The translations under genes were made by a program, and so were the position numbers. The notes below the pieces were generated by a model that had not been told where the DNA came from, searched no databases, and was given only the letters and a program-made list of their open reading frames with translations. A stretch of 64,000 nt of DNA from Chloroherpetonaceae bacterium. GTDB taxonomy: Bacteria; Bacteroidota; Chlorobiia; Chlorobiales; Thermochlorobacteraceae. The stretch spans positions 1 through 64,000 of the forward strand of contig JANWWA010000012.1 of the NCBI GenBank assembly GCA_025056565.1, written 5' to 3'. Below, in pieces: positions 1 through 64,000 of this stretch. Position 1 is the first letter of the stretch. Every line of letters starts with the position of its first letter.

Positions 1-7
1 AAGGAAA

Positions 8-186
8 GGGGTCGGGGGTGAGGTAAAGCTGGGAGTAAGTGGCAAGGTGGCAAGGTTGTGAGACACTTCTGCTGGTTTTGACCTCACCCTGTTTTCGCTC
101 TGCGAGCGAAAACGTCCCTCTCCTTTGTAAGGAGAGGGACTGCAACTCCCCTCTCCTTTTGAAAGAGAGGGGTCGGGGGTAAGGTA
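8..186. repeat. Direct repeat enclosing three hairpins
   Basis: An 18-bp sequence (GGGGTCGGGGGTGAGGTA at 8-25) recurs at 169-186 with one mismatch. Between the copies lie three inverted repeats in a row: 91-100/104-113 (10-bp perfect arms), 114-125/129-140 (12-bp perfect arms) and 148-155/165-172 (8-bp perfect arms). This looks like an interspersed palindromic repeat of the REP type rather than a single terminator. It sits where the homology of the lipoprotein remnant to its neighbours ends. No transposase is visible; the left part may continue outside the window. Confidence 0.6.
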
Positions 187-592
187 TTTGAATCCAGATT
201 TGGGACGCTGTGCCCAAAATCAGCAAGTTACCCATCGTATTCTTGCTCGAAAGGTATAAGCTGGTGCAGACATAGTTCATTTGACCCAGCCCATTGCGAA
301 GGGGCTGCTCTGCGGAGCCGATGTAAATTATGTTTCCGCGTGCTACAATGCCGCCTGAAAAACCGCCTAAGATGCCAAGCTGCGCGCTCTTTGCGAGTTC
401 TTTCCATGTGCGCCCTGTGTCCGTTGAGCCAAATACACCACTCTCCGTCAAAGCATACGGCACACTGCCATCTACACAGAATCCGACAATGCGACCAGTT
501 ACAGGGCTGCGGCGTATCCAGTTGCTGGTAGAGCGTCTCAGACTGGCTGTGTCGGAGATAGCCTGAAGCACAGAGAAGATATGCCAGTGCAT
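184..592 (-). pseudogene. Internally deleted remnant of the beta-propeller lipoprotein family
   Basis: Reading from an ATG at 592, the frame contains TSNWIRR, SPVTGRIVG, DGSVPYALTESGVFGSTDT and GRTWKE, which align with the N-terminal part of the two intact lipoproteins at 753-1760 and 2020-3018. Soon after the segment NYVCTSLYLSS it jumps to MGNLLILGTASQIWI, matching their extreme C-terminus (GNVVV...QIWIRRVQ). About two thirds of the propeller is therefore missing, as is the lipoprotein signal peptide. The frame stays open through the hairpin repeats to the left edge, so a chimeric product cannot be excluded. A decayed third tandem copy is the best explanation. Confidence 0.7.
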
Positions 593-638
593 AAAGTGCC
601 ACTGTGAAATTAGGGTAAGCGGACAGTAACAGGGGCGG

Positions 639-655
639 ACATTTTCAAAAGATGT
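639..655. promoter_or_regulatory. ACATTTT/AAAATGT palindrome, copy 1 (degenerate)
   Basis: ACATTTTCAAAAGATGT lies about 50 bp upstream of the remnant start at 592. The same element occurs upstream of both intact paralogues at 1887-1903 and 3113-3129. It may be a regulatory site or simply part of the duplicated unit. Confidence 0.4.
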
Positions 656-666
656 GAGAGCAACAA

Positions 667-697
667 CATAGGAGCGGGTTTCGGACCTGCTCCTATG
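667..697 (-). terminator. Hairpin downstream of lipoprotein gene
   Basis: Arms 667-679 and 685-695/697 form a 13-bp stem with one G-U pair and a 5-nt loop. It lies about 55 bp past the stop codon of the 753-1760 gene, at the same relative place as the hairpin after the paralogue at 2020. A T-run is weak, so it may act as a transcript-stabilising end. Confidence 0.5.
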
Positions 698-752
698 CTG
701 GCACTAAACATCGTTAGCCAAACGGCTCAATTAGCGTCACTGCTGTTCAGAG

Positions 753-1760
753 CTACTGCACGCGGCGAATCCATATCTGTGGACTTGGGCCGGCGGTGGC
801 CATAACCACCACATTGCCCATCGTGGCAAGCGCGGCGACATTTGTTCTTGCGCCATTTTCAAGACCTTGATTGAAATCCGTAAAGTTAATGCCGTCTGTA
901 GAGCGCCAAACGCCTCTGAACCGCATTCCTGCGATGACGGAACTGCCAACGGTCGTTAGCGCGCGCACATCGTCATCGTCGGTGGGCAAACCGCTGACGG
1001 CTGACCAAGATGCACCGCCATTGTTTGAGGTATAGACGCTTTCATTCGTGCCGATGTAGAGCGAATTGCTACGGCGAGTAAAAGCAAAGACATTGCGCGC
1101 CGCCGTCGTTGGCAAACCCGTAACGGGTGCAAGATTCCAAGTCGTGCCGTTGTCAAACGAGCGCTGCATGCCGATGTCGTATCCGGCGTAGAGCGTATCG
1201 TTCTGATTGAAAAATGCTTGAACGTTATGCAGTCCGCCCGTCTCGAAAGCGCGCGTCCAGGCCGTATCGCCAAAATTGAGGCGAAAGCCGACGCCAACAT
1301 TGCTGCCGTAAAACACGCGGTTGCCTGTAAGATAGATGCCAGCACAGATGGAATTAGTTGTACCTAATCCACTGCGAATTTGCCGCCAAGTGGTGCCGGA
1401 GTTGACGCTGAAAAATGCAAAGTCGCTGGTGCCAAGATAGAGCGTCGTGCCACGTGCTACTAGGCCGCCTTCAATGCCGCCTGCAAGTCCAAGTTGCGTG
1501 CGCGAGACAACCTGCGTCCAAGTGCGCGCCGTATCCGTAGAGCGGAACACGCCACTTGATGTGGTGGCATAGAGCGTGCTGCCATCGACCCAGAGGTTGC
1601 GCACGATGCCTGTTACTGCACCACCAAGTAACCAATTGCTGGCTGTGCCACCCGATGCATCACTGGGGCTGGAGGGAGAGCTCGAGCAGCTAAGAGAAAG
1701 CATAGAGAAAGTGGCCGCTGCAGCCAAGAAAAGTGCGAAGGGACAAGAACGGCGTATCAT
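753..1760 (-). CDS. Beta-propeller (BNR/YCF48-like) lipoprotein
   Basis: A 335-residue protein with a lipoprotein signal peptide: basic start MIRRSC, hydrophobic stretch, then a lipobox LSLSC near residue 25. The mature part has repeated blades with motifs such as GVFRSTDTARTWTQV, STNGG/SNNGGASW and GVWRSTDG, typical of BNR/sortilin or YCF48-like beta-propellers. It is predicted to sit on the outer membrane or periplasmic face. The gene is a tandem paralogue of 2020-3018, with the same C-terminal IWIRRVQ. Such propellers usually bind proteins or glycans; the ligand is unknown. The ATG start is supported by the signal peptide beginning right there. Confidence 0.8.
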   Translation of the reverse strand: MIRRSCPFALFLAAAATFSMLSLSCSSSPSSPSDASGGTASNWLLGGAVTGIVRNLWVDGSTLYATTSSGVFRSTDTARTWTQVVSRTQLGLAGGIEGGLVARGTTLYLGTSDFAFFSVNSGTTWRQIRSGLGTTNSICAGIYLTGNRVFYGSNVGVGFRLNFGDTAWTRAFETGGLHNVQAFFNQNDTLYAGYDIGMQRSFDNGTTWNLAPVTGLPTTAARNVFAFTRRSNSLYIGTNESVYTSNNGGASWSAVSGLPTDDDDVRALTTVGSSVIAGMRFRGVWRSTDGINFTDFNQGLENGARTNVAALATMGNVVVMATAGPSPQIWIRRVQ

Positions 1761-1886
1761 AGCTGTAAGATTTTAAGTTGAAGAAGATTCAAATCAAAGC
1801 GCAGCGCCTGAAGTGCTAATCGGGAAGCGTAGTACCTGAGGTGCTGGTCAAGCTGAAGTTAAGGCAGTATGCCGGAAAAAGTGAGG

Positions 1887-1903
1887 ACACTTTTAGAAAA
1901 TGT
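1887..1903. promoter_or_regulatory. ACATTTT/AAAATGT palindrome, copy 2
   Basis: ACACTTTTAGAAAATGT, followed by GGC, lies about 125 bp upstream of the lipoprotein start at 1760. It is flanked by GTGAGG on the left, close to the GTGCGG that flanks copy 3. Confidence 0.4.
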
Positions 1904-1936
1904 GGCGTGTAAGGAGCTGGCTCGTTACGCCACAGT

Positions 1937-1969
1937 GCACAGAGCAGGTCTTTTAGACCGGCTCTGTGC
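1937..1969 (-). terminator. Long hairpin downstream of lipoprotein gene
   Basis: Arms 1937-1951 and 1955-1969 pair over 15 positions with one mismatch and a 3-nt loop. It lies about 50 bp beyond the stop of the gene at 2020-3018 on the minus strand. There is no clear T-run after it. Confidence 0.55.
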
Positions 1970-2019
1970 TTGGGGCTATGCTCAGCATTGCTGACAGCCT
2001 TTAGTGCCGTGTTTCAGAG

Positions 2020-3018
2020 TTACTGCACGCGGCGAATCCAAATTCTTGGCGTTGGGTCAGCGCTGGCAGCAACAACAACATTGCCTAGCGTAATCAGCGC
2101 CTTAATCGCACGGCTATCAAGACCTTGACTGAAATCTGTAAAGTTAATTCCGTCGGTGGAACGCCAAATGCCTTCGAAGCGCATGCCCACAATGACACTA
2201 TTGCCAACGGTGGTAAGTGCACGTGTATCATCGCCCAGCCCTGTGCTGCCGGCAGGTGGCAAGCCCCTCACGGGTGACCATGAAGCCCCGCTGTTGTTAG
2301 AAACATACACGCCTAAGTCGGTGGCAATGTAGAGCGAATTGCCGCGGCGAGTAAAGGCATACACTCGGCGTGCATCAATCGTCTCTAAGCCTACGACGGG
2401 TGCGACGCTCCAAGTCGTGCCGTTGTCAAATGAGCGTTGCATGCCTGCGTTATGCCCAGCATACAGCGTATCGTTGAAGTTGAAGAATGCACGAATGCTG
2501 CCACCGCCGCTGGCATCAAATGCACGAACCCAAGTAGTATCACCGAAAGTGGTTCGGAAGCAAGTGCCGCCGTTGTTGCCGCAAAACACACGGTTTCCGA
2601 TGAGCGAAATGCCTTCACAGACAAATGTGCCGAAGTTTGTAAAGCCCCCACGAAGTTGTCGCCATGTGGCACCTGCATTCGTGCTGAAATAGATGAAATC
2701 ACCTAAGGTGCCGACATAGAGCGTTGAGCCACGCGCCACCACGCCACCAGAAAAGCCGCCTGCAAGTCCAAGTTGCGTGCTCGAGACAACCTGCGTCCAA
2801 GTGCGCGCCGTATCCGTAGAGCGAAAGATACCGCTTGAAGTGCAGACATAGAGTGTGCCACCATCTGCCCAGAGATTCTGCACACTGCCTGTTACTGCAC
2901 CGCCAAGCTCCCAACCCGGCTCACTAGGCCCAGAAGGGTTTGAACAGCCCCAAAAGAGTGTTGAAGCATATATTAGCGCAGCAGTAAAAAGACACACAAA
3001 AAGAGAGCGATACCACAT
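2020..3018 (-). CDS. Beta-propeller (BNR/YCF48-like) lipoprotein, paralogue
   Basis: A 332-residue paralogue of the protein at 753-1760. It begins MWYRSLFVCLF and has a lipobox-like FWGC around residue 25, followed by a Ser/Pro-rich linker. The blades carry GIFRSTDTARTWTQVV, STNAGATWRQL, SNNSGASWSPV and GIWRSTDGINF. Sequence identity with the neighbour is high along the whole length, so this is a recent tandem duplication. It is predicted to be an outer-membrane-anchored propeller of unknown ligand. The gene has its own upstream palindrome and downstream hairpin and is therefore probably a separate transcription unit. Confidence 0.8.
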   Translation of the reverse strand: MWYRSLFVCLFTAALIYASTLFWGCSNPSGPSEPGWELGGAVTGSVQNLWADGGTLYVCTSSGIFRSTDTARTWTQVVSSTQLGLAGGFSGGVVARGSTLYVGTLGDFIYFSTNAGATWRQLRGGFTNFGTFVCEGISLIGNRVFCGNNGGTCFRTTFGDTTWVRAFDASGGGSIRAFFNFNDTLYAGHNAGMQRSFDNGTTWSVAPVVGLETIDARRVYAFTRRGNSLYIATDLGVYVSNNSGASWSPVRGLPPAGSTGLGDDTRALTTVGNSVIVGMRFEGIWRSTDGINFTDFSQGLDSRAIKALITLGNVVVAASADPTPRIWIRRVQ

Positions 3019-3112
3019 AATTTGGGTTTGTGTTTTCTTGGGTTTGTGTGTTCAATGTCCTGCAAAACTTGCTCACACACAAATTAGCGGCAAGCGCAAG
3101 AAAAAAGTGCGG

Positions 3113-3129
3113 ACATTTTCAGAAAATGT
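3113..3129. promoter_or_regulatory. ACATTTT/AAAATGT palindrome, copy 3
   Basis: ACATTTTCAGAAAATGT has perfect 7-bp arms. It lies in the divergent gap between the lipoprotein start at 3018 and the TPR gene start at 3156, so it could serve either gene. Confidence 0.45.
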
Positions 3130-3155
3130 GGCACAAGGAAGCCGGAGTAAGCTAA

Positions 3156-4610
3156 ATGTCAATATTACGAGTTGAAAAACTTTTCAGAGCACTTTCTCCA
3201 AAAGAGCGAGACGCGTTCAAGGCGACGCTTCAAACTGCACGCCCAGTGCTTCAAAAGCTGTATGAAGCTCTGGAAGAGTTGGAAAGTAGTCAAATTGGAC
3301 TGGCAAGAGCAAAACGAAAGCTGTGTGAGCGGCTCTACAATGAACCATACTCCAAAGCACAAGATGCACGTTTTCGAGACGATTGCCGAAAGCTGGGCGA
3401 GCGCATTAAACACTTTTTAGCAGAGCAGCAATGCGCCGACACGTTGGCAAAGAACCCACTGTTTGAAGCACGTTTTCTTCTGGAAGCACTCTTAGAACGA
3501 GGACTATGGACAGAATTTGAGGCGGACTGCCGCAAAGCACGCGCCGATGCACTGGCTGCGTGCGATTACGAAAACTTGATGGCCATAGAGGTGCTGCGCT
3601 TGCGCCAGCTCTGGGAATCTAAGACGCATAAGCCAGATGCATTGCGCTCACTGATGGCTGCAGTCAGAGAAAGCAAGATGCGACTACAGGAGCACCACGC
3701 GACGCTCTATGCATACTTAGGTATGTTTTTCACCGCAGCCGCTCATTACCTTGAACGCTATGAGAAAGCAGAACAGTGGGAACCTTTGCAGCAAGTTGAT
3801 TTCTCAAATGTTCAGCCGCCGCTGGCGCAATACTATGCACTCAAAGCACAGGCTTTCCAGCAAGTGCACCATGCACATCTTGAGCTAATGAAGAAGGCGC
3901 TCGATACCATTATGCGCCTACCAAGTCTCTCACCACACATCTTAGCAGAGCAGCAAACCGCCTTAGCTAATATGGGTCTGGCATATATGCTCAACGGCGA
4001 CTATAAGCATGCACACTATTACTACCAAAAAGCGTTTGAATTTTCAGAGACGCATCAGTTGGATTTTGGGGCGCAAATGGCATTTAACTATGCAAGCGTG
4101 CTAATGAAACTGGGCGACTACAAAAATGCGGCACGATTGTTTCAAGCCAAGTGGTCAAGTTTTGCAAAGAGCGATATGGTGCGCCACCGTGCCGAAGCCA
4201 TGCGCTGCTTCTGCCACATTTTCTTAGGTGAGTTGGAACAAGCTGAGATGCTGCTGCCAAAGTCGCTTGCTGCATATCCAGAAACTGTGCAAAGCTACTT
4301 TCGCTACGCTGCAGTGGCAATTGACTTCGAGAAAAATAAGCTGCTTCAAGCCGAGCGCGCCACTGAAAATCTGCTTCGACGACTGCGTCGTCGCCCATCG
4401 TCTGCGTTTTGGCGAAGTGAAAAAGAGCTGGTCAATCTCTACCGCAAGTTTATTCATCTCTCTCAGCAAGTTTCACACAAGTCAAAAAGCACACAGCTTA
4501 GCGCGCTCAAAAGTGAGCTGCAGCACTTCCTCAATCAGCGACCGGAATACCGCGATGCGTTGCCAGTGGTGTGGCTGGAGCAAAAGCTCAAGCAGAGTCG
4601 TGCTGATTGA
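3156..4610 (+). CDS. Hypothetical protein with TPR-like helical repeats
   Basis: A 484-residue soluble, all-helical protein with no signal peptide. The N-terminal segment (MSILRVEKLFRALSPKERDA) resembles the helical start of a Chlorobi/Bacteroidetes family of unknown function. From about residue 260 to 340 there are TPR-like repeats (NMGLAYMLNGDYKHAHYYYQ, then YASVLMKLGDYKNAARLFQ). It stands alone, divergent from the lipoprotein genes and followed by almost 400 bp without a gene. TPR arrays mediate protein contacts; the partner cannot be read from the sequence. Confidence 0.75.
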   Translation: MSILRVEKLFRALSPKERDAFKATLQTARPVLQKLYEALEELESSQIGLARAKRKLCERLYNEPYSKAQDARFRDDCRKLGERIKHFLAEQQCADTLAKNPLFEARFLLEALLERGLWTEFEADCRKARADALAACDYENLMAIEVLRLRQLWESKTHKPDALRSLMAAVRESKMRLQEHHATLYAYLGMFFTAAAHYLERYEKAEQWEPLQQVDFSNVQPPLAQYYALKAQAFQQVHHAHLELMKKALDTIMRLPSLSPHILAEQQTALANMGLAYMLNGDYKHAHYYYQKAFEFSETHQLDFGAQMAFNYASVLMKLGDYKNAARLFQAKWSSFAKSDMVRHRAEAMRCFCHIFLGELEQAEMLLPKSLAAYPETVQSYFRYAAVAIDFEKNKLLQAERATENLLRRLRRRPSSAFWRSEKELVNLYRKFIHLSQQVSHKSKSTQLSALKSELQHFLNQRPEYRDALPVVWLEQKLKQSRAD

Positions 4611-5000
4611 GAAACTTGCGTTGCGTTTTGCATCAACAAGCAGATTACAACAAAGCATACCTATTGTGCTAAGGCAATGCGTGAAGTGCTGCTATCTCTA
4701 AGAAGGGCAGTGAAATAGAGCCGCACAAAGCGCAGTGTGAAAAGTCGATTTGGTCGATTTTGCATAAGGTTGTCCGAAATTGCTTGTAAATACAGGGGGT
4801 TAGCGGCAAGGCACATCAAAAGTGAGTTGGCTGAAAACGCCACTTTTTCGTTGGCAAGCGCAGTGTGAACGCCTAACTTAACAGCGCAAAGAGGCTTGCA
4901 TGGAGATGCATGGAATGGAGCAAAAAGCGTGAAAAGAGTGAATAGAGAGGCGTAAGGCACGAAAAACCACATCAACAAAGCAGAGGGAGAGCGTAGCAGT
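4611..5000. other. Intergenic gap upstream of the first ArsA-like gene
   Basis: No convincing coding sequence. It contains a 19-bp motif GTCGATTTGGTCGATTTTG at 4745-4763, itself a near-direct repeat of GGTCGAT, which recurs with one mismatch at 10147-10165 just after the second ArsA-like gene. The region presumably holds the promoter of the chlorosome island, but I cannot assign -35/-10 boxes. Confidence 0.5.
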
Positions 5001-6221
5001 ATGAGGGTGATTACTTTTACAGGCAAAGGAGGTGTCGGCAAGACCAGCGTAGCGGCTGCAACCGCATTACGACTCTCTGAGTTGGGCTTGAAGACACTCA
5101 TTATGTCGACCGACCCAGCACACAGTTTGTCAGATTCTTTTGATGTATCGCTCTCGTCAGAAGTACGGCGTGTGCGAGAAAATCTGTATGCGATTGAAGT
5201 GAATGCATATGTGGATCTCAAAGAAAATTGGGAAGTAGTGCAGCAGTATTTTGCTGGCGTCTTGATGGCACAAGGGGCACAAGGCATTATGGTTGATGAA
5301 ATGACCATCTTGCCCGGAATGGAGGAACTGTTTTCTTTGATGCGCGTCAAGCGCTACAAGCAATCAGGCAAATATGATGCGCTGGTGTTGGATACTGCGC
5401 CAACTGGCGAGACCCTTAGGCTGCTCTCTTTGCCCGAAATGCTGACTTGGGGCGTTAGGGCAGCAAGGCTGGTCGAGAGATTTGTGCTAAAGCCCGTTGC
5501 GCGGCCACTGGCAAAAATGTCTGACAAGCTCCAAGCCTTTGTGCCCAAAGAAGAAGTAATGCAAACTGTTGACCGAATGTTCGAAGAGCTGGAAAGCATT
5601 AAGGGAATTCTGTCTGACCCGCAGCTAGCCTCTGTGCGTCTGGTGATGAATGCTGAGAAGATGGTTATCAAAGAAACGATGCGTGCACTGACTTATCTCA
5701 ACCTTTATGGCTTCAAAGTAGATATGGTCGTAGTCAATAAGCTGCTCGATGAGGAGGCTAACAGTGGTTACCTTGAAAAGTGGAAAGGAGTGCAGCAGCG
5801 TTATCTCAAAGAAATTGATGAAGCCTTCTCGCCACTGCCAATTCGCAAAGCAAAACTCTATGACGATGAAGTGGTAGGCCTCAAAGCCTTAGAGCGGCTG
5901 GCCGCCGACATTTATGGCGACCAAAATCCAGCAGAGATGATGTACTGCGAGTCGCCGATTCGCTTTGAGCGTCGAGGAGATGTCTGCGAGGTGATGCTCA
6001 AACTGCCGTTTGCCAATCCTGATGAAATTGATAGCTGGGTATCGGGCGATGAGCTGTTCATTCAGTTGGGCAACCAGCGCAAGGTCTTGACGCTGCCGAT
6101 TGCTCTAACGGGCGTGGAGCCCGGCGAAGCGTCGTTTCGCGATAAGTGGCTTGTGATTCCGTTTGTGGCAAAAGCATCAACGCAAGAGACAAGCCAAGTG
6201 CCCGTGAGCAACGCGGTCTAA
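5001..6221 (+). CDS. ArsA/Get3-family ATPase with C-terminal HSP20-like domain
   Basis: A 406-residue P-loop ATPase. The deviant Walker A GKGGVGKT is at residues 8-15, the switch STDPAHSLSDSFD follows at about 37-49, and DTAPTGETLRLL starts at 132, all signatures of the ArsA/Get3 family with one ATPase domain. From about residue 318 the protein has an HSP20-like beta-sandwich (ArsA_HSP20 type), which is absent from classical ArsA. No arsenite-binding cysteine cluster and no arsB gene are seen, so arsenic export is unlikely. It leads the gene set csmC/D-like, csmC/D-like, csmA, PH-like protein, second ArsA. A chaperone or targeting role for chlorosome proteins is inferred from context. Confidence 0.85.
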   Translation: MRVITFTGKGGVGKTSVAAATALRLSELGLKTLIMSTDPAHSLSDSFDVSLSSEVRRVRENLYAIEVNAYVDLKENWEVVQQYFAGVLMAQGAQGIMVDEMTILPGMEELFSLMRVKRYKQSGKYDALVLDTAPTGETLRLLSLPEMLTWGVRAARLVERFVLKPVARPLAKMSDKLQAFVPKEEVMQTVDRMFEELESIKGILSDPQLASVRLVMNAEKMVIKETMRALTYLNLYGFKVDMVVVNKLLDEEANSGYLEKWKGVQQRYLKEIDEAFSPLPIRKAKLYDDEVVGLKALERLAADIYGDQNPAEMMYCESPIRFERRGDVCEVMLKLPFANPDEIDSWVSGDELFIQLGNQRKVLTLPIALTGVEPGEASFRDKWLVIPFVAKASTQETSQVPVSNAV

Positions 6222-6278
6222 GCCAAGCGCAAGGGCCTATTTTCATTCACCAACTTTTCCAAATAAGGAGACGCAACT

Positions 6279-6740
6279 ATGACCGAATCATATCAAAAAC
6301 TCCGTGAAGAGTTCAAACAGCTCGACCTGCCAAACCGCCTTGCATTTCTGGCTGAAGCAGGTGTCCTGACGGTTCAATCTGGCATTGTGGGCACCTTGAA
6401 CCTAATGGGGGATATCGTCGAAGGCGCATCGAACGTAATTGGTTCCGTAGCCCAAAATCTGGGTGTCTCAGGTGGAAGCGGAGCGATGGATACCGCAGCG
6501 CAAACCGTCAATCGCGTAGTAATTACTGTAAAGGACGCAACGAAAGCAGCGGGTACTGTCGTCAAAGACGTAGCCAAGAGCGTCGATGCCGTTACAGCGG
6601 ATGTGGCAAAAACCGTTGGCGATGTTGCCACAAAAGCCACCGAAGTAACCGCCGATGTAGTAAGCAGCGTGCAAAAGACCGTCTCACAAGTAACCAAGCG
6701 AGAAGAAGCGCCAAAGAAAGAAGAAACCCCGAAGAAATAA
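6279..6740 (+). CDS. Chlorosome envelope protein, CsmC/CsmD type
   Basis: A 153-residue protein. The N-terminal region (YQKLREEFKQLDLPNRLAFL, then a small hydrophobic stretch around residues 25-60) is shared with the next gene (KFDQEFKKMDLAEQATFLV), so the two are paralogues. The C-terminal half is a low-complexity Ala/Val/Lys/Thr amphipathic stretch with repeats of the type VxKTVGDVATKA. Position directly before csmA matches the csmC-csmA order described for Chlorobaculum, which supports the assignment to the chlorosome envelope. Start chosen for the strong AAGGAG site about 9 bp upstream of the ATG. Exact Csm letter uncertain. Confidence 0.6.
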   Translation: MTESYQKLREEFKQLDLPNRLAFLAEAGVLTVQSGIVGTLNLMGDIVEGASNVIGSVAQNLGVSGGSGAMDTAAQTVNRVVITVKDATKAAGTVVKDVAKSVDAVTADVAKTVGDVATKATEVTADVVSSVQKTVSQVTKREEAPKKEETPKK

Positions 6741-6778
6741 GCCGGCGCTGCGAAACTTCTTAAGGAAAGGGGGAAAAT

Positions 6779-7123
6779 ATGGCTCTCGACAAAGCAAAAT
6801 TCGACCAAGAGTTCAAGAAAATGGACTTGGCTGAACAAGCCACGTTCCTTGTCTTGGGCGCCATTGACACCGTGTTTCATACACTGGTGAATACCTTTCA
6901 AGCCATCGCTGACGTCAGCTACAGCTTTGCAGACTTTACACGTCCGGGTGCCAGTGAAAAACTGGGTGCAAAATCACTGGATGCCATCTTAGGCTTAAAT
7001 GTTCGGACGGATAAAGTGGTACGACCCGGCGAGAACACAGAAACCGAAAAGAAAGCAGCCACAATACCTATCAAGCCAAAGGCTGCGAAAGCAGCAGCAG
7101 AAAATGGGGGCGAAAGCGCGTAA
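6779..7123 (+). CDS. Chlorosome envelope protein, CsmC/CsmD type
   Basis: A 114-residue protein with a hydrophobic middle (residues about 18-45, QATFLVLGAIDTVFHTL) between a charged N-terminus and a Lys/Ala-rich tail. It is paralogous to the preceding gene, 38 bp away, and lies 92 bp before csmA. Size and shape fit CsmC/CsmD of the chlorosome envelope, where such proteins are thought to influence chlorosome size and shape. A GGAAAGGGGG site precedes the ATG. Homology to a named Csm protein is judged from motif memory only. Confidence 0.6.
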   Translation: MALDKAKFDQEFKKMDLAEQATFLVLGAIDTVFHTLVNTFQAIADVSYSFADFTRPGASEKLGAKSLDAILGLNVRTDKVVRPGENTETEKKAATIPIKPKAAKAAAENGGESA

Positions 7124-7172
7124 GTTTTTTTCAAGCAGTACCCCTGTTTTGTTCTTTGGTTCATTGTCATTG

Positions 7173-7184
7173 GTAGAATTCTAC
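7173..7184. promoter_or_regulatory. 12-bp palindrome upstream of csmA
   Basis: GTAGAATTCTAC is a perfect palindrome 32 bp before the csmA ATG. TTGTCA at about 7165-7170 lies just upstream and could be a -35-like box, with TAATAA at 7185-7190 a poorly spaced -10. A regulator-binding site or part of a csmA-specific promoter is plausible; not proven. Confidence 0.35.
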
Positions 7185-7215
7185 TAATAACTTCAAAACA
7201 AGAGGAGGAATAACT

Positions 7216-7476
7216 ATGCCAGCAGGTGGAGGCGGCGTCATTACTGATGTGCTCATCAGCATTGGACGCATTTCAGAATATATGTTTGAAGGACACTGGT
7301 ACACGGGCGGTCAAATTTTTGACGCTCTTGCCAGAGGTACACTTCGTCTGAATCAAAACCTATACGGTGGTCTGACAGGCGGCAGTGGTGCAGCACTGCG
7401 TGGCTCATCGCCATTTGCACAATCAGGTGCAACCGCTGCACGTGACAAGGAGATCACCGAACGCTTCGGCAAGTAA
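7216..7476 (+). CDS. csmA: Chlorosome baseplate protein CsmA
   Basis: An 86-residue protein. The Gly-rich start, then GVITDVLISIGRISEYM, the EGHW motif and the later GTLRLNQNLYGGLTGG and LRGSSP follow the CsmA pattern. His27 in EGHW corresponds to the histidine proposed to ligate bacteriochlorophyll a in CsmA. In known systems CsmA forms the paracrystalline baseplate between chlorosome and FMO/reaction centre, and a C-terminal propeptide of about 20 residues is removed; the tail after LRGSSP here would be the propeptide. A strong AGAGGAGGAA ribosome site lies 8 bp upstream. This gene is the firmest marker that the organism makes chlorosomes. Confidence 0.9.
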   Translation: MPAGGGGVITDVLISIGRISEYMFEGHWYTGGQIFDALARGTLRLNQNLYGGLTGGSGAALRGSSPFAQSGATAARDKEITERFGK

Positions 7477-7493
7477 CGAACCGTGCTACAGGC

Positions 7494-7548
7494 GGAGCAG
7501 CACCCAAACGAAAAGGAGGAGAGAACAGAAAGACAACAGTGCTGCTCC
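7494..7548 (+). terminator. Inverted repeat downstream of csmA
   Basis: GGAGCAGCAC at 7494-7503 is the exact complement of GTGCTGCTCC at 7539-7548, with a 35-nt loop holding AAGGAGGAG. It begins 18 bp after the csmA stop and could end or stabilise an abundant csmA transcript. The loop Shine-Dalgarno-like sequence is followed by no ATG within reach. Confidence 0.4.
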
Positions 7549-7635
7549 TGCCTACTGTTTGACGGAAGGAACTTTGTAGCGACAGCGCCCAAGTAAGGTC
7601 GCTTTGCTGTAACTGAACGAGAGCTGGGAGTAACT

Positions 7636-8946
7636 ATGAACGCAGTACACCTCTATGCCGCCAGACACACCGACGCTGCGCACATCAAAGAGTTTTTCAC
7701 CAAGAAATTGCTCCGTGAAACCGAAGCGCCGATTGCGATTTTTGATGGCATCTTCTACGAAGCCAAAAATGAGCGCGTGGGCGGACTGTCGTTTCACGAC
7801 TATCTGATTTTCTCAAATAAGTCAATTTATTTCTGGGCGCGCGGCGTCAGCAAAGACTACCTCGATCGATTTAACTTGGGCGCAGTCTCTATTGCGGCAC
7901 GGGAAAAAGACCGAGATTTTTCTACGCTGAATCTGACCATTGAGCGTGAAAACAAACCAGCAATCTACCTCATTTTTGATTTTGTCCCTGCCAGCGAAGT
8001 TAGCAAACTGATGCTGCTACATCTGACGCTGGAAACGGAAATCGAAAACACATTAGGCAAGCACTACTTAGGCGAGATTCCAGACGAGTTAGCAAAGCGG
8101 CTTTTGGAGCAAGCAAAAACCGTCGTTGAGCTTCGAGCTTTCCCAATTGAAGAACCAAAGCCAGAGCCTGAATTAGAGCCAGAGCTGGAATTACCGCCGT
8201 TTGCGGCAATGATGCCAAACGTCTCAGGGGGCTACACACAAATCTACGGAGAGGGTTTATTAGACCGCATGAAGCGAATGCGGGCAGCAGAACAGCAAGG
8301 ATGGGGCAGTCAAGCAGGCACACAAGCCAACGGTTCATACCGCTACTCTGCGGAGTTTCTGCGCAATCAGCCACGCTATCCCTTCTCGCCACCATTTCCT
8401 GCAGAAAAGCTCGACCCAATTACGCTACGGCGCGCTGAGGCAATTGTGCGCGATGTAATAAGCGCAATTCCAGAAGAGTATCGTGAGCAGGCAAAGAAAG
8501 ACTTGAAAGAAATGCCTGAGCGGTTTTCAAATGCCATCTTGGCGGTCAATGAGCTGTTGCAAAACATCGCTAAAAGCAAAGAGACACAAGATTTCGTCAT
8601 TCAAGTTGTAGAAACAGCCGTTAAGAACGATGGTATTTTGGGCGCGGTGATAAAGGGAATGAAAACGCTGGTGGAGACCGTAGTGAATGTACCTGCGGCA
8701 CAGCCATCTAGCACTACTGCCTCAGCAGGACAGACGGCTGCGCAAAGCAAGACTTCAACCGCAAAAGAAACGCAAACAGACGACGAACCTAAGGAAGCAG
8801 AAGAACTCAAAGGTAAAATCGGAAGTCTCTTCAGTTCCGCAAGTTCTGCAGGGTCACCCACTTCCTCTGATGAGAGTCAACAGCAACGTGCGACCACAAC
8901 ACCTGCGGAGCGAAAGGAACGCAAAAAAATCCATATCAAAAGCTAA
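7636..8946 (+). CDS. Unknown chlorosome-island protein with PH-like N-terminal domain
   Basis: A 436-residue protein I do not recognise as a named family. Residues about 30-140 look like a small bacterial PH/YokE-type fold: FDGIFYEAKNERV, DYLIFSNKSIYFW and a later beta-rich stretch ending YLIFDFVPASE, then a helix. A Pro/Glu run (EEPKPEPELEPELELPP, from 172) leads to a middle segment, then a helical region (about 265-350) ending in a hydrophobic ILGAVIKGMKTLVETVVNV patch like the C-terminal part of Csm proteins. The last 80 residues are Ser/Thr/Lys-rich and disordered. It lies between csmA and the second ArsA-like ATPase, so an attachment or assembly factor for the chlorosome is a reasonable guess. 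Confidence 0.7.
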   Translation: MNAVHLYAARHTDAAHIKEFFTKKLLRETEAPIAIFDGIFYEAKNERVGGLSFHDYLIFSNKSIYFWARGVSKDYLDRFNLGAVSIAAREKDRDFSTLNLTIERENKPAIYLIFDFVPASEVSKLMLLHLTLETEIENTLGKHYLGEIPDELAKRLLEQAKTVVELRAFPIEEPKPEPELEPELELPPFAAMMPNVSGGYTQIYGEGLLDRMKRMRAAEQQGWGSQAGTQANGSYRYSAEFLRNQPRYPFSPPFPAEKLDPITLRRAEAIVRDVISAIPEEYREQAKKDLKEMPERFSNAILAVNELLQNIAKSKETQDFVIQVVETAVKNDGILGAVIKGMKTLVETVVNVPAAQPSSTTASAGQTAAQSKTSTAKETQTDDEPKEAEELKGKIGSLFSSASSAGSPTSSDESQQQRATTTPAERKERKKIHIKS

Positions 8947-8979
8947 ACAAAACTGAAAAGCAGAAAGGATAGATGCGTT

Positions 8980-10131
8980 ATGAGAATTCTGGTCTATTTA
9001 GGCAAAGGTGGGGTCGGCAAAACAACGGTGTCGTCAGCCACGGCGGTGAGTGTGGCGCGACGAGGCAAGCGCACGCTCATTATCAGCACCGATATTGCTC
9101 ATAGCCTTGCCGATGCCCTCGATGTGGAGTTAGGCAGTGCGCCCATCGAGGTAGAGCCAAATCTCTACGCAATGGAAGTGAACATTTTAGCCGAAATCCG
9201 AAATCACTGGTCGGAATTTAGCGGCTACTTTTCAACCATACTCTCACACGATGGCGTCTCAGAAATTGTGGCGGACGAGCTGGCCATCCTGCCCGGAATG
9301 GAAGAAATGGTCAGCCTCAAGCATCTCTGGGAAGCCGCAAAGTCAGGCAAATACGACGTAATTGTAGTGGATGCTGCACCTACAGGTGAAACCATGCGCC
9401 TCTTAGCGATGCCCGATGCATACCGCTGGTACACCGATAAAATCGCCTCGTGGCATCTAAAAACCATCAGCTTTGCTTATCCGCTTATTCAAAAGCTGAT
9501 GCCAAGGAAAAACATCTTCAAGCTGATGCCCGAGATTGCAAACCATATGAAAGAGCTTTATACGATACTGACTGATCCAGAAATTGCTTCATATCGCATC
9601 GTGCTGAACCCTGAAAATATGGTGATTAAAGAAGCGCTGCGAGCACAGACCTACCTAAATCTCTTTGGCTACACCTTAGATGCGGCGATTGTAAACAAAA
9701 TTTTGCCCGACAAATCGCCCGACCCATATGTGCAAGCCTTAGTGGCGCAGCAGAAAAAATATCTCACGAAAATAGAAAATTGCTTTTACCCTGTTCCGAT
9801 TTTCTATGTGCCATACTACGATAGTGAAGTGATTGGCTGCGACCGATTGGACGAAATGACCAAAGACATTTTCGGTAACCATGCTCCAGAGAGTGTCTTT
9901 TACAGAGGGCATCGCACGCATCAAGTAGAAAAGGATAACGGCAAGTATCACCTCAGGCTCTACCTGCCGAATGTCGAAATCAACCACGTGCAAATGAATG
10001 TCAAAGGCGATGAGCTGCTAATTGAGGTCAATAACTTTCGCAAAAATATCGTGTTGCCGAATGTCTTGGTGGGCCGGAAAACTGAAGGCGCTACATATGA
10101 GAATGGAAATTTAGATGTGGTTTTTAGATAA
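8980..10131 (+). CDS. ArsA/Get3-family ATPase with C-terminal HSP20-like domain, second copy
   Basis: A 383-residue paralogue of the ATPase at 5001. Walker A GKGGVGKT at residues 8-15; the switch reads [13 protein letters not shown] (Ile instead of the usual Pro) and the later motif DAAPTGET at 131-138 (Ala instead of Thr). The C-terminal 70 residues form the HSP20-like domain ([27 protein letters not shown]). It closes the chlorosome island 33 bp after the PH-like gene, so the two are probably cotranscribed. Two diverged copies suggest a heterodimer or two client sets. No arsenic genes nearby. Confidence 0.85.
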
Positions 10132-10899
10132 GCGCAAGAAGTGATGGTCGATATGGTCGATTTTGTCTGTAAGTAATTGTTTTAATGTTAGTTAAAATTC
10201 TAAGAGCTGAGCGTATGCGCAAGTAATTTTGCTTTCTGCGACGGGTAAACCGTGCTATGTTGCAGTTAGCAGTGAGAACGAAACGCGGTTTCTAAAAATT
10301 TCAGCGGGAACGCGCAATGTCAGTCCGAAGGAAAATGCAAAACTTGGCAAAGAAGATGTGGCGACTTGTAGAGGTCCACATCTTTTTTGCGATGTCAATT
10401 GTGGCTGGCAATGCGGTGGTAAAGCACATCTCGGCAAGTGTAGCAAAGGTGCAGGATAAGCGCCAGCGCATTGCGGTAGAGCGTGCGATTCCCGACTACC
10501 TTTCCTCAGAGACCGCCACCATTGAAAAAGGATTAGCTTCTCCTACGCCGTCACCACAAAAGAATTGGCTTTGGACGCTCCTCCAGACCAGCCGTGTGTG
10601 GCTTTGCCAAGAATTCATGTTCTCATCTCTGGGGCAGCCGCCATATCTCGCCTTTAATTTGTTTCAAGCACTCACACCGCTCCGCATTTGAGTACTCTCC
10701 TTCCGAGATGCTATGCTGTGCTCTGAAGTAGTGGCATAGCAAGTCGCTTCAGACGAAGTAGTAGTAATGGCATATTCAGCGTCGCTGATTGCAAGAGGAA
10801 AAGTGCGTCAGGAAGATTTTTGAAGGCATACTCTTTGCACCTTGTTCTTTCTCTGAAGAAAGCATTCAAACAACCCAACCTAAGAAAGGAAAAAGTACT
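10132..10899. other. 768-bp gap between the chlorosome island and the lipoprotein/TonB operon
   Basis: No firm gene. The 19-bp motif GTCGATATGGTCGATTTTG (10147-10165) matches that at 4745. A possible short reading frame at 10229-10459 ends in a Cys-rich segment but overlaps an equally open frame at 10317-10691, and neither has a convincing start. An inverted repeat with 8-bp arms (10709-10716/10734-10741) lies in the likely leader of the next operon. I looked for cobalamin and TPP riboswitch signatures and saw none. Confidence 0.45.
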
Positions 10900-11868
10900 A
10901 TGAACTCGAGGTATTTCTCCAAACGTCTTATTCAGCACCTTGCGGTTGTGTTTTTTGCAATCGTTGCGCTAAATCTAGCAGGGTGCAGCAGTGGTAGCGG
11001 CCCAGCAACCTCAGAAGAAAATGTCATTACAGGCACGGTTACCTTCACCTACAACGGCGCACCCCTCACCGATGCCTCAAAGTGGCCGCAAAGCACCAAT
11101 ATCAATGACCCATTTCCAGGGCGAATCAAAATCGCCTTTGTGCCACTTGACCCCACCACGCGTGCACCACGTTCAGGACCAATTGCCGCCATTCCGGGGC
11201 TGGGCGATATACCGGGTATTCCATTTAGCGCATTGCGCAATGGGGTCTATGAGTTTAGCTCCGCTACAGCACGAGATGCCAACAATAATATCATTGGTAG
11301 CTTGCCGAAGGATATTTATGGCGTTTATGTAACATATGTCAATCCGTTCTTTACAGGACAAGCATCACAACAATTCTTGAACACAGGGGTGGTAGCAGAC
11401 CTTCGCAGCACATCAAGCGTCAGAATCACGGACGCAGTAGAGATGCGAGTTGCTGAAACCCTGATGCAATCGGGGCGTACTGGCACGGCGACCTTATCTG
11501 GCACAGTCACCGCTACAGGCAACCTCAACAACTGGCCACCAGCACCAGTAGGACCGCCAACTGCGTGGACAGCGGGCACAGAATTTATTGCGCTCTTCGG
11601 CTTACGTGATGGTGCGCAAGGTCCGGGCTTCTTCCAAGTCTTAGGTAGACCCGCTTCTGGCAACTCCGTAACCTATGCAATCAATATCCCAATGGGTACA
11701 TATCGCAATGTGGTGATTGCACGCTATCGTGTGAATCCAGCAGCTCCGGGCGGATTTGAGACTGTAGCCACGCTGGCTGAGTTTCGCCATCCACAGCACG
11801 GTCGTAATGAAATGACAATGGATGCAGGCAATCGCCAAGCCGTCTGGAACGTGACCATCTCACTCTAA
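10900..11868 (+). CDS. Lipoprotein preceding a TonB-dependent receptor
   Basis: A 322-residue lipoprotein. The ATG at 10900 is favoured over upstream ones because it gives a proper signal: MNSRYFSKRL, hydrophobic core VVFFAIVALNL and lipobox LAGC near residue 29, with AAGAAAGGAAAA just upstream. The mature part is beta-rich with segments such as VITGTVTFTYNGAPLTD and GTATLSGTVTATGNLNNWPP, resembling immunoglobulin-like or carboxypeptidase-regulatory folds. It is followed 65 bp later by the TonB receptor, so it may be a surface partner of that receptor. Ligand unknown. Confidence 0.75.
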   Translation: MNSRYFSKRLIQHLAVVFFAIVALNLAGCSSGSGPATSEENVITGTVTFTYNGAPLTDASKWPQSTNINDPFPGRIKIAFVPLDPTTRAPRSGPIAAIPGLGDIPGIPFSALRNGVYEFSSATARDANNNIIGSLPKDIYGVYVTYVNPFFTGQASQQFLNTGVVADLRSTSSVRITDAVEMRVAETLMQSGRTGTATLSGTVTATGNLNNWPPAPVGPPTAWTAGTEFIALFGLRDGAQGPGFFQVLGRPASGNSVTYAINIPMGTYRNVVIARYRVNPAAPGGFETVATLAEFRHPQHGRNEMTMDAGNRQAVWNVTISL

Positions 11869-11933
11869 TGAAAGACGGGTAGGAAGTGCAAAAACTTCCT
11901 ACCCCTTCCTGTAACTCAAACATTTTGCAAGCT

Positions 11934-14468
11934 ATGACTCAAGCAATTGCACAGGTGCGCTCAATAATCCTACTTGGCGCGATGCTCTTTGTGGTTGGGA
12001 CAGTTGCAGTCGCCCAAAGCGGTGGCACGCTGAAAGGGCTGGTTCGAGATGCAGAGACAAAAGAGGCGGTAATTGGTGCAAGCGTGGCACTGCATCAAAC
12101 CAAATTGGGAGCGGTAGCCAACACCAAAGGGTATTTTGAGATTCAGAATATCCCTGAGGGCATTTATGAAGTACGCATCTCAGCGGTCGGCTACAAAACA
12201 CGCTTCAAGCAAGTGCACATTTACGATGGCAAAGTGGAAACGCTGGAGATTGCCTTGCAGCCCTCGAGCGTGATGGGCGATGAAGTAGTGGTCTCCGCAT
12301 CGCGCTATGAACAAAATAAGCTGGATTTGCCGATTACGATTAGCGTGATTCCGATGAAACAAATTGACCAGCTGCCAGCGCCGTCGTTAGATCGAGCACT
12401 GGAAGCTGTACCTGGCGTTGATGTGATTCGCTCTGGTGGTATTGGCACATCGAACTTGCAAATTCGTGGTTCAAATGGTTTCACAGGCGGTGGACTAAGC
12501 ACGCGTGTCTTGATGCTCTACGATGGTTTCCCAATGAATTCTGCGGATGCAAACTCCGTAGTTTGGCAAGCGGTCAATGTCTCGCATCTGGAACGCTTAG
12601 AGGTAGTCAAGGGTGCAGCTTCGGCAATGTATGGCTCAGCGGCAATGGGTGGTGTCATTAATGCCATCAGTCTTTTGCCAAAGGAATTTACCGTGCGCGC
12701 AAAGTTTATGAATGGCTTCTATGACAATCCACCCGCTGGTGTCAAACCATTCCCCGGCATCAATCGACCTTACTTTTACAATGGCAATATCCTCATTGGT
12801 GACCAGCAAGGACCGCTCTCATACAGCGCCATCTACTCACGCATTAGTGACCCGGGCTACCGTGATGCAGGTCAGTTTTACAGCGACAACATTAACTTTT
12901 CAGCACGCTACCAAATCAATGGAAGCCAGTCATTGCAACTATCGTCGGTGATGAACTGGTCACATGGGGGGGTCGCATATGGTTGGTTAAATGTGGGTGA
13001 CCCACTAGGCGTGCCGCCCGGACCAGTATTTGTCAATGGCGAGCCTCGTATTGTAAATGGGCAACAAGTGATTGGGCGCTTTTTCCTCAGCGATGATGAA
13101 ACACGCCGCGAATCGCAACTGGTAGGGCTAACACATCAAGTCATTTTAAGCTCCTCCGCCAGCTGGGAAACAAAGATTCATTTTAATCGCTCGTACTTCC
13201 GAATCCTCTACTATCCAAAGGAAGACATTGCCTTCGATCAATTTGATAGGCAGGGTAATTTTATTGGTAACTTCCAGCGTTACTCATTTGGCAAAGTAAT
13301 TCGCCGTCCATATGACCCCAATGACCCGAGCACATACAATGACTCAGAGGCGCGTCGCTACGGGCTTTTCAGCCGATTGCTATGGATGCGCGATGACCAC
13401 AAGCTCAGCGCAGGCATTGAAGGCGCCTTCAACGATGTGCGCTCAACGCTTTATACTAATTCGTCGGACTTCAACATCGGTGCGTTCTTCCAAGATGAGG
13501 TGCAGTTAGGAGAACGCTTCAAGGTTACGGCAGGCTTGCGTTTCGACTATCACCGCCTTGTGCCCAGCACAGTGACATACGTTGACCAAATCATTTTTGT
13601 GCAACAGGGCAGGGAAGTTGTGCGCACAGAGCCTATTCAAACGCAAAACCTGTGGCAGATTAGTCCAAGGCTTGCCATAAATTACCAGTTTGATGAGGCG
13701 ACTGCCATTCGTGCCTCTGTGGGGCGGAGCTTTCGTGCACCAACGATTGGTGAACGCTTCGTCACGCAAGCGGGCTTTTTCCTCGGCAATCCAAATCCCG
13801 CGCTCGATGCAGAGCGGCTTACAAGTTTCGAAGTCGGTCTCTTTCGCTCATTCTCAAAGATTCTCTCCATTGATGTGGCGGCATACTTCAACCGCTACGA
13901 CAATCTGATTGAGTCTATCAACATCAATCCAAATGCCAGTGCGCTGGATATTTCATCGAGTGTCTTTCAATTCATCAACACGGCGAATGCAAACATTTAC
14001 GGAGTAGAGCTGTCGCTGATTTCGCAACCTCTCGACCCGCTCACGATTCAAGTCAACTATGCGTGGATGCGCGCCACTGGCTCAACGCCCGATAACATCT
14101 TGGGAGGCAACCGCAACCCACCTGAATACCAAAACTGGCTTCCATACCGTCCAGAGCATAACCTAACGTTCCGTGCCGAGCTTTTGTTCAAAGGTTGGTT
14201 GCCAGAACTATTTGCAGGCGGGAGTGTGTCGCTCAATGGTCGCTATGTCAGTCGCATCAATGCCGTGCGCATTGTAGCCAATTCACAGGGGTTAAACTAT
14301 CCGGGCAATTTTCTTGTGCTCGATGCCACAGTGCGCTGGCAGCTCTTCGAGCGCCTGACACTAACGGGAATGATTCTCAACATTGCCAACACGCAGTATG
14401 AAGAACTGGAGACCTATCGTGCGCCTGGGCGCAGTTTTCACCTCGGCGTTGAGTTTGGCTTGAACTAA
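11934..14468 (+). CDS. TonB-dependent outer-membrane receptor
   Basis: An 844-residue receptor (start at 11934). Signal peptide ending near VAVAQ, then a CarboxypepD_reg-like domain (GTLKGLVRDAETKEAVIGAS, residues about 30-115), a plug domain (DEVVVSASRYEQNKLDLP, then LDRALEAVPGVDVI and LQIRGSNGF), and a 22-strand beta-barrel whose end FHLGVEFGLN has the usual aromatic-rich terminus. These receptors import iron chelates, cobalamin or other bulky ligands with energy from TonB. The gene sits between a lipoprotein and, only 13 bp downstream, a pigment-carrier-type MFS gene, which hints at a tetrapyrrole or metal ligand. That link is inference. Confidence 0.9.
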   Translation: MTQAIAQVRSIILLGAMLFVVGTVAVAQSGGTLKGLVRDAETKEAVIGASVALHQTKLGAVANTKGYFEIQNIPEGIYEVRISAVGYKTRFKQVHIYDGKVETLEIALQPSSVMGDEVVVSASRYEQNKLDLPITISVIPMKQIDQLPAPSLDRALEAVPGVDVIRSGGIGTSNLQIRGSNGFTGGGLSTRVLMLYDGFPMNSADANSVVWQAVNVSHLERLEVVKGAASAMYGSAAMGGVINAISLLPKEFTVRAKFMNGFYDNPPAGVKPFPGINRPYFYNGNILIGDQQGPLSYSAIYSRISDPGYRDAGQFYSDNINFSARYQINGSQSLQLSSVMNWSHGGVAYGWLNVGDPLGVPPGPVFVNGEPRIVNGQQVIGRFFLSDDETRRESQLVGLTHQVILSSSASWETKIHFNRSYFRILYYPKEDIAFDQFDRQGNFIGNFQRYSFGKVIRRPYDPNDPSTYNDSEARRYGLFSRLLWMRDDHKLSAGIEGAFNDVRSTLYTNSSDFNIGAFFQDEVQLGERFKVTAGLRFDYHRLVPSTVTYVDQIIFVQQGREVVRTEPIQTQNLWQISPRLAINYQFDEATAIRASVGRSFRAPTIGERFVTQAGFFLGNPNPALDAERLTSFEVGLFRSFSKILSIDVAAYFNRYDNLIESININPNASALDISSSVFQFINTANANIYGVELSLISQPLDPLTIQVNYAWMRATGSTPDNILGGNRNPPEYQNWLPYRPEHNLTFRAELLFKGWLPELFAGGSVSLNGRYVSRINAVRIVANSQGLNYPGNFLVLDATVRWQLFERLTLTGMILNIANTQYEELETYRAPGRSFHLGVEFGLN

Positions 14469-14481
14469 ACGGAGCGCAGAA

Positions 14482-15831
14482 ATGGCAACGGCATTTGCTC
14501 AGCACTGGCGCAATGGACGCATCATCGTGCAGCTTGCAGTTTTGAAAGTGAGTGTCGGTTGGATGTATGCATTGCTCAGCAGCAACTTCAACCGTATCAC
14601 CATCTATGAACTAGGCATTGCGGCCGTGCTGATTACGACAATGCTGGGCGTCTATCACCTTGCGTCGCCATTCAAGGTGTGGTTCGGCAAACTCTCTGAT
14701 GAGCGACCAATGTGGGGACGCCACCGCACGCCGTATCTCTTTCTTGGCTCAATGCTGTCGGCTATCATCTTTCCTGTGTTGCCACAGTTAGCACTGGCGA
14801 TGAGTGAAGGTGCAGTGTGGGCATTTGTTTTAGGCTATGTGCTGCTTTTGCTCTACGGAATTGGTCTGGATATGGCTGGGTCGGCACACTATGCACTGGC
14901 AGCTGAAGTATTGCCATACAACTTACGGGGAATGGCCGTAACCGCAATGTTTACAATGACTATTGCCAGCACCATTTTCTCGGCGGCTTATATCAAGTTC
15001 GCTATGCCAGTCTATTCTTTTGAAACGATGCAAGAACTCTATGCCCTGACACCCCTTATCGTGGGAGCCAGTGCAGTGTTAGGCTTGATAGGTGTAGAAC
15101 CGCAAGAAAAAGGTGCAACGCGCAAATCTGTAGCGACGGAATTGCCAAGCAATGTCTTCAAGATGATGGGGGCCATGCTTCGGCGCGATAAGGCTATTGA
15201 ACAATTCTTCTTCTTTGTGCTGATCTCCACTGCAGGCATCTTCCTGCAAGACTCCATTCTCGAGGTCTTCGGTGCAAGCGTGCTCAAAATGAGCGTGAAA
15301 GAAACCACATCGTTTCAGCAAATCTGGGGTGGTGGGGTGTTGCTGGGAATGGTTGTGATGGCTATCGCTACCGCAATTCGACCGCTCAGCAAAGTACGTA
15401 TTGCATTGGTGGGTAACTACGGCACAGCAGCTGGGCTGCTCTTGCTTTCGGCAGTTTCATTGATGGAAGAGCGAACGATTCTCTATACTGCCCTGCTCAC
15501 GATGGGCATCTCAACGGGCTTGCATACGCTCGGTACGGTGACCACGATGATGGACTTAACGGTGGAGAACGCCAAAGCGACCTATATGGGTCTCTGGGGC
15601 TTTGCAATTATGATTGGGCATGGCATCGCAAGTCTTGCATCAGGGGGCTTGGTGACACTGCTCATTGAGCAAATCGGTTTAGCGGCAAGCACTGGTTATG
15701 CCCTCATTTTTCTCTTTGAAGCCACCTTACTCGTTGTAGGTGCCGCAATGCTCTTTGGCATTGATGTTCAGAAGTTCCAGCGGCTCAATCAGCGTGAACT
15801 GTGGCTCTCGCTTGAAGCACAAGCCGACTAA
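14482..15831 (+). CDS. MFS carrier of the bacteriochlorophyll-delivery (PucC/BCH2) family, copy 1
   Basis: A 449-residue, 12-helix major facilitator. Family traits are the early motif LSSNFNRITIYELGI, the loop GKLSDERPMWGRHRTPYLFLG, and late GLWGFAIMIGHGIASLASGG. The family includes PucC, LhaA and the green-bacterial Bch2 type; they are thought to help deliver (bacterio)chlorophyll to antenna or reaction-centre proteins. It follows the TonB receptor by 13 bp and is closed by a terminator at 15890, so it belongs to that operon rather than to bchNBL. It is one of three paralogues in this window. Confidence 0.85.
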   Translation: MATAFAQHWRNGRIIVQLAVLKVSVGWMYALLSSNFNRITIYELGIAAVLITTMLGVYHLASPFKVWFGKLSDERPMWGRHRTPYLFLGSMLSAIIFPVLPQLALAMSEGAVWAFVLGYVLLLLYGIGLDMAGSAHYALAAEVLPYNLRGMAVTAMFTMTIASTIFSAAYIKFAMPVYSFETMQELYALTPLIVGASAVLGLIGVEPQEKGATRKSVATELPSNVFKMMGAMLRRDKAIEQFFFFVLISTAGIFLQDSILEVFGASVLKMSVKETTSFQQIWGGGVLLGMVVMAIATAIRPLSKVRIALVGNYGTAAGLLLLSAVSLMEERTILYTALLTMGISTGLHTLGTVTTMMDLTVENAKATYMGLWGFAIMIGHGIASLASGGLVTLLIEQIGLAASTGYALIFLFEATLLVVGAAMLFGIDVQKFQRLNQRELWLSLEAQAD

Positions 15832-15889
15832 GCAGAACAGTTTTTCCGCAGTTCTCTCTGGTGATTTGTTCTTTTGCCTTGCTGAAGTA

Positions 15890-15934
15890 AAACCTCGCTT
15901 TCCAGCATATTCGGAGAGCGAGGTTTGTTTTAAT
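15890..15934 (+). terminator. Rho-independent terminator before bchN
   Basis: AAACCTCGCT (15890-15899) pairs exactly with AGCGAGGTTT (15917-15926), with a TCC/GGA extension, and is followed by GTTTTAATT. It separates the TonB/MFS operon from bchN, whose ATG is at 15957. Confidence 0.75.
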
Positions 15935-15956
15935 TCACCGAAAACTGATATGCGCG

Positions 15957-17210
15957 ATGCAGAATGACCATACAATTATTCGGGAAGATAATGCCATTCA
16001 CAGCTTTTGCGGATTGGCAAGCGTCGGCTGGCTGTATCAAAAAATTCGCAACAGTTTCTTCCTCATTTTGGGCACGCACACCTGCGCTCACTTTTTGCAG
16101 TATGCACTCGGCGTGATGATTTTTGCAAAACCGCGCTTTGCGGTGGCAATGCTGGAAGAAGCAGACCTATCCAAGGACTATGTCAATCTCAAACCCATTC
16201 TGGAAGAAATCAAGGCAGACCACCACCCATCGGTGATTTTCCTGTTTTCTTCTTGCACGCCAGAGGTAATGAAGGTCGATTTTGAACAACTGGCACGCTC
16301 ACTCAGCACGCCTGAGCTGCCCGTTTTGTTTGCGCCTGCAAGTGGCTTAGAGTTTGCTTTCAGTCAGTCGGAAGATTCTGTGTTACAAGCGCTGTTGCCA
16401 TTTTGCCCCATAGCGGAGCCGAGCGACAAGCGCGTGGTATTTCTGGGGTCAGTCAATGATGCGATTGCGGACGATTTTCGGCGCGAAGCTGAAGCGTTAG
16501 GCATTCCTGTTGCAGGCTTTTTGCCAGAAAATCACTTGCGCGACTTGCCGCCAATTGGTGCAGGCACGATTGTAGCGCCCTTGCAGCCCTACCTTGCTAA
16601 AGTCGCAATGCGTATCAGTCGTGAGCGTGGCGCAAAAGTGCTTTCCTCGCTGTTCCCATTTGGACCAGATGGCACACGTCAGTTCTGGGAAGACCTTGCA
16701 AAAGAGTTTGGCATGGCTGTCAATCTCCGTGAGCGGGAAGCAGCTGCATGGGAGCGCATCAGAAAACATACTGAGTTGCTCAAAGGGCGGCGCGTCTTCA
16801 TCACCGCCGATTCACTCATTGAGTTACCGCTGGCACGCTTTCTAAAAAGTGCAGGTGCAGAAATTGCCGAAGTCAGCAGTGTCTACATCAACAAAAAGTT
16901 CCATGCAAAAGAGCTTGAGTGCCTTCGAGGCGTGCGCATTGTCGAGCAACCTAACTTCCACCGACAAGTAAGCGATATGCAAGTCCAGCCGCCTGACCTT
17001 GTTATTACATCGCTGATGACTGCTAATCCGCTTATCGGAAAAGGTATCACGGTCAAGTGGAGTATGGAATTTGTGCTTATGCCACTTCACGGCTGGAGCG
17101 GCACAGTATCGCTAGCCGAATTGCTCACGCGCCCATTGCTGCGAAAAGCTCACCTACCTGAGTTTGATGCCTCAGTCTGGACAATGAATGCAATGCCAAG
17201 TTCTGCTTAA
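15957..17210 (+). CDS. bchN: Light-independent protochlorophyllide reductase subunit N
   Basis: A 417-residue subunit of the NB component of dark-operative protochlorophyllide oxidoreductase, which reduces the C17-C18 bond of protochlorophyllide in the cytoplasm. The three Cys ligands of the interface [4Fe-4S] cluster are visible at Cys18 (HSFCGL), Cys43 (HTCAHF) and Cys100 (FSSCTPE), in the family positions. Length agrees with the usual 410-430. It opens the bchN-bchB-bchL-MFS-bchJ-MFS block, all on the plus strand, and lies just behind a terminator, so its promoter is probably in 15930-15956 or within the hairpin region. Confidence 0.95.
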
Positions 17211-17299
17211 CCAACAAGTTACCTAGCGCAGCGCAAGGCAAAAAATGAACGCACAAAATCACCTTGCGCTGCAACGCAAACCTCAAAAGGAGAAGAACG

Positions 17300-18976
17300 A
17301 TGCGGCTAACTTACTGGATGTATGAAGGCACGGCACATCACGGCGTCGGGCGCATTGCAAATAGTCTAAAGAAAGTGCATGCAGTCTTCCATGCGCCGCT
17401 GGGCGATGACTATACGCTACCAATTCACACGATGCTGGAGCGCACGCCAGACTTTCCACATGCCACGACAAGCCTCGTTACGGGACGCGACCTTGCACAA
17501 GGCACAAACCGATTGCCCCTCACGCTTAAACAAGTGGAAGCACGCTTCAAGCCAGAACTCATCGTTGTCTGTGCCAGTTGCAGCACGATTCTTTTGCAGG
17601 AAAATTTGCAGCAAGCAATTGATACAGCCGATGTGCAGACGCCTGTAATGCTCTATGATGCCAATCCCTACCGAATGACGGAGACCGAATCCAGTGACAG
17701 GCTCTTTACGACGCTGGTGCGCCGATTTGCTAAGGCGCAGCCACTGACGGAAAGACCAAGCGTGAATTTTCTAGGGCCAATTTCGCTTGGCTTTCATGTG
17801 CGCTCCGATGTGATAGCAATGCGCCGAATGCTAAACGTGTTGGGCATTGAGCTGAATGTGATAGCCCCACTGGGAGCGAGCCTGAGCGACCTTGAGCGCT
17901 TGCCCGCTGCATGGCTGACGATTGCACCGTATCGAGAGACGGGACAAGAAGCAGCAAGGTTTTTAGAGAGAGAATTTGGCACCCCTGCCTTGCTCGAGAC
18001 ACCGATTGGCGTAGAACCGACGCTACGCTGGCTACGGAAGCTCGTAGAAATGATAAATGAAATTGGTGCAAGAAAGGGCGCCAAACCGCTGCAGATGCCA
18101 CCGCTGCAAGCCTTCTCGCTGGATGGACTCAGCGCGCCCAGTTCTCTCCCATGGTTTAGTCAAACCGCAGATATGCACAGTTTCTCGCAAAAGCGCGCAT
18201 TTGTCTTTGGCGATGCGACGCGCACGGTAGCTATTGTCAAGCTCCTGCGTGATGAAATAGGCGCACAAATTGCTGGGGCAGGCACTTACCTTGTTAAGCA
18301 TGCTGACTGGGTGCGCAAAGAGCTGGAAGGATACCTCCCCGATGAATTGTTGGTTACAGAAGCCTTCCAAGATGTGGCAAAACGCATAGAAGCGGAGCGA
18401 CCCGACATTGTTTGCGGCACACAGATGGAACGACATAGCTGCCGCAAGTTTGATATCCCCTGTATGGTTATTGCACCACCGACGCACATTGAAAATCACC
18501 TCTTGGGATACTATCCCTTTATTGGCTTTGACGGTGCCGACGTCATTGCGGACCGCATCTACACCACTGCAAAACTTGGTTTGGAGAAGCACCTCATTGA
18601 TTACTTCGGTAGTGCAGGCTTGGATGATGAGAACGATGAGAAGTCTGCAAAATCCAGCACATCAAGCATCACAGTCCCCAAAGAGGTCGCCACAAGCTGC
18701 ACAGAGAGCAATACATCAAAGCAGGAGTGTCGGTCGCAAAATGAGGGCTTCAATGCAGACGCACAAACAAAGCAATCAACGGGGACTGCCACCGAAGCAA
18801 ATGCGGCACGCACCGAAGTCGAGTGGACGGAAGATGCGCAGAGACTTCTAAAAAGCGTGCCTTTCTTCGTGCGCGAGAAAGCAAAGCGTAACATTGAAAA
18901 ATATGCAAGGGAAAATGCGCTGTGGCTCATTACGCCAGAAGTGGTGCGCAAAGCCAAAGAGCACATTGGCGCCTAG
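17300..18976 (+). CDS. bchB: Light-independent protochlorophyllide reductase subunit B
   Basis: A 558-residue subunit B. The ATG at 17300, after AAGGAGAAG, gives the family start [15 protein letters not shown]. Asp36 in PLGDDY is the unusual aspartate ligand of the NB cluster, and the CASCST motif around residue 100 is present. The C-terminal domain ([17 protein letters not shown] to the end) is the conserved small domain. Between the core and this domain is a Ser/Thr/Glu/Gln-rich linker (about residues 435-510), longer than usual. It follows bchN after 89 bp and precedes bchL. Confidence 0.95.
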
Positions 18977-19029
18977 GGGGTTCATGCGGTTTTCAGCTTC
19001 AACACTCATCAAAGAAAGGAGAATCAACT

Positions 19030-19854
19030 ATGGGACTTGTGTTAGCCGTTTATGGCAAAGGTGGCATTGGCAAAAGCACCGTGAGTGCCAACCTCTCAGC
19101 AGCGCTGGCGCAAGAGGGAGCATCGGTCCTGCAAATCGGCTGCGACCCCAAGCACGATAGCACGTTCCCGCTTACAGGAATGCTGCAAAACACCGTAATT
19201 GATACGCTCAGCGTCGTCAATTTTCATCACGAGGAGATTGAATACGAAGACATCATCAAAAAGGGCTTTGCAGGCGTGGATACAGTGGAATCAGGAGGAC
19301 CACCAGCAGGGAGCGGATGCGGGGGCTATGTGGTTGGCGAAACCGTCAAGTTGCTCAAAGAGTTCGGTGTCTACTCGCGCTACGATGTCATTGTCTTTGA
19401 TGTCTTGGGCGATGTAGTCTGCGGTGGATTCAGTGCACCGCTCAACTACGCTGATATGGCGTTCATTGTAGCGACCAACGACTTCGATAGCATTTTTGCG
19501 GCTAATCGGCTCTGCATCGCTGTCGAGGAGAAAAGCACAAAGTGCAAAGTCAAACTGGCAGGGATTATTGCAAACAAAGTCGACGAAGAGTATGGTGGCG
19601 GCACGGCACTCTTGGAAAAATTTGCCGAGCGCGTGGGTACTACAATAGTAACTAAAGTGCCCTATCACGACCTGATTCGCCGCAGTCGCCTTGCTGGCAA
19701 GACACTCTTTCAAATGGACGGTGAAGGTAAGGCGCAATGCACAGAGCCTTATCAAACACTGGCACGCAAAATTTTGAACGGGGAACTCGAACCACGCGTG
19801 CCCAAGCCAATGGGTGACCGTGAGATTTTCGACACAATTGGCGGTTGGCTCTAA
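19030..19854 (+). CDS. bchL: Light-independent protochlorophyllide reductase iron protein
   Basis: A 274-residue homologue of nitrogenase NifH that feeds electrons to BchNB with ATP hydrolysis. The ATG at 19030 follows an AAAGGAG site; the longer frame upstream overlaps bchB and is not used. Walker A GKGGIGKS is at 9-16; the homodimer-bridging [4Fe-4S] ligands are Cys97 (GSGCGGY) and Cys131 (DVVCGGF). Length matches the family. The stop is followed 16 bp later by the second MFS carrier, so translation is probably linked. Confidence 0.95.
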
Positions 19855-19870
19855 CACATTCTCTCGAGCA

Positions 19871-21181
19871 ATGAGCCTCTTTCAAAACTTTCGCTTGGGG
19901 TTGGTGCACCTGTCCGTGACGCTGACTTTTGTGCCAGTTACCGGAGTGTTGAACCGCGTGATGATTCATGAGTTTGAGATACTGGCCAGCACGGTTGCGC
20001 TGCTTACGGTAATGCCGTATCTCTTTTCACCCCTACAAGTCTTCATCGGGCGATATGCAGATACCCACCCTATTGCTGGGCGACGGCGCACCCCTTACGC
20101 CTTAGCAGGAATCTTGCTTTGCATTGGAGGCTTACAGCTCACACCATTTGCCGCTATCGCAATCGCCGACTCAGCGCCGTTTGCCCCGCTGCTTGCAGGT
20201 GCAGGGTTCGGACTTTGGGGCATCGGATATAACCTTGCAGTAGTCTCATACCTGTCACTGGCAAGTGAGTTATCCACCCCTGCCGAGCGCCCACGCGTCG
20301 TCTCCGTGATGTGGGTGATGATGGTGCTGGGCTCGATTGCTGCTGCAGTGCTCATCGGTCGAGCGCTGGCACCCTACTCGAACACTGCCCTAATTGGTGT
20401 CTTTCAAAGTGTCGGGTTGGTTTCACTCGGCTGCGCAGCGATAGGACTCTGGAGATTAGAGCCGAAAGCAAAAACAGCACAAACGAGGACTGAAGTCAGA
20501 TGGTCGCCAAGCGAAGTGCTCGCAACGCTCGCAAAAAAGCCAGAGGTAAGGATATTTTTCATCTACCTTGTCTTGATGCTGGCGTCCATTTTGGGGCAAG
20601 ATGTGTTGCTTGAGCCGTTTGCCGCAAGAGCCTTCGCCATGAGTGTCAAGGACACGACACACCTCACCGCAATTTGGGGCGTGGCAACGCTGGCAGCAAT
20701 GCTGCTCTACGGTTTCTTGCTCAATCGTTTCTTTTCTCGCAAGCAAGGGGCGCAAATCGGCTTAGCATTGGCAGCCTGTGGGTTGCTGTTGATTGCGGCA
20801 AGCGGGCTTTTAGGGCTAAAGGCGGCATTCTTTATTGGGCTAGCGACACTGGGACTGGGCACAGGTATCGCCACTGCGACCAATTTAGCCTTAATGCTGG
20901 GAATGACGCCCGAGGGGCAAACAGGAGTGTATATGGGTGCATGGGGGATTGCCGATGCGCTCTCTCGCGCGCTAGGAAATTTCCTGAGTGGAGTGTGGCG
21001 AGATGCCATGACTTATCTCTCTGGCAATCCACTGGTCGGCTATGTGAGCGTGTTCTTGACGCAAGTGCTGCTCTTAGGGGTCTCACTGTGGCTGTTGCAG
21101 AAAATCTCCGAAGAAACAGCTACCCCAAAGCGTGAAGACCTTGCTGAATCCATTGCAATCGTGGCGGAAGGCTCGAACTAA
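19871..21181 (+). CDS. MFS carrier of the bacteriochlorophyll-delivery family, copy 2
   Basis: A 436-residue, 12-helix carrier, the most divergent of the three: the entry motif reads TGVLNRVMIHEFEI and the loop GRYADTHPIAGRRRTPYALAG. The late motif GAWGIADALSRALGNFLSG is family-like. The ATG at 19871 lies 16 bp after bchL; an upstream in-frame start at 19814 would overlap bchL and is less likely. Position inside a bch operon supports a role in chlorophyll trafficking or antenna assembly. Confidence 0.85.
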   Translation: MSLFQNFRLGLVHLSVTLTFVPVTGVLNRVMIHEFEILASTVALLTVMPYLFSPLQVFIGRYADTHPIAGRRRTPYALAGILLCIGGLQLTPFAAIAIADSAPFAPLLAGAGFGLWGIGYNLAVVSYLSLASELSTPAERPRVVSVMWVMMVLGSIAAAVLIGRALAPYSNTALIGVFQSVGLVSLGCAAIGLWRLEPKAKTAQTRTEVRWSPSEVLATLAKKPEVRIFFIYLVLMLASILGQDVLLEPFAARAFAMSVKDTTHLTAIWGVATLAAMLLYGFLLNRFFSRKQGAQIGLALAACGLLLIAASGLLGLKAAFFIGLATLGLGTGIATATNLALMLGMTPEGQTGVYMGAWGIADALSRALGNFLSGVWRDAMTYLSGNPLVGYVSVFLTQVLLLGVSLWLLQKISEETATPKREDLAESIAIVAEGSN

Positions 21182-21195
21182 GGGAGAAAGAGAAT

Positions 21196-21843
21196 ATGCA
21201 TAACGAGCAGTGGGCCACAGAGCACATTAAAGCAACTGGAGCGATGATGGAAAAGTCACCGACCACTGCAAGAATGGGACCAAACAGCGTGATTCAAACC
21301 TTCAATGCGGTCAAGGCCCGTTTTGGAGACAGCAAAGCACAAGAATTGCTCCGCTGCGCGGGTTTAGACAAATACAGCAGAGAACTCCCTTGCGAAATGA
21401 TTGACGAGCAAGAGTTTCACCGCCTTGTGAAAAGCGTGTGCGAGACATTCAATGAGCCAGTGCGCAGTGAGATTTTGCTGGATGCAGGGCGGCGCACAGC
21501 ATATTACCTGCTGCAAACGCGCATTCCAAAATTTTTTCAGTGGCTGCTAAAGCGCCTGCCAACGCGCTGGGCAGCAAAGCTCTTGCTCAGGTCAATTCAG
21601 AGACATTCTTGGACATTTGCAGGCAGTGGCACGTTCGACTATCAAGTAGGTGTAGCCATTGAGGCAGTTGTAGTGGTCAAGTGTGTCGCAAACGACACAG
21701 TTGCTTATTTCTACGGCGGTGCGCTGCACACGCTTTTTCAGACGCTTTTCAAAGATAAGACTGATTTCAAAGTCAAAGTAGCACCATCTAACGATGGACT
21801 ACTATGCCGCTATTCGGCACACATTATCGCTTGCCAACCTTAA
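21196..21843 (+). CDS. bchJ: BchJ-type V4R-domain protein
   Basis: A 215-residue protein with the BchJ layout: the motif ARMGPNSVIQTFNAVKARFG, then CEMIDEQEFHRLVK, and a V4R-like C-terminal region ending CRYSAHIIACQ. BchJ was first named 4-vinyl (8-vinyl) protochlorophyllide reductase, but later work assigned that reaction to BciA/BciB and suggests BchJ carries or channels pigment intermediates. It lies 14 bp after one BCD carrier and 12 bp before another. The N-terminus before MEKSPTTARMG may be shorter than drawn. Confidence 0.85.
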   Translation: MHNEQWATEHIKATGAMMEKSPTTARMGPNSVIQTFNAVKARFGDSKAQELLRCAGLDKYSRELPCEMIDEQEFHRLVKSVCETFNEPVRSEILLDAGRRTAYYLLQTRIPKFFQWLLKRLPTRWAAKLLLRSIQRHSWTFAGSGTFDYQVGVAIEAVVVVKCVANDTVAYFYGGALHTLFQTLFKDKTDFKVKVAPSNDGLLCRYSAHIIACQP

Positions 21844-21855
21844 CTGCTTCCGACT

Positions 21856-23196
21856 ATGCGCGTAACCTTGCAATTTATGCTCTCCAAGTTTGCGATTGCT
21901 TGGATGTTTGCACTCGTAACAGTCAATTTCAATCGCGTGGCTATTTTGGAAGTGGGGCTTTCTGCCATCACAATTGCTACGATGATTGGGCTGTATCCAC
22001 TCTTTGGCCCCACGCAACCACTTTTTGGTCGGCTCACCAGTCGCTACCCAATCTTTGGCTATCGTCGCAGCCCGTATCTCCTCTTAGGGTTGCTGATGGG
22101 GGCACTGGTCTTTCCACCTATGCCAACAGTGCTACGCGCAATGTCTGAAGGCGCACTATGGGCAGGGCTGGTAGGCTTTTTGCTCTTTTTCATTTTCGGT
22201 GCGTCAATTGCCTTGATGGCAAATACATACTTGGATTTGATTGCCGAATGCACCGAAGCGCAACAACGCAGTAGCGTGTTTGCCGCAGCGTGGACAGGAC
22301 AAACGCTCATTATCGTGGTGTGGGCAAGCGTCTTTCGCTGGCTAATGCCGGAATTTAGTTATGAATCAATGCAGCGCCTCTACGCGCTGACGCCCATTGT
22401 GGTAATGACACTGGGTGTGCTAAGTGTGCTGGGCTTGGAAAAGCAGAGAAGTAGAGAAGAGCTCGAGCAGCTTATCAGGTTTGATGCAGAGAAAGCCAAA
22501 GACCCAAACCCAATCGGCGACTCGCTGCAGCGCCTTGCAGGCAATCCAACCGCACAAAAGTTTTTCCTCTTTGTGGCACTTTGCTTTATGGGTATTTTCT
22601 CACAAGATTTGCTGCAAGAAATTTTGGGTGGCGAAGTCTTTCAGATGAGTGTGGGCGAGTCGACCATTTTCCAGCAAATTTTCAACGGCACAGTAACGAT
22701 TGGAATGGGACTGACAGCGGCATTTGGTGCAAAAGTAATGGGTGAGCCAACGCTCAAAACCCCAGCGCTACCAATGGAAAAGCGCAAAACATTAGCGGCT
22801 GGCGGCGGATTAGGCGCAACGCTCTCATTTCTCCTTATCTCACTTGCTATTGCACAGGAGCAACTTCCTTTGCTATATGCAGCCATGGCGTTGAATGGTC
22901 TGTCAGTGGGTGTCTTCACATTTTGCGCCGTAACAATGATGTCCGATATGACGGTTGAGGGCGAGACAGGCAAATATCTTGGACTGTGGAGCATTGCGCA
23001 GGCGATTGGACTCGGCTTGTCGTTTCTGGTGTCAGGCGTAATGCACCATTTGCTGGTGCGCAGCGGCATTTTTTCCAGTGCAGCGATAGGCTATGCCACA
23101 ATTTTTCTCATTGAAGCAGGTTTTATGCTCTGGTGTGTCTTGGCGCTGCGGCCGGCCAGCGTTGAGAACTTGCGTATGGAGGCAAGTCATTCATAG
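21856..23196 (+). CDS. MFS carrier of the bacteriochlorophyll-delivery family, copy 3
   Basis: A 446-residue, 12-helix carrier with the entry motif VTVNFNRVAILEVGL, the loop GRLTSRYPIFGYRRSPYLLLG and the late GLWSIAQAIGLGLSFLVSG. It is closer to copy 1 than to copy 2: both share FQQIxxGxVxxGMG-like segments after an amphipathic central loop. It ends the bchN-to-MFS block and converges on the ABC ATPase gene 33 bp away. Three carriers may serve different pigments or acceptors. Confidence 0.85.
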   Translation: MRVTLQFMLSKFAIAWMFALVTVNFNRVAILEVGLSAITIATMIGLYPLFGPTQPLFGRLTSRYPIFGYRRSPYLLLGLLMGALVFPPMPTVLRAMSEGALWAGLVGFLLFFIFGASIALMANTYLDLIAECTEAQQRSSVFAAAWTGQTLIIVVWASVFRWLMPEFSYESMQRLYALTPIVVMTLGVLSVLGLEKQRSREELEQLIRFDAEKAKDPNPIGDSLQRLAGNPTAQKFFLFVALCFMGIFSQDLLQEILGGEVFQMSVGESTIFQQIFNGTVTIGMGLTAAFGAKVMGEPTLKTPALPMEKRKTLAAGGGLGATLSFLLISLAIAQEQLPLLYAAMALNGLSVGVFTFCAVTMMSDMTVEGETGKYLGLWSIAQAIGLGLSFLVSGVMHHLLVRSGIFSSAAIGYATIFLIEAGFMLWCVLALRPASVENLRMEASHS

Positions 23197-23229
23197 CAAG
23201 CGAAAGAGAAAGCGGAGCGTCAGAACAAT

Positions 23230-24210
23230 TTAGCTATTACTTAAAGCTAAAGTGTGCCAACAGGCAGAAAAGTGCGCAGGCTCATACTCTACCAGCGGCG
23301 GCTTTTCGTGATGGCATTGCGCTGTAGCAAACGGACAGCGAGGCGCAAAATGACACCCTTTGGGATAGTCGGTTGCAGGTGGCACGGTGCCTTCAATGAC
23401 GCTTAGGCGCGTAGACTTTTTGCCCAGCCGTGGAATCGCCTGAAAAAGCCCACGTGTGTAAGGGTGAAGCGGGTTGTCAAAGATTTGTGTAACCGTGCCA
23501 TACTCGACTACTTTCGAGGCATACATTACAGCAACTCGGTGGCTTACTTCAGCAATCACACCCAAGTCGTGCGTAATCATCAGCACGCCCATTCCCAGCT
23601 TTTGCTGCAAGTCAGCAATTAACTCTAAGATTTGTGCCTGCACAGTTACATCGAGGGCGGTAGTGGGTTCATCAGCAATCAGCAATTCAGGATTGCAAGA
23701 AAGTGCCATAGCAATCATCACACGCTGGCGCATTCCGCCTGAGAGTTGGTGTGGATATTCTCGTGCACGCTGCGCTGGAGCAGGAATGCCAACCAGTTTG
23801 AGCATCTCAATGGCTTTATCCTGCGCATCTTTTGGAGAAAGCCGTTGATGCAGACGCACAGCCTCCGCAATTTGCTCGCCACAGGTGAAGACTGGATTGA
23901 GTGACGTCATTGGCTCTTGAAAAATCATTGCAATCTGGTTGCCACGAATTGTGCGCATAGCAGTTTCTGAGAGCGAGAGAAGATTTTGCCCCTTAAAACG
24001 AATAGCGCCGCCTGCAACAAAGCCCGGCGGCGAAGGCACAAGCCGCATAATGGAAAGTGCAGAAACCGACTTGCCACACCCTGATTCCCCAACCAAGCCA
24101 AGCGTTTCATTTTTGTCGAGACTGTAACTGACTCCGTCAACTGCTTTGGCAATACCATCTTCCGTTTTGAAATAAACGGAAAGCGAATCCAGCTCGAGCA
24201 ACTTGGACAT
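23230..24210 (-). CDS. Oligopeptide/dipeptide ABC transporter ATP-binding protein (DppD/OppD type)
   Basis: A 326-residue ABC ATPase. Walker A GESGCGKS near residue 40, signature LSGGMRQRV and Walker B LLIADEPT are intact. The C-terminal oligo_HPY-type segment ([17 protein letters not shown], then [15 protein letters not shown]) with Cys-rich motif identifies the peptide/nickel transporter class. No permease or binding protein is adjacent, so partners must be elsewhere. The gene runs opposite to the surrounding photosynthesis genes. Confidence 0.9.
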
Positions 24211-24315
24211 TGCAAGAAGGACTGTTTGAAAAGCCTGAATCTTGGGCTAAATTAAACGCAGAACGTTTCATTCTGCAAGCCATAGCTTGCACAACATTGG
24301 AAGGGAGAATAAGCG

Positions 24316-25200
24316 ATGCCAGTTGTAGAAAAGGCGACATTGCCCCAGTCATCACCAAGCCAAGCCAATGGACTAAGCGCCCCAGACAGCATCACTTCAG
24401 GGCAACAGTCTACCAAGCCACGCCTAAGAGAAGATGAACAAAAATTGCCGTTGCTAATTGGACTGGGTATTGTGTATGCAATTGTTTTCTGGTGGTTCTC
24501 TACAGCAGCAATTATCTACTTTAACTTTCAGCCTGCCTACCGTGGCATAGTGTTTGGGATTGCGCTGGCGTTGCTAATTATGGCGCTCTATGTGCTACAC
24601 GCACATCGAGAAAGCCATACAATCGGAAGCGCATTTCTGACCTTTACAGCTGGTTCAATTGTGTGGGCGTTTGTGGAAATCAGTTTCTACACAGGCTTCA
24701 TTGTAGGGCCGCAGGTGCGCCCGATTTTTACCGTTGGACCATCTCTGATTGGCTTTTTCAAAGCAATTCATCGCAGTCTCTATCACGAAGCATTAGTCTT
24801 GGGTTTGGTTGGCATAATGATCGCGCTGCTATTCAAGTCCAAAAATCGATTCGGGGCTTATACCTTCTTGATGTATTGGTTTATGCATCAGTCGGCAAAG
24901 CTCAACATTTTCTTAGGTGTCGCAAACACGGGGCGTGAGTTCGTGCCCGATACGGTGGCCGATATGACGCAATATATGACCATCGCTCATATGAATTGGC
25001 TCTTTCCATTTTCCATTACGTTCTGCACGTTGCTGGTGGCTCGGCTGTTTCAAAAAGTGAGAGAAGAGCACGAGGCATGGCGACAAGTAGGCTTTGCAAT
25101 TATCGGCACAATGGCGCTGATGGCGCTCTTGGAGCATTGGCTTTTGGTCCTGCCACTCAATCAATCGCTGTGGGATATTGTCATCAAGCGGCTGCATTAG
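24316..25200 (+). CDS. PuhE-like (DUF3623) photosynthetic complex assembly protein
   Basis: A 294-residue membrane protein with a polar N-terminal stretch of about 45 residues followed by roughly seven hydrophobic segments. Motifs agree with PuhE of purple bacteria: FWWFST at the first helix, SIVWAFVEISFYTGFIVGP, LYHEALVL, HQSAKLNIFLGVAN, then FVPDTV, and LEHWLLVLPLN at the end. PuhE acts in building the type-II reaction centre and antenna, so its presence beside chlorosome and bch genes is notable. It lies 106 bp from the divergent ABC ATPase, upstream of mreB. Family assignment from motif recognition only. Confidence 0.7.
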   Translation: MPVVEKATLPQSSPSQANGLSAPDSITSGQQSTKPRLREDEQKLPLLIGLGIVYAIVFWWFSTAAIIYFNFQPAYRGIVFGIALALLIMALYVLHAHRESHTIGSAFLTFTAGSIVWAFVEISFYTGFIVGPQVRPIFTVGPSLIGFFKAIHRSLYHEALVLGLVGIMIALLFKSKNRFGAYTFLMYWFMHQSAKLNIFLGVANTGREFVPDTVADMTQYMTIAHMNWLFPFSITFCTLLVARLFQKVREEHEAWRQVGFAIIGTMALMALLEHWLLVLPLNQSLWDIVIKRLH

Positions 25201-25295
25201 CTACGCAAAGTGGAGCAGCAGCAGGTGACCCCACAAGACCGTGAAGGCAAGCCCTGTGTGAGACTCTTGGTGATGCCCTTACCCCCTAAGTTGCT

Positions 25296-25338
25296 GCAAA
25301 TTTAAGTTGATTGCACATGGTTTTTGACTTAAATTTGC
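25296..25338. promoter_or_regulatory. Perfect 12-bp inverted repeat upstream of mreB
   Basis: GCAAATTTAAGT (25296-25307) and ACTTAAATTTGC (25327-25338) are exact complements with 19 bp between. The arms are AT-rich and end 51 bp before the mreB ATG. A dimeric operator is more likely than a terminator, as there is no T-run on the plus strand after it. Confidence 0.45.
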
Positions 25339-25389
25339 GGTTCGGACTGCAAGAATTTCACGAGTGTCTTCTTCATTTCAGCTTCACCA

Positions 25390-26415
25390 ATGGGGATTCT
25401 CGACTTTTGGTCGAAAGATGTCGCAGTTGATTTGGGCACGGCAAACACACTGGTGCACGTGCGCGGGAAAGGAATCGTGCTAAACGAACCTTCTATTGTG
25501 GCCTTCGACCGCATCACACGCCGTGTGGTAGCGATTGGAAATGAAGCACGGCAGATGCACGAAAAAACTCACCGCGACATTATCACCGTTAAGCCGCTGG
25601 GCGATGGCGTCATCGCTGATTATGAAGCCGCTGAGGAGTTGCTGCGTGGCTTTATCAAAAAAGCGCTCAAAGATTTTTCAGGCTCACTGCGCCGAATGGT
25701 GATTGGCATTCCATCAGGCATTACCGAAGTGGAAAAGCGAGCTGTGCGCGATTCGGCTGAACATGCAGGCGCAAAAGAGGTCTATCTAGTCGCCGAACCA
25801 ATGGCAGCGGCAATTGGGCACGGCTTAGATGTCGATGCCCCATATGGCAATATGATTGTCGACATCGGGGGCGGCACATCCGACATTGCTGTAATCTCGC
25901 TATCTGGCATTGCAGCAGGTGAATCTATTCGCGTGGCCGGCAACGAAATTACCAATGCAATCTTGCAGCATTTCCGCAAAACCTATAACCTTGCAATTGG
26001 CGAGCGCACAGCCGAAGAAATTAAAATCAAAATCGGCTCAGCGTTTGAACTCGAAGAGGAACTCATCGCTACCGTGAAAGGGCGTAACCTTGTAACCAGC
26101 TTGCCAGAGCAGCGCGATGTCAGTTCGCCTGAAATTCGTGAAGCCATTTCAGAGCCGATTTCACAGATCATCAATGCGATTCGGCGCTGCTTGGAGATGA
26201 CTCCCCCCGAACTTTCAGCGGACATCTTAGACCGTGGGATTATTTTGACAGGCGGCGGCGCCTTGATTAAAGGTCTTGATAAACGCATTAGCCACGAAAC
26301 CAAATTGCCAGTCTATGTCGGCGATGATCCCCTCACAGCGGTGGCGCGCGGCACAGGCAAAATTTTGGAAGACTTGGATAAGTTTCGAAACGTGCTGGTC
26401 AAAACCAAACGCTAA
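25390..26415 (+). CDS. mreB: Rod-shape-determining actin homologue MreB
   Basis: A 341-residue MreB. The phosphate-1 motif DLGTANTLV near residue 15, the phosphate-2 motif IVDIGGGTSDIAVISL around 158 and the adenosine motif ILTGGGALIKGLDK around 288 are all present, with family length. MreB polymerises under the membrane and directs rod-shaped cell-wall growth. No mreC/mreD follows; instead a carotenoid desaturase starts on the very next base after the stop, which is unusual. The start MGILDFW matches other MreB proteins. Confidence 0.95.
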   Translation: MGILDFWSKDVAVDLGTANTLVHVRGKGIVLNEPSIVAFDRITRRVVAIGNEARQMHEKTHRDIITVKPLGDGVIADYEAAEELLRGFIKKALKDFSGSLRRMVIGIPSGITEVEKRAVRDSAEHAGAKEVYLVAEPMAAAIGHGLDVDAPYGNMIVDIGGGTSDIAVISLSGIAAGESIRVAGNEITNAILQHFRKTYNLAIGERTAEEIKIKIGSAFELEEELIATVKGRNLVTSLPEQRDVSSPEIREAISEPISQIINAIRRCLEMTPPELSADILDRGIILTGGGALIKGLDKRISHETKLPVYVGDDPLTAVARGTGKILEDLDKFRNVLVKTKR

Positions 26416-27900
26416 GTGCGAAAAAAAGTCATTATCATCGGCGCAGGGCTAGGCGGACTGGCTGCCGCTATCCGCTTAGCCCATCGTGGCTATGCCGTGC
26501 AGGTCTTTGAGCGCAACGCTACAGTGGGCGGTAAAATGCAAGAGCTTTACTCGCCAGATGGATGCTACCGCTTCGACACCGGTCCGACACTGCTTACAAT
26601 GCCGCACGTCTTCGAATCGCTGTTCCGTGATGTCGGCAAGCGCCTCTCCGATTATCTGACACTGGTTCCGCTGGAAGCAGCCTGCAAATACTTCTTCGCC
26701 GATGGGTCAGAGTTTACAGCCTACTGCGACCCCCAAGCCTTGCGGCAAGAAATTGCTCGAGTGTTCCCAAGTGAGCTGCAGCGCTTTGAACGATACTTCC
26801 AGCACATTCAAAAAATCTACGAGGCGACGGCGGAAAACTTCATCTACAACCCATTTAGCTTTGCACGCCTATTTAAGACCAACCCGCTTCGGCTATTAGA
26901 AATAGATGCGCTGACAACCGTGCACAAGCGCAATGCAAGTTTTTTCCGAGACCCCCGCTTGGTGCAGTTCTTAGACCGCTTTCCAACATATGTGGGCGCT
27001 TCGCCTTATCTTGCACCTGCAACGCTAAATGTGATTCCCTTTGTGGAACTGGCATTTGGCGGATTTTATGTGCGTGGTGGAATGTATCGCTTAGCTGAAG
27101 CCTACCAACGCCTTGCGCAAGAGTTCGGTGCGGAGTTTCATTTTCAGCAAGATGTCAAACGCATTCTGGTCAAAGATGGTAGCGCCGTAGGAGTGGAGCT
27201 AGCCAGTGGTGAGCGCATTGAGGCAGATGCAATCATCTCAAATGACGATGCCTGTCATCTCTACGGTGAGCTGCTTGAAGGACAACAGACATCGCGCCGC
27301 ATAAAAGCGCTGTCGAATCTGGAAGCCTCTTGCTCAGGGTTTGTGCTGTGCTTAGGTATTGGTAAAGTGCACCCGCATCTATGGCATCACAACATCTTTT
27401 TCAGCCAAGACTACAAGCAAGAGTTTGAGGAAATTTTCACGCACAGAGTGCCACCCAGCGAACCCACCATTTACATTACCATTTCTAGCAAAAGCGATAC
27501 AGGGCAAGCGCCGCTGGGCAAGGAAAATTGGTTTGTGCTGGTCAATGCACCATACTTGTCCAAGCAGTTTGATTGGGAGAAACAGAAACAGGCGTATCGA
27601 GAGGTGGTGATTCAACGCTTGAAGAGCTTAGGCTTTTCTGACCTTGAAAAGCATATTGAGTTCGAGGCAATTCTCACGCCGCTTGACTTAAAACTCCGAT
27701 TCAATGCACATCGTGGTGCAATCTACGGTATCTCTTCTAACTCGAGGCGTGCTGCATTTTTGCGCCCAAAAAATCGTTCGCCCTTCGTAAAGCGGCTGTA
27801 TCTTGCCACAGGTAGTGCGCATCCGGGCGGTGGCACGCCAATGGTTACGCTATCGGGCAAATTTGCCGCTGAACTCCTCATGCAAGACTTGGGTGGATAG
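26416..27900 (+). CDS. CrtI-type carotenoid desaturase/oxidoreductase
   Basis: A 494-residue FAD enzyme starting with GTG directly after the mreB stop. The N-terminal dinucleotide fold KKVIIIGAGLGGLAAAIRLA, the ERNATVGGKMQE strand and the C-terminal LATGSAHPGGGTPMVTLSGK signature mark the CrtI/CrtN/CrtD family of bacterial phytoene-type desaturases. The family acts on phytoene, diapophytoene or hydroxylated carotenoids; the exact substrate cannot be told here. Green sulfur bacteria usually make lycopene by the CrtP/CrtQ/CrtH route, so a CrtI-type enzyme would more likely modify end groups (as CrtD does). Confidence 0.85.
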   Translation: MRKKVIIIGAGLGGLAAAIRLAHRGYAVQVFERNATVGGKMQELYSPDGCYRFDTGPTLLTMPHVFESLFRDVGKRLSDYLTLVPLEAACKYFFADGSEFTAYCDPQALRQEIARVFPSELQRFERYFQHIQKIYEATAENFIYNPFSFARLFKTNPLRLLEIDALTTVHKRNASFFRDPRLVQFLDRFPTYVGASPYLAPATLNVIPFVELAFGGFYVRGGMYRLAEAYQRLAQEFGAEFHFQQDVKRILVKDGSAVGVELASGERIEADAIISNDDACHLYGELLEGQQTSRRIKALSNLEASCSGFVLCLGIGKVHPHLWHHNIFFSQDYKQEFEEIFTHRVPPSEPTIYITISSKSDTGQAPLGKENWFVLVNAPYLSKQFDWEKQKQAYREVVIQRLKSLGFSDLEKHIEFEAILTPLDLKLRFNAHRGAIYGISSNSRRAAFLRPKNRSPFVKRLYLATGSAHPGGGTPMVTLSGKFAAELLMQDLGG

Positions 27901-27969
27901 ACGCCTGAGAGAAGGGGTGGATAAACTTCAATCTGAAGATCCCAAAGCAAGCTGATGAGCTGCTTTCGC

Positions 27970-28320
27970 TCACGGAATTATGTAGATAGTGCCATCCTGC
28001 TCAAAGACTTCAATTTTAATGAGATCGGCAATCGGACAAGGACCGCTGACACAAACGCCTGTTTCAGGATTAAACATCGCAAAGTGCTCGCGGCAAACAA
28101 TATATCGCTTATCGCTATTGAAAGCGCACTGCGTGCCAAAAATAATGGGCTCATATGCATGTGGGCAAAGATTCATATACGCATAAACCTTGCCTTGATG
28201 GCGAATAAGAAAGCCTTCTACGCTTTCGCCGTTTTTCTGATAGTGAAAGAGCTTTGAGGTGCCCTCAGCAAGGTCAGCGGCGTCTGTGACAGCAATGCGC
28301 TCTCGGATTTGGGACTCCAT
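27970..28320 (-). CDS. Rieske-type [2Fe-2S] protein
   Basis: A small soluble Rieske ferredoxin. The ligand pairs are visible as CPH in NLCPHAYEP and CREH in VCREHFAMFNP, followed by TGVCVSGPCP, the usual Rieske layout. ATG at 28320 (MESQIRER) is chosen because AAGGAAG lies about 12 bp upstream and the sequence before it is promoter-like; an in-frame ATG at 28446 would add 42 residues not typical of the family. It converges on the carotenoid gene. It may serve an oxygenase or an electron-transfer chain; no oxygenase is adjacent. Confidence 0.75.
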   Translation of the reverse strand: MESQIRERIAVTDAADLAEGTSKLFHYQKNGESVEGFLIRHQGKVYAYMNLCPHAYEPIIFGTQCAFNSDKRYIVCREHFAMFNPETGVCVSGPCPIADLIKIEVFEQDGTIYIIP

Positions 28321-28470
28321 AGATGTGTAGCCCTGCACTTCCTTGAAGGGAAGAGTTACTTCTTCATAATTCTCAATATAAAAAGTTTTCTTAAATTCCT
28401 GCTTAATTAAAGGCTTGCGCTGCAAGTCTTGCGTCTGAAAGCGCAAATCGTCTAACGCAGGGAGGGAATA

Positions 28471-28719
28471 ATGTCTGAGAAAACTTCGTTTAGAGAAACC
28501 ATTGAGTCGCTGGCTGACTCAGCACGGTCAGGCAAAATCAAAGATAGGCTCAACGAATATTATGAGCAGCTTGCGGAGACACCACAGTTTCAAAATGTGA
28601 AGCACGCTGCAGACTCCATAGTGGAATACATTCAGAAGCACCCTATCCAATCTGCACTCGTTGCATTAGGAGTTGGGTTCGTGATAGGCTTGCTGGTTAA
28701 TCGCCGAAGTGATTCATAA
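28471..28719 (+). CDS. Small YqjD/ElaB-like (DUF883-type) membrane protein
   Basis: An 82-residue protein: amphipathic charged helix for the first 55 residues, then one hydrophobic C-terminal segment with a glycine pattern (ALVALGVGFVIGLLVNRR). This is the layout of the YqjD/ElaB family, tail-anchored inner-membrane proteins sometimes tied to ribosomes in stationary phase. An AGGGAGG site precedes the ATG. First gene of a run with the holin-like 28733 gene and the 29139 gene. Confidence 0.7.
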   Translation: MSEKTSFRETIESLADSARSGKIKDRLNEYYEQLAETPQFQNVKHAADSIVEYIQKHPIQSALVALGVGFVIGLLVNRRSDS

Positions 28720-28732
28720 CCGGTAGGGAGTT

Positions 28733-29152
28733 GTGCCGCAAAAGAAACCATCTTCGGATTCATCTCCCCCCGCTGCGCTTGGCATCGTGGATATGATTAT
28801 CGACACCATTGAGAGCAGTTATCGCGATATTTCAGCGATTATTTCTGCAAGGATAGACCTTGCCAAGTTAGACCTTGCTGAAATTATAGCAAGTGTGTTG
28901 GCATCGGCGGTAATTGGCTTAATTGGTTTGATTGGTCTAGCATACCTGATGGTGGCACTAGCGCTGTTTTTGGGAGAAGTGCTGGGGAAACCTTCGCTCG
29001 GCTTTTTCATTATGGGAATGATACTCAGCGGGCTTGCCGTTTATTTAGCCAAAGTTTCACCCGATTTGCTCAAAAATTTTTTCTGGCGACTGGTCTTCAC
29101 CAAGCTCGATGAACTTGAGCGTCAGCGTTCCAATACGAATGCAGGCACCTAA
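28733..29152 (+). CDS. Phage-holin-3-6-like inner-membrane protein
   Basis: A 139-residue protein, GTG start after GTAGGGAG, with two close hydrophobic segments (about residues 55-100) and amphipathic ends. The segment order and LGEVLG turn fit the Actinobacterial holin-X/YqjE family (DUF1469-like), which in many genomes follows a YqjD-type gene. Despite the name these are not phage lysis proteins. It starts 13 bp after the YqjD-like gene and overlaps the next gene by 14 bp. Confidence 0.65.
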   Translation: MPQKKPSSDSSPPAALGIVDMIIDTIESSYRDISAIISARIDLAKLDLAEIIASVLASAVIGLIGLIGLAYLMVALALFLGEVLGKPSLGFFIMGMILSGLAVYLAKVSPDLLKNFFWRLVFTKLDELERQRSNTNAGT

Positions 29153-29585
29153 TTTTCGGTCTGACTTAGCGGCTCGTCGCGCACGGCTGGAGCAGCAGGT
29201 GGCACTCCGAGAGGAGGCAGTCATTGAGCGATTCCGTAGGCTGAAAGCTGAGCTGGATATGCGCCTAAGAGCAGAAACATTGCTGCGCCGCCAAGCAGTA
29301 CCACTTAGCCTGCTGTCGTTGGGTGTTGGATTTTTCTTGGGACGTGCAATCAGTCGACCGCTTACATCACGCCATACCCCAACAGCTACGTCGGTAACGC
29401 CAACCAAGACACGCTCTTTGCTCCGAAGTCTGCTCGATACGGCGTTGCAATCTGTGCAGTCCCTTGCGCTAAGCTATGCAGCCGATTGGCTCACGCGTCA
29501 GGTTCAAGCATGGTTACAGCAACCTCCAATACCGTCTTCTAAATCACCCCGTAACGCTAAACCCACTGAAAATGTCGCAAAGTAG
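29139..29585 (+). CDS. Hypothetical YqjK-like membrane-associated protein
   Basis: A 148-residue protein if started at the ATG at 29139. The first 60 residues are a charged Arg/Glu/Ala helix (RRARLEQQVALREEAVIERF), then a short hydrophobic segment SLLSLGVGFFLG and a Thr/Ser/Pro-rich tail. Third in the YqjD/YqjE-like run, in the place of YqjK. It overlaps the genes on both sides (14 bp each), so all four are probably cotranscribed. Function unknown. Confidence 0.6.
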   Translation: MQAPNFRSDLAARRARLEQQVALREEAVIERFRRLKAELDMRLRAETLLRRQAVPLSLLSLGVGFFLGRAISRPLTSRHTPTATSVTPTKTRSLLRSLLDTALQSVQSLALSYAADWLTRQVQAWLQQPPIPSSKSPRNAKPTENVAK

Positions 29586-30747
29586 GCTGACCCTGAAAGA
29601 GACTTACTTAGAAAACTCGCAAAATGCATACACAACGGCTTTCTCACACGATAGCAAACGCTTCGCCGCAGCGGGGGGCTTACGTGCAGTGTTCGTCTAT
29701 GACCCGAACCAGCCCAAAGCAATTGGAGGGTTAGCCGACCATAGGCAGTCGGTCTACGCAATGCTCTTTTCAAAAAGCGGCAAGTATTTTATCACCACGG
29801 GGCGTGATGGAATGATTATTGTCTATGATGCGGCAAACTTTGACAAACTGGCAACAGTGCTCTGTCCACAAGTAGGTCCGCATTTTCTCTCTGTGGTGCG
29901 CTATGCAAATGGAGAAGTGGGAAAAGCCTTTGCTGCCAGCTCTAACACGGTCAAGGAAGTGCACGACGCTCAGGTGCTCTATGCAGCAGTCGAGTATATC
30001 TTGTATGAACTGAATAAATCGCCTGAAGTAACCGCACAACATTCTAACACAATTCGCAACGCACTCATAACGGCTGGACTTAGCATTCCAGCGGATGCGC
30101 CACTGTCAATGGGGGGAAGCCAATTGCTCCCGCACTATGCGCTGGCGCTCAGCCCCGACGAATCCACGCTCTATGTAGGTGCAAGTCACGGCGCACTCAA
30201 AATCTACGACACATCGGACTGGTCGCTGCGACGCGTCTTACCACTGCACAGTGGCAACATTCGCACCGTCGCTGTCTCGCCCGATGGCAAGCTGATTGCC
30301 ACCGGTAGCAGCGACCGCTATGTGAAAATCCTCGATGCCGAGACCTTAGAGACGCTCCACACCATTGAAGGGCACGGAGACTCTGTTTTCACGGTGGCGT
30401 TTTCGCCTGATGGGTCGCTGTTTGCAACAGGCGGCAAAGATGCAAGGCTGCGCATTTGGAACGTGTCTGGCAAAAACATCAAGCCAAAGGTGAAAATTTT
30501 AGCACATACCTTTTCCATCAAGGGTATGTCATTTATCAGCGGCGGCAAAGAAATTCTGACTGTAAGCCAAGACAAAACCATCAAAATCTGGGACATTGAC
30601 AAAGTCTCTTGCGTGGAGACGGTGGATAGACTTTACGGAGGGCATACCTTTACAATCAACACCGTTTCCGTCTCGCCCGATGAGCGCTATGCTGTAACAG
30701 GAAGCGATGACAAGACCGTTAAGCTCTGGCAGCTGCAGCCTGCATAA
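29572..30747 (+). CDS. WD40-repeat beta-propeller protein
   Basis: A 391-residue cytoplasmic protein with six or seven WD40 blades: typical SPDGKLIATGSSDRYVKIL, SPDGSLFATGGKDARLRIW, SGGKEILTVSQDKTIKIW and SPDERYAVTGSDDKTVKLW. An interruption around residues 95-190 separates the first two blades from the rest. The start at 29572 overlaps the preceding gene by 14 bp; the upstream in-frame ATG at 29476 would overlap by 110. WD40 proteins act as protein-binding platforms; nothing here names its partner. Confidence 0.85.
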   Translation: MSQSRLTLKETYLENSQNAYTTAFSHDSKRFAAAGGLRAVFVYDPNQPKAIGGLADHRQSVYAMLFSKSGKYFITTGRDGMIIVYDAANFDKLATVLCPQVGPHFLSVVRYANGEVGKAFAASSNTVKEVHDAQVLYAAVEYILYELNKSPEVTAQHSNTIRNALITAGLSIPADAPLSMGGSQLLPHYALALSPDESTLYVGASHGALKIYDTSDWSLRRVLPLHSGNIRTVAVSPDGKLIATGSSDRYVKILDAETLETLHTIEGHGDSVFTVAFSPDGSLFATGGKDARLRIWNVSGKNIKPKVKILAHTFSIKGMSFISGGKEILTVSQDKTIKIWDIDKVSCVETVDRLYGGHTFTINTVSVSPDERYAVTGSDDKTVKLWQLQPA

Positions 30748-30889
30748 ATGCATAATAACTTTGACCCGATGCAACGAGCATAACGCCTTTTGCACAAGTA
30801 ACGGAACTTTTATATGTTGCAGTGTTTATTTGCAGTAAGGTCGGTAGTGTCGTTTGAACTTCGCCAACCAAACGCATCTTAGAACAGCT

Positions 30890-31612
30890 ATGCCAAAAGT
30901 AGAAATCAACGGCTCAACCTTCGATGCTTTTGTCGATGAATCACTCTTAGGTGCCGCACGTCGCCACAAAGCACATATTGGATACTCCTGTGGCGGACAT
31001 GGTTTGTGCCAAACATGCGAGGTGATAATTGAAAGCGGAATGGACGCGCTCTCTCCTATAAACGATGTGGAGAAAGCATGGCTTACAGCTGAAAAGCAGC
31101 AAAAAGGACATCGCTTAGCTTGTCAAGCGCAGATTAAGAAAGATGCGCCAATCAAGCTGACCACGCGTGCTGAAAAAGCTCGCCGTCTTTTCAACAATGC
31201 ATTCCTAGCTAAGAAGGAAACGCTCCCGCCAACATCGCACCCACAAGGTCATGTAGGCGAGTTTTTCACTTTTCTTGGAATGGAGACGCTGGCACATATT
31301 TCAGCCGCACCGATGGCATTTGCAAATGCAGTCGGACGAGTATTTGAGGGCAAATTGACCTTGAATGCCATCACCGATGCCGTAAATGCGTGGAGTGAGC
31401 GTGCACCTGAAATTGGTGAGATTCTAAGCAAAACCCTCAGTGGCTTGCCCGATGCGATTGCCCCTGTGACCAACGCAGTCGCAGATGTAGCCAAAGGTGT
31501 CATTGATACGGCGACCAAAGTCGTAAAAAGTGCAACAGGCGGAGCAAGTGCAACAGCCACAGATGGCAAGGAAGCGGTTCAGGCAGTTCCAATTAAAGTG
31601 GAGAAAAAGTAG
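30890..31612 (+). CDS. Chlorosome envelope [2Fe-2S] protein, CsmI/CsmJ/CsmX type
   Basis: A 240-residue protein with an N-terminal adrenodoxin-like [2Fe-2S] domain: ligands Cys34, Cys40, Cys43 and Cys78 in GYSCGGHGLCQTC and RLACQAQ. The C-terminal two thirds are hydrophobic/amphipathic helices with Ala/Val/Lys repeats (NAVADVAKGVIDTATKVV) like those of the CsmC/D-type gene at 6279. This two-part layout and the length match CsmI, CsmJ and CsmX, which are thought to pass electrons in and out of the chlorosome for redox control of energy transfer. The ATG at 30890 fits the ferredoxin start. Confidence 0.8.
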   Translation: MPKVEINGSTFDAFVDESLLGAARRHKAHIGYSCGGHGLCQTCEVIIESGMDALSPINDVEKAWLTAEKQQKGHRLACQAQIKKDAPIKLTTRAEKARRLFNNAFLAKKETLPPTSHPQGHVGEFFTFLGMETLAHISAAPMAFANAVGRVFEGKLTLNAITDAVNAWSERAPEIGEILSKTLSGLPDAIAPVTNAVADVAKGVIDTATKVVKSATGGASATATDGKEAVQAVPIKVEKK

Positions 31613-31663
31613 CAGCCTTTCTCTCCAGCGCGAGTCATTTTAAGAAAGGTAGTGTAAGGTAGT

Positions 31664-32365
31664 ATGCTGTTAGAAGTAACCATCAAGCGGTTCAATCCAG
31701 AGAAAGACCAAGCGCCTCATTGGGAGACCTACAAAGTTGAGGCGGAGCCAATGGATCGCGTCTTGGACGTGCTTAACAAAATTAAGTGGGAGCAAGACGG
31801 GACGCTAACCTATCGCAAGTCGTGTGCGCACGGGGTGTGCGGAAGCGATGCCATGATGATTAACGGCGAGAATCGTCTGGCATGCGTAACGCTGGTCAAA
31901 GACTTGCGCACCACGAAACTTCGGATTGAGCCGTTGCCCGGTGCGCCGGTCATCAAGGATATGGTCATTGATATGACAGGGTTCTGGCGTAAGTATGAGA
32001 CCGTCATGCCATACTTGGTCAATGATGACCCGCCGCCTGAGACCGAGCGGTACATGAGCAGCGAAGACCAAGAACGTATTGAAGAGTCAACGCGCTGCAT
32101 TCTGTGTGGAGCCTGCACGTATTCTTGTCCCTCTACATGGAGCGACGAAGAATACTTGGGACCTGCTGCACTACTGAAAGCTTATCGCTTCATTTTTGAT
32201 TCGCGCGATCAAGCGGCAGATGAACGGCTTAAGATTATTGACAATAATAAAGGTCTCTGGAAGTGCTACACCATTTTCAACTGCGTTCAGGCGTGCCCAA
32301 AAGAAATTGACATTACAAAGCATATTTCGGCGCTCAAGCGCAAGGTCGTCAGTGAACGCTACTAA
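31664..32365 (+). CDS. Succinate dehydrogenase/fumarate reductase iron-sulfur subunit
   Basis: A 233-residue SdhB/FrdB. The plant-type [2Fe-2S] ligands lie in KSCAHGVCGSDAM and NRLAC, the [4Fe-4S] set in CILCGACTYSCP, and the [3Fe-4S]-type set in CYTIFNCVQACPKEI. Length matches the family. It carries electrons between the flavoprotein and the membrane anchor; neither is adjacent, so they must be encoded elsewhere. It starts 51 bp after the chlorosome [2Fe-2S] gene and ends before a terminator, so these two electron carriers may be cotranscribed. Confidence 0.9.
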   Translation: MLLEVTIKRFNPEKDQAPHWETYKVEAEPMDRVLDVLNKIKWEQDGTLTYRKSCAHGVCGSDAMMINGENRLACVTLVKDLRTTKLRIEPLPGAPVIKDMVIDMTGFWRKYETVMPYLVNDDPPPETERYMSSEDQERIEESTRCILCGACTYSCPSTWSDEEYLGPAALLKAYRFIFDSRDQAADERLKIIDNNKGLWKCYTIFNCVQACPKEIDITKHISALKRKVVSERY

Positions 32366-32391
32366 AAAAGCTCAGCAATAACTTCCAGAGA

Positions 32392-32440
32392 GGTTATCCC
32401 AGCAGGCAACGCTTAACTTGCTGGGGTAACCTTTGCGCTT
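32392..32440 (+). terminator. Rho-independent terminator after the SdhB/FrdB gene
   Basis: GGTTATCCCAGCA and TGCTGGGGTAACC (ending at 32431) pair over 13 bp with one G-U, followed by TTTGCGCTTTT. It is 27 bp after the stop codon. Confidence 0.8.
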
Positions 32441-32517
32441 TTCGTGTGCCAAAGTAGCGCGCTTGCAGTTAGCAATATGCTTATTGCCCTGAGAGAAGCA
32501 GTTGGAACAAACCATCT

Positions 32518-33741
32518 ATGAGTTACACTAGTGATTTCGGATATATGGACTTCGACCTTGGCGTCGAGACGCTAGAGAAGGTCGCCATTAAATCCGAGCG
32601 AAAAATGCACATTGCATTAGGCGTGCCCAAAGAGAACACGCCTGATGAACATCGCGTGGCGCTTGCGCCGTCAGGCGTTAAGATGGTGGTCGAGCGTGGT
32701 CATCGAGTGTTGGTAGAGCGAGATGCAGGCGCACACTGCAACTTCACGAATCAAGCCTATAGCGAAGCCGGTGCAATTATCATTGATGACCCTATTGAGC
32801 TCTACAAGGAATCCAATGTAATTGTGAAAGTGGCGCCCCCATTGCCAGAGGAATATGAACTACTGCAGCGCAATCAAGTGATTATTTCTGCCCTGCATTT
32901 GGGCAGCGTGCGGCAAGAATATGTCGAGACGGTGCTGAAAAAAAGCATCACAGGATTGGCTTTTGAATTTATTGAAACCCGAGATGGTGAGCTACCGATT
33001 GTGCGTTCAATGAGTGAGATTGCAGGCACGCTGGCGGTGCAAACTGCAGCAAAGTATCTGGAAACAGGGAACGGCGGTCGTGGAATCTTGCTGGGGGGCA
33101 TTGCAGGCGTGCCGCCAGCGATTGTAGCAATTTTGGGAGCGGGTACCGTTGGATATTATGCTGCACGTGCCGCATTAGGACTGGGCGCAATGGTCTATGT
33201 GCTGGATAAGGAACTCAATCGCCTCCGTCGCTTTGAGGAGGCTTTCGACCGTCGCGTCATTACCGCTGTGGCGAATGACCACTACATCTCACGCGTCGCC
33301 AAAATTGCCGACGTAATGATTGGTGCAATGAACCCGCGCTCTAAAATTATGAAACCCATCGTGAGCGAAGAGACAGTTATGACAATGCAAAAAGGCGCGG
33401 TCATTGTCGATGTCTCCATAGACCAAGGTGGTTGCTTTGAGACCAGCATTCGCACTTCGCACTCCAATCCCGTCTATGTGAAGTATGGGGTTACACACTA
33501 CTGCGTGCCAAATATGCCCTCTGCTGTGGCGCGCACCGCTTCATATGCACTCACCAATGCCCTGATTCCCTTCATTCTCAAAATTGGTGAATACGCAAGC
33601 ATCTCGGACGCACTCTGGCGTAGCACCAGCCTCCGCAACGGCACTTACTCCTACAAAGGCTACCTGACCAAAAAGATTCTGGCGGACCTTTCGGGATTGA
33701 CATTCCGAGAAGTACAGATGCTACTGGCAACCGATATGTAG
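32518..33741 (+). CDS. ald: Alanine dehydrogenase
   Basis: A 407-residue enzyme of the AlaDH/pyridine-nucleotide-transhydrogenase fold, interconverting alanine and pyruvate plus ammonia with NAD. The family start (IALGVPKENTPDEHRVALAP) begins only at residue 32; before it is a 30-residue acidic extension. The NAD-binding motif VAILGAGTVGYYAARAALGLGA is near residue 205, and DVSIDQGGCFETS and HYCVPNMPSAVARTAS are diagnostic. An internal ATG at residue 30 is the possible alternative start. It stands alone between two terminators. Confidence 0.9.
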   Translation: MSYTSDFGYMDFDLGVETLEKVAIKSERKMHIALGVPKENTPDEHRVALAPSGVKMVVERGHRVLVERDAGAHCNFTNQAYSEAGAIIIDDPIELYKESNVIVKVAPPLPEEYELLQRNQVIISALHLGSVRQEYVETVLKKSITGLAFEFIETRDGELPIVRSMSEIAGTLAVQTAAKYLETGNGGRGILLGGIAGVPPAIVAILGAGTVGYYAARAALGLGAMVYVLDKELNRLRRFEEAFDRRVITAVANDHYISRVAKIADVMIGAMNPRSKIMKPIVSEETVMTMQKGAVIVDVSIDQGGCFETSIRTSHSNPVYVKYGVTHYCVPNMPSAVARTASYALTNALIPFILKIGEYASISDALWRSTSLRNGTYSYKGYLTKKILADLSGLTFREVQMLLATDM

Positions 33742-33749
33742 GAAACAAA

Positions 33750-33777
33750 AGAGCCGAGATACTTCACACTCGGCTCT
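33750..33777. terminator. Bidirectional terminator between convergent genes
   Basis: AGAGCCGAG (33750-33758) and CTCGGCTCT (33769-33777) form a perfect 9-bp stem with a 10-nt loop, 9 bp after the alanine dehydrogenase stop. The facing gene at 33825-35510 ends 48 bp away; TTTT tracts flank both sides. Confidence 0.8.
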
Positions 33778-33824
33778 AAGGTTGCATGTTTTGTTGATAG
33801 AGAGTCGCCAAGAATAGCAATACA

Positions 33825-35510
33825 TCAATATGAAATTCTCAACTTCTCTCGAAATGCCCCACACTGGCGTGCAACTTCTTCGTAGAGCTTGGCATCTAAA
33901 TACTTAATGTGCTCAGGCTTGGTAAAGTCTATAGCTTCACCCGATGCAGTGGCTTGCGTGCCCGCCTGCACAATACCATTGGAGAGGTTACGCACAATCA
34001 CCAGTGGAATACTTGCATTAAACTCACGGTTGATGATGCGAATGAACTCATTGGCTACAATCCCGTGTGCCTTTGGCGAAGGGTGCACGCCGTCCATTGA
34101 AAAAAGCCCACCAATCGCTAAGTCGGTCTTGAGCCACTCGCCATCGACTTCAATGCCGCCATTACGCACAATGTTGTTAAAGATACCGTTGATATCCACG
34201 AGTCCAACTACGCCGCTTTGTCCAACTTGTGCACGAATAGCATTGTTGAATTCCTGAATAGCGTTTCTGGCAATAGTGATTTCGCCATCGTCCAGAATGT
34301 ATTGATTCGGCAAGGGGTTTTGTGGCGACAGTGCAAACGGCGCAGTGGTGACGATACCGAGCGTCTGGCGAATAATTGTGTCTTGCTGCGCCGGCGGAAG
34401 AGAGAGAATCGCTGGATTAGCATTCGCTAAAATCCCAGCCCAATACTGACGGGCAAATACACCATTTGTGGCGCCCACTTGTTGAATCGCTGCAGAGCCT
34501 GTCAGCAGGATAAGTGCACGTGCAGGGTTGCCCACGTCAGAGGTAGGCAGCTGCGTAGGCACGCCAACAGCTGGGTTGCCGGGCACTGTGCCACCCCGCT
34601 GATAGAAAATGGCAGGAATGCGATTGACAGTCAGCAGTGTGCGGAAAAGAGGCCCCAGCGTAGTCATAAACGGAATCGCCGTAACATCAGGGATGTTGGC
34701 GACGATGATTTTGACGTTCGGGATACGCCGCAAGCTATCGAGAGCGCGCACATAAAACGCAGTGAATGCAGCCGTAGGAGTGGGTGCAGCAGGACTGACA
34801 CCACCGCTGGTGGCATAACCCAATACATCGTTGTTGCCAAGCCAGAAAGTGACAAGTTTATCGCCTTGTTGAGGAGCTAAAAGGGCAGCCGCTTGCTGCA
34901 CAGGTGAGCGATTGCCTAAGAGCGGATTGCGCAAAATAATGTCAATAAATGGACTGCGGGAAAGGCTATTTGAAGCTGTGATGGCTTGCGTCGCATCGCC
35001 CATTACGATACCCGGAATGCCAAGATTGTTGTAAGGGCGGGCCAGTGTGGCATTGCGAAAAGCAGGATTGTTCGGTGGAGGTTGACCATTACCCGTAGGC
35101 GAGGTATTGACAACTGTGATAGGCGTGCCAGTACTGCTAAACCCACCTAATTCAATTCTGCCGCTGGCAAGAACAGTGTTATTCCCAACAGTTACGGCAG
35201 CCCCGAACCCTGGTTCTGCAATGATAGGCATCTGGAACTTTGACTGCCCAAGCCCATTTTCGCTTCTGCCATGCGCTTGTCGGGCAATAAGAGCAGGGTA
35301 ACTATTGAGCTGCCCTGCTTCATAGAGCGAGTTAGAGAGAAAGCCGGCGGTAATGCTGTTGCCGATTGCCACATAGCGAGCAGCGTCAAAGCTGCCAAGC
35401 GAGCCGCTGCCCGGCTCACCGCCCTCCGTAGGCGCTTTGCGCTCAGGAGTGCAGCTAAAGTATGCTGAAGAAAAAATGATGAAAAGTGCCGTGAGTAAAA
35501 GTTTCTTCAT
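33825..35510 (-). CDS. SGNH/GDSL-hydrolase-like lipoprotein
   Basis: A 561-residue lipoprotein: signal MKKLLLTALFIIFSSAYFSC with the lipobox Cys at residue 20. The GDSL-type block I is YVAIGNSITAGF, block III includes FWLGNNDVLGYA, and block V MDGVHPSPKAHG carries the catalytic Asp-x-x-His pair. Proteins of this kind are esterases or lipases; this variant has a long insert (about residues 70-170) rich in Gly/Asn/Pro. Predicted location is the outer membrane. It converges on ald and is divergent from the bchH-like gene. Confidence 0.85.
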   Translation of the reverse strand: MKKLLLTALFIIFSSAYFSCTPERKAPTEGGEPGSGSLGSFDAARYVAIGNSITAGFLSNSLYEAGQLNSYPALIARQAHGRSENGLGQSKFQMPIIAEPGFGAAVTVGNNTVLASGRIELGGFSSTGTPITVVNTSPTGNGQPPPNNPAFRNATLARPYNNLGIPGIVMGDATQAITASNSLSRSPFIDIILRNPLLGNRSPVQQAAALLAPQQGDKLVTFWLGNNDVLGYATSGGVSPAAPTPTAAFTAFYVRALDSLRRIPNVKIIVANIPDVTAIPFMTTLGPLFRTLLTVNRIPAIFYQRGGTVPGNPAVGVPTQLPTSDVGNPARALILLTGSAAIQQVGATNGVFARQYWAGILANANPAILSLPPAQQDTIIRQTLGIVTTAPFALSPQNPLPNQYILDDGEITIARNAIQEFNNAIRAQVGQSGVVGLVDINGIFNNIVRNGGIEVDGEWLKTDLAIGGLFSMDGVHPSPKAHGIVANEFIRIINREFNASIPLVIVRNLSNGIVQAGTQATASGEAIDFTKPEHIKYLDAKLYEEVARQCGAFREKLRISY

Positions 35511-35747
35511 ACCGTTATGAGTTGTGTTCTCACTGTCAAGGTTTTTTGTAAGGAACTGTGTTGTGGAACTTACAAAGCTAATTGGAGAAAATCAAGCGAG
35601 TCAAAGCAGTGTGTGGGCAGAGTGGGAAGCAAGGGTAGAGTATGTTTGCAGTTCTGGAGAGATTGCACGAGCGCCACTGATTGCTTAAGTTTGAAAAAGT
35701 GCGCCACTGTGAGCGCTTGAACATTTGAAGTAAAAGGAGCAGTAACT

Positions 35748-38168
35748 ATGAACACACAGAAGCACATTACGCTTGTGCTCGGCATGGAACGCTACAACGC
35801 CGAGCTATTTCAACACATCAAAGCCACACTCCGAAATCAATGTCCTTCGCTGCGCCTGCATACCTTCTTTGATAATGATGTAGCTGAGCGGCCGAAAAAA
35901 GTCGAGGCAGCAATTAGCGTAAGTGATGTGGTCTTTGTGGCACTGATTGTCTTGGATGATACGGCAAGTGCGCTAGTGCAAATGCTAAAGAAGCACCAGC
36001 CTGAGTTCATTTTTGCCTTTGAGTCGCTGCCGAACCTGATGATGATGAACAAAGTAGGGTCGTATCACTTCTCGGGCGGGAAAGGCGAGATGCCTAAGCC
36101 CGTCAAGGCACTGGGAAAAATTTTGGGCGGTGGGCGAGAAGAAGATGCCTTCTATGGCTATGTGCAGATGCAGCGTCTGGCAAATCGGATTATGAAATTT
36201 TTGCCTGAAAACTTTGGTGGCGAGAAAGTGCACGATGCGCGTATCTGGATGACCGTAAGTTCCTACTGGACAAATTCAGGCGAAGAGAATGTGATAAATA
36301 TGCTGCGTTTCATTGGCGAGAAATTGCTGCACCTGCCGCTCAAGAGTGAGCCACCACAAGAAATTAACACGATGGGCTTTTATCACCCTGACTACTACAA
36401 GGAGACTAAAGCCTTTTTCCCAGACTTGAAGCATTATCTCAAGTGGGAAAAGAAAACAGGACGCGATAAAGGCAACAAGCCAAAAGTGGGGCTGCTTTTG
36501 CCTCGCAAACACTTGCTAACTGGACAAAGCTATGCAGCAGAGATTATCTATGCACTGGAAGCACAAGGGCTGCGCGTCTATGCGTGCTACGCAATGGGCA
36601 TTGAACTACACATTGCAGTGCGGACGCAACTAAAAGAAGCAGGCGTGGAGTTACTCATCAACTTATTTGGATTTCCTTTGGTAGGAGGTCCAGCAGGCTC
36701 AACCAAAACTGGAATTGCACATCCAGCAGCATCGGAGATTTTGTCAGAGCTGAATGCACCTTACATTGTCTCGCAACCGCTCTATGTGCAAACTAAAGAA
36801 AGCTGGCGTCAGTGCGGCGTCAATCCAATTCAAGCAATGATTATCTACTCTTTGCCTGAAATGGATGGCGCAATTTGCCCAGTCGTGTTGGGAGCATTGG
36901 AGAAAGAAACGATACGGCTGGAACCTTCACGCCTAAGTCGTTTGTGCGGACTGGTAAAGCGGTGGGTGAGTCTCAAGCATAAGCCGAACAAGGAAAAGAA
37001 AATTGCAGTGGTGCTTTACAACTACCCACCGAATCAAGGCAAGCTGGGCACCGCAGCATTGCTCAATGTGCCAAAGAGCATCATCAACTTTGTGCGAGAG
37101 CTGCATCAGCAAGGTTACAACACAGGTGATTTTCTTAGTCGCTATGCCAGCCAGCCTGACCAACTTGTCCGTGACCTTGCACGCTCAATTGAAGTGGATA
37201 CGGTTACAGAGACAGCGACGCTGCAAGAATTCAATGAGTGGGTGAGCTCACGCGAACAAGACCGCATTGAAGCCCGCTGGGGGAAAGCCCCTGGCGACAT
37301 TGCAACCGTCGGCAAAGAGCGTTTCATCATCGGAGGCTTACGATTTGGCAATCTCTACATTGGTGTGCAACCGCAACTGTTTATTCAGGGCGACCCAATG
37401 CGCCTGCTCTTTGACAAGGAAAACACGCCGCATCACCAATTCGTGATGTTCTACAAGTGGATTGCGCATCGTTTCCAAGCTGATGCGCTGGTGCACTTCG
37501 GTATGCACGGCACAGCAGAATGGATGCCCGGTTTGCAGCTGGGGCTAACGGAAGACTGCTGGTCTGATGTGCTGCTGGGTGAGTTGCCACAGTTCTACAT
37601 CTATCCGATGAACAATCCTTCAGAAGCAAATATCGCTAAACGACGTGGCTATGCGACCATCATCTCGCATGCCGTTCCACCCTACGCCCGAGCCGGACTT
37701 TACAAGGAGTTTCAAGCATTGCGAGACCTTTTGGGGGATTTCGAGAACGGACGCGATTTCCCCGAACTGCGAGAAGCTATTCTGCAAAAAGCCGAAGCAC
37801 TGAACCTGAATGAGGATGTGTTACCAAGTAATGATTTTGCTGAATACGCAAGTCGCCTATCGGCTTACCTCAAGGAAATGGAAAATCGGCTCATCTGCGG
37901 TGATTTGCATGTGCTCGGCGAAAATCCCGACAAAGCAATGCAAGTTGAACTTCTCACAGAAACACTGAAAAATCAAAGCGACCTTCGGCTCTTGGAGTTT
38001 GCCGCAAACTATCTGGGCACTGAGCCATATACAGTGTTGCTCGAGCGTGCTAAGCAAGGCGACAGAGACGCAGCCTTGAAGAAAGAAAAAATTGAGGCGC
38101 TCTGCCACTACATCGTAGAAAAGTTTATCGTAGAAGACAGACCAATCACTCAGGCGCTCGAAGTCTGA
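35748..38168 (+). CDS. C-terminally truncated magnesium chelatase H subunit homologue
   Basis: An 806-residue protein of the BchH/BchS/BchT-CobN family, which binds protoporphyrin IX and Mg2+ and, with BchI and BchD, makes Mg-protoporphyrin. The N-terminal domain (HITLVLGMERYNAELF, YHFSGGKGEMPKPVKALG) and the central body (GLRVYACYAMGIE, LNAPYIVSQPLYVQTKESW, VHFGMHGTAEWMPGLQLG, PYARAGLYKEFQALRDLL) are well kept. Usual length is about 1,200-1,350; the last 400-500 residues are missing, as the frame stops at 38168 after TQALEV. No second frame downstream restores homology. The AAAAGGAGC site fits the ATG. Catalytic activity is doubtful, so it may be a porphyrin carrier or sensor. Confidence 0.85.
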   Translation: MNTQKHITLVLGMERYNAELFQHIKATLRNQCPSLRLHTFFDNDVAERPKKVEAAISVSDVVFVALIVLDDTASALVQMLKKHQPEFIFAFESLPNLMMMNKVGSYHFSGGKGEMPKPVKALGKILGGGREEDAFYGYVQMQRLANRIMKFLPENFGGEKVHDARIWMTVSSYWTNSGEENVINMLRFIGEKLLHLPLKSEPPQEINTMGFYHPDYYKETKAFFPDLKHYLKWEKKTGRDKGNKPKVGLLLPRKHLLTGQSYAAEIIYALEAQGLRVYACYAMGIELHIAVRTQLKEAGVELLINLFGFPLVGGPAGSTKTGIAHPAASEILSELNAPYIVSQPLYVQTKESWRQCGVNPIQAMIIYSLPEMDGAICPVVLGALEKETIRLEPSRLSRLCGLVKRWVSLKHKPNKEKKIAVVLYNYPPNQGKLGTAALLNVPKSIINFVRELHQQGYNTGDFLSRYASQPDQLVRDLARSIEVDTVTETATLQEFNEWVSSREQDRIEARWGKAPGDIATVGKERFIIGGLRFGNLYIGVQPQLFIQGDPMRLLFDKENTPHHQFVMFYKWIAHRFQADALVHFGMHGTAEWMPGLQLGLTEDCWSDVLLGELPQFYIYPMNNPSEANIAKRRGYATIISHAVPPYARAGLYKEFQALRDLLGDFENGRDFPELREAILQKAEALNLNEDVLPSNDFAEYASRLSAYLKEMENRLICGDLHVLGENPDKAMQVELLTETLKNQSDLRLLEFAANYLGTEPYTVLLERAKQGDRDAALKKEKIEALCHYIVEKFIVEDRPITQALEV

Positions 38169-38183
38169 GAAGGAGCATCAAAG

Positions 38184-38348
38184 ATGCTAACAGGGTTGGT
38201 GTTTCTTTGGCTGATGGGACTGTTCTCAGCGGCGGCATTCGGGCTAACGCTGTATCAATACTTCCGTTCTCGTTGGCGATATCGACACTTCTTGCCGCTA
38301 AAGAAACTCTCTGAAGAAGCGCTGCGCGATTCGTTTCGCTTAAACTAA
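38184..38348 (+). CDS. 54-residue single-pass membrane protein
   Basis: A short frame 15 bp after the truncated chelatase gene, with a good AGAAGGAGC site 9 bp before the ATG. It encodes one hydrophobic segment (LTGLVFLWLMGLFSAAAFGL) and a basic/aromatic cytoplasmic-like tail (YFRSRWRYRHFLPLKK), ending SFRLN. Family not recognised. The strong ribosome site, the clear positive-inside layout and the coupling to the bchH-like gene support a real product. It may anchor its neighbour to the membrane, but that is inference. Confidence 0.65.
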   Translation: MLTGLVFLWLMGLFSAAAFGLTLYQYFRSRWRYRHFLPLKKLSEEALRDSFRLN

Positions 38349-38462
38349 GGCGAGCGCAGCGTCGCTACAGGCGTAACCCTATGCCGCGCATCGCTTCACC
38401 CAGTCCTTCCATGAGGGTGCAACGTGCCGCAAGCAAAGTGGCAAGGGCACTCTGCCAAGCGT

Positions 38463-40166
38463 TTATTTCATCAAAATCATTTTTCGCGTCTCTGCGCCCA
38501 TTTCTGTTTGCAGGCGGTAGAGATAAATGCCGCTCGAGAGGTCAAATTCACTGGCGTTGAAGATATACTTGTAAGTGCCAGCGGGCTGCGAGTTGCGCCG
38601 AATGCGGGTAATTTCATTGCCCAGCATATTGTAGATAATGAGTTCTACCGAAGAAGGCACAAAGAGTTCATAGACAATCGTGGTGGTGGGGTTGAAAGGA
38701 TTCGGCGTGTTTTGGTGCAGCCTGAACGGCTTGGTGTCGGCAAGGCCCAGCTTGAGCGTTTGGGAAAAGAAAGGTGGGCGACCTTGCGACTGAGCACGAA
38801 TGCGGTAGAAAAGCACCTTAGGCGCACCATCGGGCAAGCGATCTGTGAAGCGGTAAAACGTTTGATGGGAAAAGGACTCTACAACACCAACAGGCTCAAA
38901 ATTGGTGCCATTGCTGCTGCGCTCAACGGTGAATTGCACGGCAGTAGCTGAGCCTGAAAACTCCCAGCTCACCAGCACCGTGTTGCCCTGCACATCTGCG
39001 CAAGGATTGCGAATGCGAGAAGGTGGCGCAAGCGAAGCGCGCACGGAAGTCAGCCCAACGCCTATGAGGGCACTGCGCGCCGTAGGAGAAAAAGATTCTG
39101 TCCAAACAAGTGCCGCATCATTTTCGCGTTCCAGAAGCTCTGGCGAGGCAAGTTCGGCAGCAGACTTTGCACGCCGGTAGAGTTTCAGCTCATCAAGCTC
39201 GCCGTGGAAAAATTTTTCTCGACCTGCACGCGAGCCGATATGCAAAAGCACACGACGCTCCAGTACTGAAGGGAATGCGGCGCGATATAGGCGCGTCGAT
39301 GCACTGTCTTGCAGTACTCCATCTACAAACAAGCGCATAGACGACTGCACACTGTCATGCGTAACAGCAATATGATGCCAGACGCCATCAGCCACCACGC
39401 GCCGACTGACAAGACGGGAAAACGAAAACGGAATGCCAAAAAATGCACCCAGCCGACCGTTGGACAAAATTTCAATCTCAAGCGGGTAAGCATCGCTGGT
39501 TACACCTGACCAAGTAGAGAGTAGCACACCACTTAGAGCAGTGGTGCGCAGCCAGCATTCTATGGTAAAATTGCGCTGCAAAGAAAGAGTGGAAGCGCGC
39601 GAATTCGGTAGATAGACACTTGCTTGCTCAAGGGAATCTAGTGCAGCGGCAAAATTGTCGTGTCTGGGCTTGGGCTGAATGGTAAAGGTAGCAGAGGCAC
39701 GCAGCAAAGCAGTCTGGTCAAGCGAATCAAGCAGAGCCACTCGCAACTCGCGCATGCGAATGGAAGCAAGAGTAAGGCTAACTTGCTCACTGCGCTCCAT
39801 TAGGGCATCGGTTGCACGCAGCGTCAGCACCAGTGCAAAGGAAGACGGCAAACGTTCAGGTGAAAGACCCACTGCAAAGGTGCGTGCTTTGGTAGGGTGA
39901 GGAAGCGTGCGAAACGAAAGGCGCACTGCGCCATCTACGCTAGCAAGGCGAACCAGCTGCAGCCCGCGTGCAAGATCTACAAGTACAGCATTGAGCGTAT
40001 CGGCAGACGAAAGTCGGCACTCTACAAACACGCTAAAATCTTCACCTTCCACAACAGTCGCTGGAGAATGAGCGACCGTAAGATACTGTGCCCACAACCT
40101 CTCTGCCCAGCCGATATGCACCAAAAGAGAAAAGAAAGTAACGCAGTGCAGTAGAAAGTGCTTCAT
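38463..40166 (-). CDS. LamG-domain protein with T9SS C-terminal sorting domain
   Basis: A 567-residue secreted protein with a signal peptide (MKHFLLHCVTFFSLLVHIGWAE). A concanavalin/LamG-like jelly-roll spans about residues 190-350 (FTIECWLRTT, DGVWHHIAVTHDSVQSSMRLFVDG, HGELDELKLYRRAKSAAEL), then a fibronectin-III-like region, and from about 480 the Por-type sorting domain (LHQNTPNPFNPTTTIVYEL and GIYLYRLQ). Such domains direct export by the type IX system and surface attachment. Its presence implies a T9SS in this genome. Ligand unknown, perhaps a polysaccharide. Confidence 0.85.
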   Translation of the reverse strand: MKHFLLHCVTFFSLLVHIGWAERLWAQYLTVAHSPATVVEGEDFSVFVECRLSSADTLNAVLVDLARGLQLVRLASVDGAVRLSFRTLPHPTKARTFAVGLSPERLPSSFALVLTLRATDALMERSEQVSLTLASIRMRELRVALLDSLDQTALLRASATFTIQPKPRHDNFAAALDSLEQASVYLPNSRASTLSLQRNFTIECWLRTTALSGVLLSTWSGVTSDAYPLEIEILSNGRLGAFFGIPFSFSRLVSRRVVADGVWHHIAVTHDSVQSSMRLFVDGVLQDSASTRLYRAAFPSVLERRVLLHIGSRAGREKFFHGELDELKLYRRAKSAAELASPELLERENDAALVWTESFSPTARSALIGVGLTSVRASLAPPSRIRNPCADVQGNTVLVSWEFSGSATAVQFTVERSSNGTNFEPVGVVESFSHQTFYRFTDRLPDGAPKVLFYRIRAQSQGRPPFFSQTLKLGLADTKPFRLHQNTPNPFNPTTTIVYELFVPSSVELIIYNMLGNEITRIRRNSQPAGTYKYIFNASEFDLSSGIYLYRLQTEMGAETRKMILMK

Positions 40167-40399
40167 TCAACTTCTGGTTTGGAAAGCCTGCTACTTCTGA
40201 AAGCCCCGTGCGTCCAGCTCAGAGAAAATCCAGTACCGAAATAGTAGCGACCTAAGACAGTGTGAAAGGTCTGCACTGCATATCGCCGCATATCCTCAAC
40301 TTCGGTGAAAAACATTGCTCACTATGTTCCAGAAAGCAAAGGCAAAAATTCGTACGGACACTGACTTGCATCTGCGCTCGCTGCGCACTGGGCAAATTG

Positions 40400-42646
40400 T
40401 CACTGGCTTGGCCCATCGGTGCCTTTTTCCATCAAGATAATGCCAGACGATGGTGGAATATACAACTTTCCAGCGGCTTGATGCGGGTTTTCAAGGGTGA
40501 TGCTCTTTTCGTTTGCGACCATAACCCACTGCCCTTTGGGGACACTGAATTCTACCACACGGTTGGGGTGTGCATTACACACGACGATAAAATCATTTTT
40601 TGCCTGCTCTGCGTAGCTGCGGTATGGTTCCGTATTTCTCTGCCGCATTGCATCGGCAAAAATGCGGTGCCGCAAGCGAAAGGCGAGCACCAGAGGGTCA
40701 GCAAGGTCAAGAAATTCAACAGCATAGTAAGGTGCGCTGTGGAAAATCGGATACGCTTTGCGCAGGGCAATTAGACCTTTGTAATAATTGACCAGCTCTT
40801 GATTGAGCGCAATATGGTCATAGTTGAGGTAGTTTGTCTCGTTGTCTTTTTCGTAGCTGTTGTGGTCTATCTTGCCTATGTTCGGGTCAGGGGCATCCGT
40901 CGGAGCAATCACTTTGCTGCGAGCGTATTCTTGCCCCTCGTGGATCATCGTTATACCTTGTGCAGTGAAAAGCAAAAGAGCAGCGAACTTGTTAAGCGCC
41001 AGTGCTCGAGCTGAAAGTTTAGCGTGTGCGGCTCGGTCGGTAATGCGGGTATCGTGTCCAACTTCGTGCAGTCCGAGCCGAATGAAGTCCCCAAGCGTAT
41101 AGTCGTCGTGCGACTCTAAGTAGTTTACGCTATGCGAGGCTTTGTGAAATAAGCCGCCAAACTCGCGCAAAGTGCCCACGACATAGTTGCGCAGCGTAAG
41201 AGGGGTGTTTTGTCCTTGAAACTTACCGAATATGAAGCCAAGTCCGTTGTCGGGATTTTGACCCTTGAAGCCATTGCGAATCTGGTCGTTCCATGCAGCC
41301 CAGCCAATGTCGCTGAAGCGATGCGGTTCATACTTGCCACCACCCCACGGTTCAGCAATCAAAATCACATTAGGATTGATTTTGCGTGCTTCAATCGCAA
41401 TCTGGTGGCGCGTCTCGTCGTCAATCATGGCGGCAAGGTCGAAGCGAAAACCGTCAATGTGATACTCCGTCATCCAATACCGAATGCAATCGAGAATCAG
41501 CTTGCGTGCCATCGGGCGCTCCGTCTTGAAGTCATTGCCGCAGCCTGACATAGAGAGGAAATTCCCCTCTGAGTCCAAGCGGAAGTAGTAAAACTTATCA
41601 ATGTATTTGAACGGGTTGTAGTCATACTGCGAGACGTGATTGAAAACCACATCGAGAATGACCGCAATCTTTTCCCTGTGCAGTGCTTTGACCATATCCT
41701 TGAACTCGCGCACAGGATTGGCGTCCATACCGTTGAAGGCCTCAGGAATCACAGAGCACCCGCGTGAGTAGTAAGCCTCAGGAGCAAAGAAGTAACTGGT
41801 CATATAGCCCCAGTGGTTTCGGGCATAAGGATTCCAAGTATTGACTGGGTAGCCAAGTTTAGTAACGCTGCTATCGTGGTAGGGCAGCTCAATCGTGCCG
41901 AAACTTTGAACAGGCAAAAGTTCCAGTGCATTGATACCCAGTGCTTTAAGGTGGCTCAGACCCCCACGCCGATTCGGCTCGACCAAGCCAGCGTAAGTGC
42001 CTTTGGCAACCACACCGGATGAAGGATGTGCGGTCAGGTCTCGCACATGGGCTTCGTAAATGATAAGTGAGGTGTGGTCAACGGGAGTAACCCAAGTGTC
42101 GCCTTCCCAATCATAACGCAAGTCAGCAATGAGCGTGCGAGCAGGATAGCGACGAAAATTGTTACGAGTGGAAACGGCTTTCGAGTAGGGGTCAGCAATG
42201 ACAATGTCAGGGTTAAACATTTCACCCTTGCCCGCTGGACCAGAGATGCGATAGCCATAAAACTTACCATATAGCTCACCCTGAATCGTGTATTCCCAAA
42301 CACCTTGTTCATCGCACTGCATCAAAAACTCCTCACCGGTCTTGCTGTTGTGGTGTTCATAGAGCACCAGCTTGACTTCAGTGGCACGCGGGGCAAAGAG
42401 CCGAAAGGTGGTTCGACCGTCTGCAACAGTGCAGCCCATTGGCTTATCGGAGTAAAACGAATCCAGCGTAGCTTGGTGAGTCAGTAGTTTTTGCAAAGCA
42501 GGGTTGCGTTGCGCAGCCACATCATAGTAAGCAGTCAGTATCATCATAGTGCATAGCGCAACGGTTTTGATGTCAGTAAATCCATATTGGATATGCTGGA
42601 ACAACCTTTGTCGGTTTGATCCGGCGAAATGTGGCGATGCGTACAT
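40400..42646 (-). CDS. Pullulanase-type glycogen/alpha-glucan debranching enzyme
   Basis: A GH13 enzyme that hydrolyses alpha-1,6 branches. After a likely export signal (KTVALCTMMILTAYYDVAAQ) comes a CBM48-like domain (TFRLFAPRATEVKLVLYEH), then the catalytic barrel with region I DVVFNHVS, region II GFRFDLAAM (nucleophile Asp), region III AEPWGG (acid Glu) and region IV LESHDDYTL. This is type I pullulanase/GlgX-like. The start is uncertain: the longest frame begins with GTG at 42703, ATG codons lie at 42646 and 42547, and none has a good ribosome site. If exported it acts on external glucan; the Ala-x-Ala-Gln end suggests a signal peptidase site. Confidence 0.8.
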   Translation of the reverse strand: MYASPHFAGSNRQRLFQHIQYGFTDIKTVALCTMMILTAYYDVAAQRNPALQKLLTHQATLDSFYSDKPMGCTVADGRTTFRLFAPRATEVKLVLYEHHNSKTGEEFLMQCDEQGVWEYTIQGELYGKFYGYRISGPAGKGEMFNPDIVIADPYSKAVSTRNNFRRYPARTLIADLRYDWEGDTWVTPVDHTSLIIYEAHVRDLTAHPSSGVVAKGTYAGLVEPNRRGGLSHLKALGINALELLPVQSFGTIELPYHDSSVTKLGYPVNTWNPYARNHWGYMTSYFFAPEAYYSRGCSVIPEAFNGMDANPVREFKDMVKALHREKIAVILDVVFNHVSQYDYNPFKYIDKFYYFRLDSEGNFLSMSGCGNDFKTERPMARKLILDCIRYWMTEYHIDGFRFDLAAMIDDETRHQIAIEARKINPNVILIAEPWGGGKYEPHRFSDIGWAAWNDQIRNGFKGQNPDNGLGFIFGKFQGQNTPLTLRNYVVGTLREFGGLFHKASHSVNYLESHDDYTLGDFIRLGLHEVGHDTRITDRAAHAKLSARALALNKFAALLLFTAQGITMIHEGQEYARSKVIAPTDAPDPNIGKIDHNSYEKDNETNYLNYDHIALNQELVNYYKGLIALRKAYPIFHSAPYYAVEFLDLADPLVLAFRLRHRIFADAMRQRNTEPYRSYAEQAKNDFIVVCNAHPNRVVEFSVPKGQWVMVANEKSITLENPHQAAGKLYIPPSSGIILMEKGTDGPSQ

Positions 42647-42721
42647 AGAACTTTGGATAAAAACAGCCCTGCACAGTAACCCGAGAGGGCAAGGCAGAGC
42701 CACTGCAAGAAGTTAGCAGAG

Positions 42722-43306
42722 TTATAGCACAAAAACCAATCCGCCGCTGATACCGTTAATAGACTGATTAAGGTTAATTTCGCCCGTCACAGTGAAGTAA
42801 AGATTTCTTGCGACTGCAAAATCAAAACCCAGGACCAAATTAACTGGCACTGCATTGGCATTGTTTTCAACCACGAAGTCGAGGTTGAGACCCGCCATCA
42901 AGCCGACAATGCCGAGCCGTCCGCTAATCATTGCGCCAGCGTCGAAGCCGGCCCCAAATCCACCAGCATGACCGCCAGCGTAGAGGTCAAGGCGAATGGA
43001 CGCAGAGCGATAGATACCGAAACGCACATCGCCGCCACCATAGAGCCGATAAGGCTGCGCTCCTGCTCCAAAACGTCCATTGATGTTGATAAAGTCAGAG
43101 ATACCATATGTGAGCTGGCTATGGAAAATAAAGCCGGTGTAAGGGCTAAACACAATGCCGGGTTGAGCAGCAATCAACCAGTCGCCACCACCGGCAGCAA
43201 GGCGCAAAGGCGGAGGAGTACCCGCTAATGCTGTAGTCGTGTACAGAGAGAAAGAAAGAAACAGAGCAAAAGTGCACTGACGCAGGAAAGCGAGGTTTTT
43301 GGGCAT
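42722..43306 (-). CDS. Outer-membrane beta-barrel-like protein
   Basis: A 194-residue protein with a signal peptide (MPKNLAFLRQ, hydrophobic core, LAGTPPP near residue 30). The mature part is a run of short alternating strands rich in Gly, Ala and aromatic residues (GFIFHSQLTYGISDFININ, RFGIYRSASIRLDLYAGG, LYFTVTGEINLNQSING) ending SGGLVFVL, as in small outer-membrane barrels. No named family is recognised. It lies 75 bp upstream of the debranching enzyme and in the same direction, so the two may share a transcript. Confidence 0.65.
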   Translation of the reverse strand: MPKNLAFLRQCTFALFLSFSLYTTTALAGTPPPLRLAAGGGDWLIAAQPGIVFSPYTGFIFHSQLTYGISDFININGRFGAGAQPYRLYGGGDVRFGIYRSASIRLDLYAGGHAGGFGAGFDAGAMISGRLGIVGLMAGLNLDFVVENNANAVPVNLVLGFDFAVARNLYFTVTGEINLNQSINGISGGLVFVL

Positions 43307-43678
43307 TGATGATGGTGATTAGGTTGAACAAGGTAGCGCAAAATACAGAATAGCAGGCAGCAAATAAAATGCAGGGGTGCTGGGTCGGCTAAAACCCTCA
43401 CTCTACCCCTAAGGCAGAGGGCACAAGCAAAAGCGAAGGGCGAGGCAGGCTTAGCGCCAGTAAGGCAGCAAGAAACCAACTGCACGGAAACTGCCTTGCT
43501 GCCTCGGGGGTGAAGCGAAAACCAAAAGTCCGCCGTATAATTTTTGTAAATTTGCAGTAATTATGACGATTTTTCAGGGCGCTACGGACGGAAACGTCCG
43601 ACATCTCTGACAAAGTTTCCTAACGGGTAAGCCCGCTGAAAGCGGCATAAATTTTGTTCGTAAAACGGATTTGGAAGT
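43307..43678. other. Divergent gap between the outer-membrane protein and hrcA
   Basis: No gene seen. An inverted repeat with perfect 10-bp arms (43463-43472/43495-43504) and a 22-nt loop lies 170 bp before hrcA; a TATAAT sequence at 43536-43541 could be its -10 box. I found no CIRCE operator (TTAGCACTC-N9-GAGTGCTAA), which would be expected if HrcA regulated its own operon. Confidence 0.5.
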
Positions 43679-44737
43679 ATGGCACGAGAACTGACTGAAC
43701 GCGAAAAAGAAGTCCTCGGCTTGATTATCCAAAACTTTATTCTGACTGCGACGCCAGTAGGCTCGCGCTTTCTGGCAAAGCGCTCTGACTTAGGGCTGTC
43801 GGATGCAACCATTCGCAATGTGATGGCGGATTTGGAAGAGGAAGGCTACATCACGCATCCGCATACCTCTGCAGGGCGCGTGCCGACGGACAAAGGCTAT
43901 CGCTTTTATGTCAGCTCAATGATGCGTGTGGGCACGCTCTCGCAAGGCGAGCGCGCCAAAATAGACCAAAACATTGAGCAAATTGTGGCAAACTCACAAG
44001 GCTCCGAAGATGTGCTGCGCGAAGCGTCACGGATCCTGAGCAAAATCTCTCGCCAGATTGGTATTGTGCTCTCGCCAAAACTCTCGAAAGGAATTTTTGA
44101 AAAGCTAGAAATTGTCCCGCTCTCCTCGAACAAAATTATGGTGGTCATTTCCATTCAAGCGGGGCTCGTAAAAACTATCGTGCTGGAAGTGCGTTCCGAA
44201 GTGCCGCGCGCAAAGCTCGAGGAACTCTCACGCACGCTCAACGAGCGGCTATCGGGACTGACATTGGAAGAAATTCGGCACACCTTCTCCGAGCGAGTCG
44301 CTGACTGTCAAGATGACACGGGATTGATTCGGGTCTTCATTGACTCTGCTGAGCGGCTGTTTGACAGTCAGCCAGACACCGAGCGCATCCATGTGGCAGG
44401 CACTGAGAACATCTTGGCGTATCCAGAGTTCGAAAACCGTGAGAAAATTCGCGGCATTATTGAACTCATTGAAAATGAAGATGTCATTGTGCACTTGCTC
44501 GAGGATAGCATGGCAAACGATACCAGCAGCAAAATTGAGGGCGTGAGCATTCGCATTGGCAAAGAAAATCAAGACAGTAAGATGAAGGATTGCAGCATTA
44601 TTACGGCGCGCTATGAAGTCGGAAGCACGGTCGGCACCGTAGGCGTCATTGGGCCGACTAGAATGGATTACAGCAAAATTGTGCGCGTCATTGACTATAT
44701 GGCTAAGCGGCTCTCGGCAACGCTAAGCCAGATGTAG
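43679..44737 (+). CDS. hrcA: Heat-inducible transcription repressor HrcA
   Basis: A 352-residue repressor of class I heat-shock genes. The N-terminal winged helix (TEREKEVLGLIIQNFILTATPVGS, DATIRNVMADLEEEGYITHPHTSAGR) is intact, followed by the family core with VPLSSNKIMVVISIQAGLV and the C-terminal IGPTRMDYSKIVRVIDYM motif. It binds CIRCE and senses GroEL availability in known cases. First gene of hrcA-grpE-dnaJ. No CIRCE is visible in the upstream gap. Confidence 0.95.
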   Translation: MARELTEREKEVLGLIIQNFILTATPVGSRFLAKRSDLGLSDATIRNVMADLEEEGYITHPHTSAGRVPTDKGYRFYVSSMMRVGTLSQGERAKIDQNIEQIVANSQGSEDVLREASRILSKISRQIGIVLSPKLSKGIFEKLEIVPLSSNKIMVVISIQAGLVKTIVLEVRSEVPRAKLEELSRTLNERLSGLTLEEIRHTFSERVADCQDDTGLIRVFIDSAERLFDSQPDTERIHVAGTENILAYPEFENREKIRGIIELIENEDVIVHLLEDSMANDTSSKIEGVSIRIGKENQDSKMKDCSIITARYEVGSTVGTVGVIGPTRMDYSKIVRVIDYMAKRLSATLSQM

Positions 44738-44777
44738 TGCAAAAATAAGTGAAATCAAAACTTAACTTTTGAGGGAA

Positions 44778-45458
44778 ATGATGGCTGAAGACATTAGGCA
44801 AGAAGAGCTAAAGTCGCAAGAGGACACAAAAGAAAGCAAACAGGAATCAGTTGCCGCACAAGCTGAACCAAGCACGGCACAAGCTGAATCCAGCACAGCC
44901 GCTGAGGTAGCTGCAAGTGCAGCAGAACCAGCAGCGGGGGCTAGCAGTGAAAGTACAGCAGAACCTGTAAAGGCAGAACCCTCGCTGGAGGAGCGACTGG
45001 CAGCCACTGAAGCAGAACGTGACCAGTATAAAGACCTTCTGTTGCGTAAAGCGGCTGAATTTGAAAATTTTCGCCGTCAGAAGGAACGCGAAATGGCTGC
45101 ACTCATCAAGTTTGCAGATAAGAACCTCATCAAGCAAATCTTGCCTATCATTGACGATTTGGAACGGGTAATTTCCAACGCGGAAAAGTTTCTTGCCAAC
45201 AATCCTGATGCAAAGGTGTATGTCGAGGGTGTCAGGCTTGTACACCAGAAGCTAATGAAGACCTTAGAGGCACGTCAGGTGAAGCGAATGGAAACCTTAG
45301 GCAAGAAATTTGACCATAATTTCCATGAGGCACTGACGCAAATGCCTAAGGCGGACGTGGAGCCTGATACGATTGTCGAAGAATTTGAACCGGGGTATTT
45401 GATGCACGATGAAGTTATTCGCCATGCGAAAGTGGTGGTCGCTAAACCGATTGAATAA
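44778..45458 (+). CDS. grpE: Nucleotide exchange factor GrpE
   Basis: A 226-residue cochaperone that swaps ADP for ATP on DnaK. The first 80 residues are acidic and Ala/Glu/Ser-rich low complexity ([20 protein letters not shown]), longer than in E. coli GrpE; the coiled-coil and beta domain follow ([33 protein letters not shown] and VVEEFEPGY-type ending). The ATG at 44778 is taken rather than the TTG at 44769 because GAGGGA is at the right distance. It lies 40 bp after hrcA and 20 bp before dnaJ. No dnaK is in the window. Confidence 0.9.
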
Positions 45459-45478
45459 CTCAACTTGTAAGGGGAGCT

Positions 45479-46648
45479 ATGAAGCGAGATTACTACGAAG
45501 TTTTGGGTGTGAAACGCAATGCAAGCCTTGATGAAATTAAGAAAGCGTATCGCAAGCTGGCGATGCAGTATCACCCAGACCGTAATCCCGGAGACAAGTC
45601 AGCGGAGGAGAAGTTCAAAGAAATCAATGAAGCCTATGAAGTGCTAAGTGATGCAGACAAACGCCGTCGCTACGATCAGTTTGGTCATGCAGGCGTAGGC
45701 ACCTCAGCGGCATCGGAAAGCAATCCTTTTGCTGGGCGTGCCGATTATAGCGACATTTTCAGCGCCTTTAGCGACATTTTCGGCGGCTTTGCGGGCGGTT
45801 CGCAATTTGAGGAAATGTTTGGTGGAGGCAGCCGAACCCGCTCACAGCGTCGACGCTCGCAAGGAATGCCTGGCTCTGACTTAAAGTTGAAACTCAAGCT
45901 CACGCTGGAGGAGATTGCTAATGGGGTCGAAAAAACCTTGCGGGTTAAGAAGTTGGTAAAGTGCGACGCCTGCAATGGCACAGGTTCAAAAAATGGTCAG
46001 TATGACACTTGCCCAACTTGCAATGGCACAGGTGAAGTGCGGCAAGTCTCTCGCACAATGTTTGGACAGTTTGTCAGCGTAACTACCTGCCCGACCTGCC
46101 AAGGCGAAGGACGCATCATTAGAGACAAGTGCAATGTTTGCAACGGCGAAGGACGTGTGCAAGGTGAAGTAACCATTAAGGTCAATATCCCTGCTGGCGT
46201 AGCTGATGGCAACTACATTCCATTGCGAGGACAAGGCAATGCAGGGATTCGTGGCGGTCCGGCAGGAGACCTGCTGGTAATTATCGAAGAACAACCGCAC
46301 AAATACTTCACGCGGCAAAACGACGATATTCTCTACGACCTTTACATTGGTTTCCCTGATGCGGTCTTGGGCACACGGGTCGAAGTACCCACACTGGATG
46401 GTAAAGAGACAATTGAAATTCCAGCAGGCACGGAGGCTGGCAAAATCATTCGGCTCTATGGCAGAGGAATCGGACACCTGAATGCAACCGGCAGAGGAGA
46501 TGAGCTGGTGCGCATCAATATCCATATCCCAACGAAGCTTTCGGCAAGTGACCGAGAACTTCTAAGGCAACTCCAAAAGTCGGAGACCTTTTCACCACAT
46601 AAGAATGGTAAGAGCTTCTTTGAACGCGCAAAGGACATTTTCAGCTAA
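45479..46648 (+). CDS. dnaJ: Chaperone DnaJ
   Basis: A 389-residue DnaJ with all domains: J domain (HPD in YHPDRNPG, about residue 34), Gly/Phe-rich region ([17 protein letters not shown]), four zinc-binding repeats [24 protein letters not shown] and CNVCNGEG, and the C-terminal substrate domains. It stimulates DnaK ATPase and hands over unfolded proteins. GGGG ribosome site directly upstream. Last gene of the hrcA-grpE-dnaJ operon. Confidence 0.97.
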
Positions 46649-46781
46649 GCGCGCAAATCCCTAATGGGGCTGGAGTAAAGCAATTTTGGGAGCGCAGCAC
46701 AGGTAGAGAAGCAGAAAGTTGCACGCTATTTGTCTTATCACGACTCAGAGCGTTGCAATACACAGTCAAAACTGCACAGAA

Positions 46782-47231
46782 ATGATTCCAGTCGGCATAC
46801 AAGCACCTGATTTTTCCTTACCAGATGAAACAGGCACTTTGCATTCGCTCTCTCAGTATCGTGGAAAAAAAGTTGCCCTAATTTTCTACCCGGGCGACAA
46901 TACGCCAGTGTGCACCTCACAGCTTTGCAACTACCGTGACAACTACGAGAAGTTTCAAGCTCGTGGCATTGTGGTGCTTGGCATTAGCACCGATAGCGTG
47001 GAATCACATCAAAGCTTTGCAAAGAAGTTTTCATTTCCATTTCCACTTCTGGCCGATAAGGACAAAACTGTGCATAAGCTCTACGATGCACTGGGATTGT
47101 TGGGACTACCGCAGCGCGCATATGTGGTAATTGATGAAGCAGGTAAAGTCATCGTCTCCTTTGCAGAAACGTTGCCCGTTTTCTTCCGAACCCCAGATGA
47201 ACTTTTTGAAAAAATTGACCGTGCAGCGTAA
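46782..47231 (+). CDS. bcp: Thioredoxin-dependent peroxiredoxin (Bcp/PrxQ type)
   Basis: A 149-residue peroxiredoxin started at the ATG at 46782, giving MIPVGIQAPDFSLPDETG, the normal family start; the longer frame upstream has no support. The peroxidatic Cys lies in GDNTPVCTSQLCNYRD, and the resolving Cys is five residues later, as in PrxQ. Reduces peroxides using thioredoxin in the cytoplasm. Its stop shares one base with the next ATG. Confidence 0.92.
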   Translation: MIPVGIQAPDFSLPDETGTLHSLSQYRGKKVALIFYPGDNTPVCTSQLCNYRDNYEKFQARGIVVLGISTDSVESHQSFAKKFSFPFPLLADKDKTVHKLYDALGLLGLPQRAYVVIDEAGKVIVSFAETLPVFFRTPDELFEKIDRAA

Positions 47232-47980
47232 TGAAAAAAGTCTGGCTATGCGTCTGGGTTGTGCTTCTGTGGCAATTGCCATTTCTGAAAGCACAAGTGC
47301 CTGCACTGGAGGCGCAAATTGATTCGCTCAGTCAACTCATTTCAGAAAATCCAACTGATTCACTTGCCTTTGAGCGTCGCTTAGCCTTAGCTGAACTCTA
47401 CTTTTGCTGCTCCTTCCGAGACCCGAACAATCCACGTGCACGCCAGCAAGAATTGGATGCAGCACTGAGAGAAGTTGAAAAAGCACACCAGCAGCGGAAG
47501 ACAGCAACCTCACGTGCTTTAGAATGCGCAGTGCGTTTAGAACGCACTCAATTTCAGCCACGCTCAGAAGCCTTGCTCACATTAGATATGTGCCAAAAGG
47601 AATTAGCCGATATTTTGCGCACCGACCCACTGAATCCGTTGGCGCTGACGGTCTACGGTGCATTAGGTGTCGAGTTGGGGAAAGTTCCGCCTATTAAGCG
47701 CCTGTTTGCACGTTGGTTCTATATGCCTCTGCCAGAAGAGCCTTCCGTGAACACTGCAATTCTTTATCTCTTAGAAGCAAGGTTGCTGGGGAAGTATCAA
47801 GTATTCGTGAATCTGAAATTGGGCGAGGCGTATATGCAAGTACGCAATGCGCGAGAAGTAGTCGAGTCTCTCAAGGCCTGTCTTGCAGCGCCTGAGGTGT
47901 ATCCGTATTTTGACGCACATTCTAAAGCGCTTGCACAAAAAATGCTGGACGAATACTTAGCCGCGCGCAAAGCGCGATAA
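47231..47980 (+). CDS. Secreted TPR-like protein
   Basis: A 249-residue protein with a signal peptide (MKKVWLCVWVVLLWQLPFLKAQ). The rest is helical with an Ala/Leu/Glu heptad-like pattern and a feature of TPR-type repeats (TDSLAFERRLALAELYFCC, ILRTDPLNPLALTVYGALGVELGK). No family is recognised. Translation is probably coupled to bcp through the overlapping stop/start. Periplasmic role unknown. Confidence 0.7.
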   Translation: MKKVWLCVWVVLLWQLPFLKAQVPALEAQIDSLSQLISENPTDSLAFERRLALAELYFCCSFRDPNNPRARQQELDAALREVEKAHQQRKTATSRALECAVRLERTQFQPRSEALLTLDMCQKELADILRTDPLNPLALTVYGALGVELGKVPPIKRLFARWFYMPLPEEPSVNTAILYLLEARLLGKYQVFVNLKLGEAYMQVRNAREVVESLKACLAAPEVYPYFDAHSKALAQKMLDEYLAARKAR

Positions 47981-47990
47981 GGGCTGAAAA

Positions 47991-49028
47991 GTGCTGTCCA
48001 CGAAGGCGGAATTAGGTAAAACCACGGAGATGGGGAGGCCACACGCAGTTCCCACTATGCGCTGGCTATACTGGCTGGACTATGTGTTTCTCCTGCGCCC
48101 AGCGCAATTTTTCCCACTCTGGGCGACCTACTTTTCAGGCTACATCACTGCGCAAAAGAGCCCTTTTTTCTTCACGGCACATTTTCCTTGGCTGGCATCT
48201 GCAGCAATTACACTCACCGCAGGGCACATTTACCTGTTTAACCAGATTGTCGACAAAGAGAGCGATAAGGCAAACGGGAAGCTCTTTATCTTAGCTGATG
48301 GCTATGTATCCATGCCAGTGGTGTGGAGTGAAGGAATAGTGCTCGTAGGGCTATCGCTGTGGTTGGCATGGCAGGTGTCGATCGAATTTTTCTACTCAGC
48401 TCTGACCCTCTCAGCAATAGGACTAAGCTATTCATTTTTGGGATTGATGAACCGCCCAATCATCTCGCTTGCGATGAATAGCTTAGGCGGTGGCGTTGCA
48501 TTTATCGCAGGTGCGTATTCCATACCACAAAGTGGATTAGGTGGCGGCAGTGCGTTCTGGGAAATACTCTTCTGGTCAGTACCACACATCTTCGCCTATA
48601 CGGCAGTCTCGGCACTTGTAACGCTGCCTGACCGAAAAGGCGATGAAGCTTTTGGTAAGCGCACCGTGGCGGTGCACTACGGCGTGGAGACCACACTGCG
48701 CCTTGCGTGGGTGTTTGATGGGCTAGCGTTGCTAACTGCACTGCTGACATGGAACGGGTATGTAATCGGAACGATTGGATTAACTGCGCTGGTGGCGCTC
48801 CCCTCGTTTTGGAAGGTGATGTGGCAGGGTGATGCAACAGAGGTGTTTGCTCCCGTCAAGCTGGCAATGCTGGCGCTGACGCTACTGGTCTCGCTGTTCT
48901 TCCCAGCGTTGCTTTTGCTGGTCGTGCTAAATTTTGCAGCATGCAAAGCCTACTATCGCTACCGTTTCGGGCTGGATTACCCAAATTTTCAGAAAAGTAG
49001 CCAACCAGCCTTTGCTGAAAAGGCGTAA
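47991..49028 (+). CDS. UbiA-family polyprenyltransferase
   Basis: A 345-residue integral membrane prenyltransferase, GTG start after AAGGG; ATGs at 48030 and 48054 are alternatives. The first Asp-rich motif reads NQIVDKESD near residue 88 and the second DRKGDEAFGKRT near 210, both with the aspartates that bind Mg-diphosphate. Eight to nine hydrophobic helices follow the UbiA pattern. Acceptor unknown: it is not a close match to chlorophyll synthase BchG or BchK motifs, and menaquinone or carotenoid/lipid acceptors are possible. Confidence 0.8.
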   Translation: MLSTKAELGKTTEMGRPHAVPTMRWLYWLDYVFLLRPAQFFPLWATYFSGYITAQKSPFFFTAHFPWLASAAITLTAGHIYLFNQIVDKESDKANGKLFILADGYVSMPVVWSEGIVLVGLSLWLAWQVSIEFFYSALTLSAIGLSYSFLGLMNRPIISLAMNSLGGGVAFIAGAYSIPQSGLGGGSAFWEILFWSVPHIFAYTAVSALVTLPDRKGDEAFGKRTVAVHYGVETTLRLAWVFDGLALLTALLTWNGYVIGTIGLTALVALPSFWKVMWQGDATEVFAPVKLAMLALTLLVSLFFPALLLLVVLNFAACKAYYRYRFGLDYPNFQKSSQPAFAEKA

Positions 49029-49229
49029 TTTTCGCCACCTCTTCCTATTGAAGCGAAAAAGTTTCTCCACTTTTGAGGGCGATGGCTGCCAGATTTCGTC
49101 TCCTTTTTAAGCCCTATACTTGCTTGGCACGACTTTTGACGAAGCAAAGTGTGGCAAGTTAAGGGCGAAAATCACCTGAAAAAGTGCTATCATAGCAATG
49201 CATTTCACCAACTTAAAACAGCCCTAACA

Positions 49230-50831
49230 ATGATTGATTACAAGAAAATCAAAAAGTCGCTCAAGAAGGCGCTTAAGGCCGTTGAGCAGATGGAGATGCT
49301 GGATATGTTAATGAGAATGCAAGCATCTGGGCATTTGCCCCCGATGGCATCGCAGATGTTTGCGCAAGAAATTGCAAATGCCAGTCACTTGCTAAATCAA
49401 GCTACGCAAGGCAGTGGAATGCAAAGCGCCGCAGCGCCTGCAAGCAGCAATACGCTACCACCGATGAGCTATGATGAATGGCTGAAAAAATTAGCAGAGC
49501 GTCAAGGCAGTGTGCCGCCGTCCAGTGCACCCGCAGCGCTCACGACAGTTGGGGCTGATGAAGCTTTGCGCCAGAGCGAACAGCGCTTGCGCACCATCAT
49601 TGACTCCACACCACTTGGCATTGTCATCACCAATGAAGACGGCATCATTGAATACGCCAATCAAGCCTACTGCGAAATCTATGGCTATACCGCGCAAGAA
49701 ATGATTGGCAAGTCTTTCACCATCATCGTTCCGCCTGAAAAGAAAGACTTCTGGCTAGACTTGCATCGCAAATACCTTGACGGTTACAAAGAAATTCGGG
49801 GTGAATGGGAAGTGCGCCACAAGAGCGGTCGTCCAATTTACATTCTTGCTGATGCGGCACGCATTATCGGAGCAGATGGCAAGCGCAAGAAAGTAACCTT
49901 TGTCAGCGACATTACCGAGATGATTAAGCTCAAAGAGGAAGCACGTCAAAATGAAGTGCAAATGCTTCAAGCAGAAAAGATGAGTTCGCTCGGTCAAATG
50001 GTTGCAGGCTTGGCACACGAGATGAATACACCGCTTGGCTTTGTGCGCAATAACCTTGAGCTCTTAGAAGCCAAACATCAAGAACTGCGAGAGCTGATTG
50101 CAATGTATGACAAGTTACGCTCACAAATTATGTATGGCACGCCTAACGATGTGGCAATGATGCTTGCACAGATTGACCAATTCTCACAGAAGGTCAAGAA
50201 CCGCGTCTATGAACAAGCGCCGATGCTATACCGCAACTCTATTGAGGGCATTGACCGCATACAAGACTTGATTCTGAACCTGAGAAACTTCTCGCGCATT
50301 GATGAGGCAAGCTTTAAGCCAACGAATGTCAATGAAAACATTGAATCTACACTCAAAATCGCAGGGCATCTCTTCAAGGGTGGCATTCAGGTTATCAAGG
50401 AATTCGGTGTCTTGCCTGAAATTATGGCCTATCCAGCGCAACTCAACCAAGTCTTTCTTAACCTTATCACAAATGCGGTGCAAGCCGTCGATGAACGCAA
50501 CGGTCGCATTGTGATTCGCACGATGGCACAAGGTAATTCTGTTGTGATTAAGATAGCAGATAATGGCAAAGGCATTCCACCAGAGAATCTCAAGCGCATC
50601 TTTGAGCCATTCTTTACGACAAAGGAAGTCGGGCAAGGAACAGGCTTAGGACTGTCCATTGCCTACAAAATCATTGAAAAGCATAAAGGCAAGATTGAGG
50701 TGCAGAGCAAAGTGGGAGTGGGCACGGAATTCACCATCACGTTGCCAGTCAACCCGATGCAGGTGCAAGCACCAAGCGAAAAAGGTGCATTGGCAGGACC
50801 TGCTTTTGCAGACTCACCCTTTGTTGAGTAA
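49230..50831 (+). CDS. PAS-domain sensor histidine kinase
   Basis: A 533-residue soluble kinase started at the ATG at 49230 (MIDYKKIKKSLKKALKAVEQ); a GTG at 49149 would extend it. An N-terminal helical region leads to a PAS domain (RLRTIIDSTPLGIVITNEDG, EIRGEWEVRHKSGRPIYI), a long coiled helix, the H box AGLAHEMNTPLGFVRNNLEL, and the HATPase domain (NLITNAVQAVDERNG, IADNGKGIPPENLKRIFEPFFTTKEVGQGTGLGLSI). No membrane segments, so it senses a cytoplasmic signal. Likely partner of the double-receiver protein 97 bp downstream. Confidence 0.9.
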   Translation: MIDYKKIKKSLKKALKAVEQMEMLDMLMRMQASGHLPPMASQMFAQEIANASHLLNQATQGSGMQSAAAPASSNTLPPMSYDEWLKKLAERQGSVPPSSAPAALTTVGADEALRQSEQRLRTIIDSTPLGIVITNEDGIIEYANQAYCEIYGYTAQEMIGKSFTIIVPPEKKDFWLDLHRKYLDGYKEIRGEWEVRHKSGRPIYILADAARIIGADGKRKKVTFVSDITEMIKLKEEARQNEVQMLQAEKMSSLGQMVAGLAHEMNTPLGFVRNNLELLEAKHQELRELIAMYDKLRSQIMYGTPNDVAMMLAQIDQFSQKVKNRVYEQAPMLYRNSIEGIDRIQDLILNLRNFSRIDEASFKPTNVNENIESTLKIAGHLFKGGIQVIKEFGVLPEIMAYPAQLNQVFLNLITNAVQAVDERNGRIVIRTMAQGNSVVIKIADNGKGIPPENLKRIFEPFFTTKEVGQGTGLGLSIAYKIIEKHKGKIEVQSKVGVGTEFTITLPVNPMQVQAPSEKGALAGPAFADSPFVE

Positions 50832-50928
50832 TCCAAAACCTTAGTGAAGTGCTAGACTTCACCTATACCAAGTAGCAACTGGGGTAAGGTGAATGGCTGT
50901 TTTTTCAAACATCTAACATTGAAGTAAA

Positions 50929-51888
50929 ATGCAAAAGCATCACCTTTTGCTTGTCGATGACGAACCAATGATTTTGCATTCGCTGTCGCTCCTTTTTTGC
51001 GAAGACTATGTGGTGCATACTGCCACGAGTGGCACAGAAGGTTTAGAACTATTGCAGCAGCATCCTATTTCGGTCATCATCAGCGACCAGCGAATGCCGC
51101 AGATGACAGGCATTGAGTTCTTGCGACAGGCCAAAGAGATTGCCCCAAATGCAATTCGCATTTTAATGACAGGTTACTCAGACCTGCAAGCAGTAATTGA
51201 TTCAGTCAACGTGGGCGAAGTGTTTCGCTACATCAATAAGCCGTGGCAGGCAGAAAAACTCAAGGAAACAGTGCGGTTTGCCTGTATGGTGGCCAGCCAG
51301 CGTAGCTCAATTGCAAAGGAAAAAATAAAGGTGCCTGCAAGTGGGCTTTCATATGGACTTTCAAAGCCAGAGCAGGTGAAGTCGGAATATGAGCTGCTCT
51401 TCGTCGATAGTAACCCCTCGCACCTGCAATCTTTCAAAGAGTTCTTTGAGCCGAAGTATGTATGCCACACAACCAATTCGCCAAACGATGCGCTGGATAT
51501 GTTGCGTCGCTTCCCAATTGCGGTGCTGGTGAGTGAGGCTTGCCTTAATGATGTCGATGGGGCAGATTTCCTTATTGCCGCAAAATCCGTGCAGCCAGAA
51601 GTGGTAACCGTACTAATGACCAGTATGAAAGATGCGAAAATTGCAGTGCGGCTAATCAATGAAGGACAAGTGTATCGGTATCTGGTAAAACCATTTGCGC
51701 GTGAATCGCTCCGTCTAACAATTGAGTCAGCAGTCATTCACTACAAACTCAACAAGGAAAATCCACATCGCAACGCAATGCTGCTGGAGCAAGCACTCTA
51801 CGCAAATCAACCGAGGTCGGAAACGCGCTCATTTCAGGAGCTTTTGACCGCATTGCGCCAGCGCTTAGACACTAAACCAATATATTGA
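50929..51888 (+). CDS. Double-receiver response regulator, second receiver degenerate
   Basis: A 319-residue regulator with two REC domains and no output domain. REC1 (residues 5-120) has the full set: Asp10/Asp11, phosphoacceptor Asp53 (SDQRMPQ), Thr81 and Lys104 (NKPW). REC2 (155-272) keeps Thr231 and Lys254 but has Glu203 at the phosphoacceptor place (VSEACLND) and only one Asp (160) in the acid pocket. REC2 is therefore a pseudo-receiver and could hold a fixed active-like state. It follows the kinase at 49230 and is probably its partner. Confidence 0.9.
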   Translation: MQKHHLLLVDDEPMILHSLSLLFCEDYVVHTATSGTEGLELLQQHPISVIISDQRMPQMTGIEFLRQAKEIAPNAIRILMTGYSDLQAVIDSVNVGEVFRYINKPWQAEKLKETVRFACMVASQRSSIAKEKIKVPASGLSYGLSKPEQVKSEYELLFVDSNPSHLQSFKEFFEPKYVCHTTNSPNDALDMLRRFPIAVLVSEACLNDVDGADFLIAAKSVQPEVVTVLMTSMKDAKIAVRLINEGQVYRYLVKPFARESLRLTIESAVIHYKLNKENPHRNAMLLEQALYANQPRSETRSFQELLTALRQRLDTKPIY

Positions 51889-51956
51889 AGCAATAGCGTT
51901 GCACAGAGAGAGAGTGCTAAGTAAGCGCATCTCAGTGGGCAAGTGGTGTGCAAACC

Positions 51957-52014
51957 TACCGTAACTTTACCCCCTACTGCAAAATTACCGTAACTTTACC
52001 CCCTACTGCAAAAT
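51957..52014. repeat. Perfect 29-bp tandem duplication
   Basis: The 29-bp unit at 51957-51985 is repeated exactly at 51986-52014 (unit begins TACCGTAACTTTACCCCC and ends AAAAT). It lies in the gap after the double-receiver gene and before a terminator. A recent slippage event or a pair of binding sites; no gene is close enough to be obviously controlled. Confidence 0.85.
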
Positions 52015-52080
52015 TTCTCTTTGGAAAAAGGTCTACATCGCTCGAACAGGTAAAAGAACAACGCCAGCAAAAAGTAAAAA

Positions 52081-52102
52081 AGCCCTGACAAGAGTCAGGG
52101 CT
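52081..52102 (-). terminator. Rho-independent terminator of the fasciclin gene
   Basis: AGCCCTGAC (52081-52089) pairs perfectly with GTCAGGGCT (52094-52102); on the minus strand the stem is followed by TTTTTTAC. It lies 23 bp past the stop of the gene at 52125. Confidence 0.85.
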
Positions 52103-52124
52103 AACGCATTGAACTTAACGCCGA

Positions 52125-52700
52125 TTACTTTTTGGGTACAATCACGGCATCAATCACATGGATGACTCCGTTGGTGCACTCAATGTCGGTCTTGGTAACA
52201 TTAGCATTGTCGACCGTGACCTTGCCGTCTGCGACCTTGACTTCAAATTCCTTGCCGCTGACGGTCTTGACCTTACCGGGTTTCACATCAGCCGCCATCA
52301 CTTTGGCAGGAACAACATGGTATGTCAGAATCTCCTTCAGCTTCTTTTGGTCTTTTAGAATCTTGTCCAGATCCTTGACCTTGCTGAAAGCTTCGTCAGT
52401 TGGAGCGAAAACGGTAAATGGACCGGGACCAGCAAGAACAGTGTCCAGACCAGCCGCTTTGACGGCTTCAACCAGCTTGGTAAAAGAACCAGCCGCTACT
52501 GCGGTTTCCACGATGTTCTTCTTCTTGGCAGCTTCTTCGGCTGCTTTGCGTGCAGCTTCTACTTTTGCAAGTGAGTCAGCACGACGGAGCGAGTCTTCAA
52601 TGCGCTGCTTCTCTTTCTTGGCAAGCTCTTCTTTGCTTGGGCCACAGCCAATAACGGCAACAAGACTCAGGGCGAGGAGAGAATAAAAAAGCGTTTTCAT
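52125..52700 (-). CDS. Fasciclin-domain lipoprotein
   Basis: A 191-residue lipoprotein: [19 protein letters not shown] with the lipobox Cys at 19. A charged coiled-coil (residues about 25-60, [26 protein letters not shown] pattern) links the anchor to one fasciclin (FAS1) domain with its two typical motifs, [15 protein letters not shown] and the C-terminal [15 protein letters not shown]1 domains mediate adhesion at cell surfaces. Single gene with its own terminator; divergent from nothing close by. Confidence 0.9.
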
Positions 52701-52979
52701 TGTGGAAATTCTCCGGTTATGTTGGTTGTTTTGTTTTAGTTAAGCGTTTTCGACTTGACGATTTTGTTATCAAGTTGGGCGCAAATATACAACGAAGCGG
52801 GCGTTTTCCAAAACAATGCAGTGTAAATTGGTAAATCTGAGAAGAAGGCAAAACACTCGCATGAGCGACTGAGCACATCAGAACGTGTATCTGCGCCACA
52901 TGAGTGACCTTCACTCCCGAAGACCTAAGTGAGGAAGATATAGCGAAGTTAAGGCAGCGCTATGCCAAAAGGCATATCA

Positions 52980-54560
52980 TCATTTCTTGTGGGGAGGTGA
53001 AGCAGGAAGGGCAACGAAGAACGTGGCGCCCTTGTCTCTACCTGCGGATTCTGCCCAGATGTAACCGCCGTGTGCCTCGACAATTTGCTTTGCAAGATAT
53101 AGACCGAGTCCCGTCGAGTTCTCGCCGCCAGTTGGCAACGCAGAAAGCCGTTGAAACTTGCCAAACAGTTTTCCCATATCTTCTTCACTGAGACCTTGAC
53201 CCTCATCCTTCACAGAGAAAACAAGATATGGGGTATCAGGCACAGAAGGTAGAATGTGCAGTGTGCTGGAGGGGCGAGATGATGCTTGGCTCTCGGCAAG
53301 CTCAGTGACCTGCATACGCTGTGGCACAAAGTGGTCTCTTTGCTCCAGACAAACCCAAATACGCCCCCCGTGGTACGAATACTTGATAGCGTTCGAGAGC
53401 AGATTTTCAAGCACTGACCGAATATGTCGGCTGTCCACCTCTGCATAACAATTCGGCGCAATGTCAGTGTAAAGTGTCTGCTGCTTTAGCTGAGCTTGTT
53501 CTGCGAAGCGACTAACAATGTGCGTGACCAGACCAGAAAAATCAGTATGCGATTTGCTAAGCGTAGAGAGATTGCTCTCTACAGCAGCGCTTTCCAAGAC
53601 CTCTTGAATAATTGCGGCCATTCTCGCTGCGCTACGCTGGATAATTTGAGTCATTTCTTTGATGTGTGAGAGGGATTCACTTTCAGCAATAAGTGAGGTA
53701 AATCCGATGATAGACTGGAGCGGATTTTTGAGGTCGTGTGCCGCAATTGCCAGAATTTCTGACTTGAATTTGTTGGCTTCTCGCAGCGATTCATTAGTGA
53801 GTGCCAGTTCCCAACTGGCTTCACTGAGTTCTCGCAAAAGTCGGTCAGTTTGCGCTTTTTCAGCCCTAAGCTGTTCAGTTTGCTCGGCTAATTGCTGCAA
53901 GAGCATTTTTTCCTTTTCGCGTGCATAAAAGTCTTTTACCCAGTTTGCATAAAGCATACGTGAGATAAGCCAAGCCACCAGTGCTGAAACAGTGCTATTG
54001 ACATAATGCGCGCTCGCAGTATCTGCATCAGACTGGAAGTGAGAGATGCCAAGAAGAAGCACCAGATGTGGCACGATGTAGAGCACAAGGCTTTCCCAGA
54101 GCGGGTAGAGCTGTGCCGCAGCTAAGCCAAATAAGGCTACGATATAGACAGTAATCTGCCCATGAATTTCTTGGTCAGAGCTACTTAGGGCTGCGCACCA
54201 GAGCATCATAAACAAAGCGAAAGCAAAGCTCAGTGCATAGCGTGTGCGTGTGGCGCGAGGACGGCGGCGAATAAAGTAGGCAACGAGAAGGAACAGCGAA
54301 AGTGTGCCAACGAGCGTAAAGTGCAGGTATGCCAATCGTTCATAGCCCGCGTTCTGCCAGACACCATTCTGGTATCGCTCTGAGAAATTCAGTAGAATGA
54401 GAAAAAGGTGAGCAACTGTCAGCAGTAGTGAAAGCAAAACTGCACGCGAGAAGTTAAGCGTTGCAATTTCTGTGAAGAATAGCGTGCGGCAAGACTCTGG
54501 AACCGCAGGTGGGCGGAACAATCCCAAGCGCTGAATCCAATGTGAGAGCGAGATGTTCAA
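52980..54560 (-). CDS. Membrane-bound sensor histidine kinase
   Basis: A 526-residue kinase with about six N-terminal membrane helices (to residue ~215) and no extracellular domain, a coiled-coil linker (AREKEKMLLQQLAEQTEQLR), the H box AIAAHDLKNPLQSIIGFTSL, and the ATPase domain (LENLLSNAIKYSYHGG, DEGQGLSEEDMGKLFGKFQ, NSTGLGLYLAKQIVEAHGG). The start is TTG, overlapping the TGA stop of the preceding NtrC-type gene (TTGA, 54557-54560), so translation is coupled. Last gene of a four-gene minus-strand operon. Confidence 0.88.
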   Translation of the reverse strand: MNISLSHWIQRLGLFRPPAVPESCRTLFFTEIATLNFSRAVLLSLLLTVAHLFLILLNFSERYQNGVWQNAGYERLAYLHFTLVGTLSLFLLVAYFIRRRPRATRTRYALSFAFALFMMLWCAALSSSDQEIHGQITVYIVALFGLAAAQLYPLWESLVLYIVPHLVLLLGISHFQSDADTASAHYVNSTVSALVAWLISRMLYANWVKDFYAREKEKMLLQQLAEQTEQLRAEKAQTDRLLRELSEASWELALTNESLREANKFKSEILAIAAHDLKNPLQSIIGFTSLIAESESLSHIKEMTQIIQRSAARMAAIIQEVLESAAVESNLSTLSKSHTDFSGLVTHIVSRFAEQAQLKQQTLYTDIAPNCYAEVDSRHIRSVLENLLSNAIKYSYHGGRIWVCLEQRDHFVPQRMQVTELAESQASSRPSSTLHILPSVPDTPYLVFSVKDEGQGLSEEDMGKLFGKFQRLSALPTGGENSTGLGLYLAKQIVEAHGGYIWAESAGRDKGATFFVALPASPPHKK

Positions 54561-55912
54561 GTTTGATTCGCTTCAGTGTTGTCTTTAAGTTTGCGATAAA
54601 GTGTAGCGACGCCGATACCAAGTAGGCGCGCAGTTTCTTCTTTGCTACCGCCGGTCGCCTCTAATGTGCGCGCAATCATCACCTCCTCAATTTCTTCTAA
54701 GGTTGTGCCAATTCGGAACGAAACCACCTTAGAGTGTTCTTGTCCAGTGATGTAATCAGGCAGGTGTTCTTTTTGAATCATATCGCCAGAGCAGAGTACG
54801 GTAGCGCGCTCAATCACATTTTCCAATTCACGAACGTTTCCACGCCAGTGATGTCCTTCTAAAAGGCGCATCGCTTCAGGTGAGATGCCCTTGATAGACT
54901 TGGCGTTAAGCAATGCATACTTTTCCAAAAAGTGTTGCGCCAAGGGGATAATGTCGTCTTGACGTTGTCGCAGAGGCGGTAGCTTGATTTTAATCACATT
55001 GAGCCTGTAGTAGAGATCTTCACGAAAACGACCCTGCTCAATTTCTTTCTCAATATCCTTGTTGGTCGCGGCAATGATGCGCACATCGACCTTTATGGTT
55101 TCCTCGCCACCAAGTCGCTCAAACTCCCCATCTTGCAACACACGCAGCAGCTTTACTTGAAGAGGTGTGGGCATATCGGCAATTTCGTCTAAGAAAATCG
55201 TGCCGCCGTGAGCCAGCTCGAAGCGACCTTTCTTCTGCTTAATTGCGTTAGTAAAGGCACCTTTCTCGTAACCAAATAATTCGGACTCGAGAAGTGAGTC
55301 GGGTAGCGCCCCACAGTTGACCTTGACGAAAGGCTTATCGCGCCGACCGCTCATCTCGTGAATAGCGCGTGCAATCACCTCCTTGCCCGTACCGCTTTCT
55401 CCCAAAAGCAACACCGTGGCGCGGGACGGTGCAACTTTCTCAACTGTATCCAGCACCTCACGAAAGACAGGGCTGAAACCAATGATATTTTTCGGCAGAT
55501 ACTTTGCGCCGAGCTGCTGACGCAACTTTGCATTTTCCATCAAAAGCAGACGCGTCTCAAGCGCACGTGAGACCAAGCGGCGAATATCACCCATTCGAAA
55601 AGGCTTCTGAATGTAATCATACGCACCAAGCTTCATTGCTTCCACAGCCGAGTCAACGGTGCCATATGCAGTCATCACAATAACAACAATGTTAGGGTCG
55701 TGCTTTTTGATATCGCGCAGCAGCTTGACCCCATCTGAGTCTGGAATTTTCAGGTCGGTGATAACCAAGTCTATATCTTCTTCGCTGAGGATTTTTAAGG
55801 CCTCGCGGGCAGTTTCTGCTGCAAAGAGCTTGCGTTCCTCTGACTTTTGCAAGCCATCGCGCAACGCATCACGAGTATTTTTGTCGTCTTCGACGATGAG
55901 GATTTTAACCAT
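54557..55912 (-). CDS. Sigma-54-dependent response regulator, NtrC family
   Basis: A 451-residue activator: receiver (phosphoacceptor Asp53 in VITDLKIPD), AAA+ ATPase (Walker A GESGTGKEVIARAIH, sigma-54 loop GAFTNA instead of the common GAFTGA, Walker B GGTIFLDEIADM) and C-terminal Fis-type helix-turn-helix (EETARLLGIGVATLYRKL). It turns on genes with sigma-54 promoters. Between two kinases in one operon, so it may receive phosphate from either. Confidence 0.95.
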   Translation of the reverse strand: MVKILIVEDDKNTRDALRDGLQKSEERKLFAAETAREALKILSEEDIDLVITDLKIPDSDGVKLLRDIKKHDPNIVVIVMTAYGTVDSAVEAMKLGAYDYIQKPFRMGDIRRLVSRALETRLLLMENAKLRQQLGAKYLPKNIIGFSPVFREVLDTVEKVAPSRATVLLLGESGTGKEVIARAIHEMSGRRDKPFVKVNCGALPDSLLESELFGYEKGAFTNAIKQKKGRFELAHGGTIFLDEIADMPTPLQVKLLRVLQDGEFERLGGEETIKVDVRIIAATNKDIEKEIEQGRFREDLYYRLNVIKIKLPPLRQRQDDIIPLAQHFLEKYALLNAKSIKGISPEAMRLLEGHHWRGNVRELENVIERATVLCSGDMIQKEHLPDYITGQEHSKVVSFRIGTTLEEIEEVMIARTLEATGGSKEETARLLGIGVATLYRKLKDNTEANQT

Positions 55913-55932
55913 ACCAGTCTCTCTGGAAAAGG

Positions 55933-57498
55933 TTATGAAATCGGTTCTAACACAGGTTTTTCGACCAGCGGCAAGGTTACGCGCGCTACAGCGCCATGCC
56001 GGTCGGTGCGGTTTTTGATTTCAATATCGCCATGATGCGCTTCGACGATTTCGCGCACGATGTAAAGTCCTAAGCCTGTGCCGCCAGATTTGGTAGAGTA
56101 AAAAGGCGTAAAAAGTTTCTCGAGTGCATCATCTGAAAGCCCATCGCCATTGTCGCGCACTTCAATCACAGCCAGCGAATTTTCTTGACCGATGGCAACT
56201 TCAATTTCACACACTGTGTTCTCGCTGCAAGCTTCCAGTGCATTCTGAAAAAGGTTGACAAGCACGCGTGAGAACTGTCGCTCGTCAATCATCGCAAAAA
56301 GTTGAAGCGAGTCGCTATAAAGTCGCTTAAACTTTACAGGTTTCTTCATCAAAAGAAAGTTGGCTTCGGCTTTGTCAATGCACACGTCTATGAGGTTTCT
56401 GATATTGGTCAGCACAAAGTCGGTCTTATTGAGTCGCGAAAGTGAGAGGTAGTTGCTAACGATATCGTTAAGCTTGGCAATTTCCTCGCGCAAGATAAGA
56501 AGTTGCTTTTGAATCTTAGGGCTGGCATGAAGGTCAAGTTCGTCTTCCAGAAGGTCAAGGTTGAGCGAAAGCGAGTTTAGGGGGTTGCGGACTTCGTGTG
56601 CAACCGCGCCGGCAATTTTTGCCATAGCTGAAAGCCGCTCGGCGTCAATCACTTGGTCGCGCATTTGCCGTAGCTCAGACGCATCGCGTATGACGACAAC
56701 AAAATGTGGTTCTTTTTCCGATGTTGTGTCAATCGTGGAGACGGAAATGGAGACGGGCAAAAGTCGATCGTCTTGCGTTTTAAGCGTAAGCTCTGCGCCA
56801 AAGAGTTTGCCTTTCTTTTCTGACTCTCGCAAAATTGAGCGCAAGTCGCCTTCTGCAACCGTGATTTTATCAAGGCTCTTGCCCACAATTTGCACTTGCT
56901 TGTAGCCCAAAAGCTCAGTGGCCGCTTTGTTCCAAAGCGTAACGCGTCGTCGAGAGTCCAAGAGCGTAATAGCATCGGGTGAGTTTTCAATGAGTGAGGT
57001 GATAAAGTGCTTTTGCTTCTCGAGCTTTTTGCGCGTGCGATAAAGTTCATCAGCAATCTCGTCGGCAACCAGCATATCGCTGGTTTCGGACTTCATTAGC
57101 TCAATTTCGTAGTGATAAGCGACTTCAAGAATGCAGTCATCAATGATTTGTGAGATGCGAATTGCAGTAGGCGTGGTGTAAATCGTCAGTGAAGCCAATT
57201 TTTGCAGCAAAACTTTCTTCATGGCCAAAAGCAGACGCAAGCGCTCATCAATGCGCAGCTCTGAGAGAAAGTCGCTTGCGCGAACCAAATACTTTTTGAG
57301 CTTGTCAGTGCTTTCTTCGGCAAGGTCGCTGCAAAGGTCGGCGATAGCTGTCTTGAAAAAGTCACGCAGTTCCTTTTCCGTGAAGGTCTCGAGTGAGAAA
57401 TTGATTTGGTAAGCACCAGTCGGATCGCTCAGCATCAGCACCGCTTCACGGGCAAGGTCAGAGATAGAATCTTGAAGGATTGCAACCTCTCTGCGCAT
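55933..57498 (-). CDS. Cytoplasmic PAS histidine kinase, NtrB-like
   Basis: A 521-residue kinase without membrane segments. The first 150 residues are an all-helical globin/RsbR-N-like domain (TEKELRDFFKTAIADLCSDL), followed by a PAS domain (LIENSPDAITLLDSRRRVTLW), the H box GAVAHEVRNPLNSLSLNLDL, and the ATPase domain (LVNLFQNALEACSENT, KSGGTGLGLYIVREIVEAHHGD). It precedes the NtrC-type regulator by 20 bp on the minus strand and is its likely cognate kinase. The N-terminal domain could sense a gas or small molecule; no ligand residues are assigned. Confidence 0.88.
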   Translation of the reverse strand: MRREVAILQDSISDLAREAVLMLSDPTGAYQINFSLETFTEKELRDFFKTAIADLCSDLAEESTDKLKKYLVRASDFLSELRIDERLRLLLAMKKVLLQKLASLTIYTTPTAIRISQIIDDCILEVAYHYEIELMKSETSDMLVADEIADELYRTRKKLEKQKHFITSLIENSPDAITLLDSRRRVTLWNKAATELLGYKQVQIVGKSLDKITVAEGDLRSILRESEKKGKLFGAELTLKTQDDRLLPVSISVSTIDTTSEKEPHFVVVIRDASELRQMRDQVIDAERLSAMAKIAGAVAHEVRNPLNSLSLNLDLLEDELDLHASPKIQKQLLILREEIAKLNDIVSNYLSLSRLNKTDFVLTNIRNLIDVCIDKAEANFLLMKKPVKFKRLYSDSLQLFAMIDERQFSRVLVNLFQNALEACSENTVCEIEVAIGQENSLAVIEVRDNGDGLSDDALEKLFTPFYSTKSGGTGLGLYIVREIVEAHHGDIEIKNRTDRHGAVARVTLPLVEKPVLEPIS

Positions 57499-57504
57499 AA
57501 GCTC

Positions 57505-58545
57505 TTAGTCGTCTCTAAGTTGTCGCTTTCGGTTCAGGGCAAAGTCGGCAATAGTTTGAATTAAAGCGGAGTAGTCGTATCCACCGACTTTGGCAGAGCG
57601 TGCAAACCCTGCGTCAGGAGAAATGTCAGGATTGGGATTGACATCAATGACGAAGAGCTGACCACTCTGCGAGTAGCGGAAATCAATGCGCGCATAATCA
57701 CGGCAGCCTAAGGCGTGAAAAGCGCTCATCGCAAGTTGGCGAAGTTGCGCTTCCAGCTTCGGTTCAATGGGTGCAGGACAAATTGGCTTTGTGCCTTGAT
57801 ACTCGAGGCTCGACTCTTCCCATTTCGCTTTGTAGCTTACGACTCTGGGATAGCCTTCAGGCAAGCTCTCAAAGCTGATTTCAGAGATAGGCAAAACTTT
57901 GGGCGCAAAAGGATGACCAATGAAGCGTTCATAATCAGGGTCACCCAAAATAGCGACATTAAATTCACGCCCATCAATAAACTCCTCGCACAACGCAGGT
58001 TGAGAAAATTGCTTCCAGATAAACTCGACCTGACGACGGAGTTCTGACTCGGAGCGCACCACCGAATCGTTTGAAATACCAAGACTGGCATCTTCTCGTT
58101 CAGGCTTAACAAGCAGCGGAAATGGGAGGTCAGTGGCAATAGGTGCACCAATATCAAAGACTTGAAAGCGTGGCGTCGGCACACTACGTCGCAAGAGAAT
58201 CTTTTTTGTGAGCGATTTCTGCACGCAGACTTCCAAAGTCTTTGCAGGAGAGCCAGTAAAAGGAATACCCAATAAGTCAAGCGTGATGGGCACAAATACT
58301 TCCGACTGAGAAAAGCCAAACGCACCTTCAAAGAGATTAAAGACAGCATCGGGCTTTGCTTTTCGCAGTTGCTCCGCTAAGAGAATCACATCGCCAGTGA
58401 AAGGCACAAGGCTGACTTGATGCATCTGACGCAGAGCAGCAGCCACGCCTTCTGCAACTTGCAGCACTCCCAGCTCCGACCTAAGGTCGTGCGTAAGCGC
58501 GTTGCGGTCAGGAACACTGTTGTAGATAACGACTATGTGTGCCAT
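57505..58545 (-). CDS. ATP-grasp ligase of the D-alanine-D-alanine ligase type
   Basis: A 346-residue ATP-grasp enzyme. N-terminal fold MAHIVVIYNSVPDRNALTHD, ATP-binding core (PFPLLVKPEREDASLGISNDSVV, CEEFIDGREFNVAILGD) and metal-binding end (YARIDFRYSQSGQLFVIDVNPNPD) follow the D-Ala-D-Ala ligase family. It is distant from canonical Ddl, which is normally with mur genes, so it may join other small carboxylates and amines. First gene of the operon with two histidine kinases and an NtrC regulator, 6 bp before the kinase at 57498, an unusual partnership. Confidence 0.85.
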   Translation of the reverse strand: MAHIVVIYNSVPDRNALTHDLRSELGVLQVAEGVAAALRQMHQVSLVPFTGDVILLAEQLRKAKPDAVFNLFEGAFGFSQSEVFVPITLDLLGIPFTGSPAKTLEVCVQKSLTKKILLRRSVPTPRFQVFDIGAPIATDLPFPLLVKPEREDASLGISNDSVVRSESELRRQVEFIWKQFSQPALCEEFIDGREFNVAILGDPDYERFIGHPFAPKVLPISEISFESLPEGYPRVVSYKAKWEESSLEYQGTKPICPAPIEPKLEAQLRQLAMSAFHALGCRDYARIDFRYSQSGQLFVIDVNPNPDISPDAGFARSAKVGGYDYSALIQTIADFALNRKRQLRDD

Positions 58546-58791
58546 TTGCAGAGCCTAAAAAATAGTGTAAGAAAAATACAAATTGAGACAAAAACGGTGG
58601 GGCTAAATCAGTCATTGAGCAGCGTAGCTCTGCCTTTTGAAGAAAAGAGAAGAGCATCGGAATGGGGAATAAGCGGAGCTGGCAGTAGCAAGTGGCGCAC
58701 TCCGCAGCAGTTTCGCCTTGCTCTTTTCTCGCTGTGCATACCCAATTCTGAAAATTGTGTTAACTTTATAAAAACATGTTTCTACAAAGAA

Positions 58792-59172
58792 ATGAACTTC
58801 CCTGAAACACTTCGTTACACCAAAGAACACGAGTGGATTTACCTTGAAAAGGACGATATCGCTGTTGTGGGAATTACCGACTTTGCTCAATCTGAGCTAG
58901 GCGATATTGTCTTCGTCGACCTCAAAGAGGTGGGCACAAAGCTTAACGCAAATGACATCTTTGGCACAGTGGAAGCAGTCAAGACCGTTTCAGATTTGTT
59001 CCTGCCAGTGGCAGGTGAAATCATAGAGCATAATCCCGCGCTCAAAGATGCATCTATCGTAAACAAAAGCCCGTATCAGGACGGCTGGATGATTAAGCTC
59101 AAGGTGGCAAACCCTGCTGACATTCAAAACCTAATGACCGCAGCGGACTATCGGGCACACATTGGCAGATAG
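58792..59172 (+). CDS. gcvH: Glycine cleavage system H protein
   Basis: A 126-residue lipoyl carrier. MNFPETLRYTKEHEWIYLE is the normal family start; the longer open frame upstream lacks support. The lipoylated lysine is in GTVEAVKTVSD near residue 64. H shuttles the aminomethyl group between P, T and L proteins. It is followed 211 bp later by the P protein gene. gcvT is not in the window. Confidence 0.97.
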   Translation: MNFPETLRYTKEHEWIYLEKDDIAVVGITDFAQSELGDIVFVDLKEVGTKLNANDIFGTVEAVKTVSDLFLPVAGEIIEHNPALKDASIVNKSPYQDGWMIKLKVANPADIQNLMTAADYRAHIGR

Positions 59173-59383
59173 CGCAACACAACCGAAGCATATGCAAGAC
59201 GAAAGCGACGGCGGCACATACCTCTCTTACCAAGTTTTATACAGGTTTGAAGCAAAGGCTTGCCAGCGAAAGCCTGCATTTACAATATCCGCAATTTTTC
59301 AACAGAAAAGTATCATATTGCACCAGCTCTTATCACCCTGCGCAAGGCAACTTTCACTTCAATTTTAATCCAGAGTCATCAGT

Positions 59384-62305
59384 ATGAAACTTAACCTGCA
59401 TGCCCAAGAAAAATTTGAACTGCGGCACAATGCATCGTTCAAAGATGCGGAGGAAATGCTACGCGTGATTGGTGTCTCAAGCCTTGATGAGCTGATTGAG
59501 CAAACCATTCCAGATGGGATTCGCTTGAAAAAACCACTCAATTTGCCGCCACCAAAATCAGAGCGAGAGTTTCTAAACAGCATCAAAACGATAGCTGAAA
59601 AGAACAAGGTCTTCAGGTCGTTCATTGGTATGGGCTACTATGATACCTTCACGCCGACCGTGATTTTGCGCAACATTTTGGAAAACCCGGGCTGGTATAC
59701 AGCCTACACGCCCTACCAAGCTGAGATTGCGCAAGGACGCTTAGAGATGCTGCTGAATTTTCAAACAATGGTGTGCGACCTGACAGGAATGCCAATAGCT
59801 AATGCATCGCTACTTGATGAAGCAACTGCAGCGGCTGAAGCAGTGCATTTGCTCTACACGGTGCGTCCGGCCAACAAGCAGCAAGCAAGAATGCTCTTTG
59901 CGTCGGAGCTGTTGCACCCGCAAACGATAGATGTGCTGCGCACGCGCACCGAACCGATTGGCGTTGAGCTGGTAGTTGGAAATCCAAAAACAGTGGATTT
60001 AGCCAATCCGAACCTCTTTGCACTGGTACTGCAATACCCCAATACCGATGGCAGCGTGGAAGATTACGCAGCGCTTATCACCATGGCGCACCAATGTGGC
60101 GTAACGGTCGCTGTCGGGGCAGATTTGCTGGCGCTTGCGGTGCTCAAGCCCCCAGGTGAAATGGGCGCAGATGTGGTGTTTGGCTCAGCGCAACGCTTTG
60201 GCGTGCCGATGGGGTATGGAGGACCGCATGCGGCGTTCTTTGCCACGCGCGAAGAATTTAAGCGCCAGATTCCGGGGCGGTTGATTGGCGTCTCTATTGA
60301 TGCAGAGGGACATCGGGCGCTGCGTATGGCACTGCAAACACGCGAGCAACATATTCGCCGTGAAAAGGCAACCTCAAACATTTGCACCGCACAGGTTTTG
60401 CTAGCAGTGGTGGCAGCCGCATATGCAATCTATCACGGGCCGAAAGGATTGCGTGCGATTGCGGAGCGCGTCTACGGTCTAACGGCACTGCTGAGGCGTA
60501 GTCTATGTGCCTTAGGTTTCCGCATCGTTAATACGACGCACTTTGACACGCTAACTGTCGATGCAGAAAGCAGGGCGCTATGCGAGCAGTGTGTGCGAGC
60601 AGCAGAAGAAGCACAGATGAACTTGCGCCGCTACGATGAAACACACTTCGGCATTGCGCTCGACGAGACTACGACAGTAAAAGAGGTGCAAGAGCTGATA
60701 GAAGTGTTGGGCAAGTGCCGCAAAACACTGAAGCCAGAGTTCTTTGAGACGACTTTCAAGGAATTGCAAGAAAGCATTGAACTGGATGTGCCATCGTCAC
60801 TGGTGCGCACTTCACCGTATCTAACGCACGCTGTCTTTAACTCCTACCATAGCGAGCATGAAATGCTGCGCTACTTGAAAAAACTGGAAAATCGTGACGT
60901 GTCACTGGTGCACTCAATGATTCCTCTGGGCAGTTGCACGATGAAACTCAACGCCACCACAGAGATGATACCAATCACGTGGCGTGAGTTTAATGCACTG
61001 CACCCTTTTGCACCGCTGTCGCAAGCCAGAGGCTATCAGGAACTCCTAAGGCAGTTAGAGGCGTGGCTATGTGAAATTACGGGCTTGGCGGCAGTGTCTT
61101 TCCAGCCCAATTCAGGTGCACAGGGCGAATTTACGGGGCTAATGATCATCCGAGCCTATCACCGTTCTCGCAATGAAGCGCATCGTAATGTGGTGCTAAT
61201 TCCACAGTCGGCGCACGGCACCAATCCTGCTAGCGCAGTGATGGCAGGCATGCAGGTCGTGGTAGTGCGGTGCGATGAGCGGGGGAATGTAGATGTTGCG
61301 GACTTGAAAGCAAAAGCTGAAGCGCACCGTGAGCATCTGGCTGCCCTGATGATTACATATCCTTCAACGCATGGCGTCTTTGAAGAAGAAATTCAGGAGA
61401 TTTGCAAGATAGTGCATCAATTGGGCGGTCAGGTCTATATGGACGGCGCAAATATGAACGCGCAAGTTGGGCTAACAAGTCCAGCAGCCATCGGTGCGGA
61501 TGTGTGTCATCTGAACTTGCACAAAACGTTCTGCATCCCACACGGAGGCGGCGGTCCAGGAGCAGGACCCGTCGCTGTTGCTGCGCATCTTGTGCCATTT
61601 TTGCCGAAGCATTGTCTTGTCGAAACAGGTGGGGAAAGGGGGATTTCTGCTGTATCGGCTGCACCGTTTGGCAATGCGTCTATCTTACCGATTTCATTTG
61701 GCTACATTGCGATGATGGGCAGCGAAGGGCTGACGAATGCCACCAAGATGGCCATTCTGAACGCAAACTACATCAAAGCACGTCTGGAAGGTGCTTACAA
61801 TGTGCTCTATGTCAATCGTAATGGGCGATGTGCGCACGAAATGATTTTAGACCTGCGTCCCTTCAAAAAGGTGGGCATTGAAGCGGAAGATGTGGCAAAG
61901 CGACTGATGGACTACGGTTTCCATGCCCCGACGCTGTCGTTCCCTGTGGCCGGCACGATTATGATTGAGCCAACTGAGTCGGAGCCAAAAGCAGAGCTGG
62001 ATCGCTTCTGTGATGCACTGCTTTCAATCCGAGAGGAAATCCGTGAGATTGAGTTGGGGCGGGCAGACCGAACAAACAACGTGCTGAAAAATGCGCCACA
62101 CACTGCAGCGATGGTGATGTCAGACCACTGGGATAAGCCATATTCTCGTGAGAGAGCTGCTTACCCCTTGCCGTTTGTGCGAGAAGCTAAAGTTTGGCCC
62201 GCTGTGCGCCGCATTGATGCTGCCTTTGGCGACCGAAACTTGGTCTGCACGTGCGAACCAGTTGAGTCCTACCTTGACCAAGAGCGGGAGATAGCCGCTT
62301 CATAG
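59384..62305 (+). CDS. gcvP: Glycine dehydrogenase (decarboxylating), full-length P protein
   Basis: A 973-residue P protein with the two fused halves (N-terminal half from [16 protein letters not shown]-terminal half from [17 protein letters not shown]). The pyridoxal-phosphate lysine is in [19 protein letters not shown]. It decarboxylates glycine and passes the aminomethyl group to GcvH. Single-chain form rather than the split gcvPA/gcvPB. Upstream gap of 211 bp has no clear riboswitch (I looked for tandem glycine aptamers and saw none). Confidence 0.97.
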
Positions 62306-62322
62306 CGTAGGGAATTTGAGTC

Positions 62323-63240
62323 ATGCATGAGGCGCAAGACACCGTCGGTATTGGCGAGCGAAGTGTATATTTGCGCCTAAAATTTTTCTCTGTGACATTC
62401 GGGCTCAACATCAACATCTTGCGCGCAGATGCGCAGCGCATTGCAGAATCCCTAATTCAGTGGTTTAAGGAGCGGCAGATAGATTACATCGTTGAGAAAA
62501 GTGCGGCCAAAATTTTGGGCGAAAAGCGTCGCTGCAGCATTGAAGAAATCAGTGAGCGCAGCGACATTTTACTATCCTTAGGGGGCGATGGCACGCTCCT
62601 GCACTTAGCGCACTATGCCGGCCCAAAGCCTATTTTGGGCATCAATCTTGGGCGCGTGGGGTTTCTTGCAGAGTTCAGCGTCGATGAAATGTATCCAGCG
62701 ATTGAGCGCATCTTGAAAAAGAACTATACGCTCGAGACACGCACGCAATTGGAAGCACAGGTGAAGACAAGTAAGAAACTGGTTACACTGCGCGCGCTGA
62801 ACGACATTATCATTGAGCGAGGCGCCTACCCACGTATGCCTACCATCTCACTCCGCATTGATGGACACCACGTCAGTGACTACCGTGCCGATGGGCTAAT
62901 TGTAGCCACTTCTACTGGTTCAACAGCTTACTCAATGTCGGCAGGTGGGCCGATTATCGTGCCAAAATCGCGGGTCTTTGTGATTACACCGATTTGTCCG
63001 CACATGCTAACTGTGCGCCCAATTGTCGTCAGCGATGACAAGCAGATTGAGCTATCAGTTGAGACGCCAGATGAAGGCTTTGTGCTCAATTGTGATGGCA
63101 GTCAGCAGCTTAGGCTGTCGCCGAAGCATCGGGTGCGAATCCGCAAGTCTGAGCAGGTGATTAACTTAATAGCCAATGAAAAGCGAAACTACTATGATGT
63201 GCTTCGTCAAAAGTTTCTTTGGGGCAAGGAGTATCTCTAA
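62323..63240 (+). CDS. nadK: NAD kinase
   Basis: A 305-residue NAD kinase making NADP from NAD and ATP. The diagnostic GGDGTLLHLA is near residue 90, followed by GINLGRVGFLAEF and the conserved DGLIVATSTGSTAYSMSAGGPI. The first 22 residues (to about YLRLKFF) are outside the family core; the core starts near FGLNINILRADA. It starts 17 bp after gcvP. Its 3' end overlaps the next frame. Confidence 0.95.
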   Translation: MHEAQDTVGIGERSVYLRLKFFSVTFGLNINILRADAQRIAESLIQWFKERQIDYIVEKSAAKILGEKRRCSIEEISERSDILLSLGGDGTLLHLAHYAGPKPILGINLGRVGFLAEFSVDEMYPAIERILKKNYTLETRTQLEAQVKTSKKLVTLRALNDIIIERGAYPRMPTISLRIDGHHVSDYRADGLIVATSTGSTAYSMSAGGPIIVPKSRVFVITPICPHMLTVRPIVVSDDKQIELSVETPDEGFVLNCDGSQQLRLSPKHRVRIRKSEQVINLIANEKRNYYDVLRQKFLWGKEYL

Positions 63241-63760
63241 ATCAAACAAAAAATGGATAGTGGCGGCACTGGTACTATGCGGATGCGCAGCGGCACAGAA
63301 TGCAAGCCCGCCAAGCCAAAGCGCAGAGAGCAGCAAGCCAGCTAATATGGTGCTAGGGCTTTGCTCATGGGAAGACTGGCAAAAAGAAGCTAAATGGGAC
63401 GATTACGAAGCAGCCGACTATGTGCCCGACAGCCTTGCCGTGCGTAAAATTGCGGCAAAAGCACAGTCGCCCGACATTACGTTTCTGCTCTTTGGCGGTA
63501 GCTGGTGCGGCGACAGCCGAGACGGAATGCCGAAAATTTTTAAGGTGCTGCGCGCAGCAGGCATTGCACCAGAACGCACTGCAGTCTATGGCGTTGACCG
63601 CAAAAAGCGTGAGGAAACTGGCACTGCCGAAAAATTCCAAGTTAAGCGTGTGCCCACGCTGATTGTGCTGAAAGCAGGTCAAGAGATTGGGCGAATTGTG
63701 GAGACCCCAACGATAAGCTGGGAAAGAGATTTGGCAGCACTGTTAGAGAAAAGTGAGTGA
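63194..63760 (+). CDS. Thioredoxin-fold lipoprotein or secreted protein with WCGDS active site
   Basis: A protein of about 188 residues in the thioredoxin fold. The active-site helix reads [17 protein letters not shown], so the second Cys of CxxC is Ser, as in a Bacteroidetes family of thioredoxin-like proteins. The C-terminal cis-Pro is in [10 protein letters not shown]. The N-terminus has a hydrophobic segment with VLCGCAAAQ, which could be a lipobox or signal site. The start is uncertain: ATGs at 63176, 63194 and 63197 all overlap nadK. Likely periplasmic redox or isomerase role; the single Cys argues against a simple reductase. Confidence 0.7.
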
Positions 63761-63776
63761 TGGCAAAGAAACAAGC

Positions 63777-64000
63777 GTGAAAGAACAGGTAAAGATTTTA
63801 GCAATCGTAGGTCCAACCGCCTCAGGTAAAAGCGCGCTTGCCTTACGACTTGCAACGCATCTGGATGCGGAGATTGTCTCTGCAGACTCGCGCCAAATTT
63901 ACCGCGAATTGACGATTGGTTCTGCCAAACCTTGCAAGGAAGAACTGCAGCAAGTCCGGCATCACTTCATTGATGAACGCTCTCTGCCTGCACCTTATGA
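63777..64000 (+). CDS. miaA: tRNA dimethylallyltransferase MiaA (5' part)
   Basis: The beginning of MiaA, cut by the window edge. The P-loop [16 protein letters not shown] and the [18 protein letters not shown] motif are diagnostic; HHFIDERS follows, close to the end of the window. MiaA adds a dimethylallyl group to A37 of tRNAs reading U-starting codons. GTG at 63777 gives a standard start; GTG at 63753 is an in-frame alternative. It follows the thioredoxin-like gene by 16 bp. Confidence 0.93.

What the first reader, a model, noticed from the sequence alone, without database searches (positions are those of the whole stretch)
35748..38168. BchH homologue lacking its C-terminal third
The frame keeps the N-terminal and central parts of the chelatase H subunit, then ends at 806 residues where the family normally continues for 400-500 more. 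The end is clean (stop, then a new ribosome site and gene), not a visible frameshift. It may be a non-catalytic porphyrin carrier, a sensor or a subunit of a split chelatase.
Basis: partly seen in the sequence, partly recalled or inferred. Interest (0 to 1): 0.7.

Follow-up and report, generated by a model that had tools for sequence, protein, structure and literature searches.

The report
Chlorophyll metal-insertion enzyme in two genes
In a family of hot-spring green bacteria, the big protein that inserts magnesium to start making chlorophyll is encoded as two separate genes far apart in the genome instead of one; the 'missing' end of the flagged gene lies elsewhere in the same genome, and in three of these species the two-piece version is the only one found.

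Summary
The ORF at 35748-38168 is real: an intact 806-residue N-terminal two-thirds of a BchH-family Mg-chelatase H subunit. It is not a truncated relic. The missing C-terminal third is a separate 465-residue gene on another contig of the same genome (G000:C3:218573-219967), with its own ribosome site. Together the halves tile a whole BchS-type subunit (806+465 = 1271 aa; C. tepidum BchS is 1271). The same break, in the same variable linker, occurs in five Thermochlorobacteriaceae genomes of three genera, despite scrambled gene order. Trees of the two halves agree, both are under purifying selection, and the active-site residues are conserved (H621/E625/Y651/Y653/E660 equivalents in the N-half, H1174 in the C-half). 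Three genomes (Ca. Thermochlorobacter aerophilum, GBChlB, one more) have no full-length H subunit yet carry BchD, BchI, BchY/Z-type proteins and FmoA, so the split pair is most likely their working H subunit. The window's own genome also has a full-length BchS/T-type H. Both halves share a rare leader element with other pigment genes. I found no earlier report in the library held. Assembly of the two proteins and activity are inferred, not shown. New variant of a known enzyme.

The parts
35748..38168 (+). N-terminal half of a split BchS/T-type Mg-chelatase H subunit (806 aa; corresponds to head, neck and the first half of the body)
37506..37508 (+). codon of His587, equivalent of ChlH catalytic H621 (E625 equivalent is Glu591, codon 37518-37520)
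   Evidence: residue roles from PMC13297055
37623..37625 (+). codon of Glu626, equivalent of ChlH essential E660
   Evidence: PMC13297055
35720..35739 (+). leader element AACATTTG followed by AAGGAG ribosome site; AACATTT also precedes the C-half gene on G000:C3 and both halves in G002 and G003
38184..38348 (+). 54-aa predicted membrane protein gene directly downstream (own AAGGAG at 38170-38175); a similar small ORF follows the N-half in G001, G002 and G003 although the rest of the neighbourhood differs; role unknown

Best explanation
This is one of two genes that together encode the large H subunit of magnesium chelatase (BchS/T type). The window gene makes the N-terminal two-thirds (head, neck and the half of the body with the H621/E625/E660 side of the active site). 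A second, unlinked gene (G000:C3:218573-219967, 465 aa) makes the C-terminal third (the half of the body with H1174). The two proteins most likely bind each other without covalent joining and form an H subunit that holds protoporphyrin IX between them; BchI and BchD drive magnesium insertion as usual. Shown: both genes exist, tile one full-length subunit with the break in a variable linker, are conserved together in five genomes, keep the catalytic residues, are under purifying selection, and are the only H subunit found in three phototroph genomes. Inferred: association of the two proteins, catalytic activity, protoporphyrin IX as substrate, and shared regulation through the leader element.
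For: C-half in the same genome, PF02514 positions 650-1089, where the N-half covers 2-663. The pair is present in G001, G002, G003 and G005, with the break at the same linker; 806+465 = 1271 aa against 1271 for C. tepidum BchS. In G003 (= GBChlB) both halves are on one 81-kb contig in the order C-half then N-half, 24 kb apart, so no simple insertion or cis splicing explains it. G001-G003 have no full-length H at E<=0.001, although full-length homologues in other genomes score far better than that, yet have BchD and a BchI-like protein, FmoA and BchY/Z-type proteins. Both halves are monophyletic with the same placement, next to BchS/T and not BchH. Catalytic residues are kept in both halves. 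dN about 0.09-0.13 against dS of 1.8 or more among same-genus genomes. Solved structures of C-terminal fragments alone (6ys9 410 aa, 5ewu 388 aa) match this half, so it can fold on its own. The rare leader element (7, 9 and 4 sites per genome) lies before both halves in G000, G002 and G003 and before PuhE, FrhB-type and DUF169 genes.
Against: No protein, complex or activity data. The window's genome and G005 also have a full-length H, so there the split pair need not be the main enzyme. The N-half of G001 and G002 carries one indel each (a dinucleotide and an A-run): probably MAG errors, but not proven. The named family genomes are metagenome assemblies. The N-half lineage has a longer stem than the C-half (0.91 against 0.47). 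The structure prediction failed (pLDDT 48), so the interface was not modelled.
Confidence: 0.82

Rival explanations
1. The N-half works alone as a non-catalytic porphyrin carrier or sensor, and the C-half has a separate job.
For: The N-half has the complete head, neck and part of the body; the two genes are unlinked.
Against: All five tested catalytic or channel residues are conserved in the N-half and H1174 in every C-half; the two halves co-occur in every genome whose N-half is not cut by a contig end; in G001-G003 nothing else was found that could supply an H subunit.
Confidence: 0.07
2. Decaying paralogue: one H gene was broken and moved, and the pieces are relics; the full-length copy does the work.
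For: A full-length copy exists in G000 and G005; indels in the N-half of G001 and G002.
Against: Purifying selection on both halves, ribosome sites kept before most of the ten genes, the split persists across three genera, and there is no full-length copy in G001-G003.
Confidence: 0.05
3. The two products are joined: protein trans-splicing (split intein) or RNA trans-splicing restores one chain.
For: Two unlinked halves of one protein is the pattern that split inteins leave.
Against: Lengths add up to a normal subunit with no extra intein-sized sequence at either end; no Rfam intron at either locus; each half has its own stop or start and a ribosome site in this genome.
Confidence: 0.02
4. Assembly or sequencing artefact.
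For: The named family genomes come from metagenomes.
Against: The same break was found in five separate assemblies with different neighbours, including both halves on one contig in reversed order in G003.
Confidence: 0.02

Closest known systems
BchS / BchT / BchH, Mg-chelatase H subunits of Chlorobaculum tepidum (CT1295, CT1955, CT1957)
   Same: Homologous over the full length when the halves are put end to end; about 44-45% identity of the N-half and 54% of the C-half to BchS and BchT; same active-site residues as BchS; BchS with I and D is an active chelatase (PMC3931815).
   Different: One chain there, two unlinked genes here; the split lineage is a separate deep branch beside BchS/T.
ChlH of Synechocystis (PDB 4zhj, 6ysg)
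   Same: Same order of regions and the catalytic residues H621, E625, Y651, Y653, E660, H1174.
   Different: A single chain there; the stretch that falls between the two matched halves is roughly ChlH 790-900.
CobN (7c6o) and HmuS (9d26)
   Same: Same class I chelatase fold family, recognised by sequence.
   Different: Cobalt insertion and heme de-chelation; far weaker match; HmuS has an insertion in domain IV, not a break (PMC12583661).

Membership tests
Mg-chelatase H subunit (BchH/S/T) | DUF3479 head plus CobN/Mg-chelatase domain over its whole length | tested here: met
   Met only by the two genes together: N-half has DUF3479 and PF02514 2-657, C-half has PF02514 650-1089.
Mg-chelatase H subunit (BchH/S/T) | Single polypeptide of about 1200-1350 residues | tested here: not met
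   Two genes of 806 and 465 codons on different contigs; hence filed as a split variant.
Mg-chelatase H subunit (BchH/S/T) | Catalytic residues H621, E625, E660, H1174 (ChlH numbering) | tested here: met
   roles from PMC13297055.
Mg-chelatase H subunit (BchH/S/T) | BchI and BchD partners in the genome | tested here: met
   BchD over the cut-off in all 11 genomes; BchI-like second hit in the genomes with the split pair.
Mg-chelatase H subunit (BchH/S/T) | Inserts Mg into protoporphyrin IX with I, D and ATP | not testable with these tools
   Needs enzymology.
BchS/T subgroup rather than BchH or CobN | Tree position | tested here: met
   Both halves fall on the BchS/T side, as a separate branch outside BchS and BchT.
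CobN cobaltochelatase | Best match to CobN, groups with CobN | tested here: not met
   CobN models score 275 bits or less against 746 for BchH; CobN is an outgroup in the trees.
Split-intein protein | Intein halves at the junction | tested here: not met
   No extra sequence of intein size at either junction.

The most novel reading that the evidence does not exclude
The split is a control point: because the two halves are made from unlinked genes and the active site is completed only when they meet, the cell can keep a porphyrin-loaded but inactive N-half and switch chelation on by making or recruiting the C-half, possibly with the small membrane protein encoded behind the N-half as an anchor. 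In an aerobic phototroph this would limit free Mg-porphyrins, which are harmful in light and oxygen.
Probability: 0.12. Interest if true: 0.78.

Novelty: new variant of a known kind. Interest (0 to 1): 0.6.

Why it matters
Mg chelatase is the first committed enzyme of chlorophyll synthesis, and how its very large H subunit closes on porphyrin is still open. A natural two-piece H subunit, in which one piece carries E660 and the other H1174, would let the two halves of the active site be made, labelled and mixed separately. It also matters for annotation: searches for full-length BchH would call these phototrophs H-deficient or list a pseudogene.

Tried and rejected
AlphaFold model of the N-half (only window and permitted-locus sequences could be used, 4 rows): pLDDT 48, discarded. 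Deciding whether G010 (another family) is split: its N-gene runs off a contig end and no C-part was found, inconclusive. Looking for a conserved neighbourhood: none, apart from the small ORF after the N-half. Small ORF in other Chlorobiales: no convincing hit. BchM by TIGR02021 at E<=1e-20: no hit in any of the nine genomes searched, so that model or threshold is uninformative here. Introns at the break: none. Literature for a split BchH: nothing in the library; the 2012 Ca. Thermochlorobacter paper is not held. Wider phyla (Chloroflexota, Acidobacteriota) were not searched for stand-alone halves. The leader pattern was written after seeing these leaders, so its presence before the halves is by construction; only its rarity and its other targets are independent.

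Full report
OBSERVATION. The frame 35748-38168 is an intact 806-codon gene with a good ribosome site, a clean stop, and a small ORF after it. It matches the BchH model from position 2 to 796 of 1271 and the CobN/Mg-chelatase profile from 2 to 657 of 1090.

THE MISSING THIRD. A search of the window's own genome with the CobN/Mg-chelatase profile gave three places: a full-length gene on contig C16 (1302-residue open frame), the window gene (profile 2-663), and a stand-alone gene on contig C3 (profile 650-1089, 514-residue open frame). The C3 gene is best started at an ATG behind AAAGGAG and is then 465 codons long. 806 + 465 = 1271, the length of BchS in the genome that I take for C. tepidum TLS from its size of 2,154,946 bases and gene order (the identification by size rests on my own knowledge). 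In the alignment the N-half stops and the C-half starts within one variable linker of the full-length proteins, with no conserved block lost.

CONSERVATION. The window's genome belongs with Ca. Thermochlorobacter aerophilum OS and GBChlB (named loci L068, L067). Of eight held relatives in its family, four (G001, G002, G003, G005; with G000 three genera) have both halves, and three (G004, G006, G007) only a full-length gene; G008 is too fragmentary. The Chlorobiaceae and Chloroherpeton-type genomes searched have full-length genes, apart from pieces at contig ends. In G003 (GBChlB) both halves lie on one 81-kb contig on the same strand, the C-half 24 kb upstream of the N-half. The neighbours of each half were not shared between the five genomes in the stretches compared, apart from the small ORF behind the N-half. 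The pair has therefore been kept through rearrangement. The N-halves of G001 and G002 each contain one small indel in a repeat; the other three are open throughout.

SOLE H SUBUNIT. G001, G002 and G003 (99, 96 and 100% complete) have no full-length H homologue, while they do have BchD and a BchI-like protein, FmoA and BchY/Z-type proteins. The GBChlB authors describe bacteriochlorophyll and chlorosome genes (PMC4161750). Either the pair is the H subunit, or these organisms lack the committed step of pigment synthesis. The window's genome and G005 keep both kinds.

WHERE IT BELONGS. In trees of each half, with CobN as outgroup and again without it, the split sequences form one clade placed beside BchS/BchT and the family's full-length gene, far from BchH. 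C. tepidum naming follows PMC9316378. The agreement of the two trees means the halves have travelled together. dN is about 0.09-0.13 with dS of 1.8 or more between same-genus genomes; some dS values are saturated.

MECHANISM. In ChlH, H621, E660 and H1174 point at the porphyrin centre, and H621, Y653, E625 and Y651 line a putative proton path (PMC13297055). The HmuS study describes the body of this fold as an N-terminal half (domains III and IV) and a C-terminal half (V and VI), with the cavity between III, V and VI (PMC12583661). The split appears to separate these halves: the N-half keeps H587, E591, Y617, Y619 and E626, and the C-half keeps H306. Neither half alone can form the site; together they can. 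Solved C-terminal fragments of ChlH (6ys9, 5ewu) and CobN (9fpc) match the C-half, so it can fold alone. From this I infer a non-covalent two-chain H subunit. Split inteins and introns were looked for and not found.

REGULATION LEAD. AACATTT a few bases ahead of the ribosome site precedes both halves in G000, G002 and G003. The combination with a GGAG and ATG at fixed range occurs only 7, 9 and 4 times in these genomes; the reversed control gives 0, 0 and 2. Other targets include PuhE (G002), an FrhB-type protein that may be the 8-vinyl reductase BciB (G003; my inference), and DUF169 proteins; close variants precede a BchY/Z-type gene in G000 and G003. The pattern was chosen after seeing the halves, so this is a lead.

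VERDICT. A real, conserved, most likely functional two-gene H subunit. The family is known; the split form was not found in the papers available here, though the key 2012 paper is not in the library. Main doubt: no biochemistry.

Noticed in passing
L081:1265-5152 (C. tepidum BchT) and BchT-clade rows of G022, G028, G009 and G012: All BchT-clade proteins examined have arginine where ChlH, BchH, BchS and the split C-half have the catalytic H1174; BchT may be a weak or regulatory H subunit.
   Followed up: no
window 15957-19854: bchN, bchB and bchL (dark protochlorophyllide reductase) lie in the window and matches exist in G001 and G002, but BchL was not found at E<=1e-60 in G003-G008 or G010, and G003-G007 and G010 show only two PF00148-type proteins each; those phototrophs may lack this enzyme.
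   Followed up: partly
G000:C1:159105, G000:C9:21689, G002:C2:128394, G003:C36:28714: DUF169 (COG2043) proteins of unknown function carry the same rare leader as the split chelatase genes; possible new pigment-pathway genes.
   Followed up: partly
window 24316-25200 and L130:925-1503: PuhE-like photosynthetic complex assembly protein in a green-sulfur-type phototroph, with an AACATT leader element.
   Followed up: no
window 38184-38348; L071:9087-9251: 54-aa single-helix membrane protein ending in ALRDSFRLN directly after the N-half in G000 and G002, with similar small ORFs in G001 and G003, none in G005.
   Followed up: partly
L093:7854-11657: The full-length H of G005 is a long-branch, unusually divergent BchS/T-side protein.
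   Followed up: no
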